Part shown: one piece after another, positions 1 to 53,315 of the stretch
How positions within the stretch are numbered: position 1 is the first letter of the stretch
Layout of the letters: every line of letters starts with the position of its first letter
Virus record (IMG/VR): IMGVR_UViG_3300032087_005336
Span: 1 to 53,315 of that record
Source: a virus
Reading direction: 5' to 3' (one strand)
DNA length: 53,315 nt
The notes under the pieces: model-generated
The model's input: only the letters and a program-made list of their open reading frames with translations
What the model was told of the DNA's origin: nothing
Databases searched by the model: none
Translations under genes and position numbers: made by a program

Positions 1-519
1 CCAATTGTCTCTAGTGACTCTGGTTTCTGTAACAATACCTGTTGTATTACTACGAATTACATAAGAATAAGTTCCACCATCATCCTCAAAGTAAACACCA
101 TTATTTTCATCAAATAATCCAAACCTTCTACGAATACCGACCTGTGGAGTATCAAGACGAATTGCAAAGGCAAGAGTAGCAGATCTGCCAGGAATGTATC
201 TCATTACATTCCTGGTTTGTCGAATTACTTTACTTCCAGCTGCAGAACCAACCTGCATTATTACATTACTGGAATTTGCATTATAAGTAGCAGTTGCACC
301 GACTCCTACTACTTGCTCATCCCAGACATCAGTTTCCTTGCCATATTGGAAAGTGTTGAAGAACACTGTCTGATATGGAGCAACCTTTAATCTGTTATTA
401 TTAGAAAACTGAGGTCTCCAATCTGTTTGGTTCCCCCAATGATCTGCAATATTATATACCTCAAATAGGGATCTTTCTTGGTTTAGAAAGTCCTGAGTTT
501 GTTTATTCCACTGAGCCAT
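1..519 (-). CDS. Virion structural protein, N-terminal part (cut by window edge)
   Basis: The reading frame opens at an ATG (517-519) and stays open for 173 codons to the left edge, so the C-terminus is missing. The protein begins MAQWNKQTQDFLNQ and has no signal peptide or membrane segment. It includes the stretch RYIPGRSATLAFAIRLD and then GIRRRFGLFDENNGVYFE, a beta-rich pattern I associate with a conserved structural protein of T4-like marine phages, possibly a carbohydrate-binding or tail-surface protein. It starts 2 bases after the stop of the preceding gene, which places it at the end of the late virion operon. The family assignment is from memory; the exact role is unknown. Confidence 0.7.
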   Translation of the reverse strand, partial: MAQWNKQTQDFLNQERSLFEVYNIADHWGNQTDWRPQFSNNNRLKVAPYQTVFFNTFQYGKETDVWDEQVVGVGATATYNANSSNVIMQVGSAAGSKVIRQTRNVMRYIPGRSATLAFAIRLDTPQVGIRRRFGLFDENNGVYFEDDGGTYSYVIRSNTTGIVTETRVTRDNW

Positions 520-521
520 AA

Positions 522-842
522 TCAGTCAATCCACTCTAGTTTTGAAGGATGATATCTCCTTGCGTTTTTAATGTTGAAATTCTTTTCTTCTGCTGGATAA
601 ATGTTTTGAACCATTGCTCCAGGATAATCTTTCTGCAGTTGTTCTCCAAGTTCTTGTTTGGTTGGAATACCATTCTTGGACACCATCTCAAGACGATAGA
701 TGCTACCCATCCAAGTAACATCTGCAACATAATTCTCACCAACCTGTTGTGGTTCTTCAGGTTGAGAGTTCATGTATAAGTTTCCGTTGAAATCTCCAGA
801 GATATTGATTGACTCTGAAATGAATTGTTTATAGGATTTCAT
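522..842 (-). CDS. Small protein sharing a domain with the cysteine-rich mosaic protein
   Basis: A 106-residue protein starting MKSYKQFISES. I chose this ATG because it overlaps the stop of the upstream nuclease gene as TGATG, the coupling used throughout the window; an in-frame ATG 12 bases upstream is possible. Residues about 37-86 (YVADVTWMGSIYRLEMV ... YPGAMVQNIYP) match the pattern of a segment in the protein at 1299-2882 (YVMSTWRGKNYSLKIFF ... VYPGAKVRWMEVV), so the two carry the same small alpha/beta domain. MKSYKQFISE-type N-termini recur in T4-like cyanophage proteins. Function is unknown; the position within the late virion module suggests a virion or assembly role. Confidence 0.75.
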   Translation of the reverse strand: MKSYKQFISESINISGDFNGNLYMNSQPEEPQQVGENYVADVTWMGSIYRLEMVSKNGIPTKQELGEQLQKDYPGAMVQNIYPAEEKNFNIKNARRYHPSKLEWID

Positions 843-1264
843 CAGCAGTTCCACTTTGTAAGATACTGGTATAGTTTATAGGCATATTCACTACTATCAT
901 TCATATTTCCTAGAGCAAGATTACATTTAGAACATAGTAGTTGCCTAACTTCTCCAGTAGAATGATTGTGATCTACTACTGGCCTCTCATTATATTTATC
1001 AGAACCATCAACTAAAGATAAATTACAAATAGCACATTTAGATAATTGCTCTGCTAAAAGACTATCGTATTTTTCAATAGTAATATTGTATTTGGCAGGA
1101 AGATTATATTTCCTAATATGCTTTTTAGAGCATTCTCTACAAGCATAGTGAAGACCACTTTTCTGCTTTTTGTTTTTATTGTAAGAAGTGGGAGGTTTCC
1201 ATTCCTTACAAGTAGCACATTGCCATTCACCTTTTTGATTGGGTTTCTTAATCGCAGCAGGCAT
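842..1264 (-). CDS. Endonuclease VII-family (HNH-like) free-standing homing endonuclease
   Basis: A 140-residue protein with two zinc-binding parts. The N-terminal ribbon has C16-x2-C19 and C42-x2-C45. The C-terminal half is an endonuclease VII-type beta-beta-alpha-metal nuclease, with C77-x2-C80 and C111-x2-C114 as zinc ligands, the catalytic motif D98-H99-N100-H101, and a conserved N115 after the last cysteine. T4 gp49 resolves Holliday junctions with this fold; short versions beside structural genes in phages are generally homing endonucleases, which I infer here. The gene has its own late promoter 22 bases upstream and sits between two genes that share a domain. Its C-terminal WNC-stop duplicates the WNC end of the upstream gene, which looks like an insertion footprint. 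Confidence 0.88.
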   Translation of the reverse strand: MPAAIKKPNQKGEWQCATCKEWKPPTSYNKNKKQKSGLHYACRECSKKHIRKYNLPAKYNITIEKYDSLLAEQLSKCAICNLSLVDGSDKYNERPVVDHNHSTGEVRQLLCSKCNLALGNMNDSSEYAYKLYQYLTKWNC

Positions 1265-1286
1265 TTATTAGCAATTCAACTGCAAT

Positions 1287-1294
1287 TATTTATA
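1287..1294 (-). promoter_or_regulatory. T4-type late promoter (TATAAATA) of the endonuclease VII gene
   Basis: An exact NATAAATA match on the minus strand, 22 bases before the ATG at 1264. This spacing to the start codon recurs at the other late promoters in the window. It lies in the 34-base gap between the mosaic gene and the nuclease gene. Confidence 0.75.
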
Positions 1295-1298
1295 AAAC

Positions 1299-2882
1299 CT
1301 AACAATTCCAGGCCCTCAAACTTTTATTGATTCTGCTATCGGGATCGTTAGCAGTCTTGGCAGAAGTGAGTTTTTTCTTCATACCTTTCATCCTTGCACA
1401 GAATGATGCTCTTCTCTTATTACCAACCTTTTTAGAAGGTGCTTTTAGATCAGAACCTGGGTTTTCTCTTTCGTAGGACTTACGTCCTTTTTCGTTAAGA
1501 CCACCAGATTCAGACTTACCTGCTTTCTTAGTCCAAGCAGCACCCTCAGTAACCTGCAGGAATTGCTCACCTGGTTTTAGTTGAACCACTTCCATCCAAC
1601 GAACCTTAGCACCTGGATAAACCTTTTCAATTTCTGCTTGAACTTCAGATCTTGTAGGTCTCTTTGCTTGTGGGAAGAAAATCTTGAGACTATAGTTCTT
1701 ACCTCTCCAAGTTGACATTACATACATGAGATTGCCAGTCTTTGCTTGAATCCTTGTTGCCTCACTGATCTCATTACCCTCACACTCGCAAGGATCACAT
1801 CCACAATAAGGACAAACTTCACCATCTTCATCTGGATCTACAGATTCAAAAGTAGTCTTCAGACTTGATGGTAGAGAGAATGTATCCCAATATCTAGGAC
1901 CATATCTACACTCTTCTCTAGTCTCATCCTTTTCGCACTTTGGACAATATCTGACTTGTGCAGTTTCTTCACTTACAGATTTCCATCCACCACCTGCTTT
2001 CTTATATTCTTTTGCAGCCCATCCATTAGCATAAGCAGAAGGATATACATCAAACTTTGCTTTTGCCTTTGACTTCATCTTAGACCAGAGTGAAGGATTA
2101 GTAGGAACATTCTTTTCATTAAGAACTTCTGCCTCCATCTCAAGTAGGATTTTATCTACCAACTTAAGATCTTCACCAAACATCTTAGGACCTTTGGTCT
2201 TCTTCTCTGCTGCTGCTCTTTCACCCTCAGTAGAACCCTTTTGTGCAAGAGTTCTGATCTTAGCAGCACGTTGTTGCTCTCTATGCTTCTTAGGATCAAT
2301 TGCTGCTGGCATTGCAGATTCGGGAACACAATTGGGAACTTCCTTCCCGTTCTTAATCTTAGTTCCTTTTGCCACTTTACCTGGCCAGCATTTAGCAGCA
2401 CCAACGTTTTTACGTGCTTGCTTTAGACCTTCATCAATGTTATTAGAAACCATTTTGGGTTTTCCTCCTTTACCTGGACGATCTGCTACAGGATCTTTTT
2501 TTCTCTTTCTTTTTACAGCAGCAGCAATTTCATCTTTAGTCATCTTTGCTGCCTTTTCTTTTGAAAGGCACTTTGGTTTTGGTTCACCTGGTTCACGGGC
2601 ACATTTACCTTCACGTTCACCTTTGGTATTATAACGATCCCATCCACCACCACCGACTCCACCTTTTTTGCCAGTGCCAAACCACTTACGAAGATCTTCA
2701 GTTACCGCACCACCACTCTCACCATTACCTTCGGAGGACTCACCATTTTCATTATTTTTCTTAGTCTCCTCATCATCTTTTTCAATCATTCCACCACGAC
2801 CTACATGCCAACCTACAGGAATTTTTTTACATTTCTTGTCGGTATAGCACCAGTAATATCCTAGTTTGCAGGTCTTTGCCAT
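1299..2882 (-). CDS. Cysteine-rich mosaic protein of several small domains (DUF5872/DUF6321-like pieces)
   Basis: A 527-residue, lysine- and glycine-rich protein without membrane segments. In order it has an N-terminal piece with four cysteines (CKLGYYWCYTDKKCKK), an acidic linker, a glycine-rich module starting RKWFGTGKKGGVGGGGWDR, a lysine-rich module with WPG and CVPESA, a module SLWSKMKSKAKAKF ... GWAAKEYKKAGGGW, a zinc-ribbon-like segment (CPKC, later CPYCGCDPCEC), the domain shared with the protein at 522-842, and a C-terminal module (GGLNEKGRKSYERENPG ... WNC) that I recall as DUF6321-like. The separate pieces occur in other cyanophage proteins; their function is not known. Metal binding is inferred from the paired cysteines. 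A CTAAATA box lies just upstream. Confidence 0.78.
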   Translation of the reverse strand: MAKTCKLGYYWCYTDKKCKKIPVGWHVGRGGMIEKDDEETKKNNENGESSEGNGESGGAVTEDLRKWFGTGKKGGVGGGGWDRYNTKGEREGKCAREPGEPKPKCLSKEKAAKMTKDEIAAAVKRKRKKDPVADRPGKGGKPKMVSNNIDEGLKQARKNVGAAKCWPGKVAKGTKIKNGKEVPNCVPESAMPAAIDPKKHREQQRAAKIRTLAQKGSTEGERAAAEKKTKGPKMFGEDLKLVDKILLEMEAEVLNEKNVPTNPSLWSKMKSKAKAKFDVYPSAYANGWAAKEYKKAGGGWKSVSEETAQVRYCPKCEKDETREECRYGPRYWDTFSLPSSLKTTFESVDPDEDGEVCPYCGCDPCECEGNEISEATRIQAKTGNLMYVMSTWRGKNYSLKIFFPQAKRPTRSEVQAEIEKVYPGAKVRWMEVVQLKPGEQFLQVTEGAAWTKKAGKSESGGLNEKGRKSYERENPGSDLKAPSKKVGNKRRASFCARMKGMKKKLTSAKTANDPDSRINKSLRAWNC

Positions 2883-2904
2883 GACAATTATGGATTAATA
2901 AAAT

Positions 2905-2912
2905 TATTTAGC
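2905..2912 (-). promoter_or_regulatory. Variant late promoter (GCTAAATA) before the mosaic protein gene
   Basis: It differs from NATAAATA by one base. It lies 22 bases before the ATG at 2882, the same spacing as exact late promoters, and contains the TAA stop of the upstream fibre gene. The following bases (CTAAATAATTTTA in all) are identical to those before gp13 at about 13673-13685, which argues against pure chance. Confidence 0.45.
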
Positions 2913-5046
2913 CCAGTTGTCTCTTAAGTTCATCGATCTGTCTTTGCTGATCTTTCACTGCTTCAATGAGAAGTGCGACAATATTTTGATAAGCAACTGA
3001 CTTAACACCTTGTGCATCTTCATACACAACTTGAGGAATGACTTGCTCAACCTCTTGTGCAATTAGACCTAAACAATGATCACCAGTATTCTTATGATCA
3101 TACTCTACACCACGAAGACTTTTTACTTTATGAAGTGCATCAGTGATAGTTTCAATATTCTTCTTAAGTCTTTCGTCAGAGTTTGCAGTAACTGTTCCTG
3201 CACAAGTTAGATTAGTTCCGTTAAATTGTAAGTTAGCAGAAGTAGTTGCAGTATTGGTATTATCTTTATAGAGAACTTGGTTTGCACTACCAATCTCATC
3301 AATATCTCTACCACCTTCAACAGTAATAGTACCAATACCAGTGCCAATATCAACTGTTACAACACCCATACCAGGACCTCTAAAGTCCAAAGTGGTTGCA
3401 CCACTACCAACATAACCACCTTCAGTTGCAAGACCAACACCAGTAATAATGTTACTTAATTTTGATCCATCACCAATAAATTCATTAGCAGTAACAATTC
3501 CGAGGAAATTGGCATTAGTCATTGATAGAATGTCACCATTACTATCAATATCAGTACCTTTAATTACATTACAAGTAAGAATACCATTTCCATTATCTAA
3601 TGGCATGTTAATGTTTGCAACATTAAGATAAGATGCTGCACTCATAATGCCAGAAACATTATTAATATGGAATGCTAATGGATCAAGTCTTACAACACCA
3701 TGATCATCATATGATGCATATTGATGCTTATCACTTGTGATTCCAGTTACTCTACCATAACCATCAGTTTGAACTGTGGTTACAAAATACTTTTCAGTTG
3801 TAGAATCTGTAAAGGTATTTGAAGTAGATACTACAGCAAGATCAATATCATCCGCATTGACACGAATACGATCAGAACTTGCAGTACCAACATTAACAAC
3901 AGAACCAACTTTGTATAGACCATCACCCGCTTCTACCTGACCAGCAGCAGAGAACTGAGTAAATGCAATTGTAGAGAAACCGATATAACCAGATCCATCT
4001 GGTGGAAATTTTGGATTAATCTCAATAAGCACGAAACCGTTTGCTTGGTTCACTTCACCATTCGTAACGAATGTAAACGCACCCGCAACGATCTCATCTG
4101 GTTGGTCGAAGTCTTGTACTCTTTCTAGAATCCATGGAGCAGAAACACTTCCAGTGTCTTTAACAACATAGAATCCATTTTCATACTCTATAGTCTGATC
4201 CTTAATTAGAACACGATCATCAATTACTGGATTAAATCCATCAATTGTAAGTACTCCATTAGAATTGGCATGTAGAGATGCGCCAATACCTAGTTCACTG
4301 TTACCAATACCTGCTGTTGGACCATTAACATAAGTTGAAGGAATATTTACTGTTGATGCTACAGAAACTGCCTCTTGAATAACAAGTGCTGCAGTTGCGA
4401 AGAGGTCAACATATTCTTTACTGGCAAGTTCATTTGCCTGAGTAGGTGATTTATCTGTAACAAATACTTTTTCTACATTTAATTCACTACTGATACCAAC
4501 ATTACCTGTTACATATAATGTTTCAGATCCAAAAACAGTATCACCAATTGCAACTTTCTTTAGAGTACCGTTATATACTAATCCTTCGGCACCACCAAAT
4601 TGACCATTATCATTAAACTGTACATAAGTATTTTCTCCTGCAGGATCAAATGGATCAACTGTAATTGTTGCAATACCCAGAAAAGCATCTGCAGTAACAC
4701 TATCACCAATAAAGTTTAATGTCTGAACACTACCAGCAGTACCTACTGTTACACCTTCTTCTTGAACGGTAATGCCACCAAAAGTAATTTCTGGTGTCCC
4801 CCAAACGACAGAAGAACCAGTAGAAATTAGAGTTAAACCCTGCTCTCCAGGTTGATTTTTATAATCATATAGTGCATTATGTAACTGCATATCACCATTA
4901 ACGGTAAGTTGATATGCAGCCTGAGTTGTTCCGAAACCAACTCGTCCTTCAGTTACTTCAAGGACTGTTCTAGATCCTGAAAAATTGGAAATACCAATTT
5001 TTAATTCAGATTCTCTACCAGATTGAAATGTTCTTCTTGATGGCAT
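2908..5046 (-). CDS. Tail fibre protein with C-terminal self-cleaving chaperone (peptidase S74)
   Basis: A 712-residue protein. The N-terminal part opens MPSRRTFQSGRESELKIGIS and continues into repeat-rich beta sequence (GFGTTQAAYQLTVNGDM and similar), typical of trimeric fibre shafts. The last about 90 residues are an intramolecular chaperone domain: NSDERLKKNI places the probable catalytic serine at S623 and the lysine at K628, followed by GLIAQEVEQVIPQVV and a C-terminal helix (DQQRQIDELKRQL) that would form a trimeric coiled coil. In this family the chaperone trimerises the fibre and is then cleaved off just before the serine. It should be a host-recognition fibre, in the late module next to other fibre genes. 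Confidence 0.9.
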   Translation of the reverse strand: MPSRRTFQSGRESELKIGISNFSGSRTVLEVTEGRVGFGTTQAAYQLTVNGDMQLHNALYDYKNQPGEQGLTLISTGSSVVWGTPEITFGGITVQEEGVTVGTAGSVQTLNFIGDSVTADAFLGIATITVDPFDPAGENTYVQFNDNGQFGGAEGLVYNGTLKKVAIGDTVFGSETLYVTGNVGISSELNVEKVFVTDKSPTQANELASKEYVDLFATAALVIQEAVSVASTVNIPSTYVNGPTAGIGNSELGIGASLHANSNGVLTIDGFNPVIDDRVLIKDQTIEYENGFYVVKDTGSVSAPWILERVQDFDQPDEIVAGAFTFVTNGEVNQANGFVLIEINPKFPPDGSGYIGFSTIAFTQFSAAGQVEAGDGLYKVGSVVNVGTASSDRIRVNADDIDLAVVSTSNTFTDSTTEKYFVTTVQTDGYGRVTGITSDKHQYASYDDHGVVRLDPLAFHINNVSGIMSAASYLNVANINMPLDNGNGILTCNVIKGTDIDSNGDILSMTNANFLGIVTANEFIGDGSKLSNIITGVGLATEGGYVGSGATTLDFRGPGMGVVTVDIGTGIGTITVEGGRDIDEIGSANQVLYKDNTNTATTSANLQFNGTNLTCAGTVTANSDERLKKNIETITDALHKVKSLRGVEYDHKNTGDHCLGLIAQEVEQVIPQVVYEDAQGVKSVAYQNIVALLIEAVKDQQRQIDELKRQLG

Positions 5047-5067
5047 GATACTTTTACCTTTATCTTA

Positions 5068-5406
5068 TTAGAAGTTGGAAGTTTCAAGAACTGATGCAAC
5101 GAGTTTCAATACCCCATTTGCACTTCCATTAATAGCAATTTTGTCACCTGTTTGTAATACAAGTTTTCCTGGTAATAGGTCAATACTGTCTTTAGCAACA
5201 ATCGGAGAATCCAATTGAAGTGCTGTGTCAGTACTGTCTCTTCTATGATAGAAACTTAAAGTTTGTGTAACACTATCTACATTTGTTACACTAATTAGTA
5301 GGAAAACTGATGTATAACCAGTTGGAGCAGTGTAGATTACTGTAGGTGCTCCTGTGGTAACTGAATGAGTTACCGTCCTAAAATTATTAACTGCAACTGC
5401 TGCCAT
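5068..5406 (-). CDS. Small beta-rich virion protein
   Basis: A 112-residue protein (MAAVAVNNFRTVTHSV) with alternating hydrophobic strands (TVIYTAPTGYTSVFLLISVTN) and a segment LLPGKLVLQTGDKIAI that looks like a jelly-roll or fibre-accessory domain. It has no signal peptide or cysteines. A strong Shine-Dalgarno sequence (GGAGG) precedes the ATG, and only 3 bases separate it from the stop of the 1481-residue gene, so the two are co-transcribed. I infer a structural role from position and composition; I cannot name the family. Confidence 0.65.
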   Translation of the reverse strand: MAAVAVNNFRTVTHSVTTGAPTVIYTAPTGYTSVFLLISVTNVDSVTQTLSFYHRRDSTDTALQLDSPIVAKDSIDLLPGKLVLQTGDKIAINGSANGVLKLVASVLETSNF

Positions 5407-5409
5407 GAT

Positions 5410-8400
5410 TTAACCTCCGAGTGCTAGAATAAATGGTGTGACGCTGTTGAACAATGATTTAATATATACACGACCTGAAATCGTTCCAGTTGCCTGGTCA
5501 ATTTGAATACCATCACCAATTCTGAAGTTACCTGCCTGGTCCGTACTTGTATAAACTACGAGACCACCATCTTCTTGAACAACTTCATTATCTTGAATGA
5601 TGATACCTCCAACTGAAGGTCTTGCGGTGAGGATTGTATTACCTGCACCAACATATTCAAATGAGTGGGATGAAGTAATCTGCAAACTCTGACGAGTAAT
5701 GTAAGCAACTTCACCACCTGCTAAATCATTATTTAGTCCCTGACTCATTGTGATAGTTGAAATTCCATTATGTGGAAGTGTTGCAGAAGCCACTTTGAAA
5801 TAAAGTGGTTGCATTCTTACAACTTCCGCAGTTGCTTGTGTTCCACCCTCATTAGGTGGTCCAATAGTAATTGCTGGGAAGGCATTAAATTGATATTGAG
5901 TTCCAGAGTTAGCAACTAGGAAGTCGGTAACTACACCATCTTCAATAATAGGAATACCCTGTGCAGTAATTCCATCTGGACCTGTTGGATCAGTAAATGT
6001 AACTGATGGAACAGCACCTTCATAACCAGATCCCCCATTTGTAACTTTAACTTTTTCTACAGAGTAGTAAAGTTCATCAAAGAATAATGTTTGACCATCA
6101 TAAGGTCTTTGAGTTCCAACACCAGTTAGAGTAACTTTTCTATCACCAATATCATAAACACCCTGTTCAATTGTTCTTCCAGGATCACCTGGTTTTACAA
6201 CTTCAGCAGTTTGTCTGTAGTTGGAACTGGAGTTTTCATCACCAACACCCTTAGAAACTAGACCAAACTCACCAAAGGAGGAGTTGGAGTTTGTAAGGTC
6301 ACACTGACCACCTGTAAGGGTTACAATTGCTTCGTTACAGCAAATAGTAAAGATAGACACCAACTGAGCATATGCACCGTTTGTAATCGATACACCGATA
6401 CCACCCTGGTTATATTGAGTGAATGAGTCAACACTCATTGAACCCTGAACACCCAGTTCATCCTTATCACCAGGATCAGCATCAAAACCATCGATTCTCA
6501 TACCGATGCTATTTTCAATAAAGTTGGTACAGTTTCTTACATATGGACCCTTAAGAACAGGACCATCCGTACCAGGAGAGAATGATGGATCATTTTCAAA
6601 GTTAGAACCTGCTCCACCATTTCCTGGGAATCTTGTAGAAATACCAGCACCACCGTAGTTGATAGCAGAGGTTGCTGCAGAAACAAATGTATGGACATAA
6701 CCTGCACCAAAAGCAGGAATTGAACCAGCATTTATTGTAAATGTATTTGTAGTTGTTGCAGAAATACCTACAAACTTATCATAAATTGGGCTAGTTTTAT
6801 CTGGATAACCAATTGTAGTGATGTTTCCGTCAGAATTACAAGTAAAGTTAATAGAATTTGGAGCAAGTTTTACCTTATCAGTAGTTGTTAAACCATGATC
6901 TGCTACAGTTACTGTTAGAGCACCACCAACTGGGTCATAAGTTGCATTTGTTGGAGTTAAATATAGAGGATCTTGAAGTGCTCTGAAACCATCTTCAATG
7001 ATGGCAGTACAAATACCAACTGCAGTATTCATTGCAGCAATAACATTCTTGCAATTGCCAACAGTATTATTATTGCCTGTATCAGAATCAATCTGAATGC
7101 TTACGTCCCTAATCTGGCCAATATCTGGTCTGAAGGTCCTTGTCTTTTGAATAGTGCCACCACTTTCATAAACATGGAGGAATGTTGATATGCCAACATT
7201 AATTTTAACTTGAGTGTCAGATACATAATCCTGAACTTCAAAACAATCACCAAATACTCCACCATTAGGGAAGATTGTTGTAGTGACACCAATTCTTACT
7301 TCACCACCAGAAGCATAAGTATGCTCAATTGTAGAAATACCTACATTAGTGTAGATGACTGTTCCTGCGGTTCCTACATAAGCATCAAAGACATAATCAT
7401 TGCTTTGAACGTCTGGGAATACTGTAGTTGTAACACCTGCTTGTACAGTACCACCAGTATCATATGTGTGTGCAATTGTTGAAGGTCCAACATTGACTTG
7501 GAATTCTGTTGCACTATTTACTGCAAGGACTGTAAATACATCATATCCATATCCATCAATATTATTCTGACTTGAACCATCTGGGAAAATAGTTGTCGTA
7601 ACACCAGCATGTTCTGCAGCACAAGTAAACGCAATATTTTTAAGTTGTACTGGTTCCCCCGCAAAAACACCAGATGCTGATGAAGTCGTAACAGTAATAA
7701 TGCCTACGTTCTCATCATAGACTACGTTACTAACGTTTACTACTGGTCCAAGACCAGAATCACCACAACTAAATGTGAGGTTGCGTAGCTCAAACTCATC
7801 TCCAGAACTCAGTCCATGATCATTATCTAGAATGACAGTGCTGAATCCAGACTGTCTATCATACTGGAAGTCGTAAACACCAATGCTATTATTGTGAGTA
7901 GCACAACTAAATGCAAGACCAGAAAGTTTAACGGTATCTTTTGCTGTTAAACCATGTCCAACGTTAGTAGTAACAGTAAGAATACCTGCTGTTGGAGAAT
8001 AATTTGCTCCACTAATACTAAATGCGGTTCCAATGGTATAAGAACCATCTCTTACGTTATTGACAATTCTTCTTGCAATATCCTTAGAATATTCTAACGC
8101 AACTACAGACTGTTCATATTCATCTGGATCAACAAGAATATCAGTTAGTTTGTTTCCATTAGCATCATAATAAGACTTAGCAGCACCAACAACTTTAGTG
8201 TTACCACCACGGGTAATGTCATAACATACAGATTTCCAAATTTTTGCAACGTCACGACGACACTTATTCATATCAAGTCTCATACCAGTTGTAATTCCTG
8301 GAAGACTATCAGTATTACCTGCACCAATTGCACTAGTTACAATTCCAACCAATTCGGTAATATCATTATTGACGTTGAGGCAAATTCCATTTCCTACAAC

Positions 8401-9855
8401 GTTTTCTCCACGAAGTGGAGTTCCTGCAGCAGCACCAGTATCAAACTGTTGTTCAAATGTACTGTATTGATAAACAGTATAAGCAATACCAGATGATGGT
8501 GTATATGTGTGACCAATTGTAGAGATACCTACATTAATAACAAATTGATTGCTATTAAATAATGCATCAGCATCAATCTTGAAGATATGTCCAGAAGGGC
8601 TACTTCCGTCAGGGAAGATAGTAGTTGTTACACCAGAATGCTCAGTTGAACAGGTAAATGCAAGTCCACTGAGGTTAACATGGTCTGTACTGGTTAATCC
8701 ATGACCTATTAGAGTGGTTACAGTAGCAACACCAGTTACTGGTGTATACTCAAATGCAGTAATAGTTACACCAGAACCAACATTTTCAAATCCGTAAGGT
8801 TTGTTATTAATAACAAATGTTGCAATACCAGCAGCACGATCCATTGCTGCGATTGTTGCTTCAGAAACACCAGCACCTAAGATATGAGATAATGCTCCAC
8901 CAACAAAGTAAGATTGTGCAGCACCTACCGATCTGCTGTTTGCTTGAGTACCGTCCCTATATCCTGCTCTTAGATCGTGAGCAACTGCTTCTAGTACATC
9001 ATGAATGTCATCTTGGCAATTTCTTGCTGTACCAAAAGACATTGTAAATGCACCACCAGCATAGTTGACACTGGTAATAAATCCTACTGCTTCTGCTGCA
9101 ATATATTCTGCGTTTAAATCAATAAGTCTTGCAGCATCTTGTGCTCTATGTGATCCTGCAAGTCCACTAAATCCACTGGTTAAGAAACCAACTGCTTCAC
9201 CAGCAATATAATCTGCATTCTGACGAATCAATCTTGCACCATCAAAATATCTGTCTCCAGCAACACCTAGTAATGGAACGAAAGCAATAACTGCATTTCC
9301 ATACTCCATCGGTTCACCAAGGAACCCTGGAGCAGATCCCCCTTCAGGAACACCTTTAGAACCACCACCAATATCAGCACCTTTACCGACGAATGCTAAG
9401 TCAGTTAGATGACATGCATTATTAATATGGAATAAATCTCTATTTGGATTATTTGGTGCAACGAAACAGTTTCTTAGTTCAAATCCTTCAACAGATACGT
9501 TATCTCTAAGAACAATTGGATTATTTTCTACATAATATCCAGCACTAACTTTAATAGTATCACCAGGTTGTGCATATTCTGATGCTTTCTTAATAGATGC
9601 TAAAGCATCCTGTTGAGTAAGTCCACTGTTTAAGTCATTACCCTCTACAGTAACAAACCAAGTATTACCAATACTTCTACCAGCACCAACGGTAATTACC
9701 CTGGTTGCAATACCAACCCCTTCGGTATCTTGACGAACAAATACAGTACCGTCATAATGGTTAATAGCTAACTCACCAAAAGTGAGTTGTTCTAATGCAG
9801 GTTGAGCCCCTGGTGTAAAGGACCTTTTTAACCTAATTTTTGGACTAGTATTCAT
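5410..9855 (-). CDS. Large tail-fibre/adhesin-like virion protein with beta-helix and tandem repeats
   Basis: A 1481-residue protein. Residues 1-55 (PGAQPALEQLTFGELAIN ... DGTVFVR) form an N-terminal module common at the start of phage fibre proteins. Residues about 60-170 (ALASIKKASEYAQPGDTIKVSAGYY ... NVSVEGFEL) read as the start of a pectate-lyase-like right-handed beta-helix. The middle, from about 370 to 1060, holds a repeated module with HGLT..D.V.LSGLAFTC and GVTTTIFPDGSS followed by VGISTIxHTY. Near the C-terminus is a GGSGY-x-P-x-VTF module. Its late promoter lies in the gap after gp16 and a GGGAG ribosome site precedes the ATG. The likely role is host-surface binding, but no enzyme motif supports a lyase activity. 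Confidence 0.82.
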   Translation of the reverse strand: MNTSPKIRLKRSFTPGAQPALEQLTFGELAINHYDGTVFVRQDTEGVGIATRVITVGAGRSIGNTWFVTVEGNDLNSGLTQQDALASIKKASEYAQPGDTIKVSAGYYVENNPIVLRDNVSVEGFELRNCFVAPNNPNRDLFHINNACHLTDLAFVGKGADIGGGSKGVPEGGSAPGFLGEPMEYGNAVIAFVPLLGVAGDRYFDGARLIRQNADYIAGEAVGFLTSGFSGLAGSHRAQDAARLIDLNAEYIAAEAVGFITSVNYAGGAFTMSFGTARNCQDDIHDVLEAVAHDLRAGYRDGTQANSRSVGAAQSYFVGGALSHILGAGVSEATIAAMDRAAGIATFVINNKPYGFENVGSGVTITAFEYTPVTGVATVTTLIGHGLTSTDHVNLSGLAFTCSTEHSGVTTTIFPDGSSPSGHIFKIDADALFNSNQFVINVGISTIGHTYTPSSGIAYTVYQYSTFEQQFDTGAAAGTPLRGENVVGNGICLNVNNDITELVGIVTSAIGAGNTDSLPGITTGMRLDMNKCRRDVAKIWKSVCYDITRGGNTKVVGAAKSYYDANGNKLTDILVDPDEYEQSVVALEYSKDIARRIVNNVRDGSYTIGTAFSISGANYSPTAGILTVTTNVGHGLTAKDTVKLSGLAFSCATHNNSIGVYDFQYDRQSGFSTVILDNDHGLSSGDEFELRNLTFSCGDSGLGPVVNVSNVVYDENVGIITVTTSSASGVFAGEPVQLKNIAFTCAAEHAGVTTTIFPDGSSQNNIDGYGYDVFTVLAVNSATEFQVNVGPSTIAHTYDTGGTVQAGVTTTVFPDVQSNDYVFDAYVGTAGTVIYTNVGISTIEHTYASGGEVRIGVTTTIFPNGGVFGDCFEVQDYVSDTQVKINVGISTFLHVYESGGTIQKTRTFRPDIGQIRDVSIQIDSDTGNNNTVGNCKNVIAAMNTAVGICTAIIEDGFRALQDPLYLTPTNATYDPVGGALTVTVADHGLTTTDKVKLAPNSINFTCNSDGNITTIGYPDKTSPIYDKFVGISATTTNTFTINAGSIPAFGAGYVHTFVSAATSAINYGGAGISTRFPGNGGAGSNFENDPSFSPGTDGPVLKGPYVRNCTNFIENSIGMRIDGFDADPGDKDELGVQGSMSVDSFTQYNQGGIGVSITNGAYAQLVSIFTICCNEAIVTLTGGQCDLTNSNSSFGEFGLVSKGVGDENSSSNYRQTAEVVKPGDPGRTIEQGVYDIGDRKVTLTGVGTQRPYDGQTLFFDELYYSVEKVKVTNGGSGYEGAVPSVTFTDPTGPDGITAQGIPIIEDGVVTDFLVANSGTQYQFNAFPAITIGPPNEGGTQATAEVVRMQPLYFKVASATLPHNGISTITMSQGLNNDLAGGEVAYITRQSLQITSSHSFEYVGAGNTILTARPSVGGIIIQDNEVVQEDGGLVVYTSTDQAGNFRIGDGIQIDQATGTISGRVYIKSLFNSVTPFILALGG

Positions 9856-9894
9856 TGCGACTCCCTATAACGTTAGCCAAAAAACCTTCTTGAT

Positions 9895-10350
9895 CTATTT
9901 ATTCAAGGTCTCATTTTGCATATTTTCAAATGACTTGCTATTTAGTAACTTGGATAATTCTGCTGTAGATCCGACAAAAAGTGCATTATTAACAGTTGTT
10001 GGACCCTGCTTTTTCGTATCCTGCTCCAAGTCATGCATTTTTTTCTGCAAATCAATTAACTTGTCAGTAGCATCAGAAACGTTCTTAATTAATTGACCAG
10101 CAACTTCATATGCTCTTGGCATTTCCGTTTCTTGTGCCAACTCAAGAATTCCATTAATTGCTTCTTGACCTTTTTCTATAATAGAATATAAATTTCCTCT
10201 AGTATATTCATAGTCATTTGTTATATCATCTTTTTTGATGGGTTTTTCTTTTTTAGATTCCTCAACAATTTCAGAAGATGCCTCTACTTCAACAATAGGT
10301 GCTTCTTCTTCAATATTGAAAGTTTCATTTAGATCTTCAAATTTTCCCAT
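9895..10350 (-). CDS. gp16: Small terminase subunit gp16 (DNA packaging)
   Basis: A 151-residue protein, close to T4 gp16 in length (164). An acidic N-terminus is followed by a helical core: YTRGNLYSIIEKGQEAINGILELAQETEMPRAYEVAGQLIKNVSDATDKLIDLQKKM. This helix pair with its ...PRAYEV... turn is the signature of T4-type small terminases, which form rings, recognise DNA for packaging and stimulate the large terminase gp17. The C-terminus (ALFVGSTAELSKLL) also fits the family. The start overlaps the gp15 stop as TAATG. The large terminase does not follow; a fibre module with its own promoter does, so gp17 would have to lie beyond the left edge. Confidence 0.85.
   Translation of the reverse strand: MGKFEDLNETFNIEEEAPIVEVEASSEIVEESKKEKPIKKDDITNDYEYTRGNLYSIIEKGQEAINGILELAQETEMPRAYEVAGQLIKNVSDATDKLIDLQKKMHDLEQDTKKQGPTTVNNALFVGSTAELSKLLNSKSFENMQNETLNK
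9896..9903 (-). promoter_or_regulatory. T4-type late promoter (AATAAATA) of the fibre module
   Basis: An exact NATAAATA match on the minus strand, overlapping the gp16 stop codon and lying 40 bases before the ATG at 9855. It starts a new transcription unit for the fibre genes 5410-9855 and below. Confidence 0.7.
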
Positions 10351-11363
10351 TAGATAAATCCTCCATCAAATCCAAAGTCATCTCCCAATTCAACTAGATT
10401 ATCATCAGCAGATGTAATTACAGTGACATTAGTTCCAGAAACATGGGCAGTTGCTGTAGTATTATTTTGTGCTCTTCTAACCAGAATCTTATTATCGGAA
10501 TCGGATTTCTGCTTGACATACATTACTTCACTATTGATGGAGATATAAGTATCTTCTTCAACACCACCAATGGTTTGTAGTTCAACAATTTCATCGGTTT
10601 TAGTAATGTCTGCTGCCGTTCTGGATAGAACTCCATCATCATATTCTTTAATTGCCTTAGGTTCTACAGAATATGTAACGTCTCTCTGATTCTTTTCTGC
10701 AGCACCTGTAGTTGCAAAGTAACCAACCTCTGCTTTCTTGATAATTTTCGCACTGACATCCCTTGTAACAGGACCAAATAGATATGTCTTTGCACTAAAT
10801 CTTAGTGTATAAATGAGCGCCCTTCTAGTATCAAAATTTCCTTCATATTGATCATCCATCGAGATTCCTTCCAATACAATAGGAACGTCTCGTTTTTCAT
10901 TAATTTCATCAATTAACTCAATTGTTAAGTTGTAAGATGGTTGAAAATATGGTAAAATCTGCTCTACAATTTGAAGTGCATCATCATTTAATTTGGTGTA
11001 AATATTTAACTCAAAGTCCATATTATATGGAACTGGCATATATGCTTTTTTTATTTTTCCATCACCAGTTGTTGAGGGTACTAAAAACTTTTGAGTTGTA
11101 GTTACTTTTCTTGAAGAATCATATTGAAGACCAACAAACTCAAATGACATTCTTGGCAAAGTAATTTGAGTTGCTTTGTTTAGATCTTCAACTTGCTCCA
11201 ATCTTGCAAGAAATTTTTGCTGAGGTGCATATGCAAGAGGAACCTTTACAGTGCTTACTGTATTATTTGAAGAATCTGTAGTCTTTATTGAAATCCCATT
11301 AAAAAGAGTACCAAAACCGATGACGGTTTTGCGTAAGATTTCGTGGTAAAAATATTCAAACAT
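10350..11363 (-). CDS. gp15: Proximal tail sheath stabiliser gp15
   Basis: A 337-residue protein opening MFEYFYHEILRKTVIGFGTLFNGISI, the recognisable start of T4-type gp15, which caps the tail sheath and tube at the neck. T4 gp15 has 272 residues; the core (VPLAYAPQQKFLARLEQ ... LPRMSFEFVGLQYDSSRK ... YMPVPYNMDFELNIYTK) is intact here and the extra length lies in the C-terminal 100 residues (GVEEDTYISINSEVMYVKQ). It sits between gp14 and gp16, the conserved T4 order, and its stop overlaps the gp16 start. Confidence 0.9.
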   Translation of the reverse strand: MFEYFYHEILRKTVIGFGTLFNGISIKTTDSSNNTVSTVKVPLAYAPQQKFLARLEQVEDLNKATQITLPRMSFEFVGLQYDSSRKVTTTQKFLVPSTTGDGKIKKAYMPVPYNMDFELNIYTKLNDDALQIVEQILPYFQPSYNLTIELIDEINEKRDVPIVLEGISMDDQYEGNFDTRRALIYTLRFSAKTYLFGPVTRDVSAKIIKKAEVGYFATTGAAEKNQRDVTYSVEPKAIKEYDDGVLSRTAADITKTDEIVELQTIGGVEEDTYISINSEVMYVKQKSDSDNKILVRRAQNNTTATAHVSGTNVTVITSADDNLVELGDDFGFDGGFI

Positions 11364-11372
11364 GGTATTAGA

Positions 11373-12812
11373 TTAAACTCTTCCAAATGGGTTTCTTTCT
11401 GTAAAGTCAAGAATGTCATCAGCTTCTGACTGAATAACATCATTTTCATCATATGCTTCCACTAAATTAAATTCATCATCAGATTGATCATTCTCACTAC
11501 TGTCATCAATAAGTGGATTTGTAGTAATAGTATTTAGGATTACAATTTTATGTTGTGCTCCAGAAGTTTCACCAGTAACTATTTCATTATGTAAAAATTC
11601 TCCACTAATATTAGATAATTGAAGTTCTTTATCACTTGCATTCCAATCTTTAACCCTTGCCTTAGAACCAGAAGAACTTCCAGTAACGATTTCATTAAAT
11701 ACAAAGTTTCCAGAACCAATCTGATTTGGTAGTGAGAATGTGATATTTGGAGCAATAGTATAACCTGATCCAGGATTAGTAATTCTTACAGCAGAGATCG
11801 TATTATCATTTGCAAGAATTGCTCTACCAGTTGCTGTAGTACCTCCAGACACTGGACTTGAAAATGTTACAGTTGGTTCTTCTATGTAATTTGACCCAAC
11901 AGAAGTAACCGTAATTACTCCTACAGCACCTGTAGTTACAATACCAACAGTTGCTTCTGCTCCAACACCAGTTGTTTTGCCACTAAATGTTACTAGTGGA
12001 GCAACTGTATATCCAGCACCTGGATTGGTAAGTTCTATACCCTGAATTGTTAGATATTGATCACCACCAGATCCTATTGTCGTTCTTCCCGTTACAATAC
12101 CTACAGCATCAATCCCACCAGAGGGTGCTGTAGATATTCCTAAAGTTATTGGTGCATTATATCCGTAACCAGTTGCTGATATTGTGAAGAGACCTAAAGC
12201 ACCATTAACAATACCAGTATATGCAGATGCAGTTTCACCAATACCAGAAACTGTATATGTTCTAATATAACCAATTTCTTGAACTTGAGTATCAATCTCA
12301 TCTACACCAGTATCAAGAACTTCAGAACCATATCTGAAGAGTTCACATCTCAATTCATAGACATAGTTTTTCTGTAATTGGTAAAACGGTTGCTCATGTT
12401 CAACAAACTTAATTTCAAATAACCTCTGACCTAATGGGAAATAAATTAAATCTCCTTCTTTTGGTCTAGTTGATAATTCAATATTGGGTAAGTCTTTTAT
12501 CAAGGGTGTGATATAATTTTCATATCTATCTTTTGAAATAATAAGAGTCAAATCATCGACATCCTGGATACCAAATTTAGATAGTAAGGTTCCTTGACCA
12601 TCATATCCATCAAAGTTATTAACATATGCTTCGATTGGATATGCATTATTAAATTCTGATTGAATAACCTCTTCAATAACAGTATTTTTTGTAAGATATC
12701 TTCTTGGAATATAATAAACCTCAACCCCATACATTCTCAACTGCTCGTTGATTAAATCTTGTACGAGATTTTGTTCACTTCGTGAACCTTGTTGGAAAAA
12801 TGGATTTAACAT
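11373..12812 (-). CDS. gp14: Neck protein gp14 with an inserted beta-repeat region
   Basis: A 479-residue protein. Residues 1-175 (MLNPFFQQGSRSEQNLVQDL ... GVEVYYIPRRYL ... DLIYFPLGQRLFEIKFVEHEQPFYQL) are the conserved gp14 fold that joins the portal/neck to the tail. T4 gp14 has only 256 residues. The extra length is a block of three to four repeats at about 185-365 built on NPGAGYTVAPLVTFSG, VGSNYIEEPTVTFSSP and NPGSGYTIAPNITF. The same motif recurs in gp7, gp8, the gp10-like protein and the 1481-residue protein. The acidic C-terminus (EADDILDFTERNPFG) again looks gp14-like. The gene is four bases from gp13. Confidence 0.88.
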   Translation of the reverse strand: MLNPFFQQGSRSEQNLVQDLINEQLRMYGVEVYYIPRRYLTKNTVIEEVIQSEFNNAYPIEAYVNNFDGYDGQGTLLSKFGIQDVDDLTLIISKDRYENYITPLIKDLPNIELSTRPKEGDLIYFPLGQRLFEIKFVEHEQPFYQLQKNYVYELRCELFRYGSEVLDTGVDEIDTQVQEIGYIRTYTVSGIGETASAYTGIVNGALGLFTISATGYGYNAPITLGISTAPSGGIDAVGIVTGRTTIGSGGDQYLTIQGIELTNPGAGYTVAPLVTFSGKTTGVGAEATVGIVTTGAVGVITVTSVGSNYIEEPTVTFSSPVSGGTTATGRAILANDNTISAVRITNPGSGYTIAPNITFSLPNQIGSGNFVFNEIVTGSSSGSKARVKDWNASDKELQLSNISGEFLHNEIVTGETSGAQHKIVILNTITTNPLIDDSSENDQSDDEFNLVEAYDENDVIQSEADDILDFTERNPFGRV

Positions 12813-12816
12813 AGTA

Positions 12817-13659
12817 TCAACCGATCATGTCTAGTGGTGGAAGTTCATAAGTAGATGACATTCTCTCCCTAATTCTTTCTAACTCTCTTTCCGCATCATC
12901 AAACATTTGACGACCATTAAGTTCTACACCACCAGGAAGTTTTACTCCTTGGAACTTCATGAGGTTCTGACCCCATTGCCTCTTTACAAGGGCAGTCAGA
13001 TACATCTTAAGGAACGAATCGTTCCATACCTGAGTATATGTGCTTGGATCCAAAAGTCTCCAGCAATCTATAATTAAGTAGTCATTTTCAATAACTTGAC
13101 CCCAATCCATATCAACATATAATCTATCTTGCCTCTGATTGAATCTAAAATGCTTAAGTGGATTTAGAAGATGATCAATATCTGACAGTTTTGTTTGAAC
13201 CATAGAATATTGTAGAAGATCAATAGAATCCCAATAATATAAGTCATTCAAGAAAAGTTGATACTTCACACTAAACATGGATCCACTTGTAGCGGATGAA
13301 GATGCCATTCTAAAAATCTTATTTACACCTGTAACAGAACTAGGAACAGGTAAATAATTTGAATTTTCTTCAAAAGAAAATGATGATGTAGAACCAACTG
13401 TTTGTGTTACAGTTTCTGTAGTAATTCCTGATATTGTGCTACTTCCTCTAGATCTTCCCCTATCAATATCATCTTGGGTTATCTTATACTTTAAATATGT
13501 TCTAACTACACCATCAAAGTGTCTCTCATGAAAATATTGCAATGCATCATCAACTAGATCATCAATCTGCTCATCAGCAACATTGATTTCTAGAACAGGA
13601 GCACCTAATTGTCTCTTAACATAATTAATTAGATCTTGTCTAGATGATGGTTGTGCCAT
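12817..13659 (-). CDS. gp13: Neck protein gp13
   Basis: A 280-residue protein (T4 gp13 has 309). The N-terminus DLINYVKRQLGAPVLEINVADEQIDDLVDDALQYFHERHFDG is the characteristic helical start of T4-type gp13, which connects the portal to the head completion complex. The C-terminal half (LLNPLKHFRFNQRQDRLYVDMDW ... YLTALVKRQWGQNLMKF ... GRQMFDDAERELERIRERM) also fits. The order gp13-gp14-gp15-gp16 is as in T4. A CTAAATA box 19 bases upstream may provide its own late promoter; the Shine-Dalgarno sequence is weak. Confidence 0.9.
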   Translation of the reverse strand: MAQPSSRQDLINYVKRQLGAPVLEINVADEQIDDLVDDALQYFHERHFDGVVRTYLKYKITQDDIDRGRSRGSSTISGITTETVTQTVGSTSSFSFEENSNYLPVPSSVTGVNKIFRMASSSATSGSMFSVKYQLFLNDLYYWDSIDLLQYSMVQTKLSDIDHLLNPLKHFRFNQRQDRLYVDMDWGQVIENDYLIIDCWRLLDPSTYTQVWNDSFLKMYLTALVKRQWGQNLMKFQGVKLPGGVELNGRQMFDDAERELERIRERMSSTYELPPLDMIG

Positions 13660-13678
13660 TTTATTACAGCTTTAAAAT

Positions 13679-13686
13679 TATTTAGG
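13679..13686 (-). promoter_or_regulatory. Variant late promoter (CCTAAATA) before gp13
   Basis: One mismatch to NATAAATA, 19 bases before the gp13 ATG, overlapping the stop of the preceding gene. It shares CTAAATAATTTTA with the site before the gene at 1299-2882. Confidence 0.42.
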
Positions 13687-14068
13687 GAGCAGAAGAAATA
13701 CCACTTGTAACAAGTAAGTTTCCATCTGCGATTTTATATACTGTTGTCCCAGAACTAACTAAAACATCATAATAATATCTCCCTTGAGTAAGTGATCTAG
13801 TATCAGTTGCACCCATTGCAATTTTAAATTGACCGTTTGATGCACTTACAAAACTAAAGTCAAATGTTCCGTGGGCATACATTGAAGACCCAATAGAAAC
13901 ACTTTTTGTCATTTGTGATGAACCAGACCAATCACTAAAATCAAATGCAGAACCATATTGATCTACAGTTGTGAAATTAACTTCAAAATCAGATCCAGCA
14001 AAAAGACTCAAGTTTACACCATAGGGAACACCTGAACTTGGATTGAAAGTTATTCTTTGATTAGACAT
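13682..14068 (-). CDS. Small beta-sandwich virion protein
   Basis: A 128-residue protein (MSNQRITFNPSSGVPYGVNLSLFAGSDFEVNFTTVDQYGSAFDFSDWS). The alternation of strands and the pattern aGSDFEVNFTTvdqyGsafDfsdWs resembles the N-terminal baseplate or fibre-attachment domains of tailed phages, but this is a resemblance only. It has no membrane segment or cysteine. The start lies 19 bases inside the preceding gene, so it is translated from the same message. Its place between the gp10-like protein and gp13 argues for a structural or assembly role. Confidence 0.68.
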   Translation of the reverse strand: MSNQRITFNPSSGVPYGVNLSLFAGSDFEVNFTTVDQYGSAFDFSDWSGSSQMTKSVSIGSSMYAHGTFDFSFVSASNGQFKIAMGATDTRSLTQGRYYYDVLVSSGTTVYKIADGNLLVTSGISSAP

Positions 14069-14268
14069 TTGAGCAGATCCTTAATTTCTTGGAGATCATC
14101 TTTTAGTGATTTAACATCTTCTTCAATTTTTGTCACCCTTTCAGTATCTTTTTTACGATACTTTAAGGAGTTCATGTAATTTTTATATTCTGTCATATTG
14201 GTATTCACAATTGCATTTGTTTCAGAATCTCTGAATAAATTTGAATGATTTTCTACTTTAATTTTCAT
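14050..14268 (-). CDS. Small coiled-coil protein
   Basis: A 72-residue protein starting MKIKVENHSNLFRD, 1 base after the stop of the gp10-like gene. Residues 45-72 (TKIEEDVKSLKDDLQEIKDLLKCLI) form a regular heptad pattern, so it is probably an oligomeric coiled coil. A longer reading from a TTG 9 bases upstream is possible but unneeded. It overlaps the next gene by 19 bases. Similar small proteins sit at this place in cyanophage genomes as far as I recall; function unknown. Confidence 0.7.
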   Translation of the reverse strand: MKIKVENHSNLFRDSETNAIVNTNMTEYKNYMNSLKYRKKDTERVTKIEEDVKSLKDDLQEIKDLLKCLIKE

Positions 14269-14269
14269 A

Positions 14270-17200
14270 TCAAGCAAATGCGATGGTTCTCAAATCACGG
14301 ATTCTTGGTGGATAGCACTGATTTGTGGAGGTTGCCACCAATTTAATGCTAAAGTATTTAAATGATGGTAGATCTTCAATAGTAAACTCATAATCTTTAA
14401 ATGTTAATGCTGTAGATTCAAATCCTTTGTTATCTGTTGGTGATACGAAAGAATCAGATCTTCCATCATTATCATTAGGATCAATAATTTGCCCATCTTC
14501 CTGTAGATTATTATATCCAGGGAATGGATAGTAAATCAGTTCTTCTGATGGTTCATTAGTAATTGCATAGAATGCACGAATGTCAGCAAAATTATTAATA
14601 TATGCTGCCAGAACAACTCGTAGGTTATTTGCTGGAATTTCTAATCCAATTGGTTTAGTTGCATATATGAATGCTGAAGGATCATTCTTCAGTGTTGAGG
14701 TTCTTTGATCATTTGCATAATCTGAAATTACACTGTTGACTCTATTTGAAACAAAGATAATGCCAGTTCTATCTAAGTCAATAACAGGAGATACTCTTGG
14801 ATCATAGGATCTCATGTTAATTTCAATCTCAAGTGATTTATTACCTGGAAGATTGGTCAATAAATTGTCAGAATTGACCTTAGATGCAATCAATCTTGGA
14901 GTATCAAAATAATTGTCACTATCAAGACTAATGCTGCTATAACCTGCGTCTTCAAAAGAAACTTCGTTTCCATTTACACTTGTTGCAGTTAGAGTTCTTG
15001 CTCTTGCATCAATTCCAGTTTTCTGTAAAATCATATGTTGAATCATTGGCTTCATGATTTCATATTGAATATTCTGAGTAGCAGTAATATTTGATCCACC
15101 AGTGGATTTGGTTTGATTTAGATATAATGTTGGTAATGAGGATGAATTAGACCTATCAACACCATCTGAAGAATTATCAATCTTAATGGTGTAATGATCT
15201 AAACCAATTGCGTCACTGACAGTAGCATCCTGAAGTTGATGTTCCTTATTGATTCTTCTGAGAGAAACTCCAGAATTTTCATACTTATAAACAAGATTGT
15301 CAGTCTCATAAGATCCAACAAAAGTAGAATCAATTCCTCTAGTAATATCTGTTAATGTATTTCCAACAACTCCTTCATAGGAAATGATTTCATCTCCCAA
15401 TTGGATATAACCTGGATTAGTAGTTCCAACTCCAACACCTTCAAAAGTTGCAAATATCGATGAATCAGAAATAACAATATCTTCAGTTGAGGTTCTGCTA
15501 TAGTCACTTGAGAGTTTAACAGGTTGTAAATCAGATACTACATCACCAACAATTACATTATTTGTCAATGCGTGCATACCATGATTTAAATGATTGACTT
15601 TAATATGTAAACCATCAGTGATTACTCTTGGTGAAGAATCTAGTGTGACGGATGCATTATTACTAAATTCTGAAGTAATACCTGAAGAATTAATATATCT
15701 CAGTGTTTTTCCAGACCCAACATTAAAGTCACCCTGAACTTGATCAAGAATCAATTCATTAATACCAAAGATTTCAGATACTGATAGTTGTAGATTTCTA
15801 CCTATGCCATCACCTACTGATGCTGTAACAATATCACCAACCTTGAATCCATTTCCACCTGATAGAATTGTTGCTCCAATTGCAACTCCATTTTCAACAA
15901 AGATATTTGCAGTGGCATTCTCCCCTCTTCCAGTTAAACTTTCTAAGGTGACACCATCATATTGATAAGTTCCTGCTGAAGGAGTTAATCCTAAACCAGC
16001 ATTAACAATTGACATTGTACCAGTAGCAATACCAAGACCCATTACATAGTTACCAGTAGCATTTGAATCATCTTGAGTTACTGTATTTCCTGGAACAATC
16101 TCAGTTCCCCATCCAACAGCAGTTGTTCCAAGTCCAACAATAATTCTTCTTGACCCAACATCTAGAGAATCTTTCTTTAGAACTGGAATATGTGAATTAC
16201 CATTATTAAGGTCTGGATTAAAGAAGCTAATTGTTCCTTCTTCAACAAAGTTTGCTCTATAAAGGTCAAACTTCAAATCTTCATACTGACTTGGTGTCCA
16301 AGTTGAACTATTTTGTGATTTGAATAGTGAACCAAGATCTGATTGCTTTGTAATAGGAACTTGCTCAGATTCTGGAAGTGCTAGATTAGCAACGTCAACT
16401 TCACCAAGACGTGAAATCCATAGATTAAATCCAGTAGTATTAGATCCTATAACAATACAGTGTTCTTTATTTCCCTCAAGGTATACAGGTGCTGGGAAAG
16501 TTACATTAGTAGCAACACTAGCATCATCAGATACTTTTACATCAGTATCTTTTAGAACAACATGAGAAAGTGGATAAATCTCAGTCGAAGAAGGAAGACC
16601 ATTTACCATTGGTCTCAATTCAACGAAACAAGTTTCATCTACACCAGCACTTTGGAAGTACAGATCTACACCAGTAATAAATGCTCCAGTGCTATCTTCT
16701 GCACTACCGACGAAGAAAGACTGTGCAAGAGGATCATCATCTCTTCTTCGTGGTGTTACATTAGTAATACGATTAGTTACATTTCTTACATTTGTAACAT
16801 TGGTAACTCTGGTTACATTAGTAACATTTTGTGTTACATTTGTAACATTAGTGATGTTAGTGACACGTCTTGCATTTTGAATGGCAACTCTCTGACGATT
16901 AAGTTCGTTTTGAATTGCACGGTCTCTCCTTGCAAGAGCATCAATTCTATTACCTTGCTCATCAAGTCTATTGCCTAAATCATCAACAGCATCTTCAAGA
17001 TTATCTACTCTTCCTGGAAGTTCTAGAAGTTCTTCGGGTAAAGTAATGTCAGGTACTGTTAAATCAACATTTGTATTCAGATCAATAACACTTTCAGAGG
17101 TTTCTGAAATGTTTCTAGACTGAGATGTAAATGCATTTGTTACTTCTACATTACGTGTAGAAATTACAGTCCCTTGAACCTGAGCAATATTGCCAGAGGA

Positions 17201-20200
17201 GAAGAATGTCTTTTCGGCACCAGTAGTTTGAATCCCATCTGGAAGATTCAAACTGGAAGTATCAATAAGTTTGAATGTTGACTCACCACTTCTGAACTTA
17301 GGAGTGGTTGGTGCATTTGGATTTGGAATATAGAAAGAAGCAACTAGAGAACCAGTCTCATCAGAAATCAATCTGAGATTTTTAACTCTTGCTCTTGCTC
17401 CACTAGTTCTACCTTCAAGAATCATTCCTGTTTCAATATAACCATAATATTGACCTTGAGTCTGGATACTTAATGATGAAGTATCAACATTAAGTATTGT
17501 AGATGAAGTAGAATAGCTTGTTGCCATTTCTTCACTTGTATATGGATTGGTCTTGTAAGTATCAGTAGGATTCTTAAATGGACCAGTTCTATGATTAATT
17601 TGTGCAGATCTGAATCTAATGTATGGTGCATCACCATTAATTGACGGTTTGATAGTTCCACCACCAATTAATTCACCCTCACTAAAGGTTCCTGAAATCA
17701 TTTCGATTTCAATAAGTTTTGGAACACAGTACTTAGTTACTGGAACAGAATCAAAGAATGCATACAATTGAGTATTTGGTTTTAGTTCCTTAGAAGAAAC
17801 CTCAAGGTTTCTTGATCTCATGAATGAGGTTACATTCAATGATGCAATTTTATCACCTAAACTAATTCTATTACCTGGAACTGTTTGAACCCTTGAAGAT
17901 AGACCAGCTTGAGTTGCTGTTCCAGATCTAGTTGTTTCTCTAACAGTGATGCTAGTATCAACTGTAGCACTACCTCTAGTTCTTAAGTTGGTTGCAGGGG
18001 AAGATGATGTGTCACTAGATTGAAGAGTTCTATCTCTAATAGTTCTTCCAGTCCATTCTTCATTCCAACCACCCCAGAGAATTGGAGACCATCCTGCCTG
18101 AGGATCTAAATCATCTGGTGTTGCTTCTACATTAGTTACATTATATCCACCAATCAATCCTTCAACTGTTTGAGTTTCAATTCTGGATTGTTCAATCCAC
18201 ACATCAGATGATGGATTGAGTGTGATTACACCAGTGTAGAAAGTTACAAAATATGGTGCAGCATTTGCAATTCTAGTAGCATTTTGCTGAGAAGTTAGAA
18301 GGGTCTCAGTATAATCAAGAGTTAGTAGACCCATTCCTTGATTATCATCAGATCCATAAAGATTTAAAGTTGATCTTCTAACATTATTACCAATAAGATC
18401 ATTAACATATACTGGATCAGCATCAGCATCAAAAGGACCTTGTACACCAGTCAAAGCGGTTGAACCAAGGAGCATATCTAACTCTGTTGTGTAAGATGAT
18501 GCTCTCATCTCATTATTATTTGGATCAATACTATTTTTTGGTCCGACTTTGATTTGATTATTTGTAGTTGTAAAGTTATCTACAAAGAAACCAGACTTAA
18601 ATCTGTCATTTCCTTGAGAATCTTTAATCTCTAAATTAGCAGTGTTAGTTTCAAGTAAAGATAGTGAAGTATAATATTCTAGATTCTTAATTCTATCTTC
18701 TAGTTTAGCAATATCTCTCATCTGATATCTCTTGTGAGATATTAGATTGATTTTTGCATCAGAAGTGGATCTTAAGTATGCAGGTAAACTGACTACACCA
18801 ATTTCTAAAGCATCATTTATTGGTAGTGGTGGTTCTGGATTTTCTGCGGAAACGCCATTTAAAATTTGAACGGTCTTCTGCTTGGTTAAGTAAATTCTAT
18901 CAATTCTTGGTAGATAGATTGAATAATCTAATTTTATATCTTCATCACTTGCTAAAATATCAATATTATTATTTTGAGTCGTCTCAAAACTTCTTCCTAG
19001 GAATTCAAATGGAGATCTAGATCCTTCTGCTACAGCATAAGGTTTTACTCTTGGTCTAATATCAATCAGATCTGAATGTCTATAACCATTTGTAGAAGAA
19101 ATATCATTATAATCAAACTTTTGATAAGAACTTACATCTAACAAACTTCCAGTATCTGTTGAATCAATAGATGCTTGTTCGTAGACAACTAGAATACGTT
19201 TTGTTGGAGATTCTGTATTTGGTTTTCTAGAAATTCTAGAATAATCATAAATTGTATTGCGTAAACCTTTGTTTAATGTATATCTACCAATAATATTATT
19301 ATCTCCCTCAGTAAGTGAATCTGCAGTTGCAGTAATTCCAGATTCTTTAAATGTTAAGGTTTCTCCAGATACGAATTTTTTATCATTAAGTGGAACAATT
19401 TCTGCCACTGTTGAAGATACTTTTGTAACTAAGATGCCAATTGCATTGCTAGTTTCACCAAAAATTTCTTCACCATCTAAAGCATCATTAACACTAGAAT
19501 TTAAGCTACTGATATTTGATACAACTAGTCTTGGAAGAGAAGGATCACCAATTGTAGATGACTCATATACGGCATATAATTTTGTTACATCGGGATCTAA
19601 TAGACAAATGTCATCATCTTGAATTCTAGTTCCATATGGATAATTTCCATAAGATAATCCATCATTTAATGTTGTTGCACCAATACCAGATCCTTCAAGA
19701 TTTGACTTGTTTACAATAACAGTCTTAACTTTATTTTTAGTCTTAGTTATAGACTTGATTGATGCTTTTTTGAGTGTTGCAACTAAAGTAGCACTTCCAG
19801 TTGTTGAAAGACCTTTAATAATAAGTTCTCTACCACCACTAGTAATAGTAAACTTATCGGATGTTAATATTTCGGTGCCACCATCTTTGTTTGTTACGAT
19901 ATATCTTTCTTCATCAAAGGGTAAGAAAGTTTCACCAGTATTTAAATCTTGAGGTAAGATTGTAATTCTTCCTCCTGTTGGATCACTAGTAATTGTTGTA
20001 TTAAATGATCTTCTAATGGTAATGCTAGAATCTAACAGTTTTACATCAGAAATGTTTGTTTTTGGTAGTGGTGTATATAAAGTATTATCTTCAGATGCTT
20101 GAAGTACTGTAGATACTTTATTTACATCAATCAAGTCAATTTGACTGGATGGTAATGCACCAACACAAATACCACTAACTGGCTGAACTGCTTCTAATCC

Positions 20201-22042
20201 AATAGAAGTTGAAGCTACAGAAACAACTCTAGAAATATTGGGTAGTGATTGTGATGCTTGATTATATCTAACAAGATCACCTACTTTAAAGTTTTTAGTA
20301 AAATCACGATCTGCTTGAGTTACAAAACCAAATGAATCAATAGTACAAGGACCAAGTTCTAAAATAGTTGATTGCTTAACATCTCCAGAGAAAGTTGTAA
20401 CACCAATTTCTCCAAAAATAGATTTGACATTGGAAATGCCATAACTTGTTACTGATGTCGCAATTCTATCACTATCATTACCATCAAAAACAAGTTCTTC
20501 ACCCTTGATAAAGTTTCCTCTAACGTTATATGCTGTTAGAATCCCAGAATTAGAAACATCATATCTTAAGAATCCAACAGCACCACTTGATTTTCCTTTA
20601 ATAAATGTTGGAGTCTGTACAGATTGAATATCCTCATTAACAATAATGTCAGTAAAAGGTTGAACATCAAATAGTGATAGATCCCAAGTGTTTAAATTTG
20701 AATTTGATGCATCATAAGATCCACTTTCAAGAGCAAAATCATATACACGTGCCAGTCCGATCTCTTTACCTGATGCAACTGTAGATGATGCTCCTACTCT
20801 CTCATCTCTAAGTGAAACGGTATATGAAGTTGAAAAACCAATCTTTGGTGCTCCATAAACACGATTAAGTGACAAAGTTGATCCAGTTAAATAACTGATT
20901 GCTTGGGATTTAAACTCTTTTGTCTCTCTTGGTTTTTTAAAATCTATAAACAGATTGGAAGGAATATCTACTTCGTATCCTCTAACATATGCCTTACCAG
21001 ATGATAACTTATATACACCCAAATCATCACTTGGAGAATTACCAGATGATGTTAGTTCATTACTTTCATAAACACCATTATTCCCCTTATAATCATTTAA
21101 GGAATTTTTTAGTTCTAATGAAAATGGTTTAACATAATAATCACCACTTTCGTCAAAAGTTCTTCTTGCAAATTCATCCGCAAGAACATTATATTCTGGA
21201 TTATCAATCTTTGAAGATTCTATGATGCCATTTTTAATCTTTGCTAATTCTACAAAGTCTTGTGGAGTTTCCTCACCAGTTCCTACATGAATCAAAGATG
21301 CCTCAATTTTTAATCTATCAGCTCCAGTAGCTGCATAGTTTACAAATCCCTGAGAGTTATCATATAGAGAAACATCATCATATGCATCTACAAATGTTTC
21401 TGTAACTTGGAATCCCAGATTAAATGTGGGATTTGAATCTTCTGTACTTATAACTAGAGTTTGATCACTTACATTTACAAAAAATCCTCTTAAATAGAAG
21501 ACACCTTCTGATAATTTTGCAAGACACCCATTACTATTTTGCCTTACAGTAGCAATAGTATCACCCGCATTAAATGTAGTGATTTGTGCATCAGTTAAGT
21601 TTAATGCTTCTTCAATTGCTAAATCTTCACCAGCATTGAAAAGTTTAGTCTGATTATCATTTCCTGATGATACTACATTTACGAAAATATTATAACCACT
21701 TACTACTTCTACTTTAGCTCTAATGCCAGTATCTTGTCCTACAATAATTTTACCGACAAGAGAATTTAAATATTGAGAGACATCTATTCCATTATAATTT
21801 TCTTCAAGTTGTAAATTATATGCCTGGTCAATAACCTTGAGTGTTCCAGGAATTACAACCGAACCTTCTTTAAAAGTATGATTACCAAATTCTTCAATTT
21901 GATTTTGAAGAATAGATTGTATTGTAGTTAATTCTCTAGCCTGGACTGGTTGACCTGGCTTGAATAATACTTTGTAAAAAGATTTTGAACGATCAAAATC
22001 GTCAAAATATGGGAAAGTATTGAGATTAGTTATCTGTGGCAT
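14270..22042 (-). CDS. gp10-like baseplate protein (DUF4815-type), 2590 residues
   Basis: The N-terminus (FPYFDDFDRSKSFYKVLFKPGQPVQARELTTIQSILQNQIEEFGNHTFKEGSVVIPG) is the DUF4815-type start found in very large phage baseplate/fibre proteins. About residues 1690-1725 form a coiled coil (LEDAVDDLGNRLDEQGNRIDALARRDRAIQ), followed at 1727-1763 by a VTNVTN repeat and then the motif DPLAQSFFV, which opens a jelly-roll-like domain. A GNGFKVGD beta module and the closing NQCYPPRIRDLRTIAFA follow. T4 gp10 has 602 residues, so this is over four times longer. The gene lies directly after gp8, the place of gp9/gp10 in the T4 order, so I infer a baseplate wedge/fibre-base role. Confidence 0.82.
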   Translation of the reverse strand: MPQITNLNTFPYFDDFDRSKSFYKVLFKPGQPVQARELTTIQSILQNQIEEFGNHTFKEGSVVIPGTLKVIDQAYNLQLEENYNGIDVSQYLNSLVGKIIVGQDTGIRAKVEVVSGYNIFVNVVSSGNDNQTKLFNAGEDLAIEEALNLTDAQITTFNAGDTIATVRQNSNGCLAKLSEGVFYLRGFFVNVSDQTLVISTEDSNPTFNLGFQVTETFVDAYDDVSLYDNSQGFVNYAATGADRLKIEASLIHVGTGEETPQDFVELAKIKNGIIESSKIDNPEYNVLADEFARRTFDESGDYYVKPFSLELKNSLNDYKGNNGVYESNELTSSGNSPSDDLGVYKLSSGKAYVRGYEVDIPSNLFIDFKKPRETKEFKSQAISYLTGSTLSLNRVYGAPKIGFSTSYTVSLRDERVGASSTVASGKEIGLARVYDFALESGSYDASNSNLNTWDLSLFDVQPFTDIIVNEDIQSVQTPTFIKGKSSGAVGFLRYDVSNSGILTAYNVRGNFIKGEELVFDGNDSDRIATSVTSYGISNVKSIFGEIGVTTFSGDVKQSTILELGPCTIDSFGFVTQADRDFTKNFKVGDLVRYNQASQSLPNISRVVSVASTSIGLEAVQPVSGICVGALPSSQIDLIDVNKVSTVLQASEDNTLYTPLPKTNISDVKLLDSSITIRRSFNTTITSDPTGGRITILPQDLNTGETFLPFDEERYIVTNKDGGTEILTSDKFTITSGGRELIIKGLSTTGSATLVATLKKASIKSITKTKNKVKTVIVNKSNLEGSGIGATTLNDGLSYGNYPYGTRIQDDDICLLDPDVTKLYAVYESSTIGDPSLPRLVVSNISSLNSSVNDALDGEEIFGETSNAIGILVTKVSSTVAEIVPLNDKKFVSGETLTFKESGITATADSLTEGDNNIIGRYTLNKGLRNTIYDYSRISRKPNTESPTKRILVVYEQASIDSTDTGSLLDVSSYQKFDYNDISSTNGYRHSDLIDIRPRVKPYAVAEGSRSPFEFLGRSFETTQNNNIDILASDEDIKLDYSIYLPRIDRIYLTKQKTVQILNGVSAENPEPPLPINDALEIGVVSLPAYLRSTSDAKINLISHKRYQMRDIAKLEDRIKNLEYYTSLSLLETNTANLEIKDSQGNDRFKSGFFVDNFTTTNNQIKVGPKNSIDPNNNEMRASSYTTELDMLLGSTALTGVQGPFDADADPVYVNDLIGNNVRRSTLNLYGSDDNQGMGLLTLDYTETLLTSQQNATRIANAAPYFVTFYTGVITLNPSSDVWIEQSRIETQTVEGLIGGYNVTNVEATPDDLDPQAGWSPILWGGWNEEWTGRTIRDRTLQSSDTSSSPATNLRTRGSATVDTSITVRETTRSGTATQAGLSSRVQTVPGNRISLGDKIASLNVTSFMRSRNLEVSSKELKPNTQLYAFFDSVPVTKYCVPKLIEIEMISGTFSEGELIGGGTIKPSINGDAPYIRFRSAQINHRTGPFKNPTDTYKTNPYTSEEMATSYSTSSTILNVDTSSLSIQTQGQYYGYIETGMILEGRTSGARARVKNLRLISDETGSLVASFYIPNPNAPTTPKFRSGESTFKLIDTSSLNLPDGIQTTGAEKTFFSSGNIAQVQGTVISTRNVEVTNAFTSQSRNISETSESVIDLNTNVDLTVPDITLPEELLELPGRVDNLEDAVDDLGNRLDEQGNRIDALARRDRAIQNELNRQRVAIQNARRVTNITNVTNVTQNVTNVTRVTNVTNVRNVTNRITNVTPRRRDDDPLAQSFFVGSAEDSTGAFITGVDLYFQSAGVDETCFVELRPMVNGLPSSTEIYPLSHVVLKDTDVKVSDDASVATNVTFPAPVYLEGNKEHCIVIGSNTTGFNLWISRLGEVDVANLALPESEQVPITKQSDLGSLFKSQNSSTWTPSQYEDLKFDLYRANFVEEGTISFFNPDLNNGNSHIPVLKKDSLDVGSRRIIVGLGTTAVGWGTEIVPGNTVTQDDSNATGNYVMGLGIATGTMSIVNAGLGLTPSAGTYQYDGVTLESLTGRGENATANIFVENGVAIGATILSGGNGFKVGDIVTASVGDGIGRNLQLSVSEIFGINELILDQVQGDFNVGSGKTLRYINSSGITSEFSNNASVTLDSSPRVITDGLHIKVNHLNHGMHALTNNVIVGDVVSDLQPVKLSSDYSRTSTEDIVISDSSIFATFEGVGVGTTNPGYIQLGDEIISYEGVVGNTLTDITRGIDSTFVGSYETDNLVYKYENSGVSLRRINKEHQLQDATVSDAIGLDHYTIKIDNSSDGVDRSNSSSLPTLYLNQTKSTGGSNITATQNIQYEIMKPMIQHMILQKTGIDARARTLTATSVNGNEVSFEDAGYSSISLDSDNYFDTPRLIASKVNSDNLLTNLPGNKSLEIEINMRSYDPRVSPVIDLDRTGIIFVSNRVNSVISDYANDQRTSTLKNDPSAFIYATKPIGLEIPANNLRVVLAAYINNFADIRAFYAITNEPSEELIYYPFPGYNNLQEDGQIIDPNDNDGRSDSFVSPTDNKGFESTALTFKDYEFTIEDLPSFKYFSIKLVATSTNQCYPPRIRDLRTIAFA
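16755..16862 (-). repeat. Degenerate tandem repeat encoding a VTN-VTN stalk
   Basis: About 108 bases built on 9-base units of the type GTTACNAAT on the minus strand. They encode ITNVTNVTQNVTNVTRVTNV and the residues that follow, in the gp10-like protein directly after a coiled coil. The tripeptide period suggests a thin triple-stranded beta stalk between the coiled coil and the DPLAQSFF domain. Confidence 0.75.
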
Positions 22043-22047
22043 AATTC

Positions 22048-23613
22048 TTAGAACTGCAATACAATTTTGATGTCTTCTCTTTGATTCTGAGACCTAGTGA
22101 TTGAAGGTCTGTTATCAACATAAACTAAATCTCCAGAGTACTTTTGAACTTCTGGTTCAGATACACCATCATTGAACGTTTGTCCAAGATAGTAGTTTAG
22201 ATTATTTATCTCTAATACATCACCGTCAAAAGTATTATCAATTTTTAACGTTTGGTTTGAACCAGTAATATTTAATGATCCACCAGATCCAATATCTGAA
22301 GTAAACTCTATAAGTTTGTTACCATAAGTTCCTTCAATATCTTGTTCCAAATCATAGTTAAATCCAAATAAAGTTCTATCTTGCCAATACTTTAGAACTC
22401 CAGTATTTTTATTGTAGGAAACAACTCTTCCAATCGCAGTAGTACCTGTCGATACTGTTTGCGTAATAGTTGCATTAGGTGAAAAAATTGCATTCCTATA
22501 ATCATTGGGGGTATTGACACCTGTTAGTTTAAGTGCATATAATGCACTTACTTGATTTGTCTGCAATAATTCATTTGAATCAAATGCCAAAGGATTTCCA
22601 ATGATTCCGATTCTTGAAATTTTGTTCCCAACAATGAAATCTGGATTTGTTGCATCTGTTTTAATTTGAGAAAATACTAATACTTTAGTACAACCCAACT
22701 CTCTATAAATGTTATAACCATGGCCATCTTTTGGTGGAATTATAACTTTAAATTGTGGAACTGTAGTATAATCCTGGGGGAAGTTTCCAGTTGTTATATC
22801 AATATGTCCATAAGTATATCCAGAACCACCATTTGAAATAACTACAGAATCTACTTTTGATTGGTTGTCTACAACAATAGTTGCTTTTCCTCCAGTTCCA
22901 TCACCAATAATGTCGCAAGTATATACTTGGTTTGGTGGTCCGACATCTACACCTCTTGCGACTATATTTGCAATTTTCAATTGACCACTGTTTTTTGCAT
23001 TTAACCTAACCGATTGATAAGACTCTTCAGTCTCCCAGTCAGTAGGAACAGTAATATAATTTAAAGTATCAAACTTTACAATATCGTTTGGATTAATAGT
23101 AAATAGATATTTCCAAATATATCCGTCACCACTTGTTCCAGCACTTCTTGGTTCTAGGTCAATAAATCTAGGTTCATCCAGAGATGGTCTTCCATTAGGG
23201 TTTTCTGGATCAGTACCGTTTTGTAAGCAAATATAAACTCTAAAATCTCTATTAACAATATAATAATTTGAAGAGTATAATGATGTTGCTAGAGATGGTT
23301 GTGAAACACTATCTCTATTAATGTCATGTCTATACATATCATATGTTAGACCAGATGACCATGTATTCTTTTTGATTGCAAATCTAACGTCATCTGTAGA
23401 AACTTTTTTTAGTCCAACTACAGTATCCCAGTTGTGCATCTCCTCAGAAAAACTATCTTTAGGTGATGGTGGTGATTCATCCCAGGTTGAACTATAGTCT
23501 TCTGAATTTGTTAAACCGACAAAACTATAGTAAGAATTGCTACTAGAAGTAATTTCATTTACGAAATTTCTAGCATTTAATATTCTAAGTTGATCCGTTA
23601 CAATTGCAGACAT
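22048..23613 (-). CDS. gp8: Baseplate wedge protein gp8
   Basis: A 521-residue protein. The start MSAIVTDQLRILNARNFVNEI ... YYSFVGLTNSEDYSSTWDESPPSPKDS is the form in which gp8 appears in cyanophages; gp8 is one of the wedge subunits. T4 gp8 has 334 residues. A GGSGYTYGHIDI beta module (about residues 265-280) belongs to the added sequence. The late promoter AATAAATA lies only 13 bases before the ATG and no Shine-Dalgarno sequence is visible, so the late transcript would have an almost absent leader. It ends 5 bases before the gp10-like gene. Confidence 0.85.
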   Translation of the reverse strand: MSAIVTDQLRILNARNFVNEITSSSNSYYSFVGLTNSEDYSSTWDESPPSPKDSFSEEMHNWDTVVGLKKVSTDDVRFAIKKNTWSSGLTYDMYRHDINRDSVSQPSLATSLYSSNYYIVNRDFRVYICLQNGTDPENPNGRPSLDEPRFIDLEPRSAGTSGDGYIWKYLFTINPNDIVKFDTLNYITVPTDWETEESYQSVRLNAKNSGQLKIANIVARGVDVGPPNQVYTCDIIGDGTGGKATIVVDNQSKVDSVVISNGGSGYTYGHIDITTGNFPQDYTTVPQFKVIIPPKDGHGYNIYRELGCTKVLVFSQIKTDATNPDFIVGNKISRIGIIGNPLAFDSNELLQTNQVSALYALKLTGVNTPNDYRNAIFSPNATITQTVSTGTTAIGRVVSYNKNTGVLKYWQDRTLFGFNYDLEQDIEGTYGNKLIEFTSDIGSGGSLNITGSNQTLKIDNTFDGDVLEINNLNYYLGQTFNDGVSEPEVQKYSGDLVYVDNRPSITRSQNQREDIKIVLQF

Positions 23614-23626
23614 GACTTTTTTTATC

Positions 23627-23634
23627 TATTTATT
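23627..23634 (-). promoter_or_regulatory. T4-type late promoter (AATAAATA) before gp8
   Basis: Exact consensus on the minus strand, 13 bases before the gp8 ATG. This is about 10 bases closer than the other late promoters in this window. Confidence 0.68.
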
Positions 23635-23649
23635 AGGATATTAAATGAG

Positions 23650-25359
23650 TTAAGAAACTCTGTGAACCGTGGAAACATTAATGGTAACTGCATTACCTAA
23701 TTCTGTTCCAGTAATAGCAATTTGAGACTGATCTCCTTGGTAACGCATCTCAATAGTCGTAGCAGCACTAGGAACAAGACCAAATGATCCAGCATTGATG
23801 CCTGTTGCAATTCCAACTGCACCAGTGAATGCTACGTTTGCAATTGCACCTCCAGTTTTTGAAGTATATGGAAGACCTCCAACAATCACACCACTTCCAT
23901 TTGCGGTTCCACCATTAACGGTTAAAATGATGTGAGCAAACATCAAATCACCAATTCTTGTATAATAACCATTCTGTGCAGAATATGTTGGGCTAGTAAT
24001 TCCTTGCGTAATTATGGGAGTGAATGTTCCCTCTTCGTAATTATCAAGAAGTTCAGAAGTTGCAGTTCCAGTACCGTCTGAAGTTGCAGAAAAATCAATA
24101 CCGTTACCTGCTGTTGCAATAACTACATCACCAGATGTAATAGTTGCATTACCAGTAACTCCTACACTATCAAGTTCTGTTGTACCCTCAACATCAAGAT
24201 TTTGACCAACCCAAAGATTCTTCTCAATACCAACACCACCAGCAACCTTTAAGGCACCATTGGTCGGACTTGTTGACTGTGTAGTGTCTTCAATGTCAAC
24301 ATCTCCACTAATATCAACTGCATCATTAATATCGACTATGCCACCAGTAGAATCGAGTATAAGGTTGCCTGATGTAGTATCAACGGTATTAGTATCAATT
24401 CTTACATTATCAATGGTCGCACTACCAGTAACAGTAACAACACCAACTGCTTGTAGATTATCTACTTCAGTGTGCCCATCAACATCTAAATCTACCCCAA
24501 CAGAAAGAGTTGATCCATTAAATGTTAAATTGGCATCATCTTCAAGTGATCCTGCACTACCAGCAATAACAACACGATTATCTGTTAAGTCTGCAACTGT
24601 TGCAGATGAAAGATTAATTTCACCACCACTAAGGTCTGCTCCACCATTAACATCAAGTGCTCCAGCAATTGTTGCACCAGCTGACACATTAACAAAATCT
24701 AATTCTGTGTGTCCATCAACATCCAAATCACCGTTTGCATCTATATTTGCATTAACAGTAAGGAGTTCATCAATTGTAGTCGTATCTAAAGTTGTAGCAC
24801 CATCAACATCCAAAGCTCCATTAAAGTCAACTGCACCAGTAACAGTCAATGCTGCTGAGACATTTACATCATCGAGATCGGATAATCCGTCTACTGTTAG
24901 ATCTGTAGAAATATCAACAGATGCATTAATATCAACATTATTACTAAATGTAGATAATCCTGCAACTTGAAGACGTGAATCTAAGAATGTGGCATCATAA
25001 AATGTTGAAACACCCGTTACAGTAATACCAGATCCTAAAACTACAACACCATCTCTGGCAGTAACAACACCAATTGAATCGACATTAGTTACATCTTCAT
25101 AAGTAAGAACTCCAGTGACAGTTAAATCACCACCAACATCTAAATTTCCACTAATATCTCCATTACCGTTAATATCCAATCCAGTAGAAGTAATAATACC
25201 TACAGTTAAATTTGGATTTCCTGATAATAATGTTGTTCCATCACCTAATGCATTATAAACCTCTAGGAAATTTTCATTAACTTTAATGGCACCAGCAAGA
25301 AGTGAATCTCCAGTGCCATCATTTGGTATAGTTCCAGTTGATATCCCTTGTAGTGCCAT
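23650..25359 (-). CDS. Repeat-rich tail fibre-like protein
   Basis: A 569-residue acidic protein. The first 45 residues (GISTGTIPNDGTGDSLLAGAIKVNENFLEVYNAL) are a helical attachment module of a type seen at the N-terminus of phage fibre proteins. From about 50 to 410 come about 20 copies of a short beta repeat, for example DLTVTGVL, ALTVTGAVDFNGALDVDGAT, DLDVDGHTELDFVNVSA, typical of triple beta-helix shafts. The last about 130 residues (NYEEGTFTPIITQGITSPTYSAQNGYYTRIGDLMFAHI) form a distinct tip domain of a kind common in fibre C-termini. It lies between gp7 and gp8 and has its own late promoter. A fibre attached to the baseplate is the likely role. Confidence 0.8.
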   Translation of the reverse strand: MALQGISTGTIPNDGTGDSLLAGAIKVNENFLEVYNALGDGTTLLSGNPNLTVGIITSTGLDINGNGDISGNLDVGGDLTVTGVLTYEDVTNVDSIGVVTARDGVVVLGSGITVTGVSTFYDATFLDSRLQVAGLSTFSNNVDINASVDISTDLTVDGLSDLDDVNVSAALTVTGAVDFNGALDVDGATTLDTTTIDELLTVNANIDANGDLDVDGHTELDFVNVSAGATIAGALDVNGGADLSGGEINLSSATVADLTDNRVVIAGSAGSLEDDANLTFNGSTLSVGVDLDVDGHTEVDNLQAVGVVTVTGSATIDNVRIDTNTVDTTSGNLILDSTGGIVDINDAVDISGDVDIEDTTQSTSPTNGALKVAGGVGIEKNLWVGQNLDVEGTTELDSVGVTGNATITSGDVVIATAGNGIDFSATSDGTGTATSELLDNYEEGTFTPIITQGITSPTYSAQNGYYTRIGDLMFAHIILTVNGGTANGSGVIVGGLPYTSKTGGAIANVAFTGAVGIATGINAGSFGLVPSAATTIEMRYQGDQSQIAITGTELGNAVTINVSTVHRVS

Positions 25360-25382
25360 TATAATAGACGAGCTTTATGACT

Positions 25383-25390
25383 TATTTATA
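25383..25390 (-). promoter_or_regulatory. T4-type late promoter (TATAAATA) before the repeat fibre gene
   Basis: Exact consensus on the minus strand in the 34-base gap after gp7, 23 bases before the ATG at 25359. Confidence 0.75.
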
Positions 25391-25393
25391 AGA

Positions 25394-28300
25394 TCACTCA
25401 GAATACTGAGTATATAACTTAGATCTTAGATGGAATACTCTCTTAACAATTGATGATGTAGAAAGACCTGCATAACCATCTTGAGGATATGCCTCAAAAG
25501 ATCTTGGTTGCTTTCTACTCTTATTTGGATCCCAATCAAGTCTTCCCCAAGAGAAGTTGCCAAAGAAACCAAAGTCTCTTGAATTCACAGTACCATCTCC
25601 ATCAAAAGTTGGAGATAAATCAGAATCAAAAGTTGCTTCAGTTGAACTAAAGATTTCATTATTAGCTGCCATTTCAAATACATCTTTAATAAGAGTAGTA
25701 ACTTCTAAAATATCAGTTGTTCCTACTCCAGGTACAGCAGCTGTTGTTCTATTAATATCATATGCCTGGAAGACATTTCCTCCTCTTTGAGTTACAATTC
25801 CAAGAACACTTCCATCATTATAGAGTGATGTTACACCTTTACCGACAGTTACCTCTGAAGTTGTGAAGTAATAATCTGTTAAAATGCCACTAACACCTGT
25901 AGTTACGAATCCACTATTATTAATAGCATCATTTCTTAAAGGTGAATAATGTGGAACATATAGTCCCAATTTCAATGCAGTTGTCGCAATACCAACGACT
26001 GAAGTGTTTGCAATAGAAATGATAGATCCAAAATCTCCATCATAAGTAACTTGCTTAACAAGTTCAGTTTTTGCTAATGGTGGTTCAATTAGTACATATG
26101 GTTTTTGTGTAGAAATATATCCACTTCCACCATCAGTGACATTAATTGATGTGATAGAACCATTAGTAACAACACAAGTTGCAATTGCAGTAGTTCCACC
26201 AGCACCAGGTGTGCCAATAGAAATTTCTGGATTAAATGTATATCCAGCACCTGCATTTGTAATAGAAACTGAAGTAATTGACCCACCAGCAGAAACAGTT
26301 ACAGTTCCTAAACCAGATTCTTGATAGTCTTGAGAAATAAATTCAACTTGACCTAGTTTAACACCAGCTAGATTTTCATTTCTATTATCAAAGAATGTAG
26401 TAACATTTTCAACCCAAGCAATTGTTGTATTAATTCCAAGAGGTTGGATTAAATTAGTAACTGGTGAAATATATGGTTCATAAAGATTTCTATCTTTTCC
26501 AATTGGTTCACCGTTGATGAAAACATCATCCTCCTGCTTACATGCCATAATTGGCCTTTCAAAACTTTCATCATCTACTCTTCCAATACCACTGTATGGG
26601 TTTGTAAGAATAATGTCAGATGTAAGAACATCTTCTACTGATCTATGATCTTCAGTCAAACCTGGAGAATCAGATTGTAGTTGAACAGTGTCTCCAACTT
26701 CAATTGGTTCGACAATATCAACTTCAACAACATCAACATCTCTTGTTCCTCTATAGAAAATAATTCTAGAAGTATATTCTTTAGGAATTGGTTCAGAGAA
26801 GATGAGCAAACTACCACCCTTAAAGGTATATGATTGATTTGGAACTTGTAGAATATCGTTAATGAATACCAAAACAGTTGCAGATACATCAATATTACTT
26901 CCAGGTCTTGCTCTAATTGAAAGTCTTTCACCTTGGAATGAAATTGGGAATACTCTTCGTACACCATCAAATCTATCATCTAGACTATCTAATTGTTGCA
27001 ATTGTCCAAGTGACCAGGCACTAAATTCATCACTATGAGTTTCACTAACAGTTACCTGGAATTCGTCAAATACTTTACTAGTATCTGTTGGAATACCAGT
27101 GCTTCCACCAATTGCAACAGTTAGAATTTCACCCTGACCATAAGCATAACCATTATTATTAAATTTAAATTCACCGATCGTAGTATCTCTACTTACAAAT
27201 ATATCAAGTGATGCTTTTGTTCCAATTCCTTGAACAGAATCGTTAGAGTAGATAAGTGGGATATTTGTATAACTTAGTGGAGAATCAAATCTTATTCTTG
27301 GTGGATTTGTGCTAGTATATGCAGTTCCTGGATTTGTAATAGCAACTCCAGTAATATGTCCATTCAATGCAGTCGCATAACCAATTATTGATAGATCAGA
27401 TGGAGTTTCGGCAAATACATTAATATGTGTCTGTATACCAGGTCTATAACCAGATCCACTGTTACCAATGCTGATAGCAGTGATAGATCCAAATCCAGAG
27501 ATCGTTGCAGTACCACCAGCAGCAACTAGTGGTTGATATCCAAGACCAGTTGTAGATCCAATATTTACAATTACACCACCAACAGGAACATTAGAACTAT
27601 TAACATCTTCACCTGGTGTCTGTGTAGTAGGTTCAAATAGAATATTTGTATATGCACCAGGCTCAGTTAATTCATAATTACCAACAATTGAGGAAACACC
27701 TAGTCTCTTCGGTTGTTGGAAGATATCTTTGATTAAAATAATTGCATTATCAGTGGAAACACCAGTAACATTTGATCCTTCATCAGTTGTTAGAGTAAAT
27801 GCAGTTCTAATACCAGTAAATTGGGAAGAAATATCATCAAAGATGTAGTTTTTAGTATAAGTTTCAAAAGTTTCATCCTCGATTCCAGATCTCATGAAGG
27901 TTCTTCCATGGAAATATGAATTTGTAGTAATTCCAGTGTAATCTCTATCTGATGGATCAACAAATGGAACACCAAACTGGTTTAGATCTGGAGTAACTGG
28001 TACTTTTCCATATGGTGGTGCAGCAAAGTTAATCGTTGATCCAACAATAGTATAATTACCAGTTAGTTTTTCAACTAAATCTCCAGCAGTATGGATACCT
28101 AGTTCTGTACCCATCCAAGGTCTTCTAACTCTAATTTTTTCATCAGAACCAACACCAACTGTATCAATTCTCATAATCTCATCATTAATCTTAATAATAT
28201 CTTGTGAGAAGAATGAAGTAATTCCAGTTGTATTGATTAAAGTATCCGTTAATGCAATATCCTCAGATAGTGTTGTCTTGATTCCCACTTTTACTAGTGG

Positions 28301-31300
28301 TGACTGCATCATGTTATCAATAGTAAATATTCCTTTAGTATCTTTATTTGTAGCAGTAATTTTATGCTGCGTTCCAATTCCAGCAGATGCTAGAATCAAT
28401 GGCTCTGAATTAAATTTCAGTGCCTTTTCTGCAGTATCTGTAAGTTTGATCTTACTATCATTAACTTTGATTACATAAAGATTTGTTGGAAGTTTATCAG
28501 TAGTTCCAATTCCAGCAACAGAGGCAGTTTCAATACCAATTGCAGTATCTTCTTCTGGATCATAAGTATACTTAACTAATTCTCCTGTTACAAAGAAATG
28601 ATTAGGAAGAATTAGAACATTTTCGTCTGTAGAAACAGATGTATTTAAAGCCGAAGCATCAAATGTTCTTTCAAAAATTAAATCACCCTGATGTCTTAAT
28701 TCAAAACTTCTCTTAACATCATTTTCTGTTCCAGTATAATCTCCATAAAGAGTACTAAATTCTCCACTTACATATTGAAGTCTATTAGTAGAAATACCCA
28801 GATCAACTGGACCCAATGAATTGATTAATAGTCTAACTTCAATTTCTCTATCTGCTCCTGTAGAAGCTAAGGGGTGGAAAGATATTGTAGTTTCTTTTGT
28901 AGATGAATCTACAGAAGCACTAAAGGTTCCAATACCAGTTTCTTCATAATCTTCGTCATTTACAGTCACACCAAATTCTGAAACATAAGCATTTGTACCA
29001 TTGTGTACTACTATTATCTCAGAGAATTGCTTGACATCATAAGCAATATCCTCAATACTAGCATAAACGTTAAATCCTTGATACTTAGACTCAAGTGTTG
29101 CAATTTCTATTGGATTTGGAGTAGAATCAACAGTAGTGCTGCCAAATCCTACTGTAGTTAATGTATTATTATAAGTACTTGTACCACTAGAAACTCTAGA
29201 AGTATCTGAGATAGAAACTACTGTAGAGAATACTTTATAATTTGTAGAAAGACCCACACTTGGTGCTAAAGTCATCTCAATTTCATTTCCATTATATCTA
29301 AACCCATAAGTTCCAATACCAAGTGAAACATCTTGGTCAGAAAAATTATCTGTTGCTAATGTTGAAAATTCAGTTTCATAGATTTCAGTTCCATCATGAA
29401 CGATATTAAATTCATCATATTGGAAGTATTGTAAATCAGTTGCCTCAAGAGTAACAATAACCTTTGAAGATGTATATGAAGAATCGATACCTACAATTTT
29501 AGTTGCAGTACTTGTTCCTTGTGGAATTGTTACTGTTTGAACTCCTACATTTGCAATATCACCAATATATTGAGTTGAAATTCCTGCAATAGACTCAGCA
29601 GCAGCATAAGAGTGACCACTTACATTATAATCAGTAAATCTAAATTCAACAGGATAGAATAATAATAGACCATTTCTTTCAAAAACCCCAATATCAAAAT
29701 ATCCTTGAACTGTATTTGTTTCGACTAGACCATATTGAGTTAAGAATCCATATGTACCATTATGAATAACATTCACAATGATCATCTGCCTTTCACCTGG
29801 GAACTTTTTGTTATTGGTGAATAGAATGTATTTTTTAGATCTATACTTATCTAAACTAAATGTATCTACGGTAACGAAAGCAGTTGGTCTTGGATTGCTA
29901 TTAAATTCATCACTAATATCATCAACAATTAGAACTCTATTACCAATAGATTCAAAATAGTCAACAAGTGCTAATGAATTGAATCTAATTTCATCAGATG
30001 TTTTATTGAGAATATTATTTTCTGTAGCAATATCAATATCATGAACACAGTTTAAGTTATAATAAGAATCGATATCAGCAATTCCAGTAAACCCACTTCC
30101 AGTCTGAATACCAACCATTTCAGAATCATCATCAGAAACAGATATTACCTGCAAATCACTAAACTTCTTCATTCCAGATGGATGAATTAGAGATTCTACG
30201 GGATCAGACCATGACCCAATTCCTACTTCGGACTTGATTGAATATGAGAAGTATTGATAATAATCACTATCATGAATTCTTTGAGTTTCTTCATTTAAGA
30301 AACCTTTCTTATCATAAAATCTATTTCTCTTTGCATTAGATGCATCTAATTCATATGTTAGTGTAGTGATGCCGATAACTTCAGTTAGAGTACCACTGGA
30401 TTTTGAAGTTTTACCTACAATAAAATCACCAATCTTATAAAGTTCTGGAGTACTTGTAAAGACTTTTAAGATTTCATTTTTGATTTCCCAAGAAACTACA
30501 ATATCTTCAGTAGTACCATTTGTTATAAGTTCATCAACAAAGAATTTATTTGGTTCTCTATTGACAGTAAATCTTGGGAAATATGATTGTGGAATTACTC
30601 TAGCAGAAGTAAATAGAAGGTTAAAAACACCAGGATTATTTTTAACAACAAAATCACTCATATTGAATGTGAATGATGGAAGTTGACCTCCAATATTAGG
30701 ATCTGCAGTTTTTACGGTAAACAATGCCTTGTAATCATAATCAGATGTGTTGTATCCCTCGTCAGTTTCGGGATTTATTGTTACAACACCCTCAATCATA
30801 AATTGGGATCCAACAGGGAATGGCCAAGCACTTAAGGTACTAAAACCAACAACATCCAAAGTGATTGTTGCATCTTTAGATCCACTATCATATGTTAGAT
30901 TTAGAATTTTATATCCATTACTATTATTAATTGGGATTAATCTTGGTTCTACGTCATAAAGATTTTTAGTATTTTTAATAATTTTAACTTCAAAATCTTC
31001 GTTTTCAACATAATCCAGTACAAGATCGTCTACAACTTTATTTGTATAACCATCAAGCATTACTAAATCTGGAAGAACAGTATAATTTTTTCCAGGATAT
31101 TCAATTTCAATTGACTCAACGGAAGTTAGAGGGTCAATTTTAAATACTGATGGTGAGAAAGCTCTTGGTCTAAGTGTAGTATCTGATGGGAAATCAAATC
31201 CAATATCGGAAATATCAATATCTTTTACTTTACCAATAGTTGTTGATCTTGCAAAAAGAATTTCATCGATTCCATTTTCAGTTATAACTTCTTTAATTCT

Positions 31301-34300
31301 TGGAAGTTTAATAAGACCAAAACCAGAAGAAACAAAATCAACCTCATTTATTGGACCAGAAGCAGTAGTTGAAATTGCAGAATATGATAGAGAGTCAATT
31401 TCCTTTACATAAGATGAAGAATCTGGTTTTTGGTTTAGTTTATATCTAAAAGTTTTATCAGTAACAGTATTAATTACATAATCACCATTTATAGGACTTT
31501 CTACTATAGAAATAGAATTTTCATAATCAGAATCAAGAAGTAGCTGAGTAAATGTAAATGGAGTTACATTATCTTTAATAGGATCTAATTTGTAGTATAG
31601 TTTAGATGGGAAGTTATCATCACAAACTAATTTTACATTTGCATCAACATCAATACCAATCCTGCCAGACTTTCTTACACTCAATGCATTTGATAGTTTT
31701 GAAGAAATAAACTCATGCCTTAAATTCTCATCATAGAAGAATTTGAGGGTAAATGCTGGATATCTAATATTACTTCTTACATAAGAAAGACTAGGATCCG
31801 ATAAATCAAATTTTAAAGTTTTATTTTTTTCTAAAGTCAACGGGGGATTTACTACAATCAGACGACCAAATGATTGGGTGGATATATTTTTTGTAGTTTC
31901 ACCATCAATAGACAATTTGATCTCATTCTGAGAATGTACAAGAACATAATACACACCATTATTAACCAAACCACCTGGAGCAGAGTCTGATTCTAGAATA
32001 ACTTTTTGCCCTGTCCTTAAACCATGATTATTAATAGTGATGATATTAGTCTGAGTATCTACATCAGAAGAAATAAATGCAAACAGTCCCGTACCAAACT
32101 TTTTATTTTGCTGATTATACGCAATTTTAATAGTTTTTTCGGCACTTGATTTACACTCAAAAGTTATTAGATCATTTGCACTCAAGTTATGATCTGTAGT
32201 TGTTTCTACAGTTGCCTCATAAGTTGATACAATTAATTTTGTAAGATTGTCATAATCAGTTTTAAAACTGTGATTATCACCTACACCAAAACTAGTAAAT
32301 GTTAAGAGTTCAGTTTCACTACCAATTCCAACAATTCCAGTAGATCCGAATCCAACGGGTCTACTGGAAATACCAATTAGACCATTTTGAAATGGAACTG
32401 CATAATATGGTTTATTTTTAACAAGATTAAAGTCATCACCAAAAGACTCTACTCTAATAGGATTGCTATCGTAATCATAGTAAATTACGTCATTAATTTC
32501 TAAGGTATTTCCTGCAAGATATATTCTATTTCCCGCAATGAATCTCTGAGTAGAACCTGCCCCAGGATTAGATACACTAATTGTAGTTCCAATTCCAACA
32601 CCAACAGATTGTTGTGGATTAAAGTAGAATTGAGAATTAAACTTACCAATTTTTGTATTCTGGAAATCATTATTTTGAATAATAAATTTCCTTGGAAGTT
32701 CATCTAACTTGGTTCCTGCCGAATAACTTGTCCCAATAGTTCCATTAATTTCTCTTTGAACTCTAAGTCTTGAATTAAAAGAATCTATATTGAGGATCTT
32801 TATTTCTTCATAGAAATTACCACGTTTAATTTTAAATACATCATTTGAAAGGATTGGAATTTCATTTTTGCTAGATTTTAATCCATAAATTCCAAAATAG
32901 GTAACAATTCCAGTTTGAGATGGTTGTCCAATGTCACCACTTAAAACAAGTTGCTTTTGACGGACTTCTAAATTCACATCATAAGTAGTATTCTCTTCAG
33001 TATTAAGAATATTTGCTAATCCAGATGACAGATTGTGCTGTGATGTGTAAATACCAAGAGCTTGTCCAAAGGAAGTATTAATTACTTCTACATCATAAAT
33101 GCTAGAAGATGCGATAGAAACAGAAGAAACTTCAGTTCCACCAATACTAACAACTTTTGCTAGTGGTCTTCTATTTGCTAATGTTGGATCATACTCAAAA
33201 GTAATCTTATCACCAACTTTAAAATCTCTACCACCTTCAAAAATATTAATATCAGTAACAGTACCAGAACTTACTTTTTTGATTTTAGAAATAAAATCTG
33301 TGTTATCTGATGGGTTAAATAAGTATTCATATTTTCCATATGGAGATGAAATATTATATGGTTGAATATTTCTAAGTAGATCATAATTTTTATAATCTTC
33401 TTTAATATCCCCATAGATAAAATCAGACTGTGTTACAGTAGAATCATAGTTAAAATCAATTACTTTGGATTTAAAGGTATTTCCAATAAAATATGGGAAT
33501 GCTGGTAATTTATAGTTTTTAAATCCAGCATCATTAGTTCCTAAGGTTGAAAAATATGCATATATTCCTTTTGGATATTCTGGTGTTACGCAAAATCTTC
33601 CATTATGAATATCCAAATCTCCTGTTGCAAGCCATTCGTAGTCATTTACAAAAAACCCTAAGGGGAAATCTGTTATTGATGGTCTGTTTGCAGTATTTCT
33701 CTTAGAATAACCACTTACCATTCTCTTGATTCCACCCGTTCCATCTGGATTTGCGTATCCAAATGGTCCATAAATTGGATTACCATCATATGCCCATCCT
33801 ATAATTGGAGAGTGGTAATCCGAATCAGTTTCTCTGCCCAAATTATCTAGAATTAAATCTGAACTAAAAATAGTTCTTCCATCAACTACTTTTTTGTTAT
33901 ATAAAGAACTTCTTAATTTTCTTGGAACGTAGCAATGACCATATTGCAAAATTCCATACTCTTCAGCATCGTCAAGAGTCGTTGTAGAATCTTGATAGAT
34001 GAAACCATCATCATCATAAATTTGATTTGAATTTAGATTTCTTTCAACTTCATTGATATTCCATTTTGTTATTTTGCCTTGGAACTTCGCACCAGATCCA
34101 GCAGATACAATTTCTATCTCTGTAGAATCATTATAATTATATCCACCATTCTTTACTATAACATCAGATAAAACACCGTTTGATATGACTGGAATTAATT
34201 CTGCACCATATCCATTTCCATCGGTATAAATTTCAATACTTGGATTTGATGAATAATTCTGACCAACATTTTGAATAATTACTTCTTCTATAACTCCATT

Positions 34301-37300
34301 TACGATAAATGGTTTTACAGATGCTAGTTTTCCAGGTTCTGCAGTTATTCTTGGTTGCCTATTATAGTTAATAATGTTTGTACAACCATATCCAACACCC
34401 TTGTTTTCTAAAAATACATTTGTAATAGTACCTCTAGCAACTGGTTCAACCTGCGGAGATACTGCGTAAATACTCTTCTTAGATGGTGTTACTTCTACAG
34501 TAATTTCTGGATATTTAAAATATTGTCTTCCAACACCAAAAGTTGTTAAGTCTTTATAGATGTTATTATCGTAATAATATGTACTTAATGTGTTTCCAAT
34601 TCCAATATCAGATAATTTAAATCTATTATCATCAACTTTAGTGACATAGTAACTTGAAGAACTTGTTAAACCTGAAATAGGTGTTGTTGTCGCATCATAA
34701 ACGATAATCTCACCATTACTAAATCCATGATTTGGAATGATAATATTGTTTGAATAAAAATCGATTGGAACAGATGATATATTTGGATCGTATGATACTC
34801 TCCTATAAGTGAAATCTTCTGATGAATTTGTAACTCTAATTTCGGAAAGTTTTTTCTTTTTCTGTAAGGCAACTAGCTTATGATCACCTACTCCAAATGC
34901 AGTCAGATCAATCCTGTTTTCTAAATTCTCAGCATCTCTTTCATTATTATGTAAAGTAAATGATGTATTATCAATTACACCAACATAATAGATTGATTTG
35001 TTTTTAAGACCTCCAATTTCATCTCTTCCAAAAGTATCATAAAGAACTTTTTCTCCTGGATAGAAATAATGATTTGATAAAGTTATGATGGTATCAGTTG
35101 TAATACCAACACCAAATTGAGTTGATGCATCAAATTTTACTTCATGAGTATAAGTTTCCATAACTGGAATTGCATCACAATTTGATCCATTAGCTCCACT
35201 AATTTTTACAGTTGGTGCATCAATATAATTAAATCCACCATTAATAACATTTGTTCCTACAATAGATCCTTTTATTACAAAATCTCCAGATGCATTAATA
35301 CCGCCATTTGCAACACCATCTGCATTTTCACCATCAAAAATTTCCAATGCTGGTGGACTAGTGATATCATAACCTTCACCACCAGACAATACAAAGACAT
35401 CCTCCAATTCACCATAAAAAATATTATTTTTTGATTTATAATTTAATATTTCAACACCATTTCTCAAAATTCCAATCTTTCCCGTTTTAGTTTCTTCAGG
35501 AACAATTTGATCAACTGGTGGAATAATTCGTTTTACAATTCTCTTTGACTTTAAAGTGAAAGGATCTTCAAGATTTAAAACTCTTTCAATATCGGAATAG
35601 TCTGAATAGTAGAAAGTATTATTGGTTACACTTCCCTCTACTGTAATATATTCCTTAGAATATACTCTGTTCAAACTTGTTGATAACTTAATTGTTTTAT
35701 TATCAACTACTGTTACATAATATCTGCCATTTGGTATACTTAGTTTATTAGTGTTTGGATCTCCAAAATCATCTTCTTCTGGTTCACTATAAATGATAGA
35801 ATCTCCAGTATAAAATGAATGAGTTTTTTCTGGAACCGTTGGTGTAGCATCGGCACCAATTTTTATATTTTTATTGTTTTGATTTGATGGTAAAGAAACT
35901 GAAAAAGTAATTCTTCTGTCATTTGTTGTCAGTTGTTCATTAGAATAATTAGGGATAGAAGAAGATGTTACAAATAATTCATCTCTTAAATCTTTAGGTC
36001 TATAAATGTTCTGGACATCGGAAGCATACTCATTTGCTTCAGGAAAAAATCTAAAATTGGCTTTATTGAGTTTTCTCTCTAAAGTAAATGTTTTTAATGT
36101 AGAATCAAAGTCTGTGATGCGAGAAGATGATATGATAACATAAGTAGATAGATCATTTCTAGAAACAACCTGAACATCATAACTTTCACCCGTTGAAGAC
36201 TTTAGAAAAAATCTATCATTTAATGTAATATCAAAACCATCTTGAAGAGTAATAAAATACTTTCTTTCAATTTCACTTACTAGTGAAATAGTATCAATGT
36301 TATATGTTGTTGCTACATTATAGGTCCAATCATTATATTTCTTACTTTGATCTTTTAGTCCTAAAGTATTAAACTTTACTGGATCATTGTCAAAGAAATA
36401 TGAATTATCATCAGGAATTAAGTCACTAAGTACACTTGTGATTCTAAAATATGCAGTGCTTTCATCATCTAAAGTTACATATCCATATCTCTTAGAGGAG
36501 ATTAAAGCTCCTCGGGGAATATCATTATTAGAATCTACTCTATAAAATTCGTTAACAGAATTATCACCAACTGAAATTGATCTTACAGTGCCATCTTCAT
36601 AATATACATTCAAATTTCTAGATGCGTCAAATCCTATACATGAATCTACATGTAAAACGGATGGTCTATTACCCTCAGCATCTTCTTCATAATCTTCTGT
36701 TACTCTTGTGGATGCAGTAACTTCAAACTTTCCAAAAACTGTTCCAGCTACTGAAATGTCTTTATCATAATCATTATCTAAGCTAGCAATATAATAAGTT
36801 TTTGTACCTCTTTGTATTCTTTCTACATTTGTAATAGTACCATAAGCAGTAATTGGCTCTTCTAGATCTTGGCTATTGGTTTCTCTCTGATAAATTGTTC
36901 TATTTAAGATTAAATCGGTATAATCAACATCATTATCAAGTGCTTCTAAGACTAAATCTCGTACTCTTCTATTTGATGAAGCAGAAGCTTCAAAAACACT
37001 ATCACTTGGACGAATAATTTCTACTTTTTTGTTGTATAAAGCATTAAATAGAATCTTAAATCCTTCTTCGGTTCCTTTTGAAGAATAAAAGTCACTTATT
37101 TGCTTATAAAATAGTCTAGAATTTAAATCTTCGGATAATTCTCTGCTCTCAAACCCTGGAGATACTTGCTTCTTTAATTTTGATAAGAATACATTTAAAA
37201 ATAATGCACTAAGATTTTCTACAGTAGAAAAAGAATAATGATAATCAGTTACTGACTCTGAAAAAATAATTTCATCACCATATTCACTAATTCCACTAAA

Positions 37301-37657
37301 ACCTCTTACACACCCCTCAAATGTTGTAGAAGTTTTTGATGTATATGTAATAATTTCGTCATCGATTTTTAAAAGACCATACGAAGATGGAAATCCCTCA
37401 GTACTTACGACTTCAATAGAATCAGTATAACGATCTGCCTCATTAGTAAGAGTTGTTGACTGTGGAGTCAACAAAAGTACATCCAAGTTGATATAATTAT
37501 CAATATTTTGTAGAATATCCTGAGGTGCTCCAGGATATTCTAAAGATTCTTGATATTGACGTAAAAAATCCTTAAAGAGTGGAAAATCATCATTAACAAA
37601 ATCTGGAACTTGGTTTTGAAGAACCTGAGCAAGACGGATTTTATTCTTATCTACCAT
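25394..37657 (-). CDS. gp7: Giant baseplate wedge protein gp7 with YHYH-type domain, 4087 residues
   Basis: The assignment rests on position directly after gp6 and on the N-terminal region (LAQVLQNQVPDFVNDDFPLFKDFLRQYQESLEYPGAPQDIL, then FNALYNKKVEIIRPSDSVFEAS), which is the cyanophage gp7 form. T4 gp7 has 1032 residues. Residues about 1275-1372 (GWAYDGNPIYGPFGY ... DLDIHNGRFCVTPEYPKGIYAYF) form a YHYH-type domain. Around it are at least five copies of a module NHGF..G..V.Y....GL....YYV..VD...FKL ending in FGVG. The C-terminal third has GSGY beta modules and ends DFGFFGNFSWGRLDWDPNKSRKQPRSFEAYP. It is read from one uninterrupted frame of 12.3 kb, so it is not a fusion artefact within this sequence. 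Confidence 0.85.
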   Translation of the reverse strand: MVDKNKIRLAQVLQNQVPDFVNDDFPLFKDFLRQYQESLEYPGAPQDILQNIDNYINLDVLLLTPQSTTLTNEADRYTDSIEVVSTEGFPSSYGLLKIDDEIITYTSKTSTTFEGCVRGFSGISEYGDEIIFSESVTDYHYSFSTVENLSALFLNVFLSKLKKQVSPGFESRELSEDLNSRLFYKQISDFYSSKGTEEGFKILFNALYNKKVEIIRPSDSVFEASASSNRRVRDLVLEALDNDVDYTDLILNRTIYQRETNSQDLEEPITAYGTITNVERIQRGTKTYYIASLDNDYDKDISVAGTVFGKFEVTASTRVTEDYEEDAEGNRPSVLHVDSCIGFDASRNLNVYYEDGTVRSISVGDNSVNEFYRVDSNNDIPRGALISSKRYGYVTLDDESTAYFRITSVLSDLIPDDNSYFFDNDPVKFNTLGLKDQSKKYNDWTYNVATTYNIDTISLVSEIERKYFITLQDGFDITLNDRFFLKSSTGESYDVQVVSRNDLSTYVIISSSRITDFDSTLKTFTLERKLNKANFRFFPEANEYASDVQNIYRPKDLRDELFVTSSSIPNYSNEQLTTNDRRITFSVSLPSNQNNKNIKIGADATPTVPEKTHSFYTGDSIIYSEPEEDDFGDPNTNKLSIPNGRYYVTVVDNKTIKLSTSLNRVYSKEYITVEGSVTNNTFYYSDYSDIERVLNLEDPFTLKSKRIVKRIIPPVDQIVPEETKTGKIGILRNGVEILNYKSKNNIFYGELEDVFVLSGGEGYDITSPPALEIFDGENADGVANGGINASGDFVIKGSIVGTNVINGGFNYIDAPTVKISGANGSNCDAIPVMETYTHEVKFDASTQFGVGITTDTIITLSNHYFYPGEKVLYDTFGRDEIGGLKNKSIYYVGVIDNTSFTLHNNERDAENLENRIDLTAFGVGDHKLVALQKKKKLSEIRVTNSSEDFTYRRVSYDPNISSVPIDFYSNNIIIPNHGFSNGEIIVYDATTTPISGLTSSSSYYVTKVDDNRFKLSDIGIGNTLSTYYYDNNIYKDLTTFGVGRQYFKYPEITVEVTPSKKSIYAVSPQVEPVARGTITNVFLENKGVGYGCTNIINYNRQPRITAEPGKLASVKPFIVNGVIEEVIIQNVGQNYSSNPSIEIYTDGNGYGAELIPVISNGVLSDVIVKNGGYNYNDSTEIEIVSAGSGAKFQGKITKWNINEVERNLNSNQIYDDDGFIYQDSTTTLDDAEEYGILQYGHCYVPRKLRSSLYNKKVVDGRTIFSSDLILDNLGRETDSDYHSPIIGWAYDGNPIYGPFGYANPDGTGGIKRMVSGYSKRNTANRPSITDFPLGFFVNDYEWLATGDLDIHNGRFCVTPEYPKGIYAYFSTLGTNDAGFKNYKLPAFPYFIGNTFKSKVIDFNYDSTVTQSDFIYGDIKEDYKNYDLLRNIQPYNISSPYGKYEYLFNPSDNTDFISKIKKVSSGTVTDINIFEGGRDFKVGDKITFEYDPTLANRRPLAKVVSIGGTEVSSVSIASSSIYDVEVINTSFGQALGIYTSQHNLSSGLANILNTEENTTYDVNLEVRQKQLVLSGDIGQPSQTGIVTYFGIYGLKSSKNEIPILSNDVFKIKRGNFYEEIKILNIDSFNSRLRVQREINGTIGTSYSAGTKLDELPRKFIIQNNDFQNTKIGKFNSQFYFNPQQSVGVGIGTTISVSNPGAGSTQRFIAGNRIYLAGNTLEINDVIYYDYDSNPIRVESFGDDFNLVKNKPYYAVPFQNGLIGISSRPVGFGSTGIVGIGSETELLTFTSFGVGDNHSFKTDYDNLTKLIVSTYEATVETTTDHNLSANDLITFECKSSAEKTIKIAYNQQNKKFGTGLFAFISSDVDTQTNIITINNHGLRTGQKVILESDSAPGGLVNNGVYYVLVHSQNEIKLSIDGETTKNISTQSFGRLIVVNPPLTLEKNKTLKFDLSDPSLSYVRSNIRYPAFTLKFFYDENLRHEFISSKLSNALSVRKSGRIGIDVDANVKLVCDDNFPSKLYYKLDPIKDNVTPFTFTQLLLDSDYENSISIVESPINGDYVINTVTDKTFRYKLNQKPDSSSYVKEIDSLSYSAISTTASGPINEVDFVSSGFGLIKLPRIKEVITENGIDEILFARSTTIGKVKDIDISDIGFDFPSDTTLRPRAFSPSVFKIDPLTSVESIEIEYPGKNYTVLPDLVMLDGYTNKVVDDLVLDYVENEDFEVKIIKNTKNLYDVEPRLIPINNSNGYKILNLTYDSGSKDATITLDVVGFSTLSAWPFPVGSQFMIEGVVTINPETDEGYNTSDYDYKALFTVKTADPNIGGQLPSFTFNMSDFVVKNNPGVFNLLFTSARVIPQSYFPRFTVNREPNKFFVDELITNGTTEDIVVSWEIKNEILKVFTSTPELYKIGDFIVGKTSKSSGTLTEVIGITTLTYELDASNAKRNRFYDKKGFLNEETQRIHDSDYYQYFSYSIKSEVGIGSWSDPVESLIHPSGMKKFSDLQVISVSDDDSEMVGIQTGSGFTGIADIDSYYNLNCVHDIDIATENNILNKTSDEIRFNSLALVDYFESIGNRVLIVDDISDEFNSNPRPTAFVTVDTFSLDKYRSKKYILFTNNKKFPGERQMIIVNVIHNGTYGFLTQYGLVETNTVQGYFDIGVFERNGLLLFYPVEFRFTDYNVSGHSYAAAESIAGISTQYIGDIANVGVQTVTIPQGTSTATKIVGIDSSYTSSKVIVTLEATDLQYFQYDEFNIVHDGTEIYETEFSTLATDNFSDQDVSLGIGTYGFRYNGNEIEMTLAPSVGLSTNYKVFSTVVSISDTSRVSSGTSTYNNTLTTVGFGSTTVDSTPNPIEIATLESKYQGFNVYASIEDIAYDVKQFSEIIVVHNGTNAYVSEFGVTVNDEDYEETGIGTFSASVDSSTKETTISFHPLASTGADREIEVRLLINSLGPVDLGISTNRLQYVSGEFSTLYGDYTGTENDVKRSFELRHQGDLIFERTFDASALNTSVSTDENVLILPNHFFVTGELVKYTYDPEEDTAIGIETASVAGIGTTDKLPTNLYVIKVNDSKIKLTDTAEKALKFNSEPLILASAGIGTQHKITATNKDTKGIFTIDNMMQSPLVKVGIKTTLSEDIALTDTLINTTGITSFFSQDIIKINDEIMRIDTVGVGSDEKIRVRRPWMGTELGIHTAGDLVEKLTGNYTIVGSTINFAAPPYGKVPVTPDLNQFGVPFVDPSDRDYTGITTNSYFHGRTFMRSGIEDETFETYTKNYIFDDISSQFTGIRTAFTLTTDEGSNVTGVSTDNAIILIKDIFQQPKRLGVSSIVGNYELTEPGAYTNILFEPTTQTPGEDVNSSNVPVGGVIVNIGSTTGLGYQPLVAAGGTATISGFGSITAISIGNSGSGYRPGIQTHINVFAETPSDLSIIGYATALNGHITGVAITNPGTAYTSTNPPRIRFDSPLSYTNIPLIYSNDSVQGIGTKASLDIFVSRDTTIGEFKFNNNGYAYGQGEILTVAIGGSTGIPTDTSKVFDEFQVTVSETHSDEFSAWSLGQLQQLDSLDDRFDGVRRVFPISFQGERLSIRARPGSNIDVSATVLVFINDILQVPNQSYTFKGGSLLIFSEPIPKEYTSRIIFYRGTRDVDVVEVDIVEPIEVGDTVQLQSDSPGLTEDHRSVEDVLTSDIILTNPYSGIGRVDDESFERPIMACKQEDDVFINGEPIGKDRNLYEPYISPVTNLIQPLGINTTIAWVENVTTFFDNRNENLAGVKLGQVEFISQDYQESGLGTVTVSAGGSITSVSITNAGAGYTFNPEISIGTPGAGGTTAIATCVVTNGSITSINVTDGGSGYISTQKPYVLIEPPLAKTELVKQVTYDGDFGSIISIANTSVVGIATTALKLGLYVPHYSPLRNDAINNSGFVTTGVSGILTDYYFTTSEVTVGKGVTSLYNDGSVLGIVTQRGGNVFQAYDINRTTAAVPGVGTTDILEVTTLIKDVFEMAANNEIFSSTEATFDSDLSPTFDGDGTVNSRDFGFFGNFSWGRLDWDPNKSRKQPRSFEAYPQDGYAGLSTSSIVKRVFHLRSKLYTQYSE

Positions 37658-37664
37658 TTTTTTA

Positions 37665-39623
37665 TTAAGAGAGGGTATTTTCTACTAGACGAATGACGTT
37701 TCGGTCAGAGTAACTTGGAGTTGAAATGTATCTAGACCCTGTTGGATCTGCACCAGAAGAAATATTATCAATAATAGTATTGACAGAACTATAATTTACA
37801 TCAAACTGTAAAAATAGATCATGAAGTCCTATCACATCATTAGAGTTTGGACTTGCAGATATTTGAATAATTGAATTTTGTTCAACTTCTGTAGATACTA
37901 TATTTATTGCATTTAATTTGATTTCACCTTTGATATAATCAATAGTTCCGACCCTTCTTCTAACTATACTTGCCGAAGGACTATCGACAATATATTGGGA
38001 ATTGCCAACATTTGGTGGAATATCCTGAATCGTTATTAATACGACTTCTCCAGTCTCACCATCTGCAGCAGGTATGTCGGAAAGATATACTTGCTTAGAT
38101 ATACCACTTACTCTAAATCCAGAGGACTTAATATTGTAACCTTTTTGATTTAAAATTTTGAATTGATTGCCAAAGCAAATTTCATATTCGGCTCTCCTAT
38201 TCAAAACTGCTCTTAAATCTCTACGAATTCTAATTTCAGTAATATTAGAAGTTATAGATTCATCTGATTTATCAATCAGTGAAGTAAACTTTGTATATTT
38301 AAATCTAGATCCATACATATTCATTTCATCACTGTCAGCAAAATTATTCAGTGTTCTGATGACCTTTTGTCTCACCGTATTTGCACTACTAACAAGATTT
38401 GAATTGTAATAAACAGAAGTATCACATTCAACAAAAAGATATTTTGTATCTAGAATTTCTGGAACAATTCCTGCTACAGAATACTTCCTCAATTCTCTTT
38501 TTATACTATCTTTTAGACTGTTTGAAATATAATTTCCACTTTGAGGTTTGATTGTGATGAAAACTCTTCCAAATTTTGGAGGACTTAACTCTTCACCACC
38601 AAAAGCATTAATAGATTCAACTTCTGGGTATATTTTTCTCACAATAGCTTCATAATCGTTAGTGGTTACTGCACGATTTTGTGATGCGTAAATTCTTCCT
38701 GCATAATTTTTAATTGATTTTACAGATTCAATATCTAATCCACCAGATGCAGAATTTGTTGTTTGAATTATAGAAATATCTCTATCAATAACATTATTGT
38801 TATTGTCTACAATATTTCCAACAAAACGGAAAAGATCTGCACCATTACCCTCCTCACCATTACTAACAATATATGAAACTTCTATAATATTTCCATTTTC
38901 TAATTTTTTACCAAATATATTGTCCCCAAAGATAAGTTCATATCTTTCGTCTGGAATTTCTTGTAAGAAATAAACTTTAGAATCACCCTCAATTTCTCTA
39001 ATGGAAGTGGCAAGATCATATACTACTTTATCATCTGTAAAAGCATCTCCATAGACACTTACTCTTAAAGTTGTGTAATCAATACCAACGTTATCTAAAA
39101 TAAATCTTTGATTGACATCAAATTCACTAACTTCAAACCTTTGTTGAACTAATGCACCCTCATACACCTTGATATCAAATTCTGCCTGATCATCCTTAAC
39201 AATAGATGTAATATCTTCTGGTATACAAAAAGTTAGGTTCTTATTAGTAAACTGATCTGCATTAACAGCAACAATACCCTTTTTTAATGTCAAAGAACGT
39301 GGTAATACTGGGAATTCTGCAGTATCGACATTGAAATATACTTCAGCAACAGATGCTTTACGAGGTCTGGGCAAATATCCAATATTTCTTGCAAGAGAAA
39401 CTACATTTTCTCTAAGAGTAGCACCATCTAAAAACACCTCATTACTCAGCATATTAGCATTATATGCTGAAATGTAGGTATTATATGCAAGCATATCGAT
39501 GATCAGGGATAATGTAGATCCCTCGTAATCATAATCAGTAAACTTACTATCAGAACGAATATATCGTTTGATAGTGTCTTTAATATCTTCAAAATCTAGG
39601 CTTGTGAAGTTTGTGATAGCCAT
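37665..39623 (-). CDS. gp6: Baseplate wedge protein gp6
   Basis: A 652-residue protein, close to T4 gp6 (660). The N-terminus FTSLDFEDIKDTIKRYIRSDSKFTDYDYEGSTLSLIIDMLAYNTYISAYNANMLSNEVFLDGATLRENVVSLARNIGYLPRPRKAS is the conserved gp6/baseplate J-like core that forms the dimeric ring of the baseplate. Later FITIKPQSGNYIS and the beta-rich C-terminus also fit the family. The start codon directly abuts the gp25 stop, and 7 bases separate its stop from gp7, giving the conserved gp25-gp6-gp7 order. Confidence 0.94.
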   Translation of the reverse strand: MAITNFTSLDFEDIKDTIKRYIRSDSKFTDYDYEGSTLSLIIDMLAYNTYISAYNANMLSNEVFLDGATLRENVVSLARNIGYLPRPRKASVAEVYFNVDTAEFPVLPRSLTLKKGIVAVNADQFTNKNLTFCIPEDITSIVKDDQAEFDIKVYEGALVQQRFEVSEFDVNQRFILDNVGIDYTTLRVSVYGDAFTDDKVVYDLATSIREIEGDSKVYFLQEIPDERYELIFGDNIFGKKLENGNIIEVSYIVSNGEEGNGADLFRFVGNIVDNNNNVIDRDISIIQTTNSASGGLDIESVKSIKNYAGRIYASQNRAVTTNDYEAIVRKIYPEVESINAFGGEELSPPKFGRVFITIKPQSGNYISNSLKDSIKRELRKYSVAGIVPEILDTKYLFVECDTSVYYNSNLVSSANTVRQKVIRTLNNFADSDEMNMYGSRFKYTKFTSLIDKSDESITSNITEIRIRRDLRAVLNRRAEYEICFGNQFKILNQKGYNIKSSGFRVSGISKQVYLSDIPAADGETGEVVLITIQDIPPNVGNSQYIVDSPSASIVRRRVGTIDYIKGEIKLNAINIVSTEVEQNSIIQISASPNSNDVIGLHDLFLQFDVNYSSVNTIIDNISSGADPTGSRYISTPSYSDRNVIRLVENTLS

Positions 39624-40034
39624 TTACTTTACTGATTTTAGGACGAATGAAATTTCTTGAGAGTCAGGTGCAATACCAACTATATTGTACCTAATGGTGA
39701 CATCATACTGATTATTATCAAAATTTGGCACAACCTCTATGTCAGTATCATTAACAATTTCTACTCTTGGTTCATAATTTCTTATTGCTGATATAATTTC
39801 ATCCCTAATAGAGTCTGCAGCAAAAGGACCAATATTCTCAAATAAAAGATTTGATACATTTGTTCCAAAATTTAGGTCAAAAAACCTTTCACCTTTCTTC
39901 GTAAGGATCAAATTTCTCACAGCACGAGAAATAGCAGTCTCATTTGTGACTGATAGCATGTCTTTATTCAAAGGATTTCGTTTAAATGTTAAACTAACAT
40001 CTTTAAATCCTTTACTAGTCCTCTCTACAGGCAT
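39624..40034 (-). CDS. gp25: Baseplate wedge/sheath initiator gp25
   Basis: A 136-residue protein (T4 gp25 has 132). It has the family motifs NLILTKKGERFFDLNFGTNVSNLLFE (about 41-66) and the E88-P89-R90 motif (YEPRVEI) conserved in gp25 and in the type VI secretion protein TssE. gp25 sits on the baseplate wedge and nucleates sheath assembly. It is the first gene of the structural operon here: a late promoter lies 27 bases upstream, and a terminator isolates it from the preceding gene. Confidence 0.94.
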   Translation of the reverse strand: MPVERTSKGFKDVSLTFKRNPLNKDMLSVTNETAISRAVRNLILTKKGERFFDLNFGTNVSNLLFENIGPFAADSIRDEIISAIRNYEPRVEIVNDTDIEVVPNFDNNQYDVTIRYNIVGIAPDSQEISFVLKSVK

Positions 40035-40061
40035 CAGAACATAGAATAGGTATTATCATTT

Positions 40062-40069
40062 TATTTATT
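40062..40069 (-). promoter_or_regulatory. T4-type late promoter (AATAAATA) of the baseplate operon
   Basis: Exact consensus on the minus strand, 27 bases before the gp25 ATG and directly after the U-tract of the terminator at 40070-40109. Confidence 0.8.
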
Positions 40070-40109
40070 ACACAAAAATAAACTCCCAGATGCATTGCAC
40101 CTGAGAGTT
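40070..40109 (-). terminator. Rho-independent terminator after the 224-residue gene
   Basis: On the minus strand AACTCTCAG and CTGGGAGTT pair over nine positions (one wobble). The pairing continues inward through GTGC/GCAT to a three-base loop, and TATTTTTG follows. The hairpin is 25 bases past the stop at 40135. On the plus strand it is also followed by TTTTT, so it could stop both directions. Confidence 0.85.
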
Positions 40110-40134
40110 TTTACGAGAGAAACGGGGGTAGATC

Positions 40135-40809
40135 CTATTTTTCCTCAGATTTTGGCATATTTTCACGTTCTTGAGCAGTTTTCCAGAAATATTCGTCCTC
40201 TCTACCCATTCCAAGACGTTCAAATCCGTTTTCAACCTGATAATATTGCGTTGAAACCTTAAAATCAGGCATTTTTGGGTCAACAGGAGTCAAACTGTTG
40301 TCAAAAATACGCATTCTGTTGTTTGGATACAGTGCATATTGCCCATTTTCCAGTTCAATGAGGTTATAAGACTTGTGTTCTGCAGGATTTTCTGCTGTAT
40401 AGCAATCAATAGTATCCATATCTTGATGATAATTGTCCAAAGTGCAGATATAAGTGCCTTTTTGAATACCAAAGTCTCTTGTATACAGTTCATAGTCCAT
40501 AGAACCAATGAATTGCTTATGAATTGACACTACTCCATAGTCCATACAGTTCCAAAACTGTAAGTTTGGTAAATCCATATCTGGATCAGGTATTACTGGT
40601 TCTGAAAGGAATGCACTAATTGGCAATTTATCATACATTGCCGCATATTCGGGCAAGTATGTCTCAAAATAAAAAGTGCGTCCAGGCATCGACTTTGCCG
40701 ATACCCAAACGCCTTTGACAAACTCACCATGACCAGACTGATGATCTGTGAGATATTCTTTACGAACCCATACTTCTACTGATGGAAGATTGCAGATAAG
40801 TGCAGACAT
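40135..40809 (-). CDS. Conserved cyanophage-type protein of unknown function
   Basis: A 224-residue soluble protein with many aromatic residues (FWNCMDYGVVSIHKQFIGSMDYELYTRDFG) and no membrane segment. The N-terminus MSALICNLPSVEVWVRKEYLTDHQSGHGEFVKGVWVSAK is well formed and the only plausible start. The C-terminus is charged (KTAQERENMPKSEEK). I believe homologues sit near gp25 in other T4-like cyanophages, but I know no function for them. It is bounded by a candidate late promoter variant (GTTAAATA, 23 bases upstream) and the terminator at 40070-40109, so it is probably a single-gene late unit. Confidence 0.75.
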   Translation of the reverse strand: MSALICNLPSVEVWVRKEYLTDHQSGHGEFVKGVWVSAKSMPGRTFYFETYLPEYAAMYDKLPISAFLSEPVIPDPDMDLPNLQFWNCMDYGVVSIHKQFIGSMDYELYTRDFGIQKGTYICTLDNYHQDMDTIDCYTAENPAEHKSYNLIELENGQYALYPNNRMRIFDNSLTPVDPKMPDFKVSTQYYQVENGFERLGMGREDEYFWKTAQERENMPKSEEK

Positions 40810-40832
40810 TAAAAATAGAACACAACTTGCTC

Positions 40833-40840
40833 TATTTAAC
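40833..40840 (-). promoter_or_regulatory. Variant late promoter (GTTAAATA)
   Basis: One mismatch to NATAAATA, 23 bases before the ATG at 40809, overlapping the stop of the 49-residue gene. Confidence 0.4.
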
Positions 40841-40985
40841 GTCCTTGACCACGATAACGCTTCTTACGACCATTACGTGAGGTTGCAGAAAGCTTAGTAT
40901 TCTCTGAAGAACCTTGACGGGACTTCTTAGGTTTGCCAGGCATAAAGTTGGCACCTGAAAGACCGATCTTAGAACGTACTGCCAT
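40836..40985 (-). CDS. Small basic protein, 49 residues
   Basis: It reads MAVRSKIGLSGANFMPGKPK and ends in a highly basic tail (RNGRKKRYRGQGR). AAGGAG six bases before the ATG is one of the best ribosome sites in the window. A sigma70-like promoter (TTTACA, 17 bases, TATAAT) lies 26 bases upstream, inside the end of the halogenase gene. With 14 lysines and arginines it is likely to bind nucleic acid, but this is an inference from composition; I recall similar short proteins in cyanophages without a known function. Confidence 0.82.
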   Translation of the reverse strand: MAVRSKIGLSGANFMPGKPKKSRQGSSENTKLSATSRNGRKKRYRGQGR

Positions 40986-41010
40986 GTAACTCCTTTGTGT
41001 TTACCTGTAT

Positions 41011-41039
41011 ATTATACATCATCATCGTCAGTATGTAAA
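41011..41039 (-). promoter_or_regulatory. Sigma70-like promoter before the 49-residue gene
   Basis: On the minus strand TTTACA (41034-41039), a spacer of exactly 17 bases, and TATAAT (41011-41016). It overlaps the 3' end of the halogenase gene and lies 25 bases before the ATG at 40985. Confidence 0.7.
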
Positions 41040-42205
41040 GGGTCCAGAGGGTACTTAAACACGTCTTCTAGGAGGTCCTGGATGGGTCTCTGAAGCATTC
41101 CGCAATGAACGTCCTTAAAGTCATGATATCCAAAACAACCAATCTTTAAATATTCTGGCTCTTCTTTAGTAGTATAACGATCTGCATAATATGCTTCTAG
41201 AAGAGATTCATAACGATGTGTGAACATTTGAGTATTGAAATATACATTTGCTCTTGCTGATGTTGTCTTCCAAAAAGGTGTATCATATACAGATCCATAT
41301 GAATAATACCAAGACAATGATTTACTATAAGAAGTCATTGATTCAAGATAGTTACGATTCACTTCTTGATATGCATCAATAGAACGATCACTCTTTAAGA
41401 ACTCACAAATCTCTGATGCAAAATCATGATAATACATTAATGATAATGCTTCTAATGGTTCAAAGAAAAATAAACGATTACCATTAAATGCTACAAAACG
41501 ATTCTGTACTAACTTCTTTGCAAATCGTGGAGTCCAAGAAATTCTCTTTCCCTCAATCTGTGGATCTGAAAGTTTATTATGATACAAATACCCACATTTT
41601 GTAATACCACGATCAGGAAATGGTAATCCAAATTCCCATCCATCTGGTGTTGCTGTATGTAATGTATATGTTACATCATCAATACTCTCTTTTGTATAAA
41701 GAATTGCTGAATTAACTGTTTCAAAGACGGGTTTATAATATTCTGATGAATCATCCCATCCTGCACAATTCACTACAAAGTCATAATCACGACCATTGAC
41801 ATTAACTGATTCTTCACTAATCTCATATCCTTCAACACGTTCTCCATGATATTCAATACCTAATTCATTCTCTAGATGATTATGAATAAACGGATTTAAA
41901 ATTCCACTCTCAAAATGAAATGCAACCTCACCACCATGGAAATGATGTCTAAATGGTTCTCCTTTTCCCCATCCACGATACTTAATACCATTCTTATAAG
42001 ATACAATACCTGCATCAGCAAGATCTCCAATACTAATATCAAGAGCACTTAATATTAATGATTGAATATGTGGTGTCGTTGATTCTCCAACACTTAAAGG
42101 TTTTGTATCTGGATCATAAAAAAACTCTACATCATGATCATCTTGGATCAGACGTAGAGCAGTAATGATCGCAGAAGTACCTTTACCGATAATTGCGATT
42201 TTCAT
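41012..42205 (-). CDS. Flavin-dependent tryptophan halogenase-like protein
   Basis: A 397-residue protein. Residues 1-15 (MKIAIIGKGTSAIIT) form the beta-alpha-beta FAD site. SVGESTTPHIQSL (38-50) and K71 in SYKNGIKYRGWG match the conserved halogenase core, where this lysine forms the chloramine or relays HOCl. FEPLEALSL (248-256) corresponds to the family motif FEPLESTGI. The usual GWxWxIP motif is present as GWEFGLP (189-195), with the second W replaced by F. The protein is about 100 residues shorter than PrnA-type enzymes, so activity and substrate are uncertain. Its start overlaps the upstream 51-residue gene as ATGA, linking it to the glycosyltransferase operon. Confidence 0.85.
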   Translation of the reverse strand: MKIAIIGKGTSAIITALRLIQDDHDVEFFYDPDTKPLSVGESTTPHIQSLILSALDISIGDLADAGIVSYKNGIKYRGWGKGEPFRHHFHGGEVAFHFESGILNPFIHNHLENELGIEYHGERVEGYEISEESVNVNGRDYDFVVNCAGWDDSSEYYKPVFETVNSAILYTKESIDDVTYTLHTATPDGWEFGLPFPDRGITKCGYLYHNKLSDPQIEGKRISWTPRFAKKLVQNRFVAFNGNRLFFFEPLEALSLMYYHDFASEICEFLKSDRSIDAYQEVNRNYLESMTSYSKSLSWYYSYGSVYDTPFWKTTSARANVYFNTQMFTHRYESLLEAYYADRYTTKEEPEYLKIGCFGYHDFKDVHCGMLQRPIQDLLEDVFKYPLDPLHTDDDDV

Positions 42206-42357
42206 TCTTCTATAATTGTTTCAATGTCTAATTGATCTAAGTCAATGTCTTTCTTTTCTTCGTATTTTTCTAAGGCTAACTCATGAAGAATATCTGCTGC
42301 TTCTTCATGAGTGATATTACTATAGAGCTTTCGGCCCTGGTAGTAAATATTAACCAT
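42202..42357 (-). CDS. Small acidic protein between glycosyltransferase and halogenase-like genes
   Basis: A 51-residue protein (MVNIYYQGRKLYSNITHEEA, ending DLDQLDIETIIEE). It starts 1 base after the glycosyltransferase stop and its stop overlaps the halogenase start as ATGA. This tight fit on both sides is the main evidence that it is real. The helical middle (THEEAADILHELALEKYEEKKD) suggests a small folded or adaptor protein. No family recognised. Confidence 0.75.
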   Translation of the reverse strand: MVNIYYQGRKLYSNITHEEAADILHELALEKYEEKKDIDLDQLDIETIIEE

Positions 42358-42358
42358 A

Positions 42359-43135
42359 TCAAATCACCCGAGTCTTCTCATGTCCTACACGAATGCGTGG
42401 ATCACACCAGATGTCAAATCCTTTCTCCTTTGCATCAAGACAGAATGATACATCCTCACCACACATATCCTGTACAGCGCCCGACTCAAATACTTGCATC
42501 TTCGGAGCAAACCAAGGATACTCAAGATTCTCAAAGACTCCATTCTTAATCAATACCCATCCGAAACCAGTGTAGTCAACTGTGAATGGCTTCCTGCGAT
42601 TTGGTAGAGTCTCGATCGTTTCATGGTTCATTACCCCACCATTACTACGGAAGTCCTCCTCCTCTAGCCAATGGGCAACAGATGAAGTCTTCCCATCTTC
42701 TGTGAGATACCAACCAGCAACAACTTCTTTCTCACTACCATCAGCAGCAAGTGCATTATCACAGAGTTGCCAAAACTTATCAGTGTTGAATACAATGTCA
42801 CTATCAATCCAAAGTTGATAGTCATACTCTAACTTACCATCCCAAGGTTTCTGATTGGGACCTCGTAATACATTTGCTCCAAGTACCTTACAACGTGCAA
42901 AGTTCACCATGGATGAGTAATCTTGACTGATCTGAATACTCATTCCATTCTGTACTAGATCAAAGCACAGTTGTACAAAGTTCTTTAGAAATGTAAATGA
43001 ACAACCTCGTCCAGGTAGACAGAAGACAATCTTCTTGCCCCTCATCCGTTCTTTGATTGCCTCATAGTCAAATTCAGCACCAGTAGTAGTCTTCTTCTTT
43101 GGTGCGTTTGCTTTTACAGTAAATCCTTTTGCCAT
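42359..43135 (-). CDS. GT-A fold glycosyltransferase-like protein
   Basis: A 258-residue protein. After a basic N-terminus, residues 35-75 (KIVFCLPGRGCSFTFLKNF) begin a nucleotide-sugar-binding fold. D111-S112-D113 (YQLWIDSDIVF) is the metal-binding DxD motif, and G226-E227-D228 with H252 near the end complete the usual catalytic set. Proteins of this type are frequent in cyanophages and probably glycosylate a virion or host component; the substrate cannot be read from the sequence. It is the first gene of a three-gene operon (51-residue protein, halogenase-like protein) and follows a sigma70-like promoter at 43159-43187. Confidence 0.8.
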   Translation of the reverse strand: MAKGFTVKANAPKKKTTTGAEFDYEAIKERMRGKKIVFCLPGRGCSFTFLKNFVQLCFDLVQNGMSIQISQDYSSMVNFARCKVLGANVLRGPNQKPWDGKLEYDYQLWIDSDIVFNTDKFWQLCDNALAADGSEKEVVAGWYLTEDGKTSSVAHWLEEEDFRSNGGVMNHETIETLPNRRKPFTVDYTGFGWVLIKNGVFENLEYPWFAPKMQVFESGAVQDMCGEDVSFCLDAKEKGFDIWCDPRIRVGHEKTRVI

Positions 43136-43158
43136 AGTTTTGAATAACCTTCAGATCA

Positions 43159-43187
43159 ATTCTATCAGTGTATGTGTTGATTGTCAA
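43159..43187 (-). promoter_or_regulatory. Sigma70-like early promoter of the glycosyltransferase/halogenase operon
   Basis: On the minus strand TTGACA (43182-43187), 17 bases, TAGAAT (43159-43164), 23 bases before the ATG at 43135. The -35 box is extended as TTGACAATCAAC, identical to the promoter at 44749-44777. Confidence 0.78.
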
Positions 43188-43375
43188 TATGAAGCTTCTT
43201 GCATCATCTGACGATTAATAGTGACCATCTCATATGAGAGATCGTCTATGGTATAGTCAGTCTGCATCAGACCAACCATACCCCTTACAGTATTCCAAGT
43301 AACAGTAAAATCCTCCTCCTTGATATTCGGAAAGAGACATTTATTACCTGCGTAGATATGATATAGTTTTTCCAT
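43184..43375 (-). CDS. Small protein of unknown function, 63 residues
   Basis: It reads MEKLYHIYAGNKCLFPNIKE with a central segment EEDFTVTWNTVRGMVGLMQTDY. No membrane segment or metal motif is visible. The composition is that of a normal folded protein and I recall similar short cyanophage proteins. Its stop codon overlaps the -35 box of the next promoter. The ribosome site is weak. Confidence 0.72.
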   Translation of the reverse strand: MEKLYHIYAGNKCLFPNIKEEDFTVTWNTVRGMVGLMQTDYTIDDLSYEMVTINRQMMQEASY

Positions 43376-43471
43376 ATAGGACCAAATTTTTCTGCGAAAA
43401 TTTTTGACGGATCATGAAACCCATCGATGAATTATATATGCGACCTCCAAGGGTCGGTTTTTACTCTCGGA

Positions 43472-43588
43472 TTATTTTTTCTTGCGACGTTTCCTAGCAG
43501 CATTTTTTTGCGCCATGGTCCTTCCTTGTCCCTTTGATTTATTTCTATTAGGACGACTTTTGCCGTTTTTGTGAATCCATCCAAACAT
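43472..43588 (-). CDS. Very small basic protein, 38 residues
   Basis: It reads MFGWIHKNGKSRPNRNKSKG and ends RKRRKKK. GAGG lies 9 bases before the ATG. Sixteen of the 38 residues are lysine or arginine, so it is likely to bind nucleic acid. A longer reading in another frame across this place (43432-43644) has no ribosome site and an unremarkable composition; I prefer this one. Confidence 0.65.
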   Translation of the reverse strand: MFGWIHKNGKSRPNRNKSKGQGRTMAQKNAARKRRKKK

Positions 43589-43725
43589 AAAAAATTACCT
43601 CGGAAAATTTTTTTGATCCTTATATCTATCGATCGTTTTGTCACCTCTGTAGGTTAGGTTCCCATTGGTTTTTTATAACGACCCCCCATAATAACAACAA
43701 CTGCCTAACACGAACGAATAAGGAT

Positions 43726-43756
43726 TGTGCCCTCTACGAATAACTTAGAGGGCACA
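43726..43756 (-). terminator. Stem-loop after the 109-residue gene
   Basis: An 11-bp perfect stem (TGTGCCCTCTA with TAGAGGGCACA) and a 9-base loop, 18 bases after the stop at 43774. No U-tract follows (AATCCTTATTC), so it is either a weak terminator or a 3' end-protecting hairpin. Confidence 0.6.
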
Positions 43757-43773
43757 CTGTTCGTAACACTTAG

Positions 43774-44103
43774 TCAGTCGATGATGTACTCCATGGTGTT
43801 ACGATTGTCTGCAGATTCCCATGCACCGAAGAAAGAATCCCATGCCTGCTCATTATCAACGAAGGAGTCAATGTTGAGCATCTCACATACCCAATCGTAT
43901 GCCATATCTACGTCTGCATTTGTATCATTCACAAACGCAATCATCTGCCCCATGATGTCATCCCAGGTGGATTGCATTTCGGGGGAGAGAGGGAAGACTT
44001 GAGTTGCCATGTGTCGGTTGCTGTTGACTCTGTAATTGTAGGGAACGAATGGGTGGTTCAGAGTGTCACGAAGGGTTTCTGTAACACTCTGAAATAATAA
44101 CAT
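43774..44103 (-). CDS. Small acidic protein of unknown function
   Basis: A 109-residue protein starting MLLFQSVTETLRDTLNHPF. The start is set by the TGATG overlap with the upstream stop; a longer in-frame start would run through the end of a better-supported gene, and an internal start at MATQVFPLSPEM (44010) is the main alternative. The C-terminal half (VDMAYDWVCEMLNIDSFVDNEQAWDSFFGAWE) is acidic and helical. Unknown function; last gene of a two-gene unit with the leader cassette. Confidence 0.68.
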   Translation of the reverse strand: MLLFQSVTETLRDTLNHPFVPYNYRVNSNRHMATQVFPLSPEMQSTWDDIMGQMIAFVNDTNADVDMAYDWVCEMLNIDSFVDNEQAWDSFFGAWESADNRNTMEYIID

Positions 44104-44444
44104 CAAACCCCCACAACCATGCCAGACTGGAAAGGAACAACCTCCCAATCTTTCTTCAGGTTGTTGTACTGTTTGACGAACCAATCACCTGCCTTCTGAA
44201 ATACTTTCTCACCATCAATTGCGTGCTCTTGGAGAATAGCATTGAGACGAGACTTTGTGGTCATTGTTTGATGATCACCATCGAAGATTTCAATGTCATT
44301 CTCATAAACAATTGCGATGAGATTGCCGTGCAGATACACAGTGCTGCTGTTGTATTCTGCAGAATAATGCACAGAAGTGTTTGCAGATTTCCAGGTCTCG
44401 TTGTTAGAGATTGCCTGATTCATCTGCTGTTCGATCTTACGCAT
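44103..44444 (-). CDS. Small protein of unknown function behind leader cassette A
   Basis: A 113-residue protein (MRKIEQQMNQAISNNETWKS). Strand-like stretches (STVYLHGNLIAIVYENDIEIFDG) are followed by helices (TKSRLNAILQEHAIDGEKVFQKAGDWFVKQYNNL). Nothing points to an enzyme. Its ATG is preceded by the repeated leader cassette at 44445-44480, which places it in the early class. The stop overlaps the next start as TGATG. Confidence 0.78.
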   Translation of the reverse strand: MRKIEQQMNQAISNNETWKSANTSVHYSAEYNSSTVYLHGNLIAIVYENDIEIFDGDHQTMTTKSRLNAILQEHAIDGEKVFQKAGDWFVKQYNNLKKDWEVVPFQSGMVVGV

Positions 44445-44480
44445 CGGAGGTGTGTTCCTTTGACTCTTATAGATTACACC
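44445..44480 (-). promoter_or_regulatory. Repeated promoter/leader cassette, copy A
   Basis: On the minus strand GGTGTAATCTATAAGAGTC is followed by AAAGGAACACACCTCCG and then the ATG. It shares almost every base with copies B to E (48365, 49697, 50491, 53237). The TATAAG hexamer may be the -10 box; AAAGGA is the ribosome site. Confidence 0.75.
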
Positions 44481-44488
44481 ATTTTGGA

Positions 44489-44510
44489 TGCTGTGCCGTG
44501 TGCTTGTGCC
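44489..44510 (-). promoter_or_regulatory. Paired GGCACAGCA-type direct repeat upstream of cassette A
   Basis: On the minus strand GGCACAAGCA and GGCACAGCA, 12 bases apart. The same pair occurs upstream of cassette B. It lies about 15-35 bases upstream of the -10 region, a fitting place for an activator or operator. Confidence 0.5.
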
Positions 44511-44551
44511 AGTTCTATAAGTGGTTTTTTCTCTATACTTTCCTCACATAA

Positions 44552-44719
44552 TCACCAGAGTGAATCATACTTTGTGGAGAGATCTTCAATGTAAGTTTCA
44601 CACTTCTCATCCCCTTGCAGTTCAAATAACTTTTCCCAGTCAATCTGGTGGGGATTAAAGTCATCCATTGCTTCAATCTCAAGAGTGATGCGATACTTGG
44701 ACTTCTGTGCGTAAGGCAT
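44552..44719 (-). CDS. Small acidic protein, 55 residues
   Basis: It reads MPYAQKSKYRITLEIEAMDD ... HQIDWEKLFELQGDEKCETYIEDLSTKYDSLW. The ordered mix of strand (YRITLEIEA) and helix and the strong sigma70-like promoter 30 bases upstream support a real gene. The ribosome site is weak (AGAAGA). Unknown function; possibly an early host-takeover protein, by position only. Confidence 0.75.
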   Translation of the reverse strand: MPYAQKSKYRITLEIEAMDDFNPHQIDWEKLFELQGDEKCETYIEDLSTKYDSLW

Positions 44720-44748
44720 TGTTCTTCTGGTGATTTGACTGCTCAGTT

Positions 44749-44777
44749 ATCATAAACCATTCTGAGTTGATTGTCAA
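44749..44777 (-). promoter_or_regulatory. Sigma70-like early promoter of the 55-residue gene
   Basis: On the minus strand TTGACA (44772-44777), exactly 17 bases, TATGAT (44749-44754). The -35 box continues as TTGACAATCAAC, as at 43159-43187. Confidence 0.82.
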
Positions 44778-44832
44778 GAATACCACGAAGTGTTGCGATA
44801 TTCTTATGTATAAAATTTAGAATGATTTTGGA

Positions 44833-44840
44833 TATTTATG
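44833..44840 (-). promoter_or_regulatory. Possible late promoter (CATAAATA)
   Basis: Exact NATAAATA match on the minus strand, but 113 bases from the nearest downstream ATG (44719). It could give late expression of the same unit, or be a chance match in AT-rich DNA. Confidence 0.35.
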
Positions 44841-44871
44841 TCAGGGTTCTGAGATTTTTCTGATCTGGGTG

Positions 44872-44900
44872 TTGACTTTTTTGCGATCTGTCGGTATAAT
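44872..44900 (+). promoter_or_regulatory. Rightward sigma70-like promoter, opposite to all genes
   Basis: On the plus strand TTGACT (44872-44877), exactly 17 bases, TATAAT (44895-44900). No plus-strand gene follows. The transcript would start near 44907 and cross the gene-free region, then run antisense to the small genes beyond 45075 unless it ends before them. Confidence 0.72.
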
Positions 44901-44906
44901 GCACGC

Positions 44907-45026
44907 CAAGATCACAATAAGTAGAAGGATTTAGAAGACATTTAAAGAAGCATAAAATCACTGCAAAGATACTCTCAAGACCCTGCACAGTTACTGTCAA
45001 GAGTATTCCACAGGTTTTTCCACAAC
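44907..45026 (+). ncRNA. Candidate non-coding or origin-associated transcript
   Basis: The proposed RNA starts at the rightward promoter. Near its end ATACTCT and AGAGTAT can pair across about 25 bases, and GGTTTTTCC follows. The 3' end is a guess; the U-run is short and interrupted. The evidence is only a strong promoter with no gene behind it. Confidence 0.35.
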
Positions 45027-45074
45027 TTGTTAGAAAACACTCATATACGTTTTTAAATACATTTTTAATTGATT

Positions 45075-45239
45075 TTAACCCAATAATGGTACAATTTCAA
45101 CGTTTTTACACCCTAATTCTTTGACATGACGTTCCCAAAGCATAGCATCACGAACATCAAAGAATACTGCTTCTTGCTTACTCCAATACCCTGATTTGTT
45201 CTTGGGTTGTTGATACACTACACTGAACTTGTTGATCAT
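45075..45239 (-). CDS. Small protein overlapping the membrane protein gene, 54 residues
   Basis: It reads MINKFSVVYQQPKNKSGYWS and continues KQEAVFFDVRDAMLWERHVKELGCKNVEIVPLLG, a compact alpha/beta pattern typical of a real folded protein. It starts 62 bases inside the preceding gene in another frame. The alternation FFDVRDAMLWERHVKELGCKNVEIVPL fits a beta-alpha-beta unit. Unknown function. Last gene of a long operon running into the gene-free region. Confidence 0.78.
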   Translation of the reverse strand: MINKFSVVYQQPKNKSGYWSKQEAVFFDVRDAMLWERHVKELGCKNVEIVPLLG

Positions 45240-45408
45240 AGTTGACATCATTCCAATGACGAATTGCGTTTGCTACGATAGCAATGTTGGTAATAAGATA
45301 AGAGAGAAAGATTAACGAACGAATGATTGCAATCTTATCTGATTCTTTATCATCTGGTGTTGCTTTCTCTCCTAATGCTTTACACCATAATCTCCACACC
45401 TTTTTCAT
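45178..45408 (-). CDS. Small membrane protein, 76 residues
   Basis: It starts MKKVWRLWCKALGEKATPDD, a short amphipathic start, then has one clear transmembrane segment at about residues 29-50 (RSLIFLSYLITNIAIVANAI) and a short polar tail. I recall this type from other T4-like cyanophages, with no known role. The ATG begins right after the oxygenase stop. The 3' 62 bases also encode the start of the next protein. Confidence 0.78.
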   Translation of the reverse strand: MKKVWRLWCKALGEKATPDDKESDKIAIIRSLIFLSYLITNIAIVANAIRHWNDVNYDQQVQCSVSTTQEQIRVLE

Positions 45409-45933
45409 TTACGCATACACTATATTCAGAACTAATCTTAAATCTTCATCAGTACAATTTGTCCCTGTATGTTCATACGTATTAGGAAAGAATAATGCTC
45501 GATTTGCTTTACTTTTAAATTTACGAATCATTCCATTTTCATCTTTGATCTGTGTGTAACCATTGTTAGTGTTAATCATTAAAATACAGATCTTTAATGG
45601 AGCAGGGAATGATTGACCAGGAATTGAATCATCATCTGTTACATCAATATGATAAGGTTTCAAATACAACTTTTCTCCTTTGGGTGTTGCATTGACCTTA
45701 ATACGATAGATGCAATAGAGATCATTGATTTCATTGACGATGTTTAACATATCATCGGCAAAGTCTCCTTCTGGTTTATTCTCATCATAGAAACAATGAA
45801 CGAATTGTGGATAACCATCTCCATCATATACCGAACCATTGTTGTAATGCCATGGCACTTCATATGGTACGATTTCCGAAAGTTCAGAGAACACTTCTTC
45901 TGGGAGAAAGTTATCAACAACTTGAATGTTCAT
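45409..45933 (-). CDS. 2OG-Fe(II) oxygenase family protein
   Basis: A 174-residue protein of the prolyl-4-hydroxylase-like type common in cyanophages. It begins MNIQVVDNFLPEEVFSELSE, the usual N-terminal strand and helix. The iron ligands are H95-x-D97 (LKPYHIDVTDD) and H155 (NTYEHTGTNC), and R166 (DLRLVLNIVY) is the expected 2-oxoglutarate contact. The full double-stranded beta-helix core is therefore present. The substrate (protein side chain, nucleic acid base or small molecule) cannot be read from the sequence. Its start overlaps the upstream stop by ATGA. Confidence 0.88.
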   Translation of the reverse strand: MNIQVVDNFLPEEVFSELSEIVPYEVPWHYNNGSVYDGDGYPQFVHCFYDENKPEGDFADDMLNIVNEINDLYCIYRIKVNATPKGEKLYLKPYHIDVTDDDSIPGQSFPAPLKICILMINTNNGYTQIKDENGMIRKFKSKANRALFFPNTYEHTGTNCTDEDLRLVLNIVYA

Positions 45934-46142
45934 TGTGGATCAGAATAACGATGTTCTTGACTATGGTAACAATCATCTTCCAACAGAATAATTTCCGAGA
46001 AAGAGTGATTATAAACAACCATATTCACCTCTCTCAGTCTATCAGAAGATTGACCAATTGTAAAGGTGAGTGCGATTGAACACGAAAACTTTACAACCCC
46101 TTCGTGTCCTCGATAACTGATTTTTGTTCCTTCTGTATACAT
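45930..46142 (-). CDS. Small beta-barrel-like protein, 70 residues
   Basis: MYTEGTKISYRGHEGVVKFS then ALTFTIGQSSDRLREVNMVVYNHSFSEIILLEDD: the strand pattern with EG..ISY.GHEG.VKF resembles a small SH3-like barrel. No enzyme motif. It overlaps the oxygenase by ATGA and the preceding 54-residue gene by 52 bases. Unknown function. Confidence 0.75.
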   Translation of the reverse strand: MYTEGTKISYRGHEGVVKFSCSIALTFTIGQSSDRLREVNMVVYNHSFSEIILLEDDCYHSQEHRYSDPQ

Positions 46143-46255
46143 TGGCGATAGTGCAATTCGTTTTCTATTGTAATCAATCCATGAATAATTTCAGGATCCC
46201 AATTCACACATTCACACAAAGAATAAAGATGATCAAGTGCTTCCGAATAACGCAT
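46091..46255 (-). CDS. Small helical protein, 54 residues, overlapping both neighbours
   Basis: MRYSEALDHLYSLCECVNWD continues PEIIHGLITIENELHYRQCI and a charged tail. It overlaps the preceding gene by 23 bases and the following gene by 52. The good helical periodicity in a frame different from both neighbours supports it, but long overlaps at both ends keep the call moderate. Confidence 0.6.
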   Translation of the reverse strand: MRYSEALDHLYSLCECVNWDPEIIHGLITIENELHYRQCIQKEQKSVIEDTKGL

Positions 46256-46541
46256 GTTCCAATGGATTTGAGAAGTTTAATGGCATCGATGTGTAAGGTG
46301 TTGTATCTCTTACATCAACGATCTTTCCGACTTTCTTACTATCGATTGGGGCATAGTATTCTCGGGATTTGGGTTTGTAATATCCCCAGATTGTCCGCAC
46401 AGATTTATCACTCCCATGAAAAATATACCGACGAGAATGTAATAACCAAATCGAAACAGTGCTAGCATTGTGTTTCTCTACCTCGTAAGAATAACCATTG
46501 GGTGCATCATGTGGAAAATCAATTGGTAACTCATTTGTCAT
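46233..46541 (-). CDS. Small protein of unknown function, 102 residues
   Basis: MTNELPIDFPHDAPNGYSYE continues VEKHNASTVSIWLLHSRRYIFHGSDKSVRTIWGYYKPKSREYYAPI, a beta-rich soluble protein. Its start overlaps the upstream stop by ATGA. The aromatic and basic middle might bind nucleic acid, but this is a guess. No family recognised. Confidence 0.75.
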   Translation of the reverse strand: MTNELPIDFPHDAPNGYSYEVEKHNASTVSIWLLHSRRYIFHGSDKSVRTIWGYYKPKSREYYAPIDSKKVGKIVDVRDTTPYTSMPLNFSNPLEHALFGST

Positions 46542-46741
46542 GGATTGAAATCAGATGGTAATAAATTTCCAATCAATAAATCATGAATTTCTGATGTCTT
46601 CTCGTAATGATCTAATGCTCGATCTTTACAAATTTTTGACTCAGATAATAACATCTCATAAACATGAATTGGTTCAAGTCCTCTTTCTAAACATGTGCTG
46701 AACCATACACGAAGTTCTTGCCTTAATTCTTCATTGTTCAT
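46538..46741 (-). CDS. Small helical protein, 67 residues
   Basis: MNNEELRQELRVWFSTCLER continues GLEPIHVYEMLLSESKICKDRALDHYEKTSEIHDLL, an almost wholly helical soluble protein. ATGA overlaps link it to both neighbours. Unknown function. Confidence 0.75.
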   Translation of the reverse strand: MNNEELRQELRVWFSTCLERGLEPIHVYEMLLSESKICKDRALDHYEKTSEIHDLLIGNLLPSDFNP

Positions 46742-46860
46742 AGAAACTCCATGATGTAGTATTCACAAGTGATCTCTAATCGTTCTGCTTCTTGTTCAGC
46801 ATGTTCAATCAATTTCTCAAGTTCGGGAACTTCCAATTCGTAAAGTTTCTCGGTTTTCAT
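46738..46860 (-). CDS. Very small acidic helical protein, 40 residues
   Basis: MKTEKLYELEVPELEKLIEH then AEQEAERLEITCEYYIMEFL: one long charged helix, possibly a coiled coil. The main evidence is that its start and stop both sit in ATGA overlaps with the adjoining genes. Confidence 0.68.
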   Translation of the reverse strand: MKTEKLYELEVPELEKLIEHAEQEAERLEITCEYYIMEFL

Positions 46861-46997
46861 AGTTTGGCAGTGACTGAAATTACTTTGGCATTTGGATTGC
46901 GAGCAAGAGCAACTTGTCTTGCTTCTGCATAGTCACGGGCAATGACTTCTTCCGAAAATACAGTGCCCGCAACATAAAGTTTAACCTCGCACCTCAT
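46857..46997 (-). CDS. Small alpha/beta protein, 46 residues
   Basis: MRCEVKLYVAGTVFSEEVIA then RDYAEARQVALARNPNAKVISVTAKL, a strand-strand-helix-strand unit (beta strands with a helix RDYAEARQVALAR). I recall near-identical short proteins in several T4-like cyanophages, where they are uncharacterised. ATGA overlap with the next gene; 17-base overlap with the previous small frame. Confidence 0.75.
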   Translation of the reverse strand: MRCEVKLYVAGTVFSEEVIARDYAEARQVALARNPNAKVISVTAKL

Positions 46998-47097
46998 AAC
47001 TTGAAAGGAGTTTGTTAAACAATGCTGGTGTCCTTACAGCAAATTGATCCTCACAATCCCTTTGCTCCTCTAATGTCATTAACTGAAGTGCAGTCAT
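46981..47097 (-). CDS. Possible small protein, at least 38 residues
   Basis: The coding-like stretch DELNVLMTALQLMTLEEQRDCEDQFAVRTPALFNKLLSSYEVRG is helical and looks real, but the only in-frame ATG cuts off the natural start of the helix (KLTSDELNVL). A non-ATG start upstream, inside the preceding gene, is possible. A sigma70-like promoter (47190-47218) lies about 93 bases upstream. Confidence 0.45.
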   Translation of the reverse strand: MTALQLMTLEEQRDCEDQFAVRTPALFNKLLSSYEVRG

Positions 47098-47113
47098 CAG
47101 AACATTTAACTCA

Positions 47114-47305
47114 TCAGATGTGAGTTTGACTTTTGTGAATGAAACGGTCGAACTTTTCAAGACGATAACCCTCTTTGATTGCTTGATTGATTATATTGGA
47201 ATAAGAATGTGATGTCAATGGGATATACCGATGAACGAGGTAATCCTCACAATCCTCTGATAATGCTTCCAGTTGTTCATGCGTGAGATGGTCGAAGTTC
47301 ATCAT
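47114..47305 (-). CDS. Small protein, 63 residues
   Basis: MMNFDHLTHEQLEALSEDCE continues DYLVHRYIPLTSHSYSNIINQAIKEGYRLEKFDRF. Two ATGs lie in tandem and either may be used. Helical, soluble, no known family. An extended -10 promoter lies just upstream, and a perfect sigma70-like promoter is embedded in its coding sequence. Confidence 0.7.
   Translation of the reverse strand: MMNFDHLTHEQLEALSEDCEDYLVHRYIPLTSHSYSNIINQAIKEGYRLEKFDRFIHKSQTHI
47190..47218 (-). promoter_or_regulatory. Sigma70-like promoter inside a coding sequence
   Basis: On the minus strand TTGACA (47213-47218), exactly 17 bases, TATAAT (47190-47195): a full consensus match. It would start transcription of the genes from 47097 downwards. 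Confidence 0.7.
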
Positions 47306-47328
47306 AGGTGAAAGTGCTACCTGTTCTA

Positions 47329-47337
47329 ATTATATCA
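47329..47337 (-). promoter_or_regulatory. Extended -10 promoter (TGATATAAT)
   Basis: On the minus strand TG-A-TATAAT, 23 bases before the ATG at 47305, with no recognisable -35 box. It overlaps the end of the preceding gene. Confidence 0.5.
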
Positions 47338-47338
47338 C

Positions 47339-47587
47339 CTATTCAACACTCTCTAGCAGATCGTTAAGCATTTCTTCATCATACAAATCCTTAATCTCTT
47401 CCGTAATATCTGCCTGATCCCACATCTCCATATTTTGCATGATACTATCAACAGCAAAAGTAACGAGAGTATCCATATCCATGCCATCCACAATCATGCT
47501 GGCATAGTTTTCTTTCAGTTTGTCAAGTTGATCTTCAGTCAGTTTTTTCATGGTGTTAGGATCAGTGGGAAAAGACACAAAGGACAT
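47339..47587 (-). CDS. Small acidic helical protein, 82 residues
   Basis: The start MSFVSFPTDPNTMKKLTEDQ is set by the TGATG overlap with the upstream stop; MKKLTEDQLDKLKENY (47551) is an alternative. The rest (YASMIVDGMDMDTLVTFAVDSIMQNM then an acidic tail) is helical. Unknown function. Confidence 0.72.
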   Translation of the reverse strand: MSFVSFPTDPNTMKKLTEDQLDKLKENYASMIVDGMDMDTLVTFAVDSIMQNMEMWDQADITEEIKDLYDEEMLNDLLESVE

Positions 47588-47718
47588 CAATAATCATAAT
47601 CAGAAGAAAGGTAATCGTTCATGTTGAAATCTTCGACATCCTCAATTTCTGGGACATCGTAAATCTCACCTGGCACATCATAAATCAAATGATGCAGAAA
47701 CTGTTCGTCATTGTTCAT
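47587..47718 (-). CDS. Very small acidic protein, 43 residues
   Basis: MNNDEQFLHHLIYDVPGEIY then DVPEIEDVEDFNMNDYLSSDYDY. It has the internal repeat YDVPGEIYDVPEIED and is almost without basic residues, so it may be disordered or a DNA mimic; this is composition-based only. It overlaps both neighbours by ATGA and TGATG. Confidence 0.7.
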   Translation of the reverse strand: MNNDEQFLHHLIYDVPGEIYDVPEIEDVEDFNMNDYLSSDYDY

Positions 47719-47900
47719 AGTTCAACCTCCCAATCTTTGTCGTTAGTGAGTGATACCCAGAAGTGGTTTTTACCATTGGCGGATGTTAGAAACACCCGAT
47801 TACCTTTGTCTTGTTCAATGATACATTCGGGATCATTGTTCATCAGGTTGGAAAACCTGTTCTTTGCTTTCTTAGATTTGGGTGTTACAAATGCCGTCAT
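47715..47900 (-). CDS. Small protein, 61 residues
   Basis: MTAFVTPKSKKAKNRFSNLM continues NNDPECIIEQDKGNRVFLTSANGKNHFWVSLTNDKDWEVEL, with a basic start and a small antiparallel sheet. Overlaps the upstream gene by 29 bases and the downstream one by ATGA. Unknown function. Confidence 0.72.
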   Translation of the reverse strand: MTAFVTPKSKKAKNRFSNLMNNDPECIIEQDKGNRVFLTSANGKNHFWVSLTNDKDWEVEL

Positions 47901-48033
47901 GATTCACAATGCAGTTGGTTTCAATAATTGTTGTGATTGTTTGATCGTCGTTGATAAAATCATACTGCACCTTGTCTGGTGCAATTTGTGCTTTACCAAC
48001 AAGAATTGCAGTTGCAAGCATAAACTCAATCAT
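47872..48033 (-). CDS. Small protein, 53 residues
   Basis: MIEFMLATAILVGKAQIAPD continues KVQYDFINDDQTITTIIETNCIVNHDGICNTQI. I chose the ATG at 48033 because a longer reading (from 48216) would run through the end of the cassette-led gene upstream. The hydrophobic start is a short membrane-like or signal-like segment. No clear ribosome site, so translation may depend on the upstream gene. Confidence 0.6.
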   Translation of the reverse strand: MIEFMLATAILVGKAQIAPDKVQYDFINDDQTITTIIETNCIVNHDGICNTQI

Positions 48034-48055
48034 TGTGGAGTTGTTGTTAATTAGA

Positions 48056-48364
48056 TCAGAAAACAAGAGACAACATTGATGCTCGCATGTTGCTGGAGAG
48101 GAACAGTGAACCCCAAGAATCGAAATTGAACCATCCTTTGAGATTGAAAGTTCCAGGAACTTCTTTACACTCAGACAGTGCTTTCTTGGGGAACCAGATA
48201 GTGTGACGTGGAACAATAATTGAACCGAATTGAATTGCTTTTTCGGTTTCCTTGATCTTCACAACTGGCAGTAAGTTGAAGTGATGCTTTCTGCCGAGGT
48301 TGATGATGCAAACGTCATCCTGATCGATGCAGGTGTGGACTTCGTTGATGCTTGCGGTTTTCAT
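48056..48364 (-). CDS. Small protein behind leader cassette B, 102 residues
   Basis: MKTASINEVHTCIDQDDVCI continues INLGRKHHFNLLPVVKIKETEKAIQFGSIIVPRHTIWFPKKAL, a beta-rich soluble protein. The perfect fit of the ATG to the repeated leader cassette supports the start. First gene of a long early operon (down to about 45075). Unknown function. Confidence 0.76.
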   Translation of the reverse strand: MKTASINEVHTCIDQDDVCIINLGRKHHFNLLPVVKIKETEKAIQFGSIIVPRHTIWFPKKALSECKEVPGTFNLKGWFNFDSWGSLFLSSNMRASMLSLVF

Positions 48365-48400
48365 GAGGTGTGTTCCTCTCGACTTCTATAGAATACACGA
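48365..48400 (-). promoter_or_regulatory. Repeated promoter/leader cassette, copy B
   Basis: On the minus strand TCGTGTATTCTATAGAAGTC then GAGAGGAACACACCTC directly before the ATG. Differs from copies C and D mainly at GAGAGG versus AAAGG in the ribosome site. Confidence 0.76.
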
Positions 48401-48407
48401 TCCTGGG

Positions 48408-48429
48408 TGCTGTGCCCATATGCTGTGCC
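48408..48429 (-). promoter_or_regulatory. Perfect GGCACAGCA direct repeat upstream of cassette B
   Basis: Two identical 9-mers on the minus strand at 48421-48429 and 48408-48416, 13 bases apart, just upstream of the cassette. The same motif, less perfect, lies upstream of cassette A. Confidence 0.55.
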
Positions 48430-48482
48430 ACCTTGCCAACTGGTCCCTGGGTTTCAAATAATCCATAATTTCATGCGACAAA

Positions 48483-48511
48483 GGGAGCACTAGGTCATCC
48501 CTAGCACTCCC
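48483..48511 (-). terminator. Stem-loop terminator after the 68-residue gene
   Basis: A 12-bp stem (GGGAGTGCTAGG with CCTAGTGCTCCC, two wobble pairs) and a 5-base loop, 19 bases after the stop at 48531. Followed on the minus strand by only TTTG, so it is moderate as a classical terminator. Confidence 0.65.
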
Positions 48512-48530
48512 AATGCACAAAAATTAGTTT

Positions 48531-48737
48531 TTAACTATGATTGTGCATAAATTCGTCAAGTGTGTAACTTTCATTATCAGTGTCAGTTTCTTTAACTAAC
48601 TCTTCAATGGTAAGAGTATCTAACCACTCAAGATGTTCTTCCATTGTCATATCAACATCTGGGTCAAAATCATCATGACACAGATATTCATATTCATTCT
48701 GAAGTGCATCAATTAGTTGTGCTCTAGTGTACTTCAT
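48531..48737 (-). CDS. Small acidic protein, 68 residues
   Basis: It starts MKYTRAQLIDALQNEYEYLC, set by the ATGA overlap with the upstream gene rather than by the longer in-frame ATG. The rest (DDFDPDVDMTMEEHLEWLDTLTIEELVKETDTDNESYTLDEF) is strongly acidic. Last gene before the hairpin at 48483-48511. Unknown function. Confidence 0.76.
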   Translation of the reverse strand: MKYTRAQLIDALQNEYEYLCHDDFDPDVDMTMEEHLEWLDTLTIEELVKETDTDNESYTLDEFMHNHS

Positions 48738-48958
48738 ACTTTCGCATCCTGATAATACCAACCCAGTGCTTTGTAAGTTGTAATTAAATCTTGATGAATT
48801 GCATTGACTTCTGGATCAACATAATCCTCCACAATATCCCAATCATTAGTATTCACTTTCCCATCAAGATATAAAGGAGTTGAAAACAATGTACCCTCAG
48901 AATCGATGGAATACGCGTTACCTAGTTGTTCTGAGACGATGATGATTAGATCGGACAT
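48734..48958 (-). CDS. Small protein, 74 residues
   Basis: MSDLIIIVSEQLGNAYSIDS continues EGTLFSTPLYLDGKVNTNDWDIVEDYVDPEVNAIHQDLITTYKALGWYY. It opens with a hydrophobic strand and has a helical C-terminus; no membrane span is convincing. ATGA overlap downstream. Unknown function. Confidence 0.75.
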   Translation of the reverse strand: MSDLIIIVSEQLGNAYSIDSEGTLFSTPLYLDGKVNTNDWDIVEDYVDPEVNAIHQDLITTYKALGWYYQDAKV

Positions 48959-49002
48959 TAGTCGGAAAGAATAGAAGAACGTTTGTGAGTTGCTTTGGTC
49001 AT
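48958..49002 (-). CDS. Possible 14-residue mini-gene (MTKATHKRSSILSD)
   Basis: The short frame fills the 60-base gap between two genes and its stop overlaps the next ATG as TAATG, the coupling seen elsewhere. No clear ribosome site. It may be a translated leader that couples the next gene rather than a functional peptide. Confidence 0.3.
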   Translation of the reverse strand: MTKATHKRSSILSD

Positions 49003-49018
49003 TATTGTATGGTTGTTG

Positions 49019-49177
49019 TTAGTTAGTGGGAAAGTTTTTGCAGACTGCATCACACAAGATCCTCACAAGTTCTTCATCATAATTGACATCATACTCTGCA
49101 AAGTATTCGGTGATGATACAATCAATGTCCTCCATGAGTTGTTCACGTTGAGTCAACATTTCAAGTTTGTCAGTCAT
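49019..49177 (-). CDS. Small acidic helical protein, 52 residues
   Basis: MTDKLEMLTQREQLMEDIDC continues IITEYFAEYDVNYDEELVRILCDAVCKNFPTN, an all-helical acidic protein. Its start sits in a TGATG overlap with the preceding gene. Three cysteines are scattered and do not form a metal motif. Unknown function. Confidence 0.74.
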   Translation of the reverse strand: MTDKLEMLTQREQLMEDIDCIITEYFAEYDVNYDEELVRILCDAVCKNFPTN

Positions 49178-49458
49178 CAAACTGCCTCCTGTTGTTGTTG
49201 CATAAGTTGCTCTTCAGTTACTTCATCTACACATTCTTGAATGACTTGGTAGATGTAATCAATGTTGCCAACATCATCAAAGATACGTTCAAGAACCTCA
49301 GGATCTTCTACAACATTATCATAATCAATCTCACCATCTTCATCCTTCAAATGACAATCTTCCTTGGTGTAAATCCATGCGGCACAGTATGCAGTTTCCC
49401 CTTGTTCTTCGATGAGAGTGTTAACGCGATCTTTCAGTTGTTGGAGAGTGTAGTTCAT
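49177..49458 (-). CDS. Small acidic protein, 93 residues
   Basis: MNYTLQQLKDRVNTLIEEQG continues ETAYCAAWIYTKEDCHLKDEDGEIDYDNVVEDPEVLERIFDDV. The N-terminal helix, a short sheet and the highly acidic C-terminal half (ending EEQLMQQQQEAV) fit a small folded early protein. Unknown function. Second gene after cassette C. Confidence 0.76.
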   Translation of the reverse strand: MNYTLQQLKDRVNTLIEEQGETAYCAAWIYTKEDCHLKDEDGEIDYDNVVEDPEVLERIFDDVGNIDYIYQVIQECVDEVTEEQLMQQQQEAV

Positions 49459-49498
49459 GATCAGTTTGAGTGCTTGAAGATGGAAAAAGAAGTTTTTG

Positions 49499-49696
49499 TT
49501 AGATTGTCTGCCATTCTTGTGCCTCCTTGATGTCAGAATCCCAATACTTTCTCATGATGCTGTTAATAACTGGATACCAGGGTTCGTTAGCACTAGGATA
49601 CCCACATTCTTGTGCTTGACGAAGAAACTTTAGGATGCAAGTCTCTTCATCTTGAGTGAAATTAACTCGATTGAGAGTGTAACCAGTGTCAGTCAT
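49499..49696 (-). CDS. Small protein behind leader cassette C, 65 residues
   Basis: MTDTGYTLNRVNFTQDEETC continues ILKFLRQAQECGYPSANEPWYPVINSIMRKYWDSDIKEAQEW. Soluble, mixed helix. The ATG is preceded by the repeated cassette (49697-49730). Unknown function. Confidence 0.76.
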   Translation of the reverse strand: MTDTGYTLNRVNFTQDEETCILKFLRQAQECGYPSANEPWYPVINSIMRKYWDSDIKEAQEWQTI

Positions 49697-49730
49697 GAGT
49701 TGTGTTCCTTTGACTCTTATAGAATACAGG
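49697..49730 (-). promoter_or_regulatory. Repeated promoter/leader cassette, copy C
   Basis: On the minus strand CCTGTATTCTATAAGAGTC then AAAGGAACACAACTC directly before the ATG. The upstream GGCACA-type repeat of copies A and B is absent here. Confidence 0.75.
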
Positions 49731-49753
49731 AGAATGGGGTCGTTTCAACCGAT

Positions 49754-49780
49754 GGTGGACACTTCTCTCAACTGTCCACC
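49754..49780 (-). terminator. Stem-loop over the stop codon of the 66-residue gene
   Basis: An 8-bp stem (GGTGGACA with TGTCCACC), with the TGA of the gene (49768-49770) in its loop. No U-tract. It lies just upstream of cassette C, like hairpins before cassettes B and D. Confidence 0.5.
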
Positions 49781-49968
49781 TCCTCTCGCATTTGTTTAAC
49801 AATAGCAGACAAACTATCTGCTACATCAGACATCGCAGACCGCGAATATCCTGTTGCATAAGCATAACCTTGATCAGTACGATCTGGTGCTTCATGGCAA
49901 ACATTGACCGCATTATTCAGTCGGTCAATTAACATCACCAGTTGATCATCAATAGGAAAAATGTTCAT
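49768..49968 (-). CDS. Small protein, 66 residues
   Basis: MNIFPIDDQLVMLIDRLNNA continues VNVCHEAPDRTDQGYAYATGYSRSAMSDVADSLSAIVKQM: two helices joined by a polar, tyrosine-rich linker. Its ATG overlaps the upstream stop as TGATG. Unknown function. Confidence 0.74.
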   Translation of the reverse strand: MNIFPIDDQLVMLIDRLNNAVNVCHEAPDRTDQGYAYATGYSRSAMSDVADSLSAIVKQMREEVDS

Positions 49969-50156
49969 CAGTCGAGGAGAGAAATGTCGTAGGAAGTAAA
50001 GTTAGGGTATTGTTTTTCTACCCATTTTGATAACTTTGTGTTCTGTGATTTAACTCCTTTGTGTGTTTTTGGTTTGGTGGGCATCACTTTGAGGAATGAC
50101 AATGATCCCTCGTCCGTTGTTACTTGGATCTGATAAGTTGCAGTGGTTGTTTTCAT
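49968..50156 (-). CDS. Small basic protein, 62 residues
   Basis: MKTTTATYQIQVTTDEGSLS continues FLKVMPTKPKTHKGVKSQNTKLSKWVEKQYPNFTSYDISLLD: strands at the start, then a basic middle. ATGA overlap with the upstream membrane protein and TGATG with the next gene. A second frame through the same place (50050-50247) is poorer. Unknown function. Confidence 0.72.
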   Translation of the reverse strand: MKTTTATYQIQVTTDEGSLSFLKVMPTKPKTHKGVKSQNTKLSKWVEKQYPNFTSYDISLLD

Positions 50157-50266
50157 CGAGGTTGAACAACTTCGGCAGCATTGTAGAGACCATCAGCAAT
50201 AAATTGACGTGCTGTGGTGTTAGTCCAAAGAAGAACACCAACTCCACAAATTAACAAGAACTTCAT
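50153..50266 (-). CDS. Very small membrane protein, 37 residues
   Basis: MKFLLICGVGVLLWTNTTAR then QFIADGLYNAAEVVQPR. Residues 2-15 form one short hydrophobic segment that could be a membrane anchor or a signal. I recall near-identical peptides in T4-like cyanophages. ATGA overlap with the next gene. Confidence 0.76.
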   Translation of the reverse strand: MKFLLICGVGVLLWTNTTARQFIADGLYNAAEVVQPR

Positions 50267-50319
50267 GTGAATTTGCCTCAATTCAGAATAAGAACGTTGT
50301 TTGGAAAATGTTTTGATCA

Positions 50320-50490
50320 TCAGAGATCACCATACTCCATGAAAGTGTGACCCAACCAATCCTCAACATAAGCATAGGAATCAGATTCACAGTGCATAGA
50401 ATAGCACACATCTGCTGCTCTCTCGGCACCATAAACGATTTCACGTTCACCGAGAGCAGGGCAGGCAACGAGGTAGGTTCCAGTGGTCAT
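50320..50490 (-). CDS. Small protein behind leader cassette D, 56 residues
   Basis: The start MTTGTYLVACPALGEREIVY is fixed by the repeated cassette; an upstream in-frame ATG would lie inside it. The rest (GAERAADVCYSMHCESDSYAYVEDWLGHTFMEYGDL) is soluble and acidic. Unknown function. Confidence 0.76.
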   Translation of the reverse strand: MTTGTYLVACPALGEREIVYGAERAADVCYSMHCESDSYAYVEDWLGHTFMEYGDL

Positions 50491-50524
50491 GAGTGGTGTT
50501 CCTTTGACTCTTCTAAGATACACG
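50491..50524 (-). promoter_or_regulatory. Repeated promoter/leader cassette, copy D
   Basis: On the minus strand CGTGTATCTTAGAAGAGTC then AAAGGAACACCACTC directly before the ATG. It departs from the others in the -10 area (TATCTTAGAAG versus TATTCTATAAG). Confidence 0.7.
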
Positions 50525-50528
50525 ATCT

Positions 50529-50559
50529 AGAGTGCCGTGCATATTTCGTGTGACACTCT
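50529..50559 (-). terminator. Stem-loop directly after the membrane protein stop
   Basis: AGAGTG pairs with CACTCT across a 19-base loop with some inner pairing. It begins 1 base after the stop at 50561 and runs up to cassette D. No U-tract. Confidence 0.45.
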
Positions 50560-50560
50560 G

Positions 50561-50878
50561 TCATCTGTCCCGCCAGTGTTGAGTTTTGTCTAAAATCCAT
50601 CCTAGAGCACCAATTGCAAGGAGAGGTACAACAATCCACCAGTATTCTACTGCTAACCATATCATAAACAGAACGGCACAAAGTATTAACAATCCATTAG
50701 TATCTCCCATGGTAGATGAACCCCATCCATCCACTTCATGTAAATCTTGGACTTCACCTTCACTTACACAATATATGTCACAAATTTTTACTCTTGCAGT
50801 GTTCCAAGTTGGTGCTTGAACTTCTACTTCATAGATTCCAACATTATGCTCTTTGATTGTTGCTTTCCAAGTTGACAT
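50561..50878 (-). CDS. Small membrane protein with soluble N-terminal domain, 105 residues
   Basis: It starts MSTWKATIKEHNVGIYEVEV; GGAGG 9 bases before this ATG fixes the start. Residues 1-55 form a small strand-helix-strand domain (VEVQAPTWNTARVKICDIYCVSEGEVQDLHEV). Residues about 62-95 hold two closely spaced hydrophobic segments (GLLILCAVLFMIWLAVEYWW, IVVPLLAIGALGWIL), so it is probably a hairpin membrane protein with the N-terminus in the cytoplasm. I recall the type from cyanophages; function unknown. Confidence 0.8.
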   Translation of the reverse strand: MSTWKATIKEHNVGIYEVEVQAPTWNTARVKICDIYCVSEGEVQDLHEVDGWGSSTMGDTNGLLILCAVLFMIWLAVEYWWIVVPLLAIGALGWILDKTQHWRDR

Positions 50879-50915
50879 CAATCAGTCCTCCCAATGTTCG
50901 GAATTGTAGCACAGT

Positions 50916-51482
50916 TCAGGTGGCAAGTCTATACCCATAAGCAGTTTTTTGTTTCCCATTTAACATCATTGTGAAGTTTCCTCGGTTGATGTTCCTCTCT
51001 CTACAGAACTGTGATATATTCGTGCCTTCAATAATTTCTCCAGTTTCTATATCAATCACCTTAAAAGTTTTAGAGCAGGATATTGCTGATGCGGCAGAAC
51101 CTTTTAATCTGTGATCTTTCATCACATCTTCAGTTAATGAGTGAAACCCAAGTTTTCTTTTAACACATTCTTTGCCCCAAGATTTCAATATATTTCTTGT
51201 ATCTTCACTTGCAATTCTACCACTTACTCCATCACCACCATCAGTTCTGTTTCTTAAAATGCCCGTGTTATTGTCCTTTCTTCCATATAGGGCAATCATA
51301 TACATTTCGTGCTTCTTTGCATCATCATCCGAAAGATTTGTCTTTAGATATATTATTCTTGTTCTATCTTTTGGGGGTTTTACATCCCATCTGCCCCTAT
51401 TTGTAACTCGTTTTCCTTTACCCTTACCAATGTAGTAGGGCGTTCCATCTTCACGCAAATATGCGTAAGTGTAGTATTCCAT
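50916..51482 (-). CDS. GIY-YIG homing endonuclease
   Basis: A 188-residue protein. The N-terminal nuclease domain begins YYTYAYLREDGTPYYIGKGK: YTY and YYIG form the GIY-YIG signature, followed by R31 or R42 and E59 as likely catalytic arginine and glutamate. The glycine-rich loop RTDGGDGVSGR precedes a linker, and the C-terminus (NISQFCRERNINRGNFTMMLNGKQKTAYGYRL) is a NUMOD/IENR1-like helix-turn-helix DNA-binding module typical of free-standing homing endonucleases. The gene sits alone between two early units, has its own late promoter 22 bases upstream, and follows a terminator, so it looks like a mobile insert. Confidence 0.88.
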   Translation of the reverse strand: MEYYTYAYLREDGTPYYIGKGKGKRVTNRGRWDVKPPKDRTRIIYLKTNLSDDDAKKHEMYMIALYGRKDNNTGILRNRTDGGDGVSGRIASEDTRNILKSWGKECVKRKLGFHSLTEDVMKDHRLKGSAASAISCSKTFKVIDIETGEIIEGTNISQFCRERNINRGNFTMMLNGKQKTAYGYRLAT

Positions 51483-51504
51483 CTGCTTTAATCGTGGTTA
51501 TTAG

Positions 51505-51512
51505 TATTTATT
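51505..51512 (-). promoter_or_regulatory. T4-type late promoter (AATAAATA) of the GIY-YIG gene
   Basis: Exact consensus on the minus strand, 22 bases before the ATG at 51482, directly behind the terminator U-tract. It is the only well-placed exact late promoter in the early region. Confidence 0.75.
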
Positions 51513-51536
51513 AAAAAAGGGATCTTACGACCCCTT
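51513..51536 (-). terminator. Rho-independent terminator of the deaminase unit
   Basis: On the minus strand AAGGG and CCCTT pair around a 10-base loop and run into TTTTTT. It ends the operon that starts at 53236. Confidence 0.8.
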
Positions 51537-51571
51537 CGTTTGCTTAAACAACCACGATTAAGCATCAGTAT

Positions 51572-51955
51572 TTAGTCCCAACGTTCATAACTCCATTTGT
51601 TATTTGTCACGGAGTAATATACATCTTTAATGCCACAATCTCTCAGGTATGCTTCACATACTGGACACGGGCGAGCAATCCTTAATTCATCCTGATTGTG
51701 TCCACCCAAACGTGCAACAATGATCTTATCACCTTCCTCCCTTGCTTTCACTAATGCAGACAATTCTGCATGAAGAAAGATCTTTTGTGGTCGTCCTACT
51801 TTTTGTGCCCAATGTGCTTGAAGTGGATGAGATTTCTTCTCATTGTTAGTAGCACAGACAATTACTCGATTCTTTTTGAGTAGAATAGCACCAACTTTCT
51901 TCTTGGAAGGTGATGATGCTGCGATCTCAGTTGCAAGTTTGAAGAGGTTTTCCAT
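51572..51955 (-). CDS. Cytidine/deoxycytidylate deaminase family protein
   Basis: A 127-residue zinc enzyme-like protein starting MENLFKLATEIAASSPSKKK; this start is set by the TGATG overlap with the preceding gene. The zinc site is complete: H62-A63-E64 (FLHAELSALVKA), with E64 as proton shuttle, and P96-C97-P98-V99-C100 (ARPCPVCEAYLRDCGIKDVYYS). The length and order of motifs fit the CMP/dCMP deaminase fold, but T4 dCMP deaminase is longer, so the substrate (dCMP, cytidine or other) stays open. Deamination of dCMP would feed thymidylate supply. Last gene of its operon. Confidence 0.85.
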   Translation of the reverse strand: MENLFKLATEIAASSPSKKKVGAILLKKNRVIVCATNNEKKSHPLQAHWAQKVGRPQKIFLHAELSALVKAREEGDKIIVARLGGHNQDELRIARPCPVCEAYLRDCGIKDVYYSVTNNKWSYERWD

Positions 51956-52362
51956 CAACATTCATCCGATTTGATACACGACGATTGTGCATAGGGATCT
52001 TCATCATTACACCAGAAATCTTCCCAATCAGAATTACTTGCTACCCCAACATTCTTCTCTTCGTAGTCATTTACGATTTTTCGATACATTTGCTGGGTCC
52101 AACCATCGTTGTAGGGTGAGTTCGCGTGAATCAATGCCTCATGGTATTCTTCTTCACTAATCAGGGAACGTGGAGGCAAACCATTCAACAAATCAAGAAG
52201 ATTCTGACACTTGTTTGAATACTTCTGGAAATATGCAAGAGAACTTTCTACTTCATTCTTGATGTCACGATACAACTCATCGGGTGTAGTATCTTCATCA
52301 CCAATGTAATCAAAGATTGCATCATTCAGACGTTCACGTCGTTGCTCTGAATACTCTTTCAT
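51955..52362 (-). CDS. Conserved-looking acidic protein of unknown function, 135 residues
   Basis: It starts MKEYSEQRRERLNDAIFDYI, set by the ATGA overlap with the membrane protein gene; a longer in-frame start lies inside that gene and adds an unlikely cysteine-rich tail. The middle (ELYRDIKNEVESSLAYFQKYSNKCQNLLDLLNGL) is helical, followed by an acidic C-terminus with tryptophans (DWEDFWCNDEDP). I recall similar proteins in T4-like cyanophages. Unknown function. Confidence 0.78.
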   Translation of the reverse strand: MKEYSEQRRERLNDAIFDYIGDEDTTPDELYRDIKNEVESSLAYFQKYSNKCQNLLDLLNGLPPRSLISEEEYHEALIHANSPYNDGWTQQMYRKIVNDYEEKNVGVASNSDWEDFWCNDEDPYAQSSCIKSDEC

Positions 52363-52613
52363 TGAAAAACTCCGAATAGTTTGGTTGAAGAAATTGCAAG
52401 TAGAAATGTTAGCATAATGACAACATCCCAAGATTTAGTTCTGATGAAGAATGGAATAGAGATTGCATCAGCAATAAAGTGCATTACAACCCCTATTGTA
52501 ACATTAACATGAAGAACAACAAAATAGGCAAGGATAACCAGGATTGACCCGATTATCCTGCCCACAGTATCAACAGGCAAGGGCACCTTCAGGAATAGTT
52601 TCTTGCTTTCCAT
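52359..52613 (-). CDS. Small multi-spanning membrane protein, 84 residues
   Basis: It starts MESKKLFLKVPLPVDTVGRI, within the 3' part of the preceding gene (44-base overlap); a start nine bases upstream (52622) is also possible. Two to three hydrophobic segments follow (GSILVILAYFVVLHVNV, TIGVVMHFIADAISIPFFI, WDVVIMLTFLLAISS), with positive charges between them. No enzyme motif. I recall this small membrane protein from cyanophages; function unknown. Confidence 0.78.
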   Translation of the reverse strand: MESKKLFLKVPLPVDTVGRIIGSILVILAYFVVLHVNVTIGVVMHFIADAISIPFFIRTKSWDVVIMLTFLLAISSTKLFGVFQ

Positions 52614-53004
52614 AGTTGTCATCCCAACTGCGAGTATTGTAGCAGATCCAACTGCCATTGCGGAAAATGTATCCGTATTCTTCACCATCTTCGATGAATT
52701 GCTTCAGGTTTTTATCAACCCGAGGAGGGCAATCCTCACCACGTCCGCTGTAGTATTGTGGACCGTATTCTTCAGATTCTTTATTCTCCATCACATATGG
52801 AGCAAGTTGCTTACCAGTCCAACGATCTTTTGTCCAGATAGATGAACAATCACCACCATCAATCAGTTCAGAAACTTTCTCTTTTGTTGTGTAATGTGTG
52901 TTCAGGATGCGACCAGTCCACTCAGGATAACCATCCCAGTGCTGGTAAATGCTGAGAATAGATTTGTCAGCAAGTTCAATACCAATGCGAGAACGAGTGC
53001 CCAT
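52570..53004 (-). CDS. Conserved phage protein of the MGTRSRIGI type, 144 residues
   Basis: The start MGTRSRIGIELADKSILSIYQHWDGYPEWTGRIL is the signature of a widespread small phage and bacterial protein family without assigned function. The pattern (strand, HWDGYP turn, helix, GGDCSSIW) is intact, and the C-terminal part (YIFRNGSWICYNTRSWDDNY) is also conserved-looking. The position in an early operon suggests an accessory role. No ribosome site is clear. Confidence 0.82.
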   Translation of the reverse strand: MGTRSRIGIELADKSILSIYQHWDGYPEWTGRILNTHYTTKEKVSELIDGGDCSSIWTKDRWTGKQLAPYVMENKESEEYGPQYYSGRGEDCPPRVDKNLKQFIEDGEEYGYIFRNGSWICYNTRSWDDNYGKQETIPEGALAC

Positions 53005-53044
53005 AATGAAGAAGAATTAGGTGAAAAGATGAACGAGGTTGTTG

Positions 53045-53236
53045 TCAGTCCCAGTCAAAAGTTGGGATCTTTGCAAGTGCTTCCTGTGCCCATTTTTCAG
53101 AATGAACACCAGCAATCCACGAAGTTTCAATCTGAGTTGGTTGATCACCACAACCAAATTGTGGACCGAGATCAGTCTTACGACCGACCCACATACGTTG
53201 ACCAGTAGTGAGGCAGGATGCTTGGGAAAAGATCAT
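53045..53236 (-). CDS. Small protein behind leader cassette E, 63 residues
   Basis: MIFSQASCLTTGQRMWVGRK continues TDLGPQFGCGDQPTQIETSWIAGVHSEKWAQEALAKIPTFDWD. The cassette fixes the start; an upstream in-frame ATG lies inside it. It has a tryptophan-rich sheet and a C-terminal helix. First gene of the operon that ends with the deaminase. Unknown function. Confidence 0.76.
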   Translation of the reverse strand: MIFSQASCLTTGQRMWVGRKTDLGPQFGCGDQPTQIETSWIAGVHSEKWAQEALAKIPTFDWD

Positions 53237-53270
53237 TGGTGTGTCCCTTTGACTTCTATAGAATACATCA
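53237..53270 (-). promoter_or_regulatory. Repeated promoter/leader cassette, copy E
   Basis: On the minus strand TGATGTATTCTATAGAAGTC then AAAGGGACACACCA directly before the ATG. Upstream lies a small stem-loop (GGCAC with GTGCC, 53277-53300). Confidence 0.75.
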
Positions 53271-53315
53271 CTGAGAGGCACCTACAAGGGTCTGTGTGCC
53301 ACTTGTTTCACCGTC

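Follow-up and report, generated by a model that had tools for sequence, protein, structure and literature searches.

A palindrome-bearing cassette in front of unrelated small genes of T4-like marine cyanophages, a probable early promoter of the Kyanoviridae

T4 middle promoters carry a MotA box, not palindromic, near -30, with an extended -10 box and no -35 box. NtcA-activated cyanobacterial promoters carry a palindromic site, GTAN8TAC, near -41, a -10 box TAN3T and no -35 box. RegA of T4 has its sites around the AUG, in AU-rich sequence. PeSL (promoter early stem-loop) elements are said to have been described in T4-type phages by Arbiol in 2010 and Comeau in 2014, works that PMC4503421 cites. 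A novel regulatory element for early-gene transcription was reportedly found in Syn9 and P-TIM40 by Doron et al. in 2016 (ISME J 10:1437); it is said to be conserved among T4-like cyanophages and to depart from the T4 paradigm. The motif analysed here is not given in the literature searched on related subjects, a search that covered works other than these three. Cyanomyoviruses are without alt, modA, modB, motA and asi and, given those missing genes, their early genes are thought to use the unmodified host polymerase; S-PM2 and Syn9 had been credited with sigma-70-like motifs, S-RSM4 had yielded none, and the exact mechanism of early and middle transcription was called unclear as of 2010 (PMC2984593, a review of that year). 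S-PM2 has a host-like early promoter and stem loops (Puxty 2015, PMC4503421).

The window is the whole stretch of DNA that was analysed, a virus record of 53,315 bases; among annotated relatives, Synechococcus phage S-SCSM1 (Kyanoviridae) is the nearest to it in DNA sequence. It carries five copies of a cassette that is probably an early promoter of the Kyanoviridae, used by the host RNA polymerase together with a predicted palindrome-bound activator. The parts of the five copies and the genes behind them are as follows; leaders run from the predicted +1 to the base preceding the ATG.

44445..44464, minus strand: copy 1, leader (ATG 44444)
44471..44476, minus strand: copy 1, -10 box TAATCT
44505..44528, minus strand: copy 1, upstream palindrome, left half degenerate, AAAACCACTT-ATAG-AACTGGCACA
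44103..44444, minus strand: gene behind copy 1, Kyano_Gp96 (PF23790), family match, E 3.5e-42
48365..48383, minus strand: copy 2, leader (ATG 48364)
48390..48395, minus strand: copy 2, -10 box TATTCT
48424..48447, minus strand: copy 2, upstream palindrome, GGGACCAGTTGGCAAGGTGGCACA, 28 nt 5' of the -10 box
48056..48364, minus strand: gene behind copy 2, without family match
49697..49714, minus strand: copy 3, leader (ATG 49696)
49721..49726, minus strand: copy 3, -10 box TATTCT
49755..49779, minus strand: copy 3, upstream palindrome, GTGGACAGTTGAGAGAAGTGTCCAC
49499..49696, minus strand: gene behind copy 3, without family match
50491..50508, minus strand: copy 4, leader (ATG 50490)
50515..50520, minus strand: copy 4, -10 box TATCTT, a variant that tells TATNNT from TATARR
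50549..50572, minus strand: copy 4, upstream palindrome, CGGGACAGATGACAGAGTGTCACA, 28 nt 5' of the -10 box
50320..50490, minus strand: gene behind copy 4, phrog_25733, family match
53237..53253, minus strand: copy 5, leader (ATG 53236)
53260..53265, minus strand: copy 5, -10 box TATTCT
53295..53304, minus strand: copy 5, right half of the palindrome, AAGTGGCACA; the left half is interrupted by the window end
53045..53236, minus strand: gene behind copy 5, without family match

Both the position of the five copies before these ATGs and the unrelatedness of the proteins behind them, as claimed in a preliminary description, were borne out: the five genes share no family (PF23790, phrog_25733, three without match). 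With a position-weight matrix of the core (-16 to +20), trained only on copies outside the window, the five cores score 47.2, 41.2, 39.1, 34.8 and 31.6 bits; the best of 100 dinucleotide-shuffled windows reaches 14.2 bits and the next-best window position 12.6 bits. TGTATTCTATARRAGTC is matched without mismatch in three copies, with one mismatch at 44444 and with three at 50490; AAAGGAACACACC is matched with 0-2 mismatches in all five. With up to three mismatches, AAAGGAACACACC alone is expected 16 times and found 16 times, which is weak evidence. Significance comes from both halves at fixed spacing, either half singly being weak evidence. A sixth match, with three mismatches, at 36534 on the plus strand was rejected as chance. 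No known RNA family was found in the window with Rfam.

The anatomy was derived from 214 non-redundant copies, +1 being set as the G of AGTC. Training copies had first been gathered by an exact 17-mer, so that this set is still biased towards the 17-mer, the threshold for the 214 copies permitting many departures from it. The repeat of 34-36 bases of the preliminary description is real, but the whole module spans about 85 bp (palindrome, spacer, -10 box, start region, leader, ATG); conservation reaches about -65, and the palindrome there had been overlooked. The -10 box is TATNNT at -12 to -7: A at -11 is found in 100% of the copies, T at -10 in 99% and T at -7 in 99%, positions -9 and -8 being free. 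Its hexamers are TATTCT (102 copies), TATATT (52), TATTAT (21), TATTGT (13) and rarer forms, directly preceded by TG in most copies. The string TATARR, stressed previously, is not the -10 box, because the variants TATCTT, TATTAT and TATATT alter it and retain TATNNT. The earlier statement that no usual -35 box is shared holds: the -35 region is low in information and a TTG near -37 to -31 is present in 98 of the 214 copies (about 46%). Of the two hexamers of a canonical sigma-70 promoter, the -10 box is present, its A (-11) and T (-7) included, and TTGACA at -35 is not a regular feature.

The upstream palindrome is imperfect, 24-25 bp long (TGTGNCASTT N4-5 AASTGNCACA), starts at -64 to -66 and is centred near -53. 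Its best scores in the 214 copies are mostly 12-18 of 18 (8-11 in shuffled sequence); it is weak in copies 1 and 4 of the window. Covariation across the whole upstream region gives only a partial palindrome signal, since its two halves stand 4 or 5 nt apart and different registers are superimposed. The palindrome and the -10 box are separated by about 28-29 nt in which no -35 box recurs reliably. In Syn9, S-SCSM1, Syn33, ACG-2014d, S-PM2, P-TIM40 and the window taken together, a TATAAT-like box follows the palindrome at 28 and 29 nt in 17 and 29 cases, respectively, and in about 6 at most other distances; this peak rests on the pooled genomes, the window alone being too short for it, and no peak at 28-29 nt is seen in the reversed sequence of the same set. 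Between 48 and 55 kb of P-TIM40 there are several TATAAT-like boxes with the palindrome 28-29 nt ahead of them.

Three genomes left out when the distance rule was set give the same result. Composites at 28-30 nt number 40 in P-SSM2 (other distances: mean 14.3, maximum 21), 33 in P-HM2 (mean 15.6, maximum 22) and 18 in S-RSM4 (mean 9.5, maximum 15), and 6 in the negative control T4 (mean 6.7, maximum 11); palindromes are counted on both strands in these genome scans, as in the reversed control, which entails some double counting, and the threshold for the test genomes is loose, individual sites within structural genes being probably chance. Two of the Prochlorococcus phages, P-TIM40 and P-SSM2, have another leader and mostly TATAAT as -10 box, with the palindrome at an unchanged distance. 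About fifteen composites of palindrome and TATAAT lie at approximately 53-69 kb of P-SSM2 (NC_006883); in several of them a terminator-like hairpin with its T-run occupies precisely the interval that separates the palindrome from the -10 box. Palindrome and TATAAT also occur outside the early island, at 64323 and 67290 in S-SCSM1 and at 127492 and 148742 in Syn9, in front of a peptidase gene, cobS and gp183; the promoter type is thus not confined to the small-gene cluster.

These data bear on a simpler reading, that of plain sigma-70 early promoters for which the host RNA polymerase is enough; the palindrome would then be what remains of a stem-loop or terminator belonging to the upstream gene, as in PeSL elements. 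The mean spacer energy is -4.06 (-2.58 in shuffled sequence). Strong spacer hairpins, found in 34 of the 214 copies and in several of these with a T-run just ahead of the -10 box, speak in favour of this reading, as do similar hairpins in P-SSM2 and the host-like early promoter and stem loops of S-PM2 (Puxty 2015, PMC4503421). Such a hairpin with T-run resembles an intrinsic terminator set within the promoter and is a minority feature. It is, however, separate from the palindrome and optional; no T-run follows the palindrome itself, whose distance to the -10 box is constant across phages with different -10 boxes. Constancy in spite of differing -10 boxes and leaders would fit a protein contacting RNA polymerase, not a terminator of the upstream gene. 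The simpler reading is unlikely as a general account; given the TTG near -35 in about 46% of the copies, some of these may need no more than a plain sigma-70 promoter. The palindrome could instead work as a hairpin once transcribed from upstream. Its fixed distance speaks for a dedicated recogniser acting on DNA, the first of two levels proposed in the preliminary description.

The second level was RNA. The presumed start is followed by a leader that places the ATG usually 16-21 nt downstream of +1, is A/C-rich (A 0.40, C 0.26, G 0.22, T 0.12) and contains a Shine-Dalgarno-like stretch in 160 of the 214 copies. Conservation of GAGTCAAAGGAA, around and after the presumed start, nearly matches that of the -10 box and goes beyond usual promoter needs, which would suit a RegA-like translational regulator, or an RNA factor of the host, that binds the leader AGTCAAAGGAACACACC. 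Against this, no leader structure above the level of shuffled sequence was found; conservation begins upstream of any plausible start site, with the start region at a fixed distance from the -10 box; and Prochlorococcus phages retain the palindrome/-10 architecture with quite different leaders. The A/C-rich leader also differs from a RegA operator, an AU-rich site around the AUG. Control at the RNA level is therefore highly improbable.

IMG/VR viral contigs contain the exact 17-mer in at least 119 stretches; in nearly all of the matches listed, a leader of similar kind and then an ATG come after it. The motif search proposed in the preliminary description, extended from the window to other phages, gave the 79-base consensus in 260 of 50,697 phage records, all of them from Synechococcus or Prochlorococcus phages or cyanophages. 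In 84,980 species of bacteria and archaea the 22-mer was matched once, in a contig with an identical counterpart among the IMG/VR viral contigs; a host origin of the cassette was rejected on this ground, the cassette being phage sequence, not a host promoter family. The contig, L125 (NZVD01000053.1), is filed under a Rhodopirellula MAG and equals the viral contig over the 8,000 bases compared: it is a misbinned phage contig bearing a cyanophage cassette.

In the complete genomes, the high-scoring copies share a strand and fall within one small-gene region. S-SCSM1 has six, at 219.7-226.5 kb and, past the circle origin, at 1.5 kb; Syn9 has five in a small-ORF island at 46.3-53.1 kb (+1 at 46354, 47269, 48623, 51065 and 53061); the core matrix finds about five in Syn33 and about three in ACG-2014d. 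No copy was found in T4, nor with the full matrix in the reversed control. The annotated start of Syn9 gp73, 48608, sits within a cassette; the in-frame ATG at 48641, directly past the leader, is the likelier start.

The preliminary description had also seen a copied expression module. A module in front of unrelated early-region genes is what was found; its mobile copying would have to be deduced. Recombination between cassettes, with exchange of gene blocks, might have spread the copies, an origin compatible with the promoter reading: the 274 usable copies of 304 precede 71 downstream-gene clusters, and the gp96 orthologue bears several cassette classes (most of about 45 occurrences retain such a promoter, core and leader class varying). 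In many contigs, for example L051, L101, L116 and L123, the usual core ahead of the gp96 orthologue is exchanged for CTATAATAAAGACATCAGGGGG, a cassette of a second class whose leader is longer. Yet homology breaks between contigs amount to 0.83 at cassettes vs 0.87 at other gene starts of the same island, so that spread by this route is rather improbable. PeSL-like shuffling at cassettes was rejected, breakpoints not being enriched there, including with cassettes masked; the island regions are plastic everywhere, and cassettes as preferred exchange points are thus unsupported.

In the favoured reading, that of an early promoter of the Kyanoviridae, the TATNNT box, usually preceded directly by TG and with little or no -35 box, would be recognised by the RNA polymerase of the host carrying the housekeeping sigma factor. 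A protein on the 24-25-bp palindrome near -53, 28-29 nt ahead of the -10 box, would compensate for the missing -35 box. The activator is predicted to come from the host or to be injected with the virion, since early promoters have to be active ahead of any phage protein synthesis. The RNA would begin at or near AGTC, its short A/C-rich leader, usually with AAGGA as a Shine-Dalgarno-like stretch, ending at the ATG. There is about an even chance that all T4-like marine cyanophages share one early system, in which a host or virion protein on TGTGNCASTT N4-5 AASTGNCACA at a fixed helical position replaces the -35 contact and one factor activates all early genes. If this is true, that one factor would be a single point for host resistance. 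The sharp consensus and the fixed-distance palindrome provide a rule for finding early genes in uncultured cyanophages, which also covers promoters outside the early island; the consensus makes the search for the activator directly approachable.

Among known systems, NtcA-activated promoters likewise have a palindromic site upstream of the -10 box without a -35 box; GTAN8TAC near -41 is unlike the cassette palindrome in sequence and position. T4 middle promoters share with the cassette an extended -10 box and an activator-type site (here predicted) that replaces the -35 box; they differ by a non-palindromic MotA box near -30. Cyanomyoviruses, moreover, are without motA and asi (PMC2984593). 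The likeness to PeSL elements lies in the early promoter (here predicted) with a stem-loop, in the many copies and in the hypervariable regions of small genes of unknown function, where the cassette too is located. The cassette differs in that its constant upstream feature is a palindrome without T-run at a fixed distance; a strong spacer hairpin is found in 34 of 214 copies, so that a terminator stem-loop does not belong to every element, and recombination breakpoints show no excess over other gene starts. The closest likeness is to the element of Doron et al.: Syn9 holds five cassette copies and P-TIM40 has the palindrome/-10 architecture. The cassette is for this reason taken to be, with good probability, that early element or the core of it. 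The window contributes a further member, and the fixed palindrome/-10 distance and the S-RSM4 result may add detail.

Follow-up and report, generated by a model that had tools for sequence, protein, structure and literature searches.

Background

Two origins of bacteriophage T4, oriF and oriG, are stretches of about 100 bp in which a promoter is followed by an AT-rich unwinding element, and the R-loop formed by the transcript primes replication (PMC3016281). In cyanobacteria, TTTTCCACA is a species-specific, experimentally supported DnaA box, and domain IV of DnaA binds paired boxes (PMC4674748). As of a 2010 review, an origin had been predicted for the T4-like cyanophage Syn9 and was not known for other such phages (PMC2984593); according to the account given there, the prediction is of a single theta origin (Weigele et al. 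2007), and the same source cites an antisense RNA, CfrI, made by phage S-PM2. Our search of a literature collection for DnaA boxes in cyanophages found no paper.

No origin has yet been established for these phages, which abound in the ocean. The element described below, present also in the model phages S-PM2, Syn9 and Syn1, is an exact, cross-genus candidate of about 200 bp, and T4-like viruses of marine cyanobacteria probably begin to copy their DNA there.

A gene-free gap with a conserved promoter

The window, i.e. the whole stretch of 53,315 bases analysed here, is a viral record to which, within the phage collection, Synechococcus phage S-SCSM1 (Kyanoviridae) is most closely related; the record comes from a T4-like cyanophage of this family. 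The initial annotation described a rightward promoter, TTGACT-17-TATAAT, in a segment in which all genes face left. Both points are borne out: every long gene of the window lies on the minus strand, and the promoter sequence is exact at 44872-44900, inside a gap (Table 1) whose homolog in S-SCSM1 measures 354 bp, is 90% identical, and is the biggest gap within an 8.7-kb stretch of that phage. The plus strand of the gap contains no ORF longer than 35 aa and no conserved ORF. No terminator-like site was found on this strand between the promoter and 47.8 kb, and a tRNA search of the window returned none. The 2OG-Fe(II) oxygenase gene adjoins the element in several relatives.

Table 1. Features of the element and its surroundings in the window
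Feature	Position	Strand	Basis and remarks
Leftward ORFs bounding the gap	44552-44719 (55 aa) and 45075-45251 (58 aa)	-	ORF list
Gene-free gap containing the entire element	44720-45074 (355 bp)		Lies between leftward ORFs; same gap in S-SCSM1
Promoter-like site TTGACA-17-TATGAT, directed left towards the 55-aa gene	44749-44777	-	Promoter scan; flanks the element, outside the origin claim
-35 hexamer TTGACT	44872-44877	+	Exact; TTGAC/TTGCC in relatives
-10 hexamer TATAAT	44895-44900	+	Exact; TANNNT in relatives, usually with TG one base upstream
Conserved block at predicted transcript start, GCACGCCAAGATCACAA	44901-44917	+	Kept across relatives; used as search bait
20-nt direct repeat, two copies, 22-nt spacing, 85% alike, just before the boxes	44961-45002	+	Repeat scan
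DnaA-box-like site 1, TATTCCACA, differing from TTTTCCACA by one mismatch	45004-45012	+	Motif from PMC4674748
Candidate DnaA box 2, TTTTCCACA, identical to the cyanobacterial box; spaced 12 bp from site 1	45016-45024	+	Motif match; enriched in relatives
TGTTAGAAAA, putative decayed third, inverted box position	45028-45037	-	Comparison with relatives
AT-rich tract, candidate unwinding element	45041-45075		Stability and repeat scan; core unique
Tandem 12-mers ATACGTTTTTAA and ATACATTTTTAA, within the AT-rich tract	45045-45056 and 45057-45068		Repeat scan
Homolog of S-SCSM1 2OG-Fe(II) oxygenase	45409-45933	-	ORF and homology

As to the further statement that the promoter is one of the best sigma-70 matches, it is second-best in the 37-53 kb part, the best being a 12/12 match at 47218 on the minus strand. 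The latter (TTGACA-17-TATAAT, 47190-47218) faces left into a small-gene cluster. On the plus strand of the window there are 6 matches of at least 11/12, compared to 1.9 (sd 1.4) in dinucleotide shuffles. Five of them belong to the structural-gene region (13-29 kb) and have spacers of 16 or 18 nt; the sole match with a 17-nt spacer and a location inside a gap is the one under study. Judging from sequence, this match on its own is not beyond chance, and it is conservation in relatives that makes it significant; the site presumably acts as a promoter.

We searched viral contigs with a block of 18 bases at the predicted start of the transcript, which includes the last T of the -10 hexamer and excludes the -35, the spacing, the TA of the -10, the boxes and the tract, and recovered 34 contigs. 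TTG[AC]C, a 17-nt spacer and TANNN[TC] are found in 25 of the 29 elements scanned; in elements fetched in this way, the hexamers and the extended TGaTA are conserved, the spacer drifts, and the next ~17 bases after the -10 are also kept. The S-SCSM1 promoter reads TTGACA-17-TAGACT. The neighbouring oxygenase protein, used as an IMG/VR query, gave 3 relatives only, environmental contigs that all keep TTGACA-17-TAGACT as well as the boxes. The combined promoter-plus-block pattern (at most one mismatch) occurs once each in S-SM2, S-BM3, S-PRM1, DSL-LC02 and S-SCSM1, every time at the element. In S-PRM1-like phages a rightward gene additionally lies ahead of the promoter; in S-PRM1 it begins ~180 bp downstream.

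A second group of phages (S-PM2, Syn1, S-RIM32, S-CAM1, Sf-CH11, S-RSM4, S-H9-1, and others) has TTGAC, a block like GCGTGCTAAGMCAACA, and a poor -10. Of 23 genomes, 14 show the pattern of this group, each at a single place; the reversed control has 0 matches. In S-PM2 the element lies at 19.2-19.35 kb of AJ630128. Promoter activity is doubtful in the second group, and the poor -10 in S-PM2, Syn1 and their kin counts against reading the element as an origin, as does the result that P-SSM2, P-SSM4, P-HM2 and T4 have no such element by the patterns used. A similar extended promoter with start-block-like sequence is seen at another genome place in S-B43 (54563-54602) and S-B05 (31769-31808).

DnaA boxes and the boxless subgroup

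The two boxes behind the promoter, overlooked by the initial annotation, are the only occurrences of TTCCACA on the plus strand of the window (45004-45024). The position of TGTTAGAAAA reads TGTGGAAAA in S-PM2, S-CAM3 and S-RIM32. Two or more boxes, near-matches included, are present in the gap of S-CAM1, S-PM2, Syn1, S-RIM44, S-RIM32, Sf-CH11, Sf-FR1, S-CAM3, S-H38, S-BM3, S-PRM1, DSL-LC02 and DSL-LC03, arranged as direct pairs or triples with a 12-bp period, as inverted copies, or as larger clusters; since several of these phages were found through their boxes, the counts are partly circular. Neither Syn9 nor S-SM2 was chosen for boxes: in the former, 2 of the 4 genomic TTTTCCACA, together with one near-match, lie next to the element in a span of 45 bp, and in the latter 2 of 3 lie at the element. 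Wherever tandem boxes were found, they occupy one place per genome (control, 0). Box positions and orientations shift between lineages in what looks like the manner of binding sites, and the 45-bp distance between the boxes of one environmental relative (L147) resembles binding-site turnover.

An unbiased test was made on the elements, 21 distinct ones, that the search with the transcript-start block had brought up. Box density behind the promoter is 20.8 times that in the rest of the same contigs, with p = 3e-16, a value that overstates independence because the elements are related. The first two box bases, which were not selected for, are TT in 13 of 16 cases inside the element versus 6 of 29 outside. 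The bare tandem-box pattern has at least 120 matches in viral contigs, and is not specific alone because these contigs are of many kinds. The DnaA proteins of the hosts WH7803 and RCC307 carry GGKDHTT, a motif of the DNA-binding domain; in neither host does the dnaN-side region contain a TTTTCCACA cluster, and this counts against the origin reading, in which use of the box by these hosts' DnaA is conjectural. The small number of boxes in the window, two with one of them imperfect, argues against the origin reading. The idea that the repeats form a hairpin instead of a protein site was rejected as a general explanation, as Syn1, Sf-CH11, Sf-FR1 and S-H38 have direct triples, not inverted pairs.

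The 606-bp gap of the freshwater phage DSL-LC03 (locus L139, 971-1577) holds 7 exact TTTTCCACA of the 10 in the genome, in two clusters, and appears to be the most oriC-like version among those seen. The record AJ630128 of S-PM2 has tRNA-Leu and tRNA-Asn annotated over the boxes (locus L005, 2434-2590). ARAGORN detects no tRNA anywhere in the S-PM2 locus, the S-PM2 record LN828717 has no tRNA there, and the two annotations are probably false. Outside cyanophages, unannotated stretches in Streptomyces phages Faust, Moab, Sham and Patelgo (~122-124 kb) match the tandem-box query and are possibly DnaA-box origins in unrelated phages.

In S-RSM4, S-H9-1, S-WAM2, S-B43, S-CAM4 and ACG-2014e the element has no boxes. 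The boxes are therefore dispensable, which counts against the origin reading. At the element, S-RSM4, S-H9-1 and S-WAM2 have an inverted repeat, TTGATTNTCAAT...TTATTGAGAA, that occurs nowhere else in the genome; DSL-LC03 combines this repeat, likewise at one place in the genome, with boxes. The repeat could be where another initiator or a regulator binds.

The AT-rich tract

The AT-rich tract that the initial annotation placed downstream of the promoter is real: its least stable 60-bp segment, starting at 45027, ranks among the lowest 1.6% of the window. The AT core occurs once in the window, and once per whole genome, at the element, in S-PM2, S-RSM4, DSL-LC02, DSL-LC03 and S-CAM3; in this form it is missing from 3 of the 8 genomes tested. 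A stricter form has exact matches solely at the element in S-SCSM1, S-CAM1, S-PM2, DSL-LC02 and S-BM3. The order of tract and boxes varies between lineages. In S-PM2, Syn1, S-CAM3 and S-H9-1, the 60-bp segment of lowest stability around the element lies ~150-250 bp upstream of TTGAC and not in the downstream tract, and in Syn1 and S-H9-1 it is at or almost at the whole-genome minimum; in this group the upstream stretch could be the real unwinding site.

A candidate replication origin and its alternatives

We consider it slightly better than an even bet that the gap, with its observed anatomy, conservation, single place per genome and box enrichment, is a replication origin of T4-like Synechococcus phages, primed by transcription in the manner of oriF and, in many lineages, recruiting host DnaA. 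Early in infection, unmodified host RNA polymerase would transcribe rightward from 44872-44900, and the transcript would pass the two boxes and then the tract of tandem 12-mers. The tract would be opened by box-bound host DnaA, by an R-loop of the new transcript, or by both, so that the transcript could prime rightward leading-strand synthesis within it; the phage gp41/gp61/gp59 machinery would load onto the displaced strand, and a switch to recombination-dependent replication would come later, as in T4. Cyanophages have the T4 replisome in common, and cyanomyoviruses are without motA/asi and are supposed to use unmodified host polymerase early (PMC2984593), which makes a host-type promoter a natural substitute. 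The proposal of the initial annotation that the site primes replication as T4 origins do fits the comparative evidence in its plan of promoter and unwinding tract, to which the boxes are an addition. GC and TA skew, calculated for 8 whole genomes, have scarcely any signal beyond shuffles, and GC skew is uninformative; neither has an extremum at the element, where the strand-skew switch of oriC-type origins is not seen, and this is a point against an origin.

A more specific version, which we hold tentatively and at rather less than even chances, is a hybrid origin, one per genome, at which a primer transcript from a host sigma-70 promoter would act together with boxes for host DnaA and with an unwinding tract; certain lineages would have exchanged the boxes, as the initiator site, for the unique inverted repeat and retained the promoter-like site and the AT tract. 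If so, a large phage family supposed to be independent of host initiators would use one, and a link to DnaA would tie phage replication to the host initiator, with a bearing on the dependence of infection on host growth and the light cycle.

The occurrence of promoter, start block and AT core in a subgroup devoid of boxes, some members of which have the inverted repeat instead, is also what one would expect if the origin were transcription-primed and oriF-like, and DnaA or another reader of TTTTCCACA only regulated or blocked the transcript. The strong enrichment of full 9-mer boxes, and their maintenance where present, speak against this arrangement, which we regard as unlikely, though the least so among the alternatives. 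Slightly less likely still is a gene for an early non-coding or antisense RNA acting on host or phage RNAs, with the boxes tying this RNA to DnaA. Conservation of the promoter and of the first ~17 transcribed bases would suit such a gene, as would the lack of a rightward gene in the lineage of the window and the precedent of CfrI in S-PM2, as far as the review (PMC2984593) reports it. On the other hand, the sequence from the start block to the AT tract is not alignable across relatives, the downstream genes vary in kind and strand, 25 aligned elements have no conserved RNA structure, and the fold energy of the window RNA is no better than that of shuffles (z = -0.40). Rfam gave sub-threshold matches only, and these elsewhere. 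The plain regulatory RNA suggested at first is accordingly disfavoured, its structure being neither conserved nor unusual and its sequence matching no Rfam family above threshold; the promoter may produce an unstructured antisense RNA.

That a rightward gene has its ordinary promoter here, or that the site is what remains of such a promoter, with the rest a coincidence, is improbable: the rightward gene of S-PRM1 and the expectation of about two chance matches of this quality per strand agree with it, but in S-SCSM1 and the environmental relatives the promoter is conserved with no rightward gene, together with boxes and AT core. Most improbable of all, in our estimate, is a titration decoy for host DnaA, next to an unrelated promoter, that would halt replication of the host. 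The boxes are clustered, and numerous in DSL-LC03, as a decoy would have them, yet there are usually only two or three per genome at the element, in fixed association with the promoter and the AT core.

Comparison with known systems

Like oriF and oriG, the element belongs to a T4-like phage with T4 replisome genes and has a predicted promoter (conserved TTGAC-17-TANNNT) that would direct RNA into an AT-rich candidate unwinding element within ~100-200 bp. It differs from them in that the promoter is of host sigma-70 type, in place of the MotA-dependent middle promoter of T4, in the presence of DnaA boxes or an inverted repeat, and in its one place per genome, compared to several origins in T4; an R-loop, established for T4, is here postulated. 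With a sigma-70 -35 and no motA, the element may work like oriF but is no member of the oriF/oriG class.

The cyanobacterial oriC (PMC4674748) likewise combines TTTTCCACA clusters with a neighbouring AT-rich tract that contains tandem 12-mers. Host-type clusters are found in the boxed types of the element only (one exact and one single-mismatch box in the window), and the adjacent tract is a candidate for unwinding. Unlike oriC, the element resides in a phage genome, has no dnaN or dnaA neighbour and usually 2-3 boxes, and a predicted strong promoter points through it.

Transcription against genes in a T4-like cyanophage, as predicted here, is also known from CfrI; this RNA is located at psbA, and the review's account of it (PMC2984593) describes neither boxes nor an AT core. 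The origin predicted for Syn9, in the form in which that review relates it, agrees with the element in being one per cyanomyovirus genome, and the Syn9 (NC_008296) copy of the element lies at about 52.55-52.70 kb.
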